Of a stretch of 30,736 bases of DNA, positions 1 through 30,736 are shown piece by piece; positions within the stretch are counted from its first letter, which is position 1, and each line of letters starts with the position of its first letter. The stretch comes from a virus: positions 1 to 30,736 of the IMG/VR virus record IMGVR_UViG_3300047494_000262. The stretch is one strand, 5' to 3'. The position numbers and the translations under genes were made by a program. A model generated the notes under the pieces. That model did no database searches. It saw only the letters and a list, made by a program, of their open reading frames with translations, and was not told where the DNA came from.

Positions 1-1620
1 GTGCGCGGTGACAAGAACACCAAGGAAAACAGGAACGGCTTCGCGGCACGGCCGGGTGTCCGTTGCGCAATCTACACGCGCAAGTCTACGGAGGAGGGCC
101 TCGAACAGGCTTTCAATACCTTGGACGCCCAGCGCGAGGCGGCCGAGTCGTTTATCAACAGTCAGCGCCAGGAAGGATGGGTGGCGCTACCGCAGAAATA
201 CGACGACGGCGGCTATACCGGCGCTAACATGGATCGCCCCGCGCTAAAGCGCCTGCTCGCCGATATCGAATCCGGCGTCGTGAACTGCGTTGCTGTGTAC
301 AAGGTGGACAGGCTTTCGCGGTCGCTGCTCGATTTCTCGCGGATCATGGAGATCCTCGACAAGCACGGCGCGACGTTCGTGTCGGTAACGCAGCAATTCA
401 ACACCACCAGCTCGATGGGTCGCCTCACCCTGAACGTCCTGCTCTCGTTTGCCCAGTTCGAGCGGGAGATGATCTCCGAGCGCACCCGCGACAAGATGGG
501 CGCGGCCCGGCGCAAGGGCAAGTGGGTTGGCGGTAATCCCGTGATCGGCTACGACGTCGCGCCGCAAGGCGGCTCCCTGGTGGTGAACCAGGAGGAGGCG
601 CAACGGGTACGGGAGATCTTCGCCCTCTACCTGGAGCTCGGGTCACTGATCCCAGTGGTGGAAGAACTCGACCGCCGCGGATGGCGGATGAAATCCTGGA
701 CGACACGTGAAGGGCGGCAGACGGGCGGGAAGCCGATCGCCAAGAATAGCCTCTACAACCTGCTCACCAACATGATCTATGCAGGCAAAGTCGAATATGA
801 CGGCAAGGTCTATGAAGGCGAACACGAGCGCACGGTTGATGATGAACTCTGGAACAAGGTCCAGAGTACCCTCAGCCGCAACGGTCGGTGCGGCGGGCGC
901 AATGTCGGCAACAAGCACGGCGCGCTGCTTAAAGGGCTGGTGCGATGTGCCAGTTGCGACGTCGGCATGATTCACAGCTACGTCAACAAGGAGAACAAGG
1001 TGTACCGCTACTACGTTTGCATTAAGGCCCACCAACGGGGTTGGGCTCAATGCGAAACGCGGTCGGTTTCGGCTCCCGCGCTTGAGAACGCCGTGGTGGA
1101 GCAGCTGCGCGGTATCGCCCGGAATCCCACTGTGCTGCGCGAGGTATTGCGGCAGATCGCCGATCACAGGCAGAAAGACTCAGCGGGAATGGAAAGGGAG
1201 AAGGCCGACATCGAGCGGGAGATCAAGAAGATCGCTCAGGAGATAACACAGACCGTTTCGTTGGTCGGCGAACCGGGTCCGGTGGCCGAACTTGCCACCT
1301 CCCGTCTGGCCGAGAACCATGAGAAGATTTCGCATCTCAACAGTCGATACGCCGAGCTTCGCCAGCAGTTGGCTGCCATTGAAGGAGGCGGCCTCAACCC
1401 AATGGAAGTCGAGGCGGCGCTCCATGACTTCGATCCACTTTGGGAGCAATTGTCGACGTGGGAGCAGGAGAGGTTCATCCGGACGCTGGTCGAGAACGTT
1501 GGTTACGACGGCAGGACCGGGACGGTGACGGTCGGCTTTCGATCTCAGGGGATCAAAGATCTCTGCAACTGGGCACCAGCCCTGATGGAGAAGCATGAAC
1601 ATGCAAAACGGCGGGTTTAA
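1..1620 (+). CDS. Large serine recombinase (phage/element integrase)
   Basis: A 539-aa site-specific recombinase of the large serine (resolvase/invertase) family, which cuts and rejoins att sites through a covalent phosphoserine intermediate. Visible parts in order: an N-terminal resolvase domain with the AIYTRKS motif (residues 23-29, Ser29 the likely nucleophile, Arg27 nearby) and KVDRLSRS (101-108); a Recombinase domain (about 175-295); a zinc ribbon with Cys315, Cys318, Cys339 and Cys350; and a charged, coiled-coil-rich segment (about 390-475). The length is normal for phage integrases of this class. The GTG start is the first base of the window, so the upstream promoter and any attachment site cannot be seen and a slightly longer N-terminus is possible. 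It overlaps the next small gene. It is the best evidence that the region is an integrated element. The family is certain; the role as integrase is inference. Confidence 0.95.
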   Translation: MRGDKNTKENRNGFAARPGVRCAIYTRKSTEEGLEQAFNTLDAQREAAESFINSQRQEGWVALPQKYDDGGYTGANMDRPALKRLLADIESGVVNCVAVYKVDRLSRSLLDFSRIMEILDKHGATFVSVTQQFNTTSSMGRLTLNVLLSFAQFEREMISERTRDKMGAARRKGKWVGGNPVIGYDVAPQGGSLVVNQEEAQRVREIFALYLELGSLIPVVEELDRRGWRMKSWTTREGRQTGGKPIAKNSLYNLLTNMIYAGKVEYDGKVYEGEHERTVDDELWNKVQSTLSRNGRCGGRNVGNKHGALLKGLVRCASCDVGMIHSYVNKENKVYRYYVCIKAHQRGWAQCETRSVSAPALENAVVEQLRGIARNPTVLREVLRQIADHRQKDSAGMEREKADIEREIKKIAQEITQTVSLVGEPGPVAELATSRLAENHEKISHLNSRYAELRQQLAAIEGGGLNPMEVEAALHDFDPLWEQLSTWEQERFIRTLVENVGYDGRTGTVTVGFRSQGIKDLCNWAPALMEKHEHAKRRV

Positions 1621-2005
1621 GATTCAGTTCCCCCTGCACTCTTCGGGACGGCAACCGGGAGACGGGCAGGCAGATACAGCAGCCTCCGGAAATGGGCGGG
1701 TGCCACGAGTGACGCAGGTAATGGCTCTGGCCATCCAGTTCCAGGACATGATCCAGCGAGGAGAGGCACAAGACTACGCAGACCTTGCCCGGCTCGGTTG
1801 CGTGACGCGGGAACGCATGAGCCAGATCATGGAATTGCTGTGGCTCGCACCGGACATCCAGCGGGAGATTCTAGAGTTCAGACCGACAGGCTCCACGCCC
1901 TTCCCCATCAGCGAGGTCTCGGTGCGGCGAGTGGCTGGCGACTTGGCGTGGGAGGAGCAAAGGGAGGCGTGGCACAACCTGAAGCAGAACAGTCGTTTAG
2001 GCTGA
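1595..2005 (+). CDS. Small helix-turn-helix protein coupled to the serine recombinase
   Basis: A 136-aa protein overlapping the last 26 bases of the recombinase gene in another frame. The ATG is preceded by GGAG at good distance (cctgatggagaagc), and a second in-frame ATG lies two codons on. The first 40 residues are polar and probably disordered. Residues about 40-95 look like a ParB/KorB-type helix-turn-helix, with a helical stretch, then DYADLARLGCVTRERMSQIM, then LLWLAPDIQREIL. Small HTH proteins of this kind often sit directly after large serine recombinases, and a role as partner or recombination directionality factor is plausible but unproven. The C-terminal part (about 100-136) has a conserved-looking SVRRVAG...WEEQREAW stretch. 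Confidence 0.8.
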   Translation: MNMQNGGFKIQFPLHSSGRQPGDGQADTAASGNGRVPRVTQVMALAIQFQDMIQRGEAQDYADLARLGCVTRERMSQIMELLWLAPDIQREILEFRPTGSTPFPISEVSVRRVAGDLAWEEQREAWHNLKQNSRLG

Positions 2006-2136
2006 GGAAAACGCTTCAAGATTATCCTCAGGAAATCCACCGTAGAAGGCCTGTCAACTGCCAGATTGTCCCGAAAATCAGCGTCTTAGGCTGTGGTTAT
2101 GTTCGCGTTTTCTTCGCCATGATATCCTTGCGGTTT

Positions 2137-2154
2137 GTTCATCGCTGAATGAAC
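2137..2154. promoter_or_regulatory. Inverted repeat in the leader of the 2246 gene
   Basis: GTTCAT (2137-2142) and ATGAAC (2149-2154) form a perfect 6-bp inverted repeat with a 6-bp centre, inside the 240-bp gap between the recombinase unit and the gene at 2246. A second small inverted repeat, CCCAA-gat-TTGGG, follows within a few bases. The gap otherwise shows no gene. This is a possible operator or leader hairpin; short repeats of this size can occur by chance. Confidence 0.3.
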
Positions 2155-2245
2155 CCCAAGATTTGGGCTCCTTTGGGAAAAGGGACGCTTGGCCGTCGCC
2201 ATACGGCTGAGTCGGGAGCCATCCTGATCACCGGAGGCTACCAAC

Positions 2246-3439
2246 GTGCCCGCTTTCTTCGACCTACCTTCATTCATCCGCCGCGTTTCAAATCCTCTCC
2301 TTCAACGGTTTTTTTCCGACACCGAGGCGTTCGCCCATTTCGACTGGACGGCTGCCAGTGGCAGAAAAACCGGACCGATCCTACATGCCTTCAATCTGAG
2401 CACGCCGGACCAGCGGCGAAACTCCTTCGAAGTTTTCCGCCGCGTCGAATCTCTGGCAACGTCCTTGGGGACACAGATGCTCATCGAAGCAAGCCGCCAG
2501 TCAGGCGATGGAGTTGCGGGAAAGCTGGCAGCCATGAGGAGCGCCCATGACCGCGCCTTCTGGATGTTTCTGGAGTATCCAAACGTTATCGATATCGCAC
2601 GGACGCTGGCGCGGATCGAATTGCTCCCGAAGAGGATGTGGGAGTCGCGGCAGGGGCTCCCTGTGCGGCAGCTTGAGGTGACCGACGCAGTCAGGGCGGA
2701 ACTACAGCGTCAGATCAAGGAAATGTATCAGCCCGAGCAGTGCCGCGGGGAGCATTGCGAGGTGGAGTATATGCGGCGGGAAGGCGGCATCGATTGCTTC
2801 TTCGCATATCCAGCCGATTATTTGGACGAGCGCGAAGGCTACGATTTGACGGGGCAGTTCGAACGGACTAACTGGAATCCCGCCTTCAAGATCGTTTATG
2901 CGTACCACTCAGCGGACGGCGCACTCGACGTCTGCGCGCAGGGCGGCACCAAAATCCGAAATCGTCTGGCCCACATCTTTGCCCGCGCGGTGCTCGGAGC
3001 CGATCAGGAACTGAAGCTCTCCGAACTGGACAGCTTTGACCTCGACGTTCTGAAGGACCCCAACCTGACCTTCCCGACGAACCCCGCCGACGGGATCTCG
3101 CGCGTCCGGATTCAATCTATGAAGCTGCGGTTTCTCGGCAAGAAGCCCGCAGTGATCGATGTCTCGATTGACGCACGCCGCCGGGAAGGTTCCATCCACG
3201 AGGTTCTGGCCGACAAATTCCGGGACGAACACGCGAGGCTGGCGACGGCCACAGTATCGGGTGCAGTCCTGCAGGCTTTCCTGCAGACGCCCGCAGGAAA
3301 GGAGCGGAGCATCAGTTTCCGTATCTCGATGCCGTCTTTCTGCGACCTCGAAGACTCGCCCGAGGACCAGATGCTGCGGGCATACCTGCCGATATGGAAG
3401 ATCCAAAAACATGCGAACAGTCTGGCAGCTACTGCTTGA
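2246..3439 (+). CDS. Conserved-looking protein of unknown function (397 aa), first gene of a two-gene unit
   Basis: I do not recognise this 397-aa protein. The GTG start is chosen because GGAGG (accggaggctaccaac) lies at ideal distance upstream. No signal peptide, membrane segment or nucleotide-binding motif is evident. The protein appears globular and mixed alpha/beta, with two Cys/His-containing stretches around residues 165-190 (EQCRGEHCEVEY, then IDCFFAYPADYLDE). Near residue 235 is GTKIRNRLAHIFARAVLG. It overlaps the next gene by 29 bases, so the pair is translationally coupled. The position between the recombinase and the phage early operon, with its own leader, fits a cargo gene. A defence or regulatory role is only a guess from location. 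Confidence 0.8.
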   Translation: MPAFFDLPSFIRRVSNPLLQRFFSDTEAFAHFDWTAASGRKTGPILHAFNLSTPDQRRNSFEVFRRVESLATSLGTQMLIEASRQSGDGVAGKLAAMRSAHDRAFWMFLEYPNVIDIARTLARIELLPKRMWESRQGLPVRQLEVTDAVRAELQRQIKEMYQPEQCRGEHCEVEYMRREGGIDCFFAYPADYLDEREGYDLTGQFERTNWNPAFKIVYAYHSADGALDVCAQGGTKIRNRLAHIFARAVLGADQELKLSELDSFDLDVLKDPNLTFPTNPADGISRVRIQSMKLRFLGKKPAVIDVSIDARRREGSIHEVLADKFRDEHARLATATVSGAVLQAFLQTPAGKERSISFRISMPSFCDLEDSPEDQMLRAYLPIWKIQKHANSLAATA

Positions 3440-4841
3440 TCGGCTGGCCAACGGTGGGCCGATCGAGGCCGACGAAGTGCGCCGCCTGGACAAGAAGCAA
3501 TGGCAGGATGCCCTCGTGCTGGGGCTGCTGCGCGAAATAGAGATGGTGGAATCGATCATCTGCGATCAGTGCGGTGACGGACACTGGGCCGGGATCCATT
3601 GGGTGAAGCCGGGAGTCGAGGCTGTTTTCGGATGCACCGAAGGCGTCTTCGAAATCGAAATCGACCGGTTGCGGCAGTGGCGAGTCGACGCTGTTCGCGT
3701 GGCGGAGCTTGCTGCAGGCAGCCTCGATCTTCCTTCCGCCGTTGAGATTCTGCTGCCGGACTGCCTTTGGCGTATTGGCCGGAGGCGGCTGGGCGGGCGG
3801 TACCGGGACATCTTCTTCGGGATTGGAGGGGACGTGTCGGTGTCCGCGATGTCGGCCGCGATCCGGTCATCCATCGGCCCGGGCTCGGCACTGCTGCTTA
3901 CGATTGGCACCAGAGTGAATCCGGAAGGCCTGCCTGCCGGCCAGTACCTGTTCGACCTCGCTTCCGTATCCCGCGTTGAAGATGAACGCGTGGTGATCGA
4001 TCTCGAATACATTGGGGACAGGCTAACGGAAAGCGGGGCACCGGCCCGCAAATCAATGGCCAGCATTCCGGCTCCAGCCGGAACGACCTGGCGACAAGTT
4101 TCGATCATCGTCTTCGAGAGCTTCATGGAGATCGCGGCCGGCGGCACTGTCCGCGAAGTTGCGTTTTCCGAACTCGGCGTGGAGCAAGGCTCGCAACCCA
4201 TTGAGTTGCTGAAATGCTTTGCCGCAGCACGAGGAACGCTGGGTGCGGAGAAGATCAAGGATCTGGTCGGAGGGGCATCGCTCCCGAAAGCACGCGTGCT
4301 GCGCCTCCGCCAATTGCTGCAGCCTTTGATCGAGATCGACGGCGATCCGATCAAACACAACAGAAAAGCCGGTAGTTACTCGTGCCAGTTCGAGATCCGG
4401 CTCGCCGGAGACGACGGGTTCCACACGCCAGCCGGCGCAACCTGGCTGGACCTGACCTTTCACGAAAGGGAGGATGGCCGCATCATCGTGTCAGTTCCGG
4501 AGAGGCGGAAGTTCCGGGCGCATGGATTGAATGTCGATGGCCAGGGAACCGGCGAGGTTGCGGAGCGAAGCGCTCTGACTTCCCGAACTCACTCGCTGGA
4601 AGAGATCGGGTTACGTGCGGAGTCCGGCAGACTCACGGAAGAAGGCCGTGAATTCGTGACGCTACTCAGGGCCAGCGGAACCCTCGCGCGCGGCGGCAAC
4701 GACATGACGGTGCTCCAGCTCGCGAAGCGGCTTCGCGCGTGGACAGGGCTCGACGGCGAACCCCTCCGCCTGATCGAAGCGACCGGGTCGTGGTCGGCGG
4801 TTTTCGCCTGCTCAAGCGGGGCGGTTCAAACAAAGAAATAA
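3411..4841 (+). CDS. Unknown protein (476 aa), second gene of the two-gene unit; possible C-terminal winged helix
   Basis: The ATG at 3411 is preceded by GGAAG and lies inside the end of the 397-aa gene; the open frame runs further upstream, but there it only shadows that gene. The product is 476 aa and I cannot assign a family. Features seen: an N-terminal helical segment with CDQCGDGHW near residue 50 (a CxxC that could bind metal), a long beta-rich middle, and around residues 265-320 a helix-rich stretch (AAARGTLGAEKIKDLVGG, then LRLRQLLQPLIEIDGDPI). That stretch resembles a response-regulator-type winged helix followed by a beta hairpin. The C-terminus is helical. It is convergent with the DUF429 gene, with only 22 bases between the stops. 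DNA binding is a weak inference. Confidence 0.8.
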   Translation: MRTVWQLLLDRLANGGPIEADEVRRLDKKQWQDALVLGLLREIEMVESIICDQCGDGHWAGIHWVKPGVEAVFGCTEGVFEIEIDRLRQWRVDAVRVAELAAGSLDLPSAVEILLPDCLWRIGRRRLGGRYRDIFFGIGGDVSVSAMSAAIRSSIGPGSALLLTIGTRVNPEGLPAGQYLFDLASVSRVEDERVVIDLEYIGDRLTESGAPARKSMASIPAPAGTTWRQVSIIVFESFMEIAAGGTVREVAFSELGVEQGSQPIELLKCFAAARGTLGAEKIKDLVGGASLPKARVLRLRQLLQPLIEIDGDPIKHNRKAGSYSCQFEIRLAGDDGFHTPAGATWLDLTFHEREDGRIIVSVPERRKFRAHGLNVDGQGTGEVAERSALTSRTHSLEEIGLRAESGRLTEEGREFVTLLRASGTLARGGNDMTVLQLAKRLRAWTGLDGEPLRLIEATGSWSAVFACSSGAVQTKK

Positions 4842-4863
4842 GCACTCTCAGCCGCACGAGCAG

Positions 4864-5652
4864 TCAGGCGACACCCAGAATCCACCCCTCGATCTCCGCT
4901 GTCTTTCTCTCGGCCTTCTCAAGCTGAGGATTCAGAGCGTGCGCCAGCGCTCCGCTGATGTCAGCCTGGCGCATCCACGCCGCGATCGAATAGGCGTCGT
5001 GTTGGTCGCTGTTCCGGCCATCCCGCGGGAAGCTCCGGCTCCAGAGCGCGGGATAGACCTCCGCAACTGCAGACAGCCCCGGTGGAATTTGCCAGCCATC
5101 GAACGGCCAGAAGTGCACGCGCCGAGTTGCTTGTCGCCTCAGATGGAGGAGCCAGGGAAGTCCGGCATGAGTAGACTTCGCTACCGACCCCTGCACGTCG
5201 AAGTGAAAAACAGACTTTGCCGCGCCCGCTCGAATTTCAGTTACGCGCCTCCAGCGACTGTTTCCTGAGCGCGCTTCGCCATTGCCAAGCAGCCCTTCGC
5301 GCACAAAATCGACATAGACATCTTCGTCGGTTGGCCAGTGGCGGTGGAAGTCCTCGAGAAATGCTTCCCAGTTGTGCAGCAGATGGTGCCGGTGAAAATA
5401 CTGCAGCGGGAACGAGAAGCCGTGGTCGACGCCGACCAGGGTGCGCGGTGATTCAGAAAGCCGGGCTGTAAGCCACTCGGCGAGGCCGCGGCGTGTCCAG
5501 TATTTGCGCGGACTCGGCGGTGGTTCCACCTCGAAGGGCGGCGTCGCCGGATCGGCCATGTAGACCCGCAGACCTTTGAGGCTCGAAGTCGGAGTCTGGG
5601 CTCCCGAATAGTCGATGCCGACGTAACGGTCAAACATGGGTTTTTCGCTCAT
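4864..5652 (-). CDS. DUF429-type protein, predicted RNase-H-fold nuclease
   Basis: A 262-aa minus-strand protein. The ATG at 5652 is preferred because GGGAGGA stands about 8 bases upstream; the frame is open for 34 more codons but that part does not look coding. The N-terminus YVGIDYSGAQ (Asp14) and the later LVGVDHGFSFP (Asp76), VAEVYPALW (Glu198) and DQHDAYSIAAW (Asp216/Asp219) match the acidic pattern of the DUF429 family, which is predicted to have an RNase-H-like fold. No biochemical function is established for most members. It is the only minus-strand gene in the left third and is divergent from the early operon, sharing a 197-bp control region with it. Confidence 0.8.
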   Translation of the reverse strand: MSEKPMFDRYVGIDYSGAQTPTSSLKGLRVYMADPATPPFEVEPPPSPRKYWTRRGLAEWLTARLSESPRTLVGVDHGFSFPLQYFHRHHLLHNWEAFLEDFHRHWPTDEDVYVDFVREGLLGNGEARSGNSRWRRVTEIRAGAAKSVFHFDVQGSVAKSTHAGLPWLLHLRRQATRRVHFWPFDGWQIPPGLSAVAEVYPALWSRSFPRDGRNSDQHDAYSIAAWMRQADISGALAHALNPQLEKAERKTAEIEGWILGVA

Positions 5653-5708
5653 GCCCGACTTCCTCCCTTCGGCGGATCGTACCAGATCTGAACCTGCCGG
5701 AGACGAAA

Positions 5709-5828
5709 GTTCCATGTAACCGAGCGATGTGTCCGCCGCCGGAAAAATCTTCAAACTGTATTTCCATTCTTTTCAATCAGATGCGCCTAGCTGCCGTCGG
5801 AAACAGGCCAGTTCGGTTCCATGTAACC
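5709..5828. promoter_or_regulatory. Pair of 13-bp near-palindromic direct repeats (candidate operators)
   Basis: GTTCCATGTAACC occurs exactly at 5709-5721 and again at 5816-5828, in the 197-bp divergent gap between the DUF429 gene and the early operon. The unit is itself nearly palindromic (GGTTCCATGTAACC at the second copy; GGTT/AACC arms with a CATG centre), as expected for a site bound by a dimeric repressor. No convincing -35/-10 pair could be chosen. An exact 13-bp repeat in so short a gap is unlikely by chance. The operator role is inference. Confidence 0.5.
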
Positions 5829-5849
5829 CTGACCGGAGCAGAGGACACG

Positions 5850-6176
5850 ATGAATTCGCCACCTTCTGCCACCAAAGTCACCACCAACCGAAACCCAGAC
5901 CCCGCCCGCACCGGAACCGGCACGGAGGGCACAGTCAGGGGAGCCTTCGACGATGTCGCTCTGCTCATCGGCGGTGTCGCCGTCATCCACCACTTGGACG
6001 ACGACCTGACCTGGACGCTCATGAAGCGGCTGGACCGAATCCGGGTCCGCCTGCTCCGCGATCTCAAAGGAAATTCCCGTCGCGACGATTTCGAGCCCGC
6101 CGGCGCTCAGCCGCCGCGGGTGCATGCCGCCGTCGAAGAATTCCTTGTCCGCAACCGCGCGGGGATAGGTGAGTGA
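5850..6176 (+). CDS. Small hypothetical protein, first gene of the early operon
   Basis: A 108-aa protein of unknown function. The ATG at 5850 has a purine-rich site (gcagaggacacg) in front of it. The open frame extends 41 codons upstream, but that part covers the repeat-bearing control region and is unlikely to be translated. The first 30 residues are polar and Pro/Thr-rich. A helical part follows with VALLIGGVAVIHHLDDDLTWTLMKRLDRIR. The stop overlaps the next ATG (TGATG), so it is coupled to the following gene. A minus-strand open frame covers the same bases, but it lacks the operon context and ribosome site. Confidence 0.6.
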   Translation: MNSPPSATKVTTNRNPDPARTGTGTEGTVRGAFDDVALLIGGVAVIHHLDDDLTWTLMKRLDRIRVRLLRDLKGNSRRDDFEPAGAQPPRVHAAVEEFLVRNRAGIGE

Positions 6177-6526
6177 TGCCAGCCATGACACGAGCCACGC
6201 GGTTTTCACAACTCTCCGCACCAGAGCGGACGCTGGTACGGATTCTTCAATCGATCAATTTCGGTTCTATCGAACTGCTCGTAGTTCGAGGAGGCGAACC
6301 GGTTTTCAGTCCCGAACCGACGGTGCTGGTGGAACTGAAGCTCGATTCGGAGCCGGAGCCGCGACCAGAGAGCGACATCGCTGACTTCGAGCTTCGCGCC
6401 GAGATTACTCGTCTTCTGGCTCAGATCGACCATCTGGGCGACGGTTCGATTGAACGAATCGAAGTCCGGCACGGGATTCCCTGGCGTATGGTGATCGAGC
6501 GCTCTTTGAGAGGGGGCCGGCGATGA
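6176..6526 (+). CDS. Small hypothetical protein with an internal duplicated motif
   Basis: A 116-aa protein starting at the ATG that overlaps the previous stop (TGATG); a GTG three bases earlier is an alternative. I do not recognise a named family. Two similar segments are visible: SINFGSIELLVVRGGEPVF (about residues 26-44) and GDGSIERIEVRHGIPWRM (about 90-107), both of the pattern G-S-I-E-x2-x-V-R-x-G-x-P. This suggests two copies of a small beta-hairpin unit joined by an acidic linker (ELKLDSEPEPRPESD). It overlaps the sigma-like gene by ATGA and should be co-translated with it, so a role as its partner is possible. Confidence 0.7.
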   Translation: MPAMTRATRFSQLSAPERTLVRILQSINFGSIELLVVRGGEPVFSPEPTVLVELKLDSEPEPRPESDIADFELRAEITRLLAQIDHLGDGSIERIEVRHGIPWRMVIERSLRGGRR

Positions 6527-7083
6527 TGGCGGCAACCGCTGCACCCCTCATGGAATTCACTCCTTACCTGCTCAGCCAGACGGGACTTCGGGCGAGCTTG
6601 CTTCGTACAAGCTTTCAACTGGCTGCGGACGACTGGGAAGACATGCGGCAGGAGATGGTTCTCGATTGCCTGCGGCGCCTGCCGAGATTCAACGCGTCGC
6701 GCGGTGACTGGCGAGGCTTTGTGCGCGGCGTTGTCCGGAATCATGCGTGCGTTCTGGCAACGCGAAGAACCCGTTGCCGCGAATTCCAATCGACGGATTG
6801 CGAGGAGAGCATCGACGTATCCCTGGACGAAACCGCAGAAGCACGAACCGGCGTCGTTCCGGACTTCCGGCCCGCGCTGGAATTCAGTCTCGATCTTGAA
6901 CGAATCATCGCGCGTCTTCCCGAGGAATCGCGGACTGTAGCCCGTTACCTGGCCGAGATGCCGATATCCGCCATTTGCCGGCGAACGGGTCTATCCCGCC
7001 ATCGAGTCGGATTGCACATCGCGCTGATTCGGGCGGTGCTGGAAGCGGCTGGTTTCACTGGGAAACGGGGCGGCTGCCAATGA
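6523..7083 (+). CDS. Sigma-70-family-like protein (ECF-type RNA polymerase sigma factor)
   Basis: A 186-aa protein with a sigma-like layout. The region-2-like part (about residues 35-80) has DDWEDMRQEMVLDCLRRLPRF followed by a W-rGFvr-VVRNHA helix. An acidic linker follows, then a region-4-like part (about 127-180) with LPEESRTVARYLAEMPISAI and a helix-turn-helix containing TGLSRHRVGLH. The size fits ECF sigma factors. The start codon region is ATGATG after a strong GAGAGGGGG site, overlapping the previous stop; ATG 6526 is the alternative. It is coupled by ATGA to the helicase gene. It may switch host RNA polymerase to element promoters. The alternative is a helper of replication with a sigma-like HTH. 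Confidence 0.75.
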   Translation: MMAATAAPLMEFTPYLLSQTGLRASLLRTSFQLAADDWEDMRQEMVLDCLRRLPRFNASRGDWRGFVRGVVRNHACVLATRRTRCREFQSTDCEESIDVSLDETAEARTGVVPDFRPALEFSLDLERIIARLPEESRTVARYLAEMPISAICRRTGLSRHRVGLHIALIRAVLEAAGFTGKRGGCQ

Positions 7084-8513
7084 GCAACTCTGTCGCTCCG
7101 AATCAGATCGCCGCCGAAGGCCGCGCCAATCCGACGCGGCTGAAGACCACGCCGTGGGGACACCAGCGCGAAGCTGTGGACTTCGTCCGGCAACTTCGCG
7201 GACGCGGTAAACGCGGCGCAATGATTGCCGCCGCCATGGGTACGGGAAAGTCCGCGATGACGGTCTACCTCTGCGCCGAGGAAGGCTTCCAACTGATCCT
7301 GGTCCTCTGCCCGCTGCGCGTGGTGCAGGTGTGGCGGCCGCAGTTCCAGATGCATTCGACCGTGCCGTACATGGTCGTTCCCCTCGACGATTCCTTCGGG
7401 AGCGTCAAGAAGAAGCGGGACGAAGCGGAGCGCCAGATCAAACTCGCCAAAGCGCGCGGCGTGCCGGTAGTCGTCGTCATCAACTACGATTCCGCGTGGC
7501 GGCCACCGTTCGCGGCATGGGCTCTGCGACAGAAGTGGGATCTGGTTGTCGCTGACGAGATTCATCGTTGCAAGGCGCCCGGTGGTAAAGCCAGCCGGTA
7601 TCTCGGCCGCCTAGCGAAAGCCGCACGGTTCCGCCTCGGGCTTTCCGGCACGCCGATGCCGCACTCCCCGCTCGACGTGTACGGCTACTTCCGCTTCATC
7701 GATCGAACGATATTCGGTTGGTCCTTCCATAAGTTCCGCCAGCACTATGCCGTGATGGGCGGCTTTCAGAACCACCAGGTCGTGGGCTACGAAAACCTCG
7801 ACGAGCTGAACCGGAAGTTCTATTCCGTCACTTTCGCCTGCGGGAAGGATGTTCTTGATCTTCCGCCTGAAATGCACATCACCTACACATGCCAACTCGG
7901 TCCGGAGGGGCGTAAAGTTTATCGTTCGCTCGAACGGAATCTTATCGCCGAAGTACAGTCCGGTGAGATCACGGCGGCAAACGCGCTTGTGAAGCTGCTG
8001 CGGCTCCAGCAGATTACGGGCGGCAACATCCGGACCGACGAAGGGGCGGACGTACAAATCGATTCGGCGAAGATCAATCTCCTTCGCGACGTCCTCGAAG
8101 ACATCGCGCCCGATGAGCCAGTGGTCGTCTTCTGCCGGTTTCACAAGGATCTCGATGCGGTGAGCCGCATGGCTATTGAAACAGGCCGCAGTTCGCTCGA
8201 ACTCTCCGGGCGGGTCGACGATCTGAGGCGGTGGCAGGCGGGCGAAGCCTCTGTACTCGCGGTGCAGATCGAATCGGGCGGCGTTGGTGTCGATCTTACG
8301 CGCGCCCGTTACGCCCTCTATTACTCGTTGGGCTTCTCACTCGGCTCCTACGAACAAAGCCTCGCGCGCATTCACCGGCCCGGTCAAACCCGGCCCGTCG
8401 AGTACATCCACCTTCTCGCCGAGAGCACCATCGACGAAAAGATCATGGCCGCTCTGGCCCTCCGGGCGGATGTCGTCAATACCGTTCTCAAGCAGATGAA
8501 AGGACAAGCATGA
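7080..8513 (+). CDS. SNF2-family DEAD/DEAH-type helicase (phage)
   Basis: A 477-aa superfamily-2 ATPase. The start at ATG 7080 overlaps the sigma gene stop (ATGA). Walker A GTGKS is at residues 54-58, preceded by the Q-motif-like WGHQREAVDFV. Walker B DEIH is at 159-162, motif III SGTP at 189-192, motif V near VQIESGGVGVDLT (396-407), and motif VI as SLARIHRPGQTRP (427-439). The IHRPGQ form of motif VI is typical of SNF2-like proteins. The length is that of phage SNF2 helicases without extra DNA-binding domains. It sits in the replication operon, so it probably remodels DNA-protein complexes or unwinds DNA during replication or recombination. The next gene overlaps by ATGA. Confidence 0.93.
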   Translation: MSNSVAPNQIAAEGRANPTRLKTTPWGHQREAVDFVRQLRGRGKRGAMIAAAMGTGKSAMTVYLCAEEGFQLILVLCPLRVVQVWRPQFQMHSTVPYMVVPLDDSFGSVKKKRDEAERQIKLAKARGVPVVVVINYDSAWRPPFAAWALRQKWDLVVADEIHRCKAPGGKASRYLGRLAKAARFRLGLSGTPMPHSPLDVYGYFRFIDRTIFGWSFHKFRQHYAVMGGFQNHQVVGYENLDELNRKFYSVTFACGKDVLDLPPEMHITYTCQLGPEGRKVYRSLERNLIAEVQSGEITAANALVKLLRLQQITGGNIRTDEGADVQIDSAKINLLRDVLEDIAPDEPVVVFCRFHKDLDAVSRMAIETGRSSLELSGRVDDLRRWQAGEASVLAVQIESGGVGVDLTRARYALYYSLGFSLGSYEQSLARIHRPGQTRPVEYIHLLAESTIDEKIMAALALRADVVNTVLKQMKGQA

Positions 8514-8905
8514 ACACCGAAGAACTGAAACGATTTGTCGCGCTCGAAGAGCAGCGGCACCAGCTAGAAGCCGAGATCGACACGATCAAGGCGGAAGCCG
8601 CGGAACTCGAAGGACGGCTGCTGCCGCAATTCGAGCAAAGCGGTACCGAGCGCATCGCAATTGACGGCCGCACGGTTTACGTGGAACGGAAACTGTGGGC
8701 CAAACCCAAAGACGGCGACAAGCCCGCTGTCTGTAAAGCCCTGAAGCGTTGCCACCTCGGTGACTACGTGGAGGAGACCTTCAACAGCAACAGCCTCAGC
8801 GCGTACGTGCGCGAACTGGACCGCGAGGAAAGGAAGATGCCGCCCACCCTCGCTGCGGTGCTCGATGTCAGTGAAGTTTACAAACTCAGAACAAGGAAAA
8901 GCTAA
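8510..8905 (+). CDS. Hypothetical early protein with N-terminal coiled coil
   Basis: A 131-aa protein beginning at the ATG that overlaps the helicase stop (ATGA). Residues 2-45 are strongly alternating charged/hydrophobic (LKRFVALEEQRHQLEAEI), indicating a coiled coil. The remainder has a short beta part (IAIDGRTVYVERKLWAK) and a helical tail with YVRELDREERKMP. No enzyme motif is visible and the function is unknown. Its place between the helicase and a Cys-rich protein in a replication operon suggests a DNA-metabolism accessory role. Confidence 0.75.
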   Translation: MNTEELKRFVALEEQRHQLEAEIDTIKAEAAELEGRLLPQFEQSGTERIAIDGRTVYVERKLWAKPKDGDKPAVCKALKRCHLGDYVEETFNSNSLSAYVRELDREERKMPPTLAAVLDVSEVYKLRTRKS

Positions 8906-8907
8906 TC

Positions 8908-9660
8908 ATGCAAACGAAAGAAATCGCCAAACAAGAAACTGCGGTCAGCCCGTTCGTAATCTTCCACACGGAGCTAGCCGAAATCCACGAAGCCATCGAA
9001 GCAAACGTCGGGGACGCCGGCCTGACCGCCGCGGACTTTGAGCGCATCAAAGTGCCTGCAGGCGGCGGAATCGCCTGGAGCGTTCAGGGACTCGACGGCG
9101 AGGAGATGATCAAGGAACTCAGCGGGATCATCATCGCGTGGCGCGACACCCGCGCTTACTGGAGTCTGTCGATGGAGGAGTCGGAGGGCAACATGCCTCC
9201 CGATTGCTATTCGATGGACGCCCGAACCGGCGTCGGTAAACCGGGCGGCGATTGCCACAAATGTCCGCTCGCTCAGTTTGGGAGCGATCCGAAGGGCGGC
9301 GACGGCCAGGCCTGCAAACTCATCCGGCAGTTGTTCCTCATCCGCGAAGACAACCTGCTGCCGGAGATCGTCAACCTGCCGCCGAGTTCCGTGAAGCCCG
9401 CGCGCCAGTACCTCCTGCGCCTCGCGTCGAAGGGCGTTCCCTGCTACAGCGTGATCACGAGAATCGCTCTCGAGAAGACGAAGAACGGCCAGGGAATCGT
9501 TTATTCGAAGGCGGCACTGACCTCGGGCGGGCGGCTGACTCCCGAGCAGGCACAGCGCGCCAAGCAGTACGCCACGATGATCGACCCGTTCCTGAAATCG
9601 ACACCGGCGATCCCAATGGCCGACGACCTCGCGGAAACGGCCGCCGGCGAAGTGGTGTAG
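8908..9660 (+). CDS. Phage protein of unknown function with Cys motif
   Basis: A 250-aa protein starting two bases after the preceding stop (caaggaaaagctaatc upstream). A central segment near residues 110-135 carries GGDCHKCPLAQFGSD and then GQACKLIRQLF, a C-x2-C...C pattern that could bind metal. This is followed by LPPSSVKPARQYLLRLASKGVPCYSV. The overall look is that of conserved proteins found beside primases in phages and integrative elements, but I cannot give a tested function. The C-terminus is helical (LTPEQAQRAKQYATM). A single-strand-binding or replication-accessory role is inference from position just before the primase-helicase. Confidence 0.75.
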   Translation: MQTKEIAKQETAVSPFVIFHTELAEIHEAIEANVGDAGLTAADFERIKVPAGGGIAWSVQGLDGEEMIKELSGIIIAWRDTRAYWSLSMEESEGNMPPDCYSMDARTGVGKPGGDCHKCPLAQFGSDPKGGDGQACKLIRQLFLIREDNLLPEIVNLPPSSVKPARQYLLRLASKGVPCYSVITRIALEKTKNGQGIVYSKAALTSGGRLTPEQAQRAKQYATMIDPFLKSTPAIPMADDLAETAAGEVV

Positions 9661-9664
9661 CCGG

Positions 9665-12226
9665 ATGGAGGCTGACCGGCAAGCCATCCGGCAGTTCATT
9701 GAGCGCGTCCATGGTCCCGAGCCGGCGGGTTGGCTGATTATCTGGACGCGCCAGGACAAAGCGACGCGAGCGTTCGCCCTCGGCGAAGAGGGCGCGCTCG
9801 CTCAGGCGGTGGAGTACTGCGCCACGAAGGCCTCCGCTTGCGACGTGTACGCCGCTGTTGGCCTCCAGCGCGAGAGGCCCGCCAATACCAGCCGGGGAGC
9901 GGAGCCTGGCGTGGCTTGCCTTCCCGGCTTCTGGGCTGATGTCGATATCGCGGGCGGCGCGCACAAGGCGCAAGACCTGCCGCCAAGCGAGGAGGACGCC
10001 CGCGGTCTTATCGATACCGCAGGCCTCGAACCGAGCGTCATCGTCCGCAGCGGGTTTGGACTCCAGCCCTATTGGCTGTTCCGCGAACCATGGATGATTG
10101 AGAGCGACGAAGAACGGCAGCGCCTGAAGTCGCTCTCGACCCGATTCCAGTTGAATCTGCGGCTGCGCGCCAATGTTCGAGGCTGGACGATGGATTCCAC
10201 AGCCGACCTGTGCCGTGTGCTGCGGGTGCCCGGCACCTTTAATCACAAAGTCGATGGCGATGTCCGGATGGTGACCGCCGAATACGCGGACCGCGCCTAC
10301 AGCCTCGATGATTTCGAGGATCTTCTCGCTGGCACAGAGGACCCCAGAGAATGCGGCCGGGAGCCTCTGCCACGCCCCGATCTGCTTCCGGCCAAACTGC
10401 CTCCGATCCTCGACGGCTGCGCGTGGATGCGCCACTGTCACCAGGACGGGGCTGCGCTCGCCGAGCCCGAGTGGTACCGGATGTTGACCGTGGTCGCCCG
10501 TTGTGAGGATTCTGAGCGCTGGGCGCACGACCTGAGCCAGAAATACCCGAAATATTCCCGGCAAGAGACGCAGCGAAAGCTAAAGCAGGCTTCGAGCGAC
10601 AAGGTGGCGCCCGTGACCTGCGCCTATGTACAGTCGGATCTGAGCGGAGCGAAACATTGCGCAGACTGCCTGTTCCGCGGCAACGTGAACTCGCCAATCG
10701 CGATAGGGCGGATTGACGGCGTCGAAGACGTACCAGAATCAGAACCCGCGCCAGCCGAGGACCCGCCGGCACCGGAGCCACCAAAGCCGACCGAGGCCGC
10801 AGCGGCAAAGATCGAAAAATTTACCGACCTCGGAAATGCGCGTAGGTACGTCGCCCGGTACCGCGGCACGGTTCTATATTGCGACCTTTGGAATCGCTGG
10901 CTTGTGTGGGACAACATGCGGTGGAAAGAGGATCAAAAGCTTGAGGCAAACGCCCGCGCGGCCGACCTGATCCGAAGCCTCTATCCCATGGCAAAGAAGA
11001 TCAAGGACGAAGACGAACGGAAGGCCTTTCTCCGTCACCTCATCAAGTCCGAATCTCATCGGTCCCTCGCGGCAATGGTCACCCTGGCAAAGGCGGACCG
11101 CACGGTAGCGAGGGAGCCCGACGACTTCGATAACGATCCGTGGCTGTGCGCGCTCAAGAACGGGACCCTCGATCTGCGGACCGGCCAGCTGCGGGCCCAT
11201 GACCAGAAGGACATGATCACCAAACTCGCTCCGGTCGCCTACAACCCGGCGGCACGGTGCCCGAACTGGCTGGCCTTTCTGGACATGATCATGCTCGGTC
11301 GAAAGAGCCTGATCGATTTTCTGAAGCGGGCACTCGGTTCGAGCCTCACGGGAATTACCAGCGACAAGGCGATGTTCATCCTGTACGGACCCGGAGGCGA
11401 TAACGGCAAATCGACCATGGTCGAGGTCATCGAAATGGTCCTCGGCAACTACGCCATGCGGACCCCGGTGGATACGTTTCTCAAGAAGCGCGAGGGGAGT
11501 ATCCCGAATGACATCGCCCGTCTCCGCGGCGCCCGTTTCGTCTGGGCCGCCGAAAATGATCGCGGCGTCCGCCTTGCCGAGTCTCTGATCAAGGAAATGA
11601 CGGGCGGCGACCGGATGGCTGCACGCTTCATGCGTGGCGAGTTCTTCGAGTTCATGCCCGCCTTCAAGATTTGGTTGGCGACGAACCACAAGCCAGTCAT
11701 TCGGGGTGACGCAGCGATCTGGCGGCGCCTGAAGCTTGTGCCGTTCGACTACGTAATCACCAAGGACAAACAGATGAAGCGTCATGAGGTCATGGCGATG
11801 TTCCGCTCCGAACTCCCCGGCATCCTCAACTGGGCAATCGAAGGTTGTCTGGAGTGGCAGCGCGACGGCCTGGGCGTGCCGGATGAGGTCATCAACGCCA
11901 CTCGGGAGTACGAGGCCGAGCAGGATACCTTCTCGATGTTTCTCGAAGAGAAGTGCGTGCGCGCCCAGAATGCGCGGGTGATGTCGCTGGCGTTGTATCG
12001 CGAATACAAGGCGTGGGCTGAGGAGCATGGAGAGACGCCGGCCAGTCACAAGACCTTCGCATCCCTGATGAGCGAGCGGGGATTTGCCAAGACCAAAACA
12101 ATGAAGGGCGCTCTGTATTCAAGCGTCGGTTTGCGCACCGAAGAACACTACGACACCCCGAGGTCGAGTCATGCCGTTCAGGGGCAATCGCACTTCAAAC
12201 ACGATGACGACGGCGAGGAGCTATGA
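9665..12226 (+). CDS. Primase-helicase, P4/D5 type with N-terminal AEP-like primase
   Basis: An 853-aa replication protein. The N-terminal archaeo-eukaryotic-type primase part shows the metal-binding WADVDI (90-95), SGFGLQPYW (129-137) and RVLRVPGTFNHK (184-195). A cysteine patch (Cys319, Cys332, Cys335) and a Pro/Glu linker (about 355-380) follow. Then come a D5_N-like region and a superfamily-3 helicase with Walker A GPGGDNGKST (575-584), Walker B-like FVWAAEND (625-632) and the sensor stretch LATNHKPVIRGDAAIWRRLK. This is the usual architecture of phage and plasmid initiator primase-helicases. The ATG lies five bases after the previous stop. A repeat array lies immediately downstream and could be the origin it acts on. 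Confidence 0.93.
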   Translation: MEADRQAIRQFIERVHGPEPAGWLIIWTRQDKATRAFALGEEGALAQAVEYCATKASACDVYAAVGLQRERPANTSRGAEPGVACLPGFWADVDIAGGAHKAQDLPPSEEDARGLIDTAGLEPSVIVRSGFGLQPYWLFREPWMIESDEERQRLKSLSTRFQLNLRLRANVRGWTMDSTADLCRVLRVPGTFNHKVDGDVRMVTAEYADRAYSLDDFEDLLAGTEDPRECGREPLPRPDLLPAKLPPILDGCAWMRHCHQDGAALAEPEWYRMLTVVARCEDSERWAHDLSQKYPKYSRQETQRKLKQASSDKVAPVTCAYVQSDLSGAKHCADCLFRGNVNSPIAIGRIDGVEDVPESEPAPAEDPPAPEPPKPTEAAAAKIEKFTDLGNARRYVARYRGTVLYCDLWNRWLVWDNMRWKEDQKLEANARAADLIRSLYPMAKKIKDEDERKAFLRHLIKSESHRSLAAMVTLAKADRTVAREPDDFDNDPWLCALKNGTLDLRTGQLRAHDQKDMITKLAPVAYNPAARCPNWLAFLDMIMLGRKSLIDFLKRALGSSLTGITSDKAMFILYGPGGDNGKSTMVEVIEMVLGNYAMRTPVDTFLKKREGSIPNDIARLRGARFVWAAENDRGVRLAESLIKEMTGGDRMAARFMRGEFFEFMPAFKIWLATNHKPVIRGDAAIWRRLKLVPFDYVITKDKQMKRHEVMAMFRSELPGILNWAIEGCLEWQRDGLGVPDEVINATREYEAEQDTFSMFLEEKCVRAQNARVMSLALYREYKAWAEEHGETPASHKTFASLMSERGFAKTKTMKGALYSSVGLRTEEHYDTPRSSHAVQGQSHFKHDDDGEEL

Positions 12227-12230
12227 GAAC

Positions 12231-12403
12231 AACCCGTCATGCCCTCTTCGCTAACTCTTTTCGAATCAGTAAACGCAAATGTCAGATGACGGGTTATGAC
12301 GGATTCTCCGTATTATCGGCTTGCCGCGCGCACGCACACACACGCATTAGAGCCCTATATGCAAAAACCCGTCATAACCCGTCATTCGGCATAAACCCGT
12401 CAT
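12231..12403. repeat. Iteron-like array of the 10-bp motif AACCCGTCAT
   Basis: AACCCGTCAT occurs exactly at 12231-12240, 12366-12375, 12376-12385 and 12394-12403. Its exact reverse complement is at 12286-12295, followed directly by a 9/10 match at 12296-12305. That makes six sites in 173 bp, in the only sizeable gap of the replication operon, right after the primase-helicase gene. The spacer between the outer sites is rich in alternating CA/GC (cgcgcgcacgcacacacacg). The layout fits iterons of a replication origin or a cluster of operator sites. The last site runs into the ribosome site of the next gene. The short open frame through the gap looks like a by-product of the repeats. Confidence 0.65.
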
Positions 12404-12415
12404 GGGAGGTCGACT

Positions 12416-12856
12416 GTGGAAATTGACGCTGTCCTCGGCCTACTGAACGAAGCTGACGTCTCGATTTGGCTGGACGCCGAGGGCAAGCTCCGGATCGATA
12501 AAGGCGCGTCGCCTGAGTTGAAAGAACTCGTCCGCGAACACAAGCAAGCGCTCATTGACCTGAGAACCGCCCTCGACCTGATGAACGGCACGGGCATCCG
12601 CATAATCCGTCTCCCGCTTGGCCACAATGCCCTGGCTTACCCGCTGGGCGCCGACCTGGATCAGATTCGCCGGGCGATGAAAGTCCTCGGCCATGAATCG
12701 ATGCCGCTCGTCATCAACGATGAGGGCCTTCGCTCCATGTCATGGCACGAATGGCAGATGCGCCAAAGTGTGTGGACGCGGGAAGACCGCGACGCCTACC
12801 TTCGCCGGCGCGAGGCTGAGCAAAACAAGCCAAGGCTCGGGAGGAAATCGGCATGA
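12416..12856 (+). CDS. TubC-N-like small protein
   Basis: A 146-aa protein. The GTG start at 12416 is preceded by GGGAGGT (catgggaggtcgact). Residues 1-50 (EIDAVLGLLNEADVSIWLDAE, then LRIDKGASPELKELVREHK) resemble the TubC N-terminal docking fold: a short helix, two strands, then a helix ending in an acidic, Lys-containing segment. Such domains also appear in phage and plasmid proteins next to primases, where they may mediate protein docking. The rest (about 55-146) contains RIIRLPLGHNALAYPLGADLDQIRRAMKVLG and an Arg/Glu-rich tail; I do not recognise it. The stop overlaps the nuclease start by ATGA. Confidence 0.7.
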   Translation: MEIDAVLGLLNEADVSIWLDAEGKLRIDKGASPELKELVREHKQALIDLRTALDLMNGTGIRIIRLPLGHNALAYPLGADLDQIRRAMKVLGHESMPLVINDEGLRSMSWHEWQMRQSVWTREDRDAYLRRREAEQNKPRLGRKSA

Positions 12857-13149
12857 CGAGCGAACGCGCGATTGTGAAATCGATCCTGACATACCTGAAC
12901 TCACTGCCTGGCTGCCTTGCCCGGAAGCGCTGGGGCGGCGGCATGGGCGTTGCCGGCGAACCCGATATCGACGCCTGCCTGCAGGGACGCTGTGTTCAGC
13001 TCGAAGTGAAGCGGCTCGGCGAAGACGCCACTCCATTGCAGGCAAAGCGTCTCGAAGAATGGCGTCGCGCCGGCGCGCTGATAGGAGTTGTCCACAGCGT
13101 CGCCGAAGTCCGGTCCCTTTTGATGGCGGAAAAAGTATTTTCAAAATAG
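12853..13149 (+). CDS. VRR-NUC domain nuclease
   Basis: A 98-aa single-domain protein of the VRR-NUC family (PD-(D/E)xK superfamily). The motif is clear: GEPDIDACLQG (Pro37-Asp38), VQLEVKR (Glu51, Lys53) and PLQAKRLEEW (Gln63, Trp70). The N-terminal helix (ERAIVKSILTYLNSL) is typical. Stand-alone phage VRR-NUC proteins are thought to be structure-specific nucleases, possibly resolving junctions or processing replication intermediates. It is coupled to the preceding gene (ATGA) and ends the replication operon. The family call is firm; the substrate is inferred. Confidence 0.88.
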   Translation: MTSERAIVKSILTYLNSLPGCLARKRWGGGMGVAGEPDIDACLQGRCVQLEVKRLGEDATPLQAKRLEEWRRAGALIGVVHSVAEVRSLLMAEKVFSK

Positions 13150-13231
13150 TTCGACAATCTGCCGTGGCTGGCTGGTATCAGTAATTGAAAGCTCGGTTCG
13201 ACAGGGCTGGCGCAAGAGCGCACCCTCCGAA

Positions 13232-13276
13232 GGACTCTCTTCAGCAGTTGATATCCGAGAGACGGGACTCTCTTCA
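13232..13276. repeat. Two copies of GGACTCTCTTCA in a leader
   Basis: GGACTCTCTTCA is repeated exactly at 13232-13243 and 13265-13276, in the 167-bp gap between the nuclease gene and the gene at 13317. The gap shows no other gene and no clear promoter. The repeats may be a regulatory site or may reflect a small duplication. Confidence 0.35.
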
Positions 13277-13316
13277 AAACTCCTTCCCCTTTTTGCTGTA
13301 CCCGAAGTGTGCCCGA

Positions 13317-13655
13317 ATGAAGCCCACCGACAAGATCCCCTGTTACGCGCCCGACGGGCGTTCGCTTGGCTTCCGCACGATGGAGGCGGCGAAGAACCTG
13401 ATCGCGAGGGGCTTCGTGAAACCGTCCTACGGGCGCAAAGGGCATCTCAAGGCGATTTGGCTGCTCGCCGAGGACGGCAGCAATCCCGTCCCCACACACG
13501 CTCCGCCGGGTACGAAATACAGCAGCTTGCAGAATCTCGAAAACGGCGGGCGCTGTTGGAAACTACGCCGACTCGATCAGCGCGGAGACGACGGGGAGAT
13601 GGTCAACACGCGCAGCATCTTCCTGCAGGTAGTCACAGATTGTCTGGTGCCGTGA
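13317..13655 (+). CDS. Small hypothetical protein
   Basis: A 112-aa protein of unknown function. The ATG at 13317 is chosen because the sequence from there (KPTDKIPCYAPDGRSLGFRTMEAAKNLIARG) looks coding, whereas the frame upstream crosses the repeat-bearing leader. No strong ribosome site is seen (ctgtacccgaagtgtgcccga). The N-terminal part looks like a compact alpha/beta unit with an Arg/Lys-rich patch (YGRKGHLKAIWLL). The C-terminus runs into QRGDDGEMVNTRSIFLQVV. Possibly a small nucleic-acid-binding protein. It overlaps a further very small frame by GTGA. Confidence 0.6.
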   Translation: MKPTDKIPCYAPDGRSLGFRTMEAAKNLIARGFVKPSYGRKGHLKAIWLLAEDGSNPVPTHAPPGTKYSSLQNLENGGRCWKLRRLDQRGDDGEMVNTRSIFLQVVTDCLVP

Positions 13656-13822
13656 AAGCCAACCGCAAGAAGAAGGGCGGCCGGTTTGTGGCTTGGGCTC
13701 GCGGTGCGTTCCTTCCACGGGGAACGATGGCGCCAGCGAAGAAGCCCGCAGCGCACGGAGCTTTTGTGCGTGCGGCAGGCGGCGCAGTTCGAAGTTTGCA
13801 TGAGGAGTTAAAGAGTGAGTGA
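13652..13822 (+). CDS. Possible very small basic protein (56 aa)
   Basis: An open frame of 56 aa with a GTG start overlapping the previous stop (GTGA) and a stop that overlaps the next start region. The product is very basic (starts VKANRKKKGGRFVAWARG, then KKPAAHGAF). It fills the gap between two genes exactly, which favours translation by coupling. It is short, of low complexity and without any recognised family, so it may simply be spacer. Confidence 0.35.
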   Translation: MKANRKKKGGRFVAWARGAFLPRGTMAPAKKPAAHGAFVRAAGGAVRSLHEELKSE

Positions 13823-14561
13823 GCAACAGCACCACTGGCTTCGCACCGTGGTCTGGGTCTGCGTGGCAGGCGTGATCACGTGGCGGTTGGCGGATGAAAT
13901 CAGCATAAGCTCTGCTACCCAGGGCGAAAGAATTGTTGTGGCCGTCAACACACAGGGCTCACTTTTGAAGACCGCCGTCGTCGATGCCGTCAATTCGGCG
14001 AAGAGCGACGCCCGATCGGAGATCACGAAAGTGACCGATCCGCTTGCTGTCACGGTCAAATCGTACGGTCGGCTGGCGGACGCGGCGACCGCAAAGGTGG
14101 ATGAACTCGACGTCGCCGGCGTCGTGGCGGCGGTGCGGGAACCGCTGGCTACGACTGCAGACGCGATTGCAGCAACATCCAAAGACCTGCATGATGAGCG
14201 CGTTTTGGGGAAGTTGGGCAACGCGGCTGCCAGTGTGAGTGCCCTGAGCGATGCGCTCGGTCCCGAGTCTGCGCAGATCGCCGCCGGCGCAGTGGCAGCA
14301 ATGCTTCCGATCCAGTCGAGCGCCGAACAAGTGTCAGCGGCCCTGCCCGATTTCGTGGACTGCTATCGGGACGGGTTCGGCAACCCGGACTGCCTGCAGG
14401 CGCGGTGGGCGGAGATCTCACGGTCGATCACACGCATCGCGGACGCGATCGACAAATGGATCGAACGGCTCACGGCACCAGCGTCGACGAAAGCCCAGAT
14501 CAAGGCGTGGGTCCAGCTCTTTCTCGGCCTCGGCGCGCGAATCGGTGCCGGGACTTTATAA
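13815..14561 (+). CDS. Membrane-anchored protein with helical coiled-coil-like body
   Basis: A 248-aa protein. The GTG start at 13815 has GAGGAG seven bases upstream. Residues about 9-24 (LRTVVWVCVAGVITWRL) form one membrane segment. The rest is Ala-rich and helical with regular hydrophobic spacing (for example SYGRLADAATAKVDELDVAGVV and VLGKLGNAAASVSALSDAL), like the chemotaxis-receptor or tail-lysis-associated helical proteins seen in phages. A Cys-containing segment (FVDCYRDGFGNPDC) lies near residue 185. The function is unknown. Position before other small membrane proteins and the HNH/terminase genes makes a lysis or envelope role possible. Confidence 0.7.
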   Translation: MSEQQHHWLRTVVWVCVAGVITWRLADEISISSATQGERIVVAVNTQGSLLKTAVVDAVNSAKSDARSEITKVTDPLAVTVKSYGRLADAATAKVDELDVAGVVAAVREPLATTADAIAATSKDLHDERVLGKLGNAAASVSALSDALGPESAQIAAGAVAAMLPIQSSAEQVSAALPDFVDCYRDGFGNPDCLQARWAEISRSITRIADAIDKWIERLTAPASTKAQIKAWVQLFLGLGARIGAGTL

Positions 14562-14617
14562 CGAACGGAACTCTGGAGTGGGCCAGATCCCCACGGTTAG
14601 ACGAACGAAAGGAAACA

Positions 14618-14950
14618 ATGAATCCCGATCTCATCACCGCACTCAATGCGGCGTTCACGAAGTTTGAAGGCACGCTCACACAGACAGCCTCCGACACCAA
14701 TACCCTCAATGGTCTGCAGCAGACCGATACCGACGCGAAGGCCGCAATCGCTGTCGCTAAGGCGAAGGTCGATGCAGCCGTGCAGAACCAGTTGGCAACA
14801 GCGGATGCACTCGCCAAACAGCAATCGGCAATCACGGCGGACAGCCTGCAAACCGGACAGGCCGCAAAGGAGTTGTCGGATGCGGCGCTGGCTATCAGCG
14901 TTGCATTGCTTCCTCCGGCAGTTCCCACAGTGGCCACGACCGCAGCCTAA
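14618..14950 (+). CDS. Small Ala/Thr-rich helical protein
   Basis: A 110-aa protein starting at ATG 14618 after a good site (cgaaaggaaaca). It consists almost entirely of an amphipathic, Ala/Gln/Thr/Asp-rich helix (residues about 5-90, for example TDAKAAIAVAKAKVDAAV), with a Pro/Val C-terminal tail (LLPPAVPTVATT). No membrane segment of normal length is seen before residue 85. Unknown function. A helical structural or spanin-like component is possible but unproven. A GC-rich hairpin follows the stop. Confidence 0.6.
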   Translation: MNPDLITALNAAFTKFEGTLTQTASDTNTLNGLQQTDTDAKAAIAVAKAKVDAAVQNQLATADALAKQQSAITADSLQTGQAAKELSDAALAISVALLPPAVPTVATTAA

Positions 14951-14966
14951 GCCTTCACCTCAAACC

Positions 14967-14985
14967 GGGGCGGCTCATCCGCCCC
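14967..14985 (+). terminator. GC-rich hairpin after the 14618 gene
   Basis: GGGGCGG (14967-14973), loop CTCAT, CCGCCCC (14979-14985): a perfect 7-bp stem 16 bases after the stop codon. It is followed by acaacttt, not a real U-run, so this is a weak intrinsic terminator or an mRNA-stabilising or processing hairpin. Confidence 0.4.
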
Positions 14986-15014
14986 ACAACTTTCAAAAAC
15001 GGAGATCTCAAAAG

Positions 15015-15293
15015 ATGAACAAATTCCTCATGATTCTGAAGCTGTTTCCCGTTGTCCTCGGCGCCGTCAAGGCAGTTGAGGAATCCATCCCGCTGCCGGG
15101 AGAACGGAAGAAGAAACTCGATTTGGTCCTTGACGTCGTTCAGCAGGCTTACGATGGCTCCGCCGAGTTGGCGCAGTCCTTCTCGTGGGACAAGCTGGTT
15201 GCGGTCGTTGTGCCGATGATCGGAAACATAGTCAACCTGCATAACGATCTCGGTCTGTTCGCGAAGCCCGCAGCGACATCCAAAGCCGCCTGA
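15015..15293 (+). CDS. Small hypothetical protein, hydrophobic N-terminus
   Basis: A 92-aa protein with ATG at 15015 and GGAGATCTCAAAAG in front. Residues 3-20 (KFLMILKLFPVVLGAVKA) form a hydrophobic helix that could sit in the membrane. A basic stretch (GERKKKLDLVLDVVQQAY) and a second hydrophobic helix (WDKLVAVVVPMIGNIVNLHN) follow. The pattern resembles small phage proteins near lysis cassettes, but I cannot name it. The frame stays open for 48 codons beyond the TGA stop, and that extension looks coding. Confidence 0.65.
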   Translation: MNKFLMILKLFPVVLGAVKAVEESIPLPGERKKKLDLVLDVVQQAYDGSAELAQSFSWDKLVAVVVPMIGNIVNLHNDLGLFAKPAATSKAA

Positions 15294-15440
15294 ATCGCGC
15301 GGTGCCAGCGGGAACTGGCAGATATAGAGGCAGAGATCCGCAGCCGTAATCCCGATCTGCAGGGTCTCTGCCTCGCGCTGGCCGACTGGTCAGCCGAACT
15401 ACGAATCCTTGAGAGACAGCCATGGACGAACAAATACTGA
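15294..15440 (+). other. Coding-like open stretch without a normal start (readthrough extension or remnant gene)
   Basis: Directly after the TGA at 15291-15293 the same frame stays open for 48 codons and reads like real protein: RELADIEAEIRSRNP, then DLQGLCLALADWSAELRILE. It contains no ATG, GTG or TTG in frame; the first possible start is a CTG at 15315. It ends inside the start of the next gene. It may be a stop-codon readthrough extension of the 92-aa protein, a gene using a rare start codon, or the rest of a gene that lost its start. Confidence 0.45.
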
Positions 15441-15676
15441 GAATCATCATCCCGGCTGCCGGCCTCATCTCTGGACTGATCGGTGCTTACGTCGGTCTCC
15501 AGAACCGCGCGTTGCTTGCCGAGGTGCGCAAGGAACTCGCTGAGTTGGAGAACCGCATCATCCTGCGGATCAACGGAACGTACGTTCGCACCTCAGAGGG
15601 CAAACTGCGTGATGACGTCATGCAGGCGCGGATCGAACTGATGGCAGCGGAGATTCGGAACCACACGAGTCCCTGA
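15422..15676 (+). CDS. Small membrane protein with coiled coil
   Basis: An 84-aa protein. The ATG at 15422 is preceded by ttgagagacagcc, a weak purine-rich site. Residues 5-26 (ILRIIIPAAGLISGLIGAYVG) form one membrane helix. An Arg/Glu-rich helix (LLAEVRKELAELENRIIL) and a short polar tail follow. This topology (one N-terminal membrane helix plus a cytoplasmic or periplasmic coiled coil) is seen in small phage holin- or spanin-type proteins, but no specific family is recognised. The stop overlaps the HNH gene start (TGATG). Confidence 0.65.
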   Translation: MDEQILRIIIPAAGLISGLIGAYVGLQNRALLAEVRKELAELENRIILRINGTYVRTSEGKLRDDVMQARIELMAAEIRNHTSP

Positions 15677-16122
15677 TGCCGAGCGCACCGAAGCGTCCCT
15701 GCAGTTCACCTGGCTGCCGTGCTCTCTGCGAGGAAGGCTCGTTCTGTCCAGAGCACCGGCGGCAGCAGGACAAGCGGAGAGGGACGCCACCCGAGCGCGG
15801 CTACGACGCGGACCACCGCAAACTGCGTCTCCTCTGCTTCCAACGAGACGCATGGCGATGCGTCGATTGCGGGTGGGAACCGGATATCGTGGCGGACTGC
15901 CGGCGCTTCGAACTGGGCGACCCACCTTTATATAAGGTTTTGGACGAATTGCGGCAGCGGCTCAATCGCGGAGAGCGGCACTTACATGCCGACCACCAGA
16001 TCCCGATCGCAACCCGGCCCGATCTGAGGCTGGTGCTGGACAACCTCCAGACGCTCTGCGACCGGTGTCACAACCGCAAGACGAGGCGGGAAAAGGATGG
16101 GAGCGCGCCGGGGGCGGTCTAA
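15676..16122 (+). CDS. HNH endonuclease
   Basis: A 148-aa HNH nuclease of the type commonly found beside terminase genes. Seen: an N-terminal Cys/His zinc-like patch (Cys9, Cys14, Cys18, Cys24, His27), then RCVDCG (Cys62, Cys65), HLHADHQIPI (HADH at 104-107), NLQTLC (Asn123) and CDRCHNRKT (Cys128, Cys131). This is a full HNH core with two zinc-binding CxxC pairs. Terminase-associated HNH proteins in HK97-like phages assist the large terminase in cutting DNA for packaging. That association is known; for this protein it is inferred from its place just before the small terminase. Confidence 0.92.
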   Translation: MPSAPKRPCSSPGCRALCEEGSFCPEHRRQQDKRRGTPPERGYDADHRKLRLLCFQRDAWRCVDCGWEPDIVADCRRFELGDPPLYKVLDELRQRLNRGERHLHADHQIPIATRPDLRLVLDNLQTLCDRCHNRKTRREKDGSAPGAV

Positions 16123-16143
16123 ATACCTGGCAACAAAGGGAAT

Positions 16144-16172
16144 TTTACCGCTGCGACCCTTTCTGTGATAAT
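16144..16172 (+). promoter_or_regulatory. Candidate sigma-70 promoter before the small terminase
   Basis: TTTACC (16144-16149) and GATAAT (16167-16172) are spaced 17 bp, matching the housekeeping -35/-10 pattern at 4/6 and 5/6 positions. They lie in the AT-rich 79-bp gap between the HNH gene and the small terminase gene. The predicted start is about 25 bases before the ATG. No Shine-Dalgarno site is seen before that ATG. Confidence 0.5.
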
Positions 16173-16201
16173 CCGCGAATTAGAAATTTTCGTTTCTTGA
16201 A

Positions 16202-16741
16202 ATGCGACCGGGAAGAAAACCAACGCCGGTCAAGGCGCAAATCGCCGCCGGGGACCCCCGAAAGAAGGGCGTCCACAAGTTGGAACAGCAACTCGCGGCG
16301 GAGCCGAAAGCCTCGCGGGGCTTGCCTCCGTGCCCGAAGCACCTGAAGGGCCGGGCTCGCGCGGCCTGGACCTTCTGGTCGCGGGAGTTGGAGGCGATGA
16401 CCATCGATTGCCGCCCCGATGCCCACATGCTGGAGGGCGCTTGCGTCGCTTACGATGCCGCCGTGGACGCCTACGAAACGATCCTGAAACAGGGCAGGCT
16501 GATCGCGAAGAAGTCGCTGGACCCGACTACGAACAAGCTGGTTGTCGTCGATGTGAAACCCCACCCCGCCGTGCGGCAGGGAAATCAGGCGTGGGCGCTG
16601 ATGCGCTCGTTCTGTTCGGAGTTTGGCTTGTCGCCGGTGAGCCGGATGCGGCTTGCGATTGAGAAGGAAGACGGCGGGGATGCGGACCTGCTGGAACTAC
16701 TGGGGCGACCAAGAGAGAAGCGGACGGTTGTCGTGCAGTGA
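16202..16741 (+). CDS. Terminase small subunit, P27 family
   Basis: A 179-aa P27-type small terminase, the DNA-recognition partner of the packaging motor. The N-terminus MRPGRKPTPVKAQIAAG, the Pro-rich LPPCPKHLKGRARAAWTFWSRELEAM and the C-terminal PAVRQGNQAWALMRSFCSEFGLSPVSRMRL segment are typical. The ATG is fixed by the family N-terminus although the ribosome site is poor. Unusually, the large terminase does not follow; about 6.2 kb of accessory genes lie between. The C-terminus is convergent with a small minus-strand gene three bases away. Confidence 0.88.
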   Translation: MRPGRKPTPVKAQIAAGDPRKKGVHKLEQQLAAEPKASRGLPPCPKHLKGRARAAWTFWSRELEAMTIDCRPDAHMLEGACVAYDAAVDAYETILKQGRLIAKKSLDPTTNKLVVVDVKPHPAVRQGNQAWALMRSFCSEFGLSPVSRMRLAIEKEDGGDADLLELLGRPREKRTVVVQ

Positions 16742-16744
16742 TTC

Positions 16745-16960
16745 CTACTTGCCCACCCAGGTGAGCAGGTGGTTCGATTCGGTGATGAGGCCAGCCTGTT
16801 TCAAAACGCCGATGACCTGTTCGTACTGCTCCAGGCTTAACTTGCTCATGAGGTGGGCATACAGGTGGCCGGAGGGAACTTCGCCCAGTTCGCGGATCGT
16901 GTCGGCCACCGCCCCCAGGATTCCGAGGGCGGCCTTTACGTCGTTCTGGGTCGCGATCAC
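16745..16960 (-). CDS. Small minus-strand protein, possible winged helix
   Basis: A 71-aa protein. The GTG at 16960 has a strong site (GGGGAGGTGCGCG) and overlaps the upstream stop by GTGA, so it is translated with the 94-aa gene. It is mostly helical (NDVKAALGILGAVADTIREL, then LEQYEQVIGVLKQAGLI) and ends in a short hairpin (SNHLLTWVGK), a pattern like a small winged helix. Function unknown, possibly regulatory. The longer frame upstream is a shadow of the 94-aa gene. Confidence 0.65.
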   Translation of the reverse strand: MIATQNDVKAALGILGAVADTIRELGEVPSGHLYAHLMSKLSLEQYEQVIGVLKQAGLITESNHLLTWVGK

Positions 16961-17241
16961 CGCGCACCTCCCCAGAACTTGAAGGCCGTGGGCCGCAGGG
17001 CGGTCATGATGCCGTTGCGGATGCTGTACGCCGAGTAGCTTTGCTGCCCGGTGTAAGGCCCGGTCTCTATGATTCCCGATTCGTAGATCGTGACCATATC
17101 GTCGCCCTTGCGGAACGAGATGCCCAGCTTGGTTTTGACATCTCGGGTGATGCGGGCGATTCGCGGGTTCTTCATGCCGAAGAGCGCGGCTATCTCTGTG
17201 GGGGTTGGTTGCTGCGTGGCTTTGTTTTGCATCGTGATCAC
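16957..17241 (-). CDS. Small minus-strand protein, probable HTH
   Basis: A 94-aa protein beginning at GTG 17241 or ATG 17232 (three codons later); neither has a strong ribosome site. Residues 14-35 (TPTEIAALFGMKNPRIARIT) look like a helix-turn-helix. The rest is beta-rich with many Tyr/Gly residues (IIETGPYTGQQSYSAYSI). It is likely a small DNA-binding regulator. It is divergent from the first ParB-like gene and shares with it a control region that is repeated near 22.9 kb. Confidence 0.6.
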   Translation of the reverse strand: MITMQNKATQQPTPTEIAALFGMKNPRIARITRDVKTKLGISFRKGDDMVTIYESGIIETGPYTGQQSYSAYSIRNGIMTALRPTAFKFWGGAR

Positions 17242-17276
17242 AGCTTCGCTCTAGCGTCCGGCACAAGCAAGTTAAT
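17236..17276. promoter_or_regulatory. Shared divergent control sequence, left copy
   Basis: Reading the minus strand: ATTAACTTGCTTGTG (17276-17262), 10 bases, GAGCGA, 3 bases, TGTGATC. The same parts in the same order stand near 22.9 kb, with equal spacing to GAGCGA and one base more before TGTGATC. Each copy lies just upstream of a minus-strand small gene and a plus-strand gene. It is a candidate promoter/operator for both directions; no consensus -10 could be fixed. The TTAACTT part recalls ECF-type -35 elements, which is speculation. Confidence 0.5.
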
Positions 17277-17298
17277 CGGCTGAATCTAAAGCAGATAC

Positions 17299-17799
17299 AT
17301 GAAACTCGACCTCTGGCCCATCGATAGGCTGATCCCCTACGCGAGGAACGCAAGGAAGATTCCGCAGGCCGCTGTCGACAAGGTCGCCGCCAGCATCAAA
17401 GAGTTCGGCTGGCGGCAGCCAATCGTGGTGGACTCCGACCGTGTCGTCGTTGCCGGCCACGTGCGCCTTCTGGCCGCCCAGCAACTGGGCGAGAAGAAAG
17501 TCCCCGTCCACGTTGCGACCGGGCTTACACCTGAACAGATTCAGGCATTTCGCCTGATGGACAACCGCAGCCATGAGGAGACTGGTTGGGACCTTGAGCT
17601 TCTGGGGCTGGAGATGGCCGAGCTTCAGGAGTTGAACGTCGAAGTCTCGCTGACCGGCTTCGATGCCGGTGAGATTTCAAAGTTGATCGATTCGAAGCCG
17701 GAATCCGCTGAGCCGGTCGAGAAGGCCGGCGAGACTGCTCCCGAACCGCATCGGTGCCCGAAGTGTGGATATCCGGTGGAGACGGACAGCCTGCCATGA
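17299..17799 (+). CDS. ParB-like nuclease-domain protein, copy 1, with CxxC tail
   Basis: A 166-aa protein with a ParB N-terminal-type domain: LWPIDRLIPYARNARK, then AASIKEFGWRQPIVVD, then GHVRLLAAQQLG (GHxR at 53-56) and LMDNRSHEETGWD. The C-terminus carries CPKCGYPV (Cys153, Cys156), half of a zinc ribbon. In phages this domain is usually joined to or placed beside DNA methylases. Here it is the first of three related copies. The stop overlaps the next copy by ATGA. ParB-family domains bind DNA and can have nuclease or CTPase activity; which applies here is unknown. Confidence 0.88.
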   Translation: MKLDLWPIDRLIPYARNARKIPQAAVDKVAASIKEFGWRQPIVVDSDRVVVAGHVRLLAAQQLGEKKVPVHVATGLTPEQIQAFRLMDNRSHEETGWDLELLGLEMAELQELNVEVSLTGFDAGEISKLIDSKPESAEPVEKAGETAPEPHRCPKCGYPVETDSLP

Positions 17800-18326
17800 A
17801 GGCCAAGGCTATGAAGGTCGAGTTGTGGCCGATCGACAGGCCTGTCCCTTATGCACGGAACGCGCGAACCATCACTCCTGCGGCGGTGGCCAAGGTGGCG
17901 GCATCGATTCAGGAGTTTGGCTGGCAGCAACCCATCGTTGTCGATTCGGACGGCGTGGTCATTGCCGGGCACGCGCGATTGTTAGCGGCTCGCAAGCTGG
18001 GGTTGATCGAGGTTCCTGTCCACGTCGCAGATAATCTGACGCCCGCGCAGGTCAAGGCGTACCGGCTGATGGACAACCGGAGTCATCAGGAAACGTCCTG
18101 GGACGGGACACTGTTGGCCGGGTGTCTCGCCGAGCTTCAAGCCGCGGATGCCGACCTCGCACTGACAGGCTTCAATTCCGACGAGATCACAGCTTTCCTC
18201 ATGGACGGGACTGCCGCAGCCTCGGCACCTGAAGAATTCAAAGAGTACGACGAAACCATATCCACGGAGCATGAGTGCCTCAATTGTGGGTATCGATGGA
18301 GTGGTAAAGGTTCGCAGGCAGAGTAA
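17796..18326 (+). CDS. ParB-like nuclease-domain protein, copy 2, with CxxC tail
   Basis: A 176-aa paralogue of the preceding protein, starting at ATG 17796 in an ATGA overlap; an ATG five codons on (MKVELWPIDR) matches the start of the other copies and may be the real one. It keeps ARNARTITPAAV, PIVVDSDGVVIAGHAR (GHxR at 58-61) and LMDNRSHQETSWD, and ends in HECLNCGYRWSG (Cys161, Cys164). Identity to copy 3 appears higher than to copy 1 over the core. It is co-oriented and closely packed with the C5 methyltransferase, with three bases between stop and start. Confidence 0.88.
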   Translation: MKAKAMKVELWPIDRPVPYARNARTITPAAVAKVAASIQEFGWQQPIVVDSDGVVIAGHARLLAARKLGLIEVPVHVADNLTPAQVKAYRLMDNRSHQETSWDGTLLAGCLAELQAADADLALTGFNSDEITAFLMDGTAAASAPEEFKEYDETISTEHECLNCGYRWSGKGSQAE

Positions 18327-18329
18327 TCG

Positions 18330-19748
18330 ATGGGCGTCCGAGTTATGCACCACACGAACGGCCAGCACCACAGCCAGGGCAACGTGCTCAATCGCGCCTG
18401 TCCGACGGTCAAGGGCCGCTCGGCTGACCTCTCCGTTCAGACTGACGACCAGCCAGAGTTCATGCCCAGCCCGGCAACAGCAGACAAGCCGATCTATCGC
18501 GTGCCGTCGATGGCCGAGGTCGCGGCTATCCCGTGGAACGGTTTCACAGTAGCGTCAACATTCTCGGGAGCCGGCGGCTCCTGCCTTGGTTACCGCATGG
18601 CTGGCTTCAAGGTCGTATGGGCGAATGAGTTCGTGCCTGCGGCGCAGGAATCGTACCGGGCGAACATGAGTCCGGATTGCATTCTGGACACCCGCGACAT
18701 TAAGACGGTGACCGCTGAGGGGATACTCGCGGCGACGGGCCTGAAGGCCGGCGAATTGGACCTCTTCGACGGTTCCCCTCCGTGCCAGGCATTTTCGACC
18801 GCGGGCTCACGCGAAAAAGGGTGGGGCAAGAAGAAGACCTATGAGCATGGCGCCCAGCAGTGCAACGAGACGCTCTTTGATGAGTACGTACGCCTGCTTC
18901 GTGGACTCCAGCCGAAGACGTTTGTCGCCGAGAACGTGAGCGGCCTGGTGAAAGGCACGGCGAAGGGCTGGTTTCTCGATGTCCTCAAGTCGTTGAAAGC
19001 TTCCGGCTACCGCGTGAAGGCGAGGCTTCTTGATGCTCAGTGGCTCGGCGTTCCGCAGATGCGCCAACGGATCATCTTCGTTGGTGTGCGCGAGGATCTC
19101 CGGCTGGACCCGGTTCACCCGGAGCCTCTCCGATACCGCTACTCCGTGCGCGATGCGCTGCCGCATCTGACTGCCTGCAAAACGACCGCGCACGGCTTCA
19201 CCAAAGAGAGCGACCTGAATCTTCACGGCCCGGCACCTTCCGTGACTGCATCCGGAGGGGCTGCCTACACCGGACACCAGGTGCAGTCCGCAGAATTGCT
19301 GCCGGGCGATGCTTTCCCCGTCACGGAGTTGACTGGCCGTATTGGCTCGAAGTTCAAACGAAAACGGATCAGTCTCGATGGACCGCTCAACACCGTGAAT
19401 GCGCAGGGCGCGGGCGTCCAGCGATTCGAATTGTCCGGCCGCGCCGTTCACAACACCGGGACTCCCGGTTGGAGCGCGGGCGACATCACCGACCGACCTG
19501 CACCCACCGTCACGGTTGGAAGCATCAGCCGTGATGGCGGTGGGAGCAGTAACCATTTCCATGTCGTGACTGCAGCCGAACGGCGGAAGTTTACGATTGC
19601 TGAACTGAGACGCATCTGCGCTTTCCCGGATGACTTTATCCTGACCGGGACATATGCGCAGCAGTGGGAGCGGCTCGGAAATTCCGTTCCCCCGCTGATG
19701 ATGAAGGCAATCGCCGAGACGATCAGAGACAAGGTACTGGCGCGATGA
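18330..19748 (+). CDS. C5-cytosine DNA methyltransferase
   Basis: A 472-aa DNA (cytosine-5) methyltransferase that transfers methyl from SAM to cytosine in duplex DNA. Motif I FSGAGGSCLGY is near 78-88, motif IV SPPCQAFSTAG holds the catalytic Cys152, motif VI is ENVSGL (201-206), and motif VIII QMRQR is at 243-247. A variable target-recognition region follows, then the C-terminal motif X with RLGNSVPPLMMKAI. A roughly 68-residue N-terminal extension with His/Asn-rich sequence precedes motif I. No partner restriction enzyme is visible, so it is an orphan enzyme, as is common in phages where it protects DNA. The stop overlaps the ParB-methylase gene by ATGA. Confidence 0.95.
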   Translation: MGVRVMHHTNGQHHSQGNVLNRACPTVKGRSADLSVQTDDQPEFMPSPATADKPIYRVPSMAEVAAIPWNGFTVASTFSGAGGSCLGYRMAGFKVVWANEFVPAAQESYRANMSPDCILDTRDIKTVTAEGILAATGLKAGELDLFDGSPPCQAFSTAGSREKGWGKKKTYEHGAQQCNETLFDEYVRLLRGLQPKTFVAENVSGLVKGTAKGWFLDVLKSLKASGYRVKARLLDAQWLGVPQMRQRIIFVGVREDLRLDPVHPEPLRYRYSVRDALPHLTACKTTAHGFTKESDLNLHGPAPSVTASGGAAYTGHQVQSAELLPGDAFPVTELTGRIGSKFKRKRISLDGPLNTVNAQGAGVQRFELSGRAVHNTGTPGWSAGDITDRPAPTVTVGSISRDGGGSSNHFHVVTAAERRKFTIAELRRICAFPDDFILTGTYAQQWERLGNSVPPLMMKAIAETIRDKVLAR

Positions 19749-21016
19749 AGATTGAACTCTGGCCGATTGAGAAGGTGATTCCGTACGCGCGGAATGCCAG
19801 AACGATCACCGCGGCCGCGGTCGATAAAGTCGCGGCGTCGATTCAGGAATACGGCTGGCGCCAGCCAATCGTGGTCGATGCGCAGCGTGTGATCATCGCA
19901 GGCCACACCCGGTTGCTGGCAGCACGCAAGCTGGGGCTCACCGAGGTTCCGGTTCATGTCGCGGACAATCTGACGCCCGCACAGGTGACGGCGTACCGGT
20001 TGATGGACAATCGGAGCCACGACGAAACCTCGTGGGACTTCGAACTGCTCGGGCCCGAGCTGCTCGACCTTCAGAACCTCGGCTTCGGCAACCTGGAGTT
20101 GACCGGATTCGACGGGCAGGAGATCGCCGACTTCCTGGCCGGTGCGGCGTCGCCAGGCCAGGACGGCCAAACGCCCGACGACGACGCACCGGCCCTGCGT
20201 GAGGCCGCTGTGGCGCAACCCGGCGAGCTGTGGCTGCTTGGACAACACAGGCTGCTTTGCGGGGATGCGATGATCATGGCCGATGTAAAACGGGTGCTCA
20301 CCGGAACTCGTGCGGACCTGGTGGTGATCGATCCGCCATATAACGTCAATTACGAGGGCGCTACAAAAGAGAAGCTCAAGATTCAGAACGACCAGATGGC
20401 CGACGCGGCCTTCTATCAATTCCTGCTGAAGGCGTACCAGAACCTTGTCGGGGTCACGAAGGAAGGCGCGGGGATCTACGTGTTTCACGCCGACACCGAG
20501 GGTGCCAACTTCCGGCGCGCGATGGTGGACTCTGGCTGGAAGATGGCCCAATGCTGCGTGTGGGTGAAGCAGACGCTGGTAATGGGTCGGCAGGATTACC
20601 ACTGGCAGCACGAGCCGATCCTTTATGGCTGGAAGCCCGGTGCGTCACATCGCTGGTTCACGGACCGGAAGCAGACGACGGTGTGGAACTTCGACAGGCC
20701 CGCGCGGTCGAAGGAACATCCGACGATGAAGCCGGTGGACCTGATCGCCTATCCGATTCTGAACAGCAGCCGAAACGGTGATGTGGTGCTAGACACTTTC
20801 GGCGGATCGGGTTCAACGCTGATTGCGTGCGCGAAACACGGCCGCGAAGCGCGGCTGCTGGAAATCGACCCGAAGTATTGCGATGTGATTATTCGGCGGT
20901 GGCAGGAGTGGAGCGGGGAGAAGGCCCACAACGAGGAGGGCCAGTCTTTCGAGGAGGTCTCAAATGGCCGGCTGGCTGCAGATTCCTCGGCAAAACCGAC
21001 GGCTGAAAGGCGTTAG
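19745..21016 (+). CDS. ParB-domain/DNA methylase fusion (N6-adenine or N4-cytosine), ParB copy 3
   Basis: A 423-aa fusion. Residues 1-135 are a third ParB-like domain (ARNARTITAAAV, GHTR at 53-56, LMDNRSHDETSWD). Residues about 160-400 are a DNA methylase with LWLLGQHRLLCGDA, catalytic DPPY (196-199), HPTMKPVDL and the SAM-binding DTFGGSGSTLIAC. The DPPY-before-FGGSGS order is the beta-class arrangement. Such fusions are common in phages and mobile elements. The start at ATG 19745 overlaps the C5 methyltransferase stop. The C-terminal 30 residues are polar and possibly unstructured. The base methylated cannot be told from sequence. Confidence 0.93.
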   Translation: MKIELWPIEKVIPYARNARTITAAAVDKVAASIQEYGWRQPIVVDAQRVIIAGHTRLLAARKLGLTEVPVHVADNLTPAQVTAYRLMDNRSHDETSWDFELLGPELLDLQNLGFGNLELTGFDGQEIADFLAGAASPGQDGQTPDDDAPALREAAVAQPGELWLLGQHRLLCGDAMIMADVKRVLTGTRADLVVIDPPYNVNYEGATKEKLKIQNDQMADAAFYQFLLKAYQNLVGVTKEGAGIYVFHADTEGANFRRAMVDSGWKMAQCCVWVKQTLVMGRQDYHWQHEPILYGWKPGASHRWFTDRKQTTVWNFDRPARSKEHPTMKPVDLIAYPILNSSRNGDVVLDTFGGSGSTLIACAKHGREARLLEIDPKYCDVIIRRWQEWSGEKAHNEEGQSFEEVSNGRLAADSSAKPTAERR

Positions 21017-21039
21017 AATGAGGTGGGATACTGGTTAAG

Positions 21040-21309
21040 ATGGAAGCGACTGTGCAATTACCCGAGGCCCTGGCCCATCGTTTGGAAAGGCTAGCCGAGG
21101 AAGAAGGGACCAGCCTTGATGGTCTCCTCCGACGGCTAGTTTCTGAACATGTTGAGCGCCGCGGACCGGTGTCCGGGCATCGGTCGGTGCCCCGCAAAGA
21201 CGTCCGCTTCCCGCTGATATCTAAAGAGGAAACGGGTGTGATCCAGCCCGTGACAGGCGCGGATATCGACGAGATCTTCGCCCTCGATGACATCGCTTCC
21301 GGACGTTAA
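21040..21309 (+). CDS. vapB: VapB-like antitoxin
   Basis: An 89-aa antitoxin-type protein. The N-terminus (MEATVQLPEALAHRLERLAEEEGTS) fits a ribbon-helix-helix or MetJ/Arc-like DNA-binding domain. The C-terminal tail (VIQPVTGADIDEIFALDD) is of the kind that wraps and blocks the PIN toxin. It overlaps the toxin gene by 23 bases, the usual antitoxin-first order. There is no well-spaced Shine-Dalgarno before the ATG (GAGGTGG is about 13 bases away), and a -10-like GATACT lies only about 8 bases upstream, so the mRNA could be nearly leaderless. That last point is speculative. Confidence 0.8.
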   Translation: MEATVQLPEALAHRLERLAEEEGTSLDGLLRRLVSEHVERRGPVSGHRSVPRKDVRFPLISKEETGVIQPVTGADIDEIFALDDIASGR

Positions 21310-21724
21310 TCTCCTGTTGGCTCTCGTGGCGGCGGGACATACCCATCATGCCGCTGCCCGTGAATGGTTCGAAACACGCGAGAGCGACTCAGTTGCAGTC
21401 TGCCGCGTAACGCAGATGGGCCTGTTGAGACTTCTGACGAATCCAAGGGTCCTGCCGTCAGGCGTCTATTCGATTGATAGGGCGTGGGACATTGCAAATG
21501 AAGTTCTGGCGGACAGGCGCGTCTTCTTTGAATATGAGCCGCCCGAACTGGATGGCGTCTGGATCAGCCTGATGAGGCATAAGTCAGCTGGCTCGAACAG
21601 TTGGACGGATGCTTACCTCGCAGCCTTCGCCAGACAGTGCGATTTCGAAATGGTCACGTTTGACCACGGATTCAGCCGGTGGGGAGAGTCGGCGGTGACT
21701 ATCCTCAATCGGCCTCCAGCTTAG
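21287..21724 (+). CDS. vapC: VapC-like PIN-domain toxin (RNase)
   Basis: A 145-aa PIN-domain protein, a VapC-type ribonuclease toxin. Acidic active-site residues are in place: PDVNLLLAL (Asp6), WTDAYLAAFA (Asp108) and TFDHGF (Asp126). TQMGLLRLLTN (43-52) is the signature of one VapC subgroup. Its usual targets are tRNA or rRNA, but the target here is unknown. It pairs with the overlapping antitoxin and stands in the accessory block between the terminase genes. Stabilising the element or defending it against other phages are possible uses. The 3' end overlaps a convergent small gene. Confidence 0.9.
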   Translation: MTSLPDVNLLLALVAAGHTHHAAAREWFETRESDSVAVCRVTQMGLLRLLTNPRVLPSGVYSIDRAWDIANEVLADRRVFFEYEPPELDGVWISLMRHKSAGSNSWTDAYLAAFARQCDFEMVTFDHGFSRWGESAVTILNRPPA

Positions 21725-21923
21725 CCGGAGCCAGCGCGAGTCGGCCAGTTGCGATGGCCGCATCGAGTTCATCGACATCAGCGGCGGTCAGATGCGGCGG
21801 TTCGCGCATCGCCTGCAGGATCGCTTTGGCGTTCCCTCGCCAGGATGCGACGTCGTCGGAGGCCGGATTTCGATCAGCGTTCATGGAACCAGTTTGACTC
21901 ATCTGCTGGCAGGTGACCGTCAA
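21705..21923 (-). CDS. Small minus-strand hypothetical protein
   Basis: A possible 72-aa protein starting at TTG 21923, seven bases past the stop of the upstream minus-strand gene, with GAGG close in front. ATG codons at 21902 and 21884 are alternatives without good sites. The C-terminal part looks coding: WRGNAKAILQAM, then PPHLTAADVDELDAAIATGRLAL, a short helical unit seen in many small phage proteins. Unknown function. It overlaps the end of vapC by 20 bases on the other strand. Confidence 0.45.
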   Translation of the reverse strand: MTVTCQQMSQTGSMNADRNPASDDVASWRGNAKAILQAMREPPHLTAADVDELDAAIATGRLALAPAKLEAD

Positions 21924-21929
21924 AGGGCC

Positions 21930-22163
21930 TCAGTATCTGAGCCCTAGTTCGTCAACCCCGGTGCGGTCTCCGAGGGCCGCGAGGACTTGGGCGAGTTCTT
22001 CGTTGATGTGGCCGAGGTCGCCGACGTAACCCCAGTCGCTGGGTTCGGCGGCCTGTCTGGTGTGGTGTTCGGAGAGGCGGGTGGCGATGCGCTTCAGAAG
22101 GTCCTGCGCTGTTGTCGCGTTCTGGCTGTAGGCGGCTGCGGCGGTCTTTGTCGTGTTCTTCAT
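21930..22163 (-). CDS. Small minus-strand hypothetical protein
   Basis: A 77-aa protein with ATG at 22163 preceded by GGGAG (atgcagggagaacaac). It starts with a Thr/Ala-rich segment (KNTTKTAAAAYSQNATTAQD), continues as a helix (LLKRIATRLSEHH) and ends in an amphipathic helix (GHINEELAQVLAALG). Unknown function. It is read from a separate transcript start or by readthrough past a terminator just upstream, and is probably followed by the 72-aa frame. Confidence 0.6.
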   Translation of the reverse strand: MKNTTKTAAAAYSQNATTAQDLLKRIATRLSEHHTRQAAEPSDWGYVGDLGHINEELAQVLAALGDRTGVDELGLRY

Positions 22164-22235
22164 TGTTGTTCTCCCTGCATGACGATTGATCACTCGGTTC
22201 GCCTAACGGATCAAGCGAATTCCGCAACAACGACG

Positions 22236-22267
22236 AAAAAAGCCGCCGGGGTGGAAAGCCCCGGCGG
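22236..22267 (-). terminator. Rho-independent terminator of the DUF3489 gene (minus strand)
   Basis: CCGCCGGGG (22243-22251) and CCCCGGCGG (22259-22267) form a perfect 9-bp stem with a 7-base loop. On the minus strand the stem is followed by a six-U run (A-run at 22236-22241). It lies just after the stop of the DUF3489 gene, in the 129-bp gap before the next minus-strand gene. Confidence 0.85.
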
Positions 22268-22292
22268 TAGGAAGGAATCAACATCGTGGCGT

Positions 22293-22877
22293 TCAGCCTT
22301 TCAGTGAGTAGACCCGCTCCCCGGACTCGCCCTTGGCGGATATTACCGTCAGGCCGTGCTTCTTCGCGAGGGAACCGCCCGCGCTCATCAGCGCCCGCGT
22401 GGTGTGCTGCTGCCAGCCCATCTCGGCCATGATCTCCTTGAGCGTTACGCCGCCTCCGCGTTTCAGCATCTCGATAATGCGGCTGGTCTTGCTGCCCTCA
22501 CGCGGGCCTGCGGCTGCCGTGGCGGCAAGGGGCGTTTCCTTCGGCTCCGCGGCGTTGTCCCCGGCGGGAGCCTCCTCGGGCGCGACGTCGGGCGTTTGTG
22601 GCGCAACGGGCTCGACCGTGGGAGCCGGTGTCGCTTCGCCGAGGCTCTGAAGGGCCTTCCAGATGCGTTCGGTGGCTGTCTTGCGGCTGGTGAACTTCGT
22701 TACGGCCTTGACGCCGGGCAGGCTGTTCCATATCTCAATCAGCCGCTTGTTGTCCGCGCCGATCAGGTCGGCGAATTGTTCTTCTGTGGCGAAGACCCCG
22801 GCGTCGGTATCGCGGGCTGCCTTGCGGGAGGCGTGGACGGCGATGTTGTTCTCGGCGTCGATCGTAAAGTGTTTCAT
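22293..22877 (-). CDS. DUF3489-type protein
   Basis: A 194-aa minus-strand protein. ATG 22877 follows GGAG (ccgcaaggagaaaaag). The N-terminal 70 residues hold FTIDAENNIAVHAS and a helical FATEEQFADLIGADNKRLIEIWNSL. A Pro/Ala/Glu linker covers about residues 83-125. The C-terminal 65 residues (SKTSRIIEMLKRGGGVTLKEI, then MGWQQHTTRALMSAGGSL, then KGESGERVYSL) match DUF3489, which looks like a winged helix. Function is not established; a DNA-binding regulatory role is likely. It is followed by a strong terminator and is divergent from the large terminase. Confidence 0.85.
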   Translation of the reverse strand: MKHFTIDAENNIAVHASRKAARDTDAGVFATEEQFADLIGADNKRLIEIWNSLPGVKAVTKFTSRKTATERIWKALQSLGEATPAPTVEPVAPQTPDVAPEEAPAGDNAAEPKETPLAATAAAGPREGSKTSRIIEMLKRGGGVTLKEIMAEMGWQQHTTRALMSAGGSLAKKHGLTVISAKGESGERVYSLKG

Positions 22878-22908
22878 CTTTTTCTCCTTGCGGGGACTCT
22901 GTCGCCGC

Positions 22909-22950
22909 GATCACATTCATCGCTCCGCTCGGAAACACAAGCAAGTTAAT
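22909..22950. promoter_or_regulatory. Shared divergent control sequence, right copy
   Basis: Minus strand: ATTAACTTGCTTGTG (22950-22936), 10 bases, GAGCGA, 4 bases, TGTGATC. It matches the left copy at 17236-17276. It lies between the DUF3489 gene (minus) and the large terminase gene (plus). A 15-bp match alone could arise by chance in 30 kb, but the equal position, spacing and gene orientation argue for a duplicated control region. Confidence 0.5.
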
Positions 22951-22982
22951 TCTGCGGCCGGGCGCAAGAAACCTAAATCGAT

Positions 22983-24608
22983 GTGCCCTTCTCCGAGCAG
23001 CACGCAACCGCAGCCTGTAACTTTTTCGAACTTGTACTGAAGCACAGTGCGGACGAATGGTACGGCCAGCCGTTCCTTCTTTGCCCCTGGCAGGAAGAGG
23101 CGCTTTGTCAGATCTTCGGCCAACTGGACGAAGCAGGAAACCGAATCATCGAAATGGTCTACATCGAAACGCCCAAGAAATCCGGCAAGACGGAATTTGC
23201 CGCCGGTATTGTGCTGTTCGTGCTGCTGACGAGTCACCTGCAGGGATGCCAGGTCTACGGCGCCGCCTCCGCGACACGCCAGGCGATGAACGTTTACCGC
23301 GCTGCCTGCAAGATGGTCGAGCAATCGCCTCTGTTGAAGAAGCGCCTGCGGGTCCTTCGCGGCACGAACCGGATCGTGAAGCGGTCGGACCCCGACTCCT
23401 TCTATGCAGCGATTGCGGCCGACGGCGACGTGGGGGATGGTGTCAATCCGGCGTGCGTGATCGCGGACGAGCTCCACCGCTGGAAGACCCGCAAGCAGAT
23501 TGAGAATTGGGACGTCCTGTCGAACGGCGGCATCACGCGGCAGCAGACACTGACCATCGCGATCACGACGGCGGGCGTGCAAAACGAATCGCCTCTTGCG
23601 TGGCGGCTGCACGAAAAGACCCGCAAGGTCGAAGAGGGCATCGTTTCCGATCCGAAGTTTTACGGCCGGATCTATGGCGCGGCGAGAGAAGACGACCCCG
23701 CGGCCCCCGAGACATGGATCAAGGCGAATCCCAGCCTGAAGCAGAACGGTGGTTTTCTCGACATCGCGAAGATCCGCGACCAGTATGTCTCGCACGCCGC
23801 GGAGGGAGATCTTACATCGTTCAAACGCTACTTCCTGAATATGTGGGACCAGAAGGAATCGCGCGCCATCGATTTGGTCCTGTGGGATGCCTCCCGAGGC
23901 GACTGGGAGGCTGGCGGCCTTCTGCCGAAAGCGCCCGACGACGTGATCCGCCTGTTGCCCCGCGATTTACTCAGGCACTTCATCAAACGCCGCTGCTGGG
24001 CCGGGGTCGATCTTTCGATGAGCACCGATCTTTCCGCAGTGGCTTTCGTGTTTCCTTGCGATGACGGCGGCTACGACATCCTGCCCTTCTTCTGGACGCC
24101 CGCAGCGAAGGTGAGGCAGCGGCAACTCCGAGACGGCATGCCGTACCAGCAGTGGGCGGAAGAAGGGTTTATCGAACTCTCGCCGGGCAGTGTGATCGAT
24201 TACCGCGACGTCAGGGCGCGCATCGAATGGGGCGTCCATATGTTCGACGTTCAGGAGATCTGCTTCGATCCGTGGAACTCCCGCGAGATGTCGGTGCCGA
24301 TGGTCGAGGAAGGATTTCCGTGCATCGAGGTTCGCCAGGGATTCCAGACGCTGTCCGAGCCGTCGAAGAAGTTGCTTGAACTGGTGGCGTCTGCGCGGCT
24401 TTATCACGGGGGCCACCCGGTATTGCGCTGGAACGCAAGCTGCCTGAATGCCAAATGGGCCAACGACAACCTGATGTTCTCGAAGCCCGACCGGGAGAAG
24501 AACTCGTCCCGCATTGACGGAATCTCGGCGGCAGTGAACGCGTTGCACCGCGCGCTGGTGATGGAGAGCAAGACGGTGACTTACACCGGGCTCCGGAGCG
24601 TCGGCTAG
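22983..24608 (+). CDS. Terminase large subunit
   Basis: A 541-aa packaging ATPase/nuclease of the phage terminase family. The ATPase part shows PFLLCPWQEEAL, Walker A-like ETPKKSGKTE (62-71) and Walker B CVIADELHRW (Asp162-Glu163). The C-terminal nuclease part begins with WAGVDLSMSTDLSAVAF (Asp343) and carries later acidic residues (ICFDPWNSREM). It starts at GTG 22983; an ATG two bases earlier is in another frame. The ribosome site is weak. The portal gene begins right after the stop. It pumps DNA into proheads together with the small subunit encoded about 6.2 kb upstream. Confidence 0.95.
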   Translation: MPFSEQHATAACNFFELVLKHSADEWYGQPFLLCPWQEEALCQIFGQLDEAGNRIIEMVYIETPKKSGKTEFAAGIVLFVLLTSHLQGCQVYGAASATRQAMNVYRAACKMVEQSPLLKKRLRVLRGTNRIVKRSDPDSFYAAIAADGDVGDGVNPACVIADELHRWKTRKQIENWDVLSNGGITRQQTLTIAITTAGVQNESPLAWRLHEKTRKVEEGIVSDPKFYGRIYGAAREDDPAAPETWIKANPSLKQNGGFLDIAKIRDQYVSHAAEGDLTSFKRYFLNMWDQKESRAIDLVLWDASRGDWEAGGLLPKAPDDVIRLLPRDLLRHFIKRRCWAGVDLSMSTDLSAVAFVFPCDDGGYDILPFFWTPAAKVRQRQLRDGMPYQQWAEEGFIELSPGSVIDYRDVRARIEWGVHMFDVQEICFDPWNSREMSVPMVEEGFPCIEVRQGFQTLSEPSKKLLELVASARLYHGGHPVLRWNASCLNAKWANDNLMFSKPDREKNSSRIDGISAAVNALHRALVMESKTVTYTGLRSVG

Positions 24609-25970
24609 ATGTTTCCCGAGATCACGTCGCGTCTGAAAGGGCTCTTGGATGGATTCGATATGAAGCCTGTCTCCCTCAACCTGAAGGCCGGCGGCTTCAG
24701 CTTCGACGCAGTCAACGTAGGCTGGTACGCCCGCAATGGGTATCCCGGCATCTACTCGATCATGTCCGGCGGCATGCCCGCGTGGTCGGGCGAAGTCGTC
24801 AGCCTTGAGACGGCGCTGAACCATTCCGTGGTGTGGGCCTGCACGCGCCTCATCAGCGAATCGACCGGCTTCATTCCGCTGGTTATGTTGCAGCAGAAGG
24901 ACGGGGTCAAGAGTCCTGCCATTGACCATCCGATGTTCACGGCCATGCGCAACGCGCCGAGCGAAGAAATGACGGCGATGACGTTTCGGGAGACGCTGAC
25001 CAGCCACTGTCTTTTGCAGGGAAACGCCTACGCTCAAATCTTCCGCCGCAGCGGTACCGGCGAAGCCATCGAACTGCACCCTCTGCTGCCGTCGCAGGTC
25101 CGTCCCGACCGCGAACGTGGTGGGCAGCATCGTCTTATCTACCTGGTAAAGGATGGCAACAGCCCCGAGAAGACATTTACGGTCGAGCGAAACAAGCCTC
25201 ACGACCTGCTGCACATCCGCGGAATCGGCGCGACGGGGATCTCCGGCTTCTCGGTCATCACCATGGCGCGGCAGTCGATCGGTACCGCAATTGCGGCCGA
25301 GCGGAACGTGGGGCGGTTCTTCGCCAATGGCGGGCGTGTTCCCTACCTGCTGGAGCATGCGCAGAAGTTCAAGAACGACGCCGACTTCGACAAGTTCCGC
25401 GACGACTGGGAGAAGACCTACCAGCAGGCGCACAAGGCACCGATCCTCGAAAACGGCCTGACCTACAAGCAGATCGGGCTGAGCATGCAGGATTCGCAGA
25501 TGCTCGAAACGCGTCTATTCGACATTCACGAGATCTGCCGCTGGTTCCTGGTCTCGCCGCATCTGGTGGGCGATCTCTCCCGTGCGACGTTCTCGAATAT
25601 CGAGCAGCTTGCTCTCGAGTTCGTGAAGATGACGCTCAGCGCGTGGATAACTCGGTGGGAACAGGAACTCTGGCGTTGCGTGCTGACGCCGGAAGAGAAG
25701 ACGCAGGGCTACTTCTTCAAACACAATCTGAACGCCCTGCTGCGCGGTGACTTCCAAAGCCGCATGGCGGGCTACGCCACGATGCTGCAGAACGGCGTCG
25801 CGAGCGTGGATGAAATCCGCGATCTCGAAGACTGGAACATGCTGCCCGATGGCATCGGTGCCGACTATCACATCCAGCTCAACATGCAGCCGCTGCCGGC
25901 CAATCACGTGCCCGGCGCCACTCAGGGCACCGGCCTCGTGCGGCTCGGCAGTAAACCGAAATCGAACTGA
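24609..25970 (+). CDS. Portal protein, HK97 family
   Basis: A 453-aa HK97-type portal protein, the dodecameric ring through which DNA enters the head. Typical features are ALNHSVVWACTRLISEST in the N-terminal third, MTFRETLTSHCLLQGNAYA, DLLHIRGIGATGISGFSVI, and the C-terminal FSNIEQLALEFVKMTLSAWI and LLRGDFQSRMAGYATMLQNG. Length is normal. The ATG follows the terminase stop (TAG) with no gap, so translation is probably coupled; the ribosome site lies inside the terminase end (gggctccggagcg). Order terminase-portal-protease-capsid is the standard HK97 arrangement. Confidence 0.95.
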   Translation: MFPEITSRLKGLLDGFDMKPVSLNLKAGGFSFDAVNVGWYARNGYPGIYSIMSGGMPAWSGEVVSLETALNHSVVWACTRLISESTGFIPLVMLQQKDGVKSPAIDHPMFTAMRNAPSEEMTAMTFRETLTSHCLLQGNAYAQIFRRSGTGEAIELHPLLPSQVRPDRERGGQHRLIYLVKDGNSPEKTFTVERNKPHDLLHIRGIGATGISGFSVITMARQSIGTAIAAERNVGRFFANGGRVPYLLEHAQKFKNDADFDKFRDDWEKTYQQAHKAPILENGLTYKQIGLSMQDSQMLETRLFDIHEICRWFLVSPHLVGDLSRATFSNIEQLALEFVKMTLSAWITRWEQELWRCVLTPEEKTQGYFFKHNLNALLRGDFQSRMAGYATMLQNGVASVDEIRDLEDWNMLPDGIGADYHIQLNMQPLPANHVPGATQGTGLVRLGSKPKSN

Positions 25971-25986
25971 CAAAAGGAGCCGCTCC

Positions 25987-26961
25987 ATGGCAATCAAGCA
26001 CAAGAACAATCTCCGCATGGAGATCAAGGAGATCTCGGCGGACGGTTCGTTCACCGGGATGCTGAGCGTCTACAACGTTGTCGATCTCGGGAAGGATCTG
26101 GTTGAACCGGGTGCCTTCACCAAGACGATCAAGGATCACGGTAATGAAGTGCCGATGCTGTGGCAGCACAAGCCCGACGTGCCGATCGGTACCCTCACCC
26201 TCGAAGACGGCCCCGACGCTCTGCACGTGAAGGGGCAGCTTCTCATGGAGCTGCCCGAGGCGAAGAAGGCTTACCTCCTTATTAAGGCGCGCATCGTCAG
26301 AGGCCTGTCGATTGGCTTTGACACCGTGAAGGAAGTTCTGGATGGCGGCATCCGCCGGCTGAAAGAGCTTCGCCTGTATGAGGGCAGCATCGTGACCTTC
26401 CCGATGAATGAAGCTGCGCAGATCACCAGCGTCAAACATCTCGCCGAGCGAAAAGAAGATTTCACGACCGAGCTTGCGGAACTCCAGCTTCAGGATGCCG
26501 GTTACCAGATGTGGTGCGCTCTCCGCAATGCGCTCTGTTCGATTCCCTGGAGCGGCCTTTCCCGCGAGGAGAAACTCGCAGCCGCGGCCGCCACCCTGGA
26601 GCAGTTCACTGCGGCGTGGATGGATTACCTGCCCGCGTATCTCGACTGGCTCACGGAAGAGTACGGCGACATGGAGACCGCGAGCCGGAAGCGTCTCGAA
26701 GCGAAGGCACTCCAGTTGAAGGAAGGCCGACGGATCAGCGCGGTCACGAAGAGCCAGATTACCCAGGCGCACGAGCACGTGAAGAGCGCCTCCGATCTCC
26801 TGATTGCACTTTTGGACGGGGAAGCCGACGACGTCGACGAGACCGACGATGACGTCGCTTCCAAGTCGAAAGCCGCGGCGGATACCAAGCCCGAGCCGGT
26901 GCCAGACCACTCGGCAGCAAGTAGCCTCCTTGACTCAATCAAGGCGATGATCCCCGCGTAA
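25987..26961 (+). CDS. HK97-family prohead protease with long C-terminal extension
   Basis: A 324-aa protein; the ATG at 25987 follows a clear AAAGGAG site. The first 170 residues are a prohead serine protease: FTGMLSVYNVVDLGKDLVEPGAF, MLWQHKPD with catalytic His61, GLSIGF with Ser108, and LYEGSIVTFPMNEAAQI. It cleaves the capsid protein's N-terminal part during head maturation. The last 150 residues are helical and then acidic (DDVDETDDDVASKS), longer than the usual 180-220 aa enzyme, and could act as scaffold. Confidence 0.93.
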   Translation: MAIKHKNNLRMEIKEISADGSFTGMLSVYNVVDLGKDLVEPGAFTKTIKDHGNEVPMLWQHKPDVPIGTLTLEDGPDALHVKGQLLMELPEAKKAYLLIKARIVRGLSIGFDTVKEVLDGGIRRLKELRLYEGSIVTFPMNEAAQITSVKHLAERKEDFTTELAELQLQDAGYQMWCALRNALCSIPWSGLSREEKLAAAAATLEQFTAAWMDYLPAYLDWLTEEYGDMETASRKRLEAKALQLKEGRRISAVTKSQITQAHEHVKSASDLLIALLDGEADDVDETDDDVASKSKAAADTKPEPVPDHSAASSLLDSIKAMIPA

Positions 26962-26989
26962 GGGGAAATCCGAAACCGAAGGACCAGAC

Positions 26990-28174
26990 ATGAAACCGCT
27001 CGAACAACAACTCGCAGAGCTGAAAGAACAGCTCGCCGGCCACTTCGACAATGCTGCCAAAGAACAGAAGGCTCTTGGCACCGTGCTCGAAAAGACTCAA
27101 TCCAAAATCACCGCGCTGCAGGCACAGGCCGACGCCATCGACGTCAGGCTTGCCGAGCGCAAGGCTGCGGAAGTTCCTCAGCCCGGCGTGCTCGAAGTTC
27201 TGCAGGCCAATGACAGCGTGAACCGCCTGATGAAGGATCGCGGCGGCCGCGCCGTGGTCACGCTCGAAGGCAAACACGTCCGTGAACTGATGGGGCGCAA
27301 GACCACGATCACATCGAGCGCCGTCGGCGTTGCCACGACCGGCGTCCTGCAGATCGACCGCATCGCCGGGATCACGGCCGAAGCCCGTCAGGTGCTGACG
27401 GTTCGCGATCTTCTGTATGCGCGTCCCACCACGATGCAGGTCGTCGATTTCGTCAAGGTGAATGCGCCCATGGCCATCGCCTCGCCGCAGGTCGAAGCCA
27501 GCGCCAAGGCGGAGAACGCCGTGACGTTCACGTCGGTGTCCGAAAAGGTCCGCACCATCGCGACGTGGATTCCGGCGTCGAAACAGATCCTCGACGACTT
27601 CACCGAGCTGATGGGGTTCATCAACTCCACGCTGCCGTACTACGTGAACCTGGCCGAGGAGATCCAGCTTCTCTCGGGCGATAACACGGGCGAGAATTTG
27701 CACGGCCTGATCACGCAGGCGGCTGCCTTCAACACCGGCCTGTTGTCTTCGAGCAAGGGCTGGAACAAGATCGACATCGTTGGCCGTGCCGTCCAGCAGA
27801 TCACGGGCGCGAAGGAGCTCGATCCGACCTTCATCGTTCTGCACCCGAACGACTGGTGGGAGATGCGTTTGACCAAGGACGGCTTCGGGCGGTACATCCT
27901 GGGCGATCCCCAGACCAATGCGCGCCCGTCGCTGTTCGGTCTCGATGTCGTCTACACGACCAGCATCGCGAACGGCACCTTCCTCATCGGCTCCGGAAAC
28001 CCGGTTGCCTCGGAGATTCGCGACCGCATGGAGATGCAGATCGAGTTCTCGACCGAGCATCAGGACTTCTTCACCAAGAACCTCGTCGCGGTCCGTGGTG
28101 AGAAGCGCGTCGTTCTGGTCGTCAAGCGTCCGAACAGCTACATCAGCGGTTCGTTCACGACCAGCCCGGCCTAA
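26990..28174 (+). CDS. Major capsid protein, HK97 fold
   Basis: A 394-aa major capsid protein. Residues 1-65 form a coiled coil (LEQQLAELKEQLAGHFDNAAKEQ, then ITALQAQADAIDVRL), the delta domain that HK97-type phages remove by protease. The HK97-fold body follows with TTGVLQIDRIAGITAEARQ, VSEKVRTIATWIPASKQILDD, LHPNDWWEMRLTKDGFGRYI and the closing EFSTEHQDFFTKNLVAVRGEKR. The start follows a purine-rich site (gaaggaccagac). A GC-rich hairpin stands after the stop. Neighbours and length fully support the call. Confidence 0.95.
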   Translation: MKPLEQQLAELKEQLAGHFDNAAKEQKALGTVLEKTQSKITALQAQADAIDVRLAERKAAEVPQPGVLEVLQANDSVNRLMKDRGGRAVVTLEGKHVRELMGRKTTITSSAVGVATTGVLQIDRIAGITAEARQVLTVRDLLYARPTTMQVVDFVKVNAPMAIASPQVEASAKAENAVTFTSVSEKVRTIATWIPASKQILDDFTELMGFINSTLPYYVNLAEEIQLLSGDNTGENLHGLITQAAAFNTGLLSSSKGWNKIDIVGRAVQQITGAKELDPTFIVLHPNDWWEMRLTKDGFGRYILGDPQTNARPSLFGLDVVYTTSIANGTFLIGSGNPVASEIRDRMEMQIEFSTEHQDFFTKNLVAVRGEKRVVLVVKRPNSYISGSFTTSPA

Positions 28175-28184
28175 TACCGAGTTA

Positions 28185-28220
28185 CCCCGCCGCTAGCGCG
28201 CTAAACGCCTGGCGGCGGGG
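28185..28220 (+). terminator. GC-rich hairpin after the capsid gene
   Basis: CCCCGCCGC (28185-28193) and GCGGCGGGG (28212-28220) form a perfect 9-bp stem around an 18-base loop that itself contains AGCGCGCT. It lies 10 bases after the capsid stop. There is no U-run, so it may be a partial terminator or an mRNA-stabilising hairpin that boosts capsid over downstream expression. Confidence 0.5.
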
Positions 28221-28240
28221 CAGTTCAGAGGAAAACCCAA

Positions 28241-28621
28241 ATGCGAGTGATAGCGAACCGGCAACTGGCCGGTAATTACGGCGTCGTAACCACGGGGCAG
28301 GAGTTCGACGCCGACGAGGATGTCGCGCGCCAGTTACTTCGTGCGGGCCTTGTGAAGAGGCCGGACCCGCCGGCCATGGTCTATGAGACGAAGGTAATCG
28401 TCCCCGAGGCCCCGGAGGCGGCTCCGCGGGATGTCTTTCGTGACGTGTCTCTGCCTGACGCGGAACCGGCTGGAATGGCTGCCGAGAGCCATCGAGAGCT
28501 TTCAGGGGCAGACGTTCACACGCCGCGAACTGATGATTCTCGCGGACGGACAGGACGTAAGCCATCTGGTTCCGGAGGACGATCCGCGAGTCAGGCTGAT
28601 TCATCTGGACGGCAGACCTGA
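28241..28621 (+). CDS. Small probable head-completion/connector-position protein; 3' half overlaps a glycosyltransferase gene
   Basis: A 126-aa open frame after GAGGAAAACCCAA. The first 62 residues look coding: MRVIANRQLAGNYGVVTTG, QEFDADEDVARQLLRAGLVKR, PPAMVYETKVIVPEAPE. This is like the small proteins that follow capsid genes in HK97-type phages. From residue 64 on the frame overlaps the next gene by 191 bases in another frame and turns into low-complexity sequence (Ser/Gly/Arg-rich), as expected when the other frame is the constrained one. The protein may truly have this tail, or ribosomes may shift by +1 into the glycosyltransferase frame. Head-tail connector role is inferred from position only. 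Confidence 0.65.
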   Translation: MRVIANRQLAGNYGVVTTGQEFDADEDVARQLLRAGLVKRPDPPAMVYETKVIVPEAPEAAPRDVFRDVSLPDAEPAGMAAESHRELSGADVHTPRTDDSRGRTGRKPSGSGGRSASQADSSGRQT

Positions 28622-29048
28622 GGTTGGAGCGAAGCGAAACTACGGATGCGAGCGCGCGGCGGGCGAGATCATCGCCCATTGGGATGACGACGATTATTCG
28701 GCTCCCGAACGGCTCGCCGATCAGATTCGACGACTTCGTGAGAGCGGGAAGGCCGTTACGGGCTTTCATTCCATGCGTTTCACCGATGGCGTCCGGTGGT
28801 GGAAGTACGAAGGCACCCGCAATTACGCGCTCGGCACGTCGCTGTGCTACCGGCGGGACTGGTGGAGCACTCACCGTTTTCCCGTGCTTCAGGTCGGCGA
28901 GGATAACCAGTTCGTCGCCGCGGCCCACGCCGCGGGCGAACTTGTAACGGCAGACGCGGGCGATCTGATGTACGCGACAAATCACTCCGGGAATACGAGC
29001 CCGCGGAAGCTGGGCGATAACTGGAAACCGATTTACGGAAATCAATGA
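28431..29048 (+). CDS. Family-2-type glycosyltransferase (first copy)
   Basis: A 205-aa GT-A-fold glycosyltransferase. The N-terminus SFVTCLCLTRNRLEWLPRAI is the usual first strand and helix. GAKRNYGCERAAGEIIAHWDDDDY (split by the conserved AKRN at 67-70 and DDDD at 85-88) holds the nucleotide-sugar/metal site. A later WWSTHRFPVLQVGEDNQF has the ED of the acceptor-binding region. It would move a sugar from a nucleotide donor to an unknown acceptor. Short length and phage context suggest modification of phage DNA or virion protein. The start lies inside the previous gene; GGAGG is about 13 bases upstream of the ATG. Confidence 0.88.
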   Translation: MSFVTCLCLTRNRLEWLPRAIESFQGQTFTRRELMILADGQDVSHLVPEDDPRVRLIHLDGRPEVGAKRNYGCERAAGEIIAHWDDDDYSAPERLADQIRRLRESGKAVTGFHSMRFTDGVRWWKYEGTRNYALGTSLCYRRDWWSTHRFPVLQVGEDNQFVAAAHAAGELVTADAGDLMYATNHSGNTSPRKLGDNWKPIYGNQ

Positions 29049-29064
29049 AATCGAAAGGACAAAA

Positions 29065-29688
29065 ATGAAGAGAGGCCTAATCGGGTTCGTCTTCCTACTG
29101 CCGCTGGCCCTGGCTCAGCGACCGCCGACCGGTGGCCAGATCGTCGGGGTGTCGGGCAACGGGAATACTTCCGTCACCAGCACGGGCGCGCAGACGCCAG
29201 GAGCCTGCGTTGTTATCGACGCAAACGGTAACCATGTCGCCGGGCTGTGCAACGCCGTAAGAAATCACCAGAGCCAACTCCCCGGCGTGTTGGCGAATGG
29301 GACCGATCAAACCCTTTTCACGTACAGCGTCCCGGCGGGCACGATGGGCGCGGCCGGGTGCATTCATGCGGAGTTTGCATTCCAGCAATCGGCTGGCGGC
29401 GGAACTCCTAAGTTCTGGTTTGGATCGACCGCTGTCACTATTTACCCTGGCAGCGGCGACACTAGCGTCTGGATCACGAGCGTTCGGGTTTGCAATAACG
29501 CGGGTGCGACGGGAGCGCAGCAGATCGTCGCAAACGTGATCGCCTACGCCGGGGCCAATTTCGTTTCATGGAGCGGCGGCGTGTTCAACACTTCAGCGCA
29601 GGATACAACCGCCGCAGTGATCATGAAACTGACCGGCACGGGCGGAACTTCGAACACATTTACTCCGGTCGATTGGACGGTATGGTGA
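29065..29688 (+). CDS. Protein with N-terminal signal peptide, Thr/Gly/Ser-rich beta protein
   Basis: A 207-aa protein with ATG after AAAGGAC. Residues 1-18 (MKRGLIGFVFLLPLALAQ) are a classical signal peptide ending in an A-x-A-like cleavage site. The rest is beta-rich, with NGNTSVTSTGAQTPGACVV and a later VPAGTMGAAGCIHAEFAFQQ and TPKFWFGSTAVTIYP, like small jelly-roll or carbohydrate-like phage surface domains. A secretion signal is unusual among head genes. It lies between two glycosyltransferase genes and overlaps the second by seven bases. It may be a decoration or adhesin-like protein; function unknown. Confidence 0.7.
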   Translation: MKRGLIGFVFLLPLALAQRPPTGGQIVGVSGNGNTSVTSTGAQTPGACVVIDANGNHVAGLCNAVRNHQSQLPGVLANGTDQTLFTYSVPAGTMGAAGCIHAEFAFQQSAGGGTPKFWFGSTAVTIYPGSGDTSVWITSVRVCNNAGATGAQQIVANVIAYAGANFVSWSGGVFNTSAQDTTAAVIMKLTGTGGTSNTFTPVDWTVW

Positions 29689-30374
29689 ATCTTTCCGTAA
29701 TCATCCCGAGCAGAACGGCGGCGAACCTGATCCCGTGCGTCGAGGCCGTGCGGAGGCACGAGCCGGAGGCGCGAATCGTCATCGTGGACGACAGTCCGGA
29801 TCTGTCGCTTCACCCGAAGCCCGGCTGGACACCTGGGATTGCCCTTGAGGGAGTGAAGCCGTTCATCTACGCGCGAAACTGCAACCTCGGAATTCGGGCA
29901 GCTGGCTTGGACGACGTAGTGTTACTGAATGACGACGCGTTGCTCGAAACCGCCCGTGGACTCGGGGCGATGCAACGTGCTGCGGAACTTCACCCCGAGT
30001 ATGGGGTCATCGGCGCGGTGACGAATGTCACGGGCCAGCTTCTACAGCGACCGCATGGGATCGGGCTGCGCGAGGTTCCGCACATCGCTTTCGTGTGCGT
30101 GCTGATTCCACGCCGCACGATTGATCGAGTCGGTTTGCTGGACGAAAGGTACTGCCTCGATTATGGTGTCGAAGACCTCGACTACTGCGAAGCCACCCGC
30201 CGAGCAGGGTTCAAGGTCGGCGTGTTCGATCACTGCTACGTGGATCACGGACGCCTGACCAGTTCGTTCCGCGGCAACCCTTTGACCACGCGGAGTTTCG
30301 CGAGAAACAAGGCGCTCTTTGACGAAAAATGGGGGTGTGATCTACTGGGTGAGTTCCGCGAAAGAAACGCATGA
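29682..30374 (+). CDS. Family-2 glycosyltransferase (second copy)
   Basis: A 230-aa GT-A-fold protein starting at ATG 29682, overlapping the previous stop by seven bases. It shows LSVIIPSRTAANLIPCVEAV at the N-terminus, VIVDDSPD (Asp36-Asp37), ARNCNLGIRAA (64-74) and VVLLNDDALL (the DxD-like NDD at 83-85), then a late YGVEDLDYCEATRRAGFKV with the acceptor-side ED. These are standard GT2 family landmarks. It differs strongly from the first copy in the DxD region (LNDDA against WDDDD), so it is not a recent duplicate. Donor and acceptor are unknown. It is coupled to the last gene by ATGA. Confidence 0.92.
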   Translation: MVNLSVIIPSRTAANLIPCVEAVRRHEPEARIVIVDDSPDLSLHPKPGWTPGIALEGVKPFIYARNCNLGIRAAGLDDVVLLNDDALLETARGLGAMQRAAELHPEYGVIGAVTNVTGQLLQRPHGIGLREVPHIAFVCVLIPRRTIDRVGLLDERYCLDYGVEDLDYCEATRRAGFKVGVFDHCYVDHGRLTSSFRGNPLTTRSFARNKALFDEKWGCDLLGEFRERNA

Positions 30375-30736
30375 CAACTCTGACACCGTCACAAGTCGAA
30401 TCAATTCTATTGGATGCTCTGCCGGATCAGTGTGAGCTTGTCGGCGATGAGCACGTAAGGACGGTAGCCGCCTCAGCCGCGCGCGGCGACACAGTGGCTC
30501 TGCAAATACCCTCCCGAGCCGGTTTGCGTAGTAGCCCCGAGGCAACGATGATGGCCATAGCCGCCGCTGCAAACTTCATCAAGGTCTGCATCGAGATCTA
30601 CTCCACATTAAAGCTGGCTCATGGCAATCCTTCGAAGGACGATCTCACCGCAAAAGCAATGACGCAGAGTGCGGGAGTCGGGGAAAGCGCCGCGAAACTT
30701 GCGGCATCTGTTTACAAAGCACTGACATCAACGTAA
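30371..30736 (+). CDS. Unknown protein, last gene of the window
   Basis: A 121-aa protein starting in an ATGA overlap with the glycosyltransferase; its TAA is the last base triplet of the window. I do not recognise a family. The N-terminal 50 residues look alpha/beta (VESILLDALPDQCELVGDEH, then DTVALQIPSRAG). The C-terminal part is helical and hydrophobic (ATMMAIAAAANFIKVCIEIY), possibly membrane-associated, ending in an Ala/Lys-rich helix (SAAKLAASVYKAL). No phage tail signature is visible. Whether it belongs to the element or to flanking cargo cannot be told. Confidence 0.65.
   Translation: MTTLTPSQVESILLDALPDQCELVGDEHVRTVAASAARGDTVALQIPSRAGLRSSPEATMMAIAAAANFIKVCIEIYSTLKLAHGNPSKDDLTAKAMTQSAGVGESAAKLAASVYKALTST

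Follow-up and report, generated by a model that had tools for sequence, protein, structure and literature searches.

Phage lambda carries the two-gene unit rexAB beside its cI gene, and RexB is a small membrane protein. The RexA protein of lambda is reported to have a DNA-binding fold in common with RdgC, Iml3 and Chl4 (Adams et al. 2024, PMC11077077). Chl4 belongs, with CENP-N, to the eukaryotic inner kinetochore.

Here we describe a pair of overlapping genes, A and B, in a 30.7-kb virus record (IMGVR_UViG_3300047494_000262), the whole of which is referred to below as the window. Like rexAB, A and B form a two-gene unit in a temperate phage, and the predicted structure of A resembles the fold class of RexA (PMC11077077), at middling Z and with no support from sequence. 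The two systems differ in that A has no sequence similarity to RexA and carries an extra N-terminal helical domain, and RexB is not matched by B, a predicted soluble protein of 476 residues with a winged helix. Whereas rexAB lies beside cI, and A-B likewise lies beside a repressor gene in the second set of loci, group 2 (L017-L074), the pair in the window phage does not. We put the probability that A-B is a self-contained regulatory module of temperate phages, tuning the early or lysogenic programme, at about 45%.

Results

Gene A occupies positions 2246-3439 of the plus strand and encodes 397 amino acids from a GTG start, with a ribosome-binding site (GGAGG in the sequence) at 2233-2237 on the same strand; gene B, also on the plus strand, occupies 3411-4841 and encodes 476 amino acids. 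The two genes overlap by 29 bp, and their sizes are those given in the original prediction of a translationally coupled pair. Purifying selection acts on both, as dN/dS values from comparisons with L003 and L013 are 0.11-0.16 for A and 0.22-0.28 for B. The closest relative of the window is L003, a region resembling a prophage in the genome of an uncultured member of the Acidobacteriia, with ~81% DNA identity across 6.7 kb and A and B proteins that are 86% and 85% identical. This region begins beside BREX genes (PglX part, BrxC and BrxF; L012:120-5609), which lie outside its integrase.

The pair is preceded in the window by two plus-strand genes that provide context and lie outside the module: a large serine recombinase, the integrase, recognized by a family profile match (1-1620), and a small HTH protein of the integrase cassette that matches phrog_14161 and is ParB-like by eye only (1595-2005). 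Behind B come a minus-strand gene (4864-5652) and then the early genes. The early region encodes a sigma-70/ECF-like protein (6523-7083; TIGR02937, E 6.8e-12) which is conserved in group 1, the relatives of the window phage, and may serve early promoters. A search of the window for structural RNAs gave no Rfam match.

The earlier view that neither protein belongs to a nameable family stands for B, for which Pfam, PHROGs, NCBIfam, PADLOC and PDB sequences yielded no usable family, but not for A. Residues 9-394 of A match phrog_37634 (E 3.5e-25; PHROGs v4), a family annotated as of unknown function, and the A homologues of L002, L006 and L007 match it across nearly their whole length. This family covers A only, and it records no partner B, leader element or function. 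A had no match in PADLOC, Pfam or NCBIfam, and PADLOC assigned no family to A, to B or to the protein encoded at 4864-5652. Searches with tblastn using the window A and B found none in the phage and plasmid collections, and the pair is undescribed in the open-licence papers searched.

We sought A by scanning viral contigs and 396 genomes of the phylum (Acidobacteria search). By profile, 76 of the fetched loci contain A and 73 contain B; some of these loci represent one contig fetched twice. Wherever A is intact and the DNA behind it is available, B follows directly. A was seen without B in just two places, each represented by two loci, because the contig stops 55 bp behind A in one (G052; L007/L010) and A is truncated in the other (G323; L008/L011); in L075, B stands at the start of the contig. 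The B start typically falls 3-28 nt ahead of the A stop, and the alignment of B contains a long form of ~480 residues and a shorter form of ~270-330. A search that started from B matched 2 of 392 genomes, in both cases beside A. A-B is a real unit, co-conserved over very divergent phages. The original prediction had allowed that the two genes might not be conserved together, or might prove to have structural or housekeeping homologues; they are co-conserved across loci, and no homologue of either kind was found.

A-B homologues (Tel_16815 and Tel_16810; L102:7995-12676) are also present on the Candidatus Tenderia electrophaga plasmid CP013100, where they are followed by multiubiquitin, JAB and ThiF/E1 genes on the same strand and then by a tyrosine integrase. 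A link to a bacterial ubiquitin-like operon is possible in this one case. Regular membership of multiubiquitin (Multi_ubiq) operons was considered and rejected, this plasmid being the single example, and none of the Multi_ubiq places identified among 392 genomes of the phylum has A or B nearer than 1.5 kb. In L009 (1487-9805), which like L011 comes from the Acidobacteria search, A lies directly beside a CRISPR locus comprising an array, cas2- and cas1-like genes and a PADLOC-confirmed Cas9. An array-like repeat beside the truncated A of L011 (1-2056) has repeats resembling those of L009.

The leader of A contains a promoter-like element at 2102-2128 (plus strand), composed of TTCG at 2102-2105, seven intervening nucleotides, a second TTCG at 2113-2116, TG at 2120-2121 and the -10-like hexamer TATCCT at 2123-2128, and it may function as a promoter and operator. 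When six leaders were aligned, the short TTCG-N7-TTCG block was kept even to L016. This block was the sole combination of 4-mer and period common to these first six leaders, and 0 of 300 shuffles of three divergent leaders had any common 4-mer repeat with a period of 10-11. Among 9 leaders obtained afterwards, 7 have the element, which brings the total to 13 of 15; the A-B leaders of L139 and L143 lack it. It is inverted together with A-B in L135-L137 and absent from both loci without A-B, L141 and L142. A copy in L154 (3463-3489) lies behind a ParB-like gene with no A downstream and a capsid-like gene instead.

Directly behind the repeat is TG-N-TAxxxT, an extended -10 motif that was recognized from conservation only; scanning the leader with a sigma-70 consensus gave no match. 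The spacing would place the first TTCG at the -35 position. We scanned the viral collection with the DNA pattern TTCGYN6TTCGCCRTGMTAN3T and recovered 15 contigs: 8 A leaders, 3 leaders of a divergent A-like gene, 1 integrase cassette without A, and 3 unrelated coding sites. The divergent product, 398 residues where complete, aligned with the A profile by hhalign at E 4.5e-5 over 335 columns, and in L162 its gene is followed by an overlapping gene with a Cys-rich part that was not recognized by the B profile. The element is found in leaders of A and of the divergent A-like gene and flips with A-B; it therefore belongs to the A-B unit. In group 2, the leaders had no dominant common direct repeat. 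The pair was originally credited with its own leader carrying inverted repeats. The pair does have its own promoter-like element in the leader, but the inverted repeats amount to two weak pairs (10-12 nt) that are not common to relatives and were discarded; what is conserved is the direct repeat and extended -10. Candidates for a protein that binds the element are B, A and the ParB-like protein (1595-2005).

The AlphaFold model of A, built with 29 sequences (pLDDT 79.7), has a helical N-terminal domain (residues 1-126) and a two-part beta body (residues 125-385). Its best fold match is CENP-N/Chl4 (Foldseek E 1.4e-3; Z 7.3, rmsd 5.0-5.5 Å, residues 58-257), which includes the helical part, at ~7% identity and Z <8. 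RdgC (2owy) matches residues 125-383 with Z 6.4 and 192 aligned positions, the rmsd being 11.6 Å with a differing domain orientation, and the N-terminal domain and the partner B are additional in A-B. The model matches Iml3 with Z 5.0. A BFVD fold search gave weak matches only, among which a phage RdgC ranked sixth (E 0.05). At the sequence level, hhalign of the A alignment provided no support (RdgC E 0.16, RexA E 0.49), and the RdgC profile PF04381 had no match in the window record at E<=10. These comparisons are suggestive of a place for A in the fold class of CENP-N/Chl4, RdgC, Iml3 and RexA, at Z <8 and with no sequence support, and A may well bind DNA.

B was modelled with 35 sequences as a string of soluble mixed alpha/beta domains (pLDDT 82.4), whose arrangement is uncertain because pTM is 0.45. 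An N-terminal winged-helix-like part is followed by a CxxC...C ribbon at residues 48-92 (CDQCG), and residues 228-335 (nt 4092-4415) are predicted to form an OmpR-type winged helix that matches BaeR with Z 9.1 over 91 residues at 2.7 Å. CadC (Z 8.1) and many more OmpR-class structures also match the predicted model. Both kinds of stretch first picked out from the sequence are borne out, the CxxC motif in the protein sequence and the winged-helix character in the model. The Pfam sequence search did not recognize the class of this winged helix, giving a sub-threshold HTH_IclR match on a fragment only. The domain resembles that of OmpR/PhoB response regulators, but B has no predicted receiver domain. 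The C-terminal part is confined to long forms of B. We rejected the middle domain (residues 93-214) as an active PD-(D/E)xK nuclease: its fold matches are weak (Card1 Z 6.2, EndoMS 5.6), and no conserved catalytic motif was seen in alignment A6.

Group 1 loci have the order DUF2924, serine integrase, ParB-like gene, A, B, a variable slot, g6, g7 and a sigma-like gene, and separate scans that used the ParB-like and g6 proteins as queries supplied further contigs of this group. A-B is present between the integrase cassette and the early genes in 15 of 17 distinct framework contigs, in three of them inverted (L135-L137). Its place is taken in the other two by a 251-residue protein with an HTH-like end (L141) and a 390-residue protein (L142), and because these relatives do without A-B, the pair is not essential to the framework. 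The same integrase cassette is found without A-B in L141, L142, L148-L150, L154 and L157.

The slot behind B holds a DUF429-like gene in the window, L003 and L129 and a nuclease-like gene in L014 and L146, and is empty in some relatives; AbiE genes follow B in 11 group-2 loci. The nuclease-like gene (L014:4835-5617; L146:9861-10643) is on the minus strand and has weak matches to REase-ARP/NERD nucleases. Since the content of the slot varies, the DUF429-like gene is cargo that adjoins the module, and its grouping with A and B into a three-gene unit in the original prediction does not hold. The identification of its product (262 residues; 4864-5652, minus strand) as DUF429 also fell short, as no match to Pfam DUF429 (PF04250) appeared at E<=10 in the window, whereas control genomes did give matches. 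There is only a weak NCBIfam match (3.8e-6), and the residues GIDYSG ... GVDHGFSFP ... EVYPALW ... DQHDAYSIAAW resemble DUF429 by eye.

Group-2 loci place A-B in another setting. Of 42 loci whose flanks are long enough, 41 have a gene for an ImmA-type peptidase upstream of A, by a hand count that includes near-identical contigs; 29 of these genes are divergent from A and 12 co-directional, and an XRE repressor gene mostly accompanies them. The gene identities come from Pfam. This cassette recalls the ImmR/ImmA genes of the ICEBs1 type, an XRE repressor and an ImmA/IrrE (Peptidase_M78) protein, and is a neighbour of A-B, not a relative. In the window phage no XRE/ImmA cassette adjoins A-B. Behind the pair in group 2 come genes for an Xis-like HTH protein, a Sak4-like ATPase, an SSB-like protein and a helicase, and serine recombinase genes are also close to A in many loci. 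Upstream of the XRE/ImmA cassette of two A-B prophages is a large ATPase gene (L032:42-4270, L050:1084-4272), accompanied in L032 by a gene that is McrC-like by eye; PADLOC gave partial matches to the large protein only, and these genes possibly represent an McrBC-like restriction system. From its positions in groups 1 and 2, A-B is therefore an exchangeable control-region module, neither random cargo nor strictly essential.

Discussion

If A-B is a regulatory module, the two genes would be co-transcribed from the extended -10 promoter with an 11-bp direct repeat in its -35/spacer region. A would be a DNA-binding protein with a CENP-N/RdgC/RexA-like body, and B would partner it as an adaptor of several domains, among them a ribbon that contains Cys residues and a winged helix of the OmpR type. 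Proteins of the OmpR/PhoB class commonly bind direct repeats of ~11 bp, near the -10. The A-B product probably binds the 11-bp direct repeat and regulates its own expression; we propose this autoregulation because B has an OmpR-type winged helix and the repeat has the form of a site for that class. By acting on phage DNA, or on host replication or recombination proteins, A-B would then tune the early or lysogenic programme, an effect comparable to the biasing of the lambda switch by RexA. DNA binding by A, complex formation, promoter function, autoregulation and the effect on the switch are the steps that we infer. The original prediction spoke of a defence or regulatory module, and the regulatory half fits best, given the winged helix in B and the XRE/ImmA adjacency, while the defence half finds no PADLOC match.

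A further possibility, which we regard as doubtful, is a Rex-like lysogeny/exclusion module of a new kind, present in plasmids as well as temperate phages from several bacterial groups, that combines a DNA clamp of the RdgC/CENP-N fold with a multi-winged-helix adaptor. The adaptor would replace the membrane protein RexB, and the pair would read its own 11-bp direct-repeat promoter.

It is unlikely that A-B is superinfection-exclusion or anti-phage defence cargo that senses invader DNA or recombination intermediates and blocks the invader. A place behind the integrase, exchangeable and invertible, would suit such cargo, as would neighbours in relatives that include AbiE, the CRISPR-Cas9 locus of L009 and, once, a multiubiquitin operon, and an exclusion phenotype is known for RexA, which may be related to A in fold (PMC11077077). 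However, neither A nor B matches PADLOC, Pfam or NCBIfam, and nothing in the pair is recognizable as an effector, a nuclease or a membrane part. Within its phage groups the pair is nearly universal and borders on a regulatory cassette, and defence genes occupy a separate, often empty slot.

A role in phage recombination or replication also seems improbable; in this reading A would restrain host RecA or shield phage DNA as a clamp similar to RdgC, and B would target or load A. RdgC is among the fold matches of A (residues 125-383), and in group 2 A-B heads the operon with the Sak4-like ATPase, SSB-like and helicase genes. Against this, the RdgC match has the large rmsd and Z <8 given above with no sequence support, and in L135-L137 inversion turns the pair away from the early operon, while L141 and L142 lack it. 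A function of A-B as an accessory or directionality factor for the serine integrase is very improbable: the pair directly follows the integrase cassette in group 1 and is near serine recombinase genes in many group-2 loci, but the same cassette occurs without it in L141, L142, L148-L150, L154 and L157, group-2 operons have a separate Xis-like HTH gene, and the plasmid copy is near a tyrosine integrase.

With these results, two anonymous genes become a defined, widespread unit with a switch sequence and a fold that can be tested, and the leader element is so specific that it retrieves distant members from the DNA sequence without help from the proteins. Should A prove to be a RexA/RdgC-like clamp, control regions of phages would contain this fold far more often than the small number of Rex systems known so far implies, and CENP-N/Chl4 of the kinetochore would gain further possible relatives among phages.
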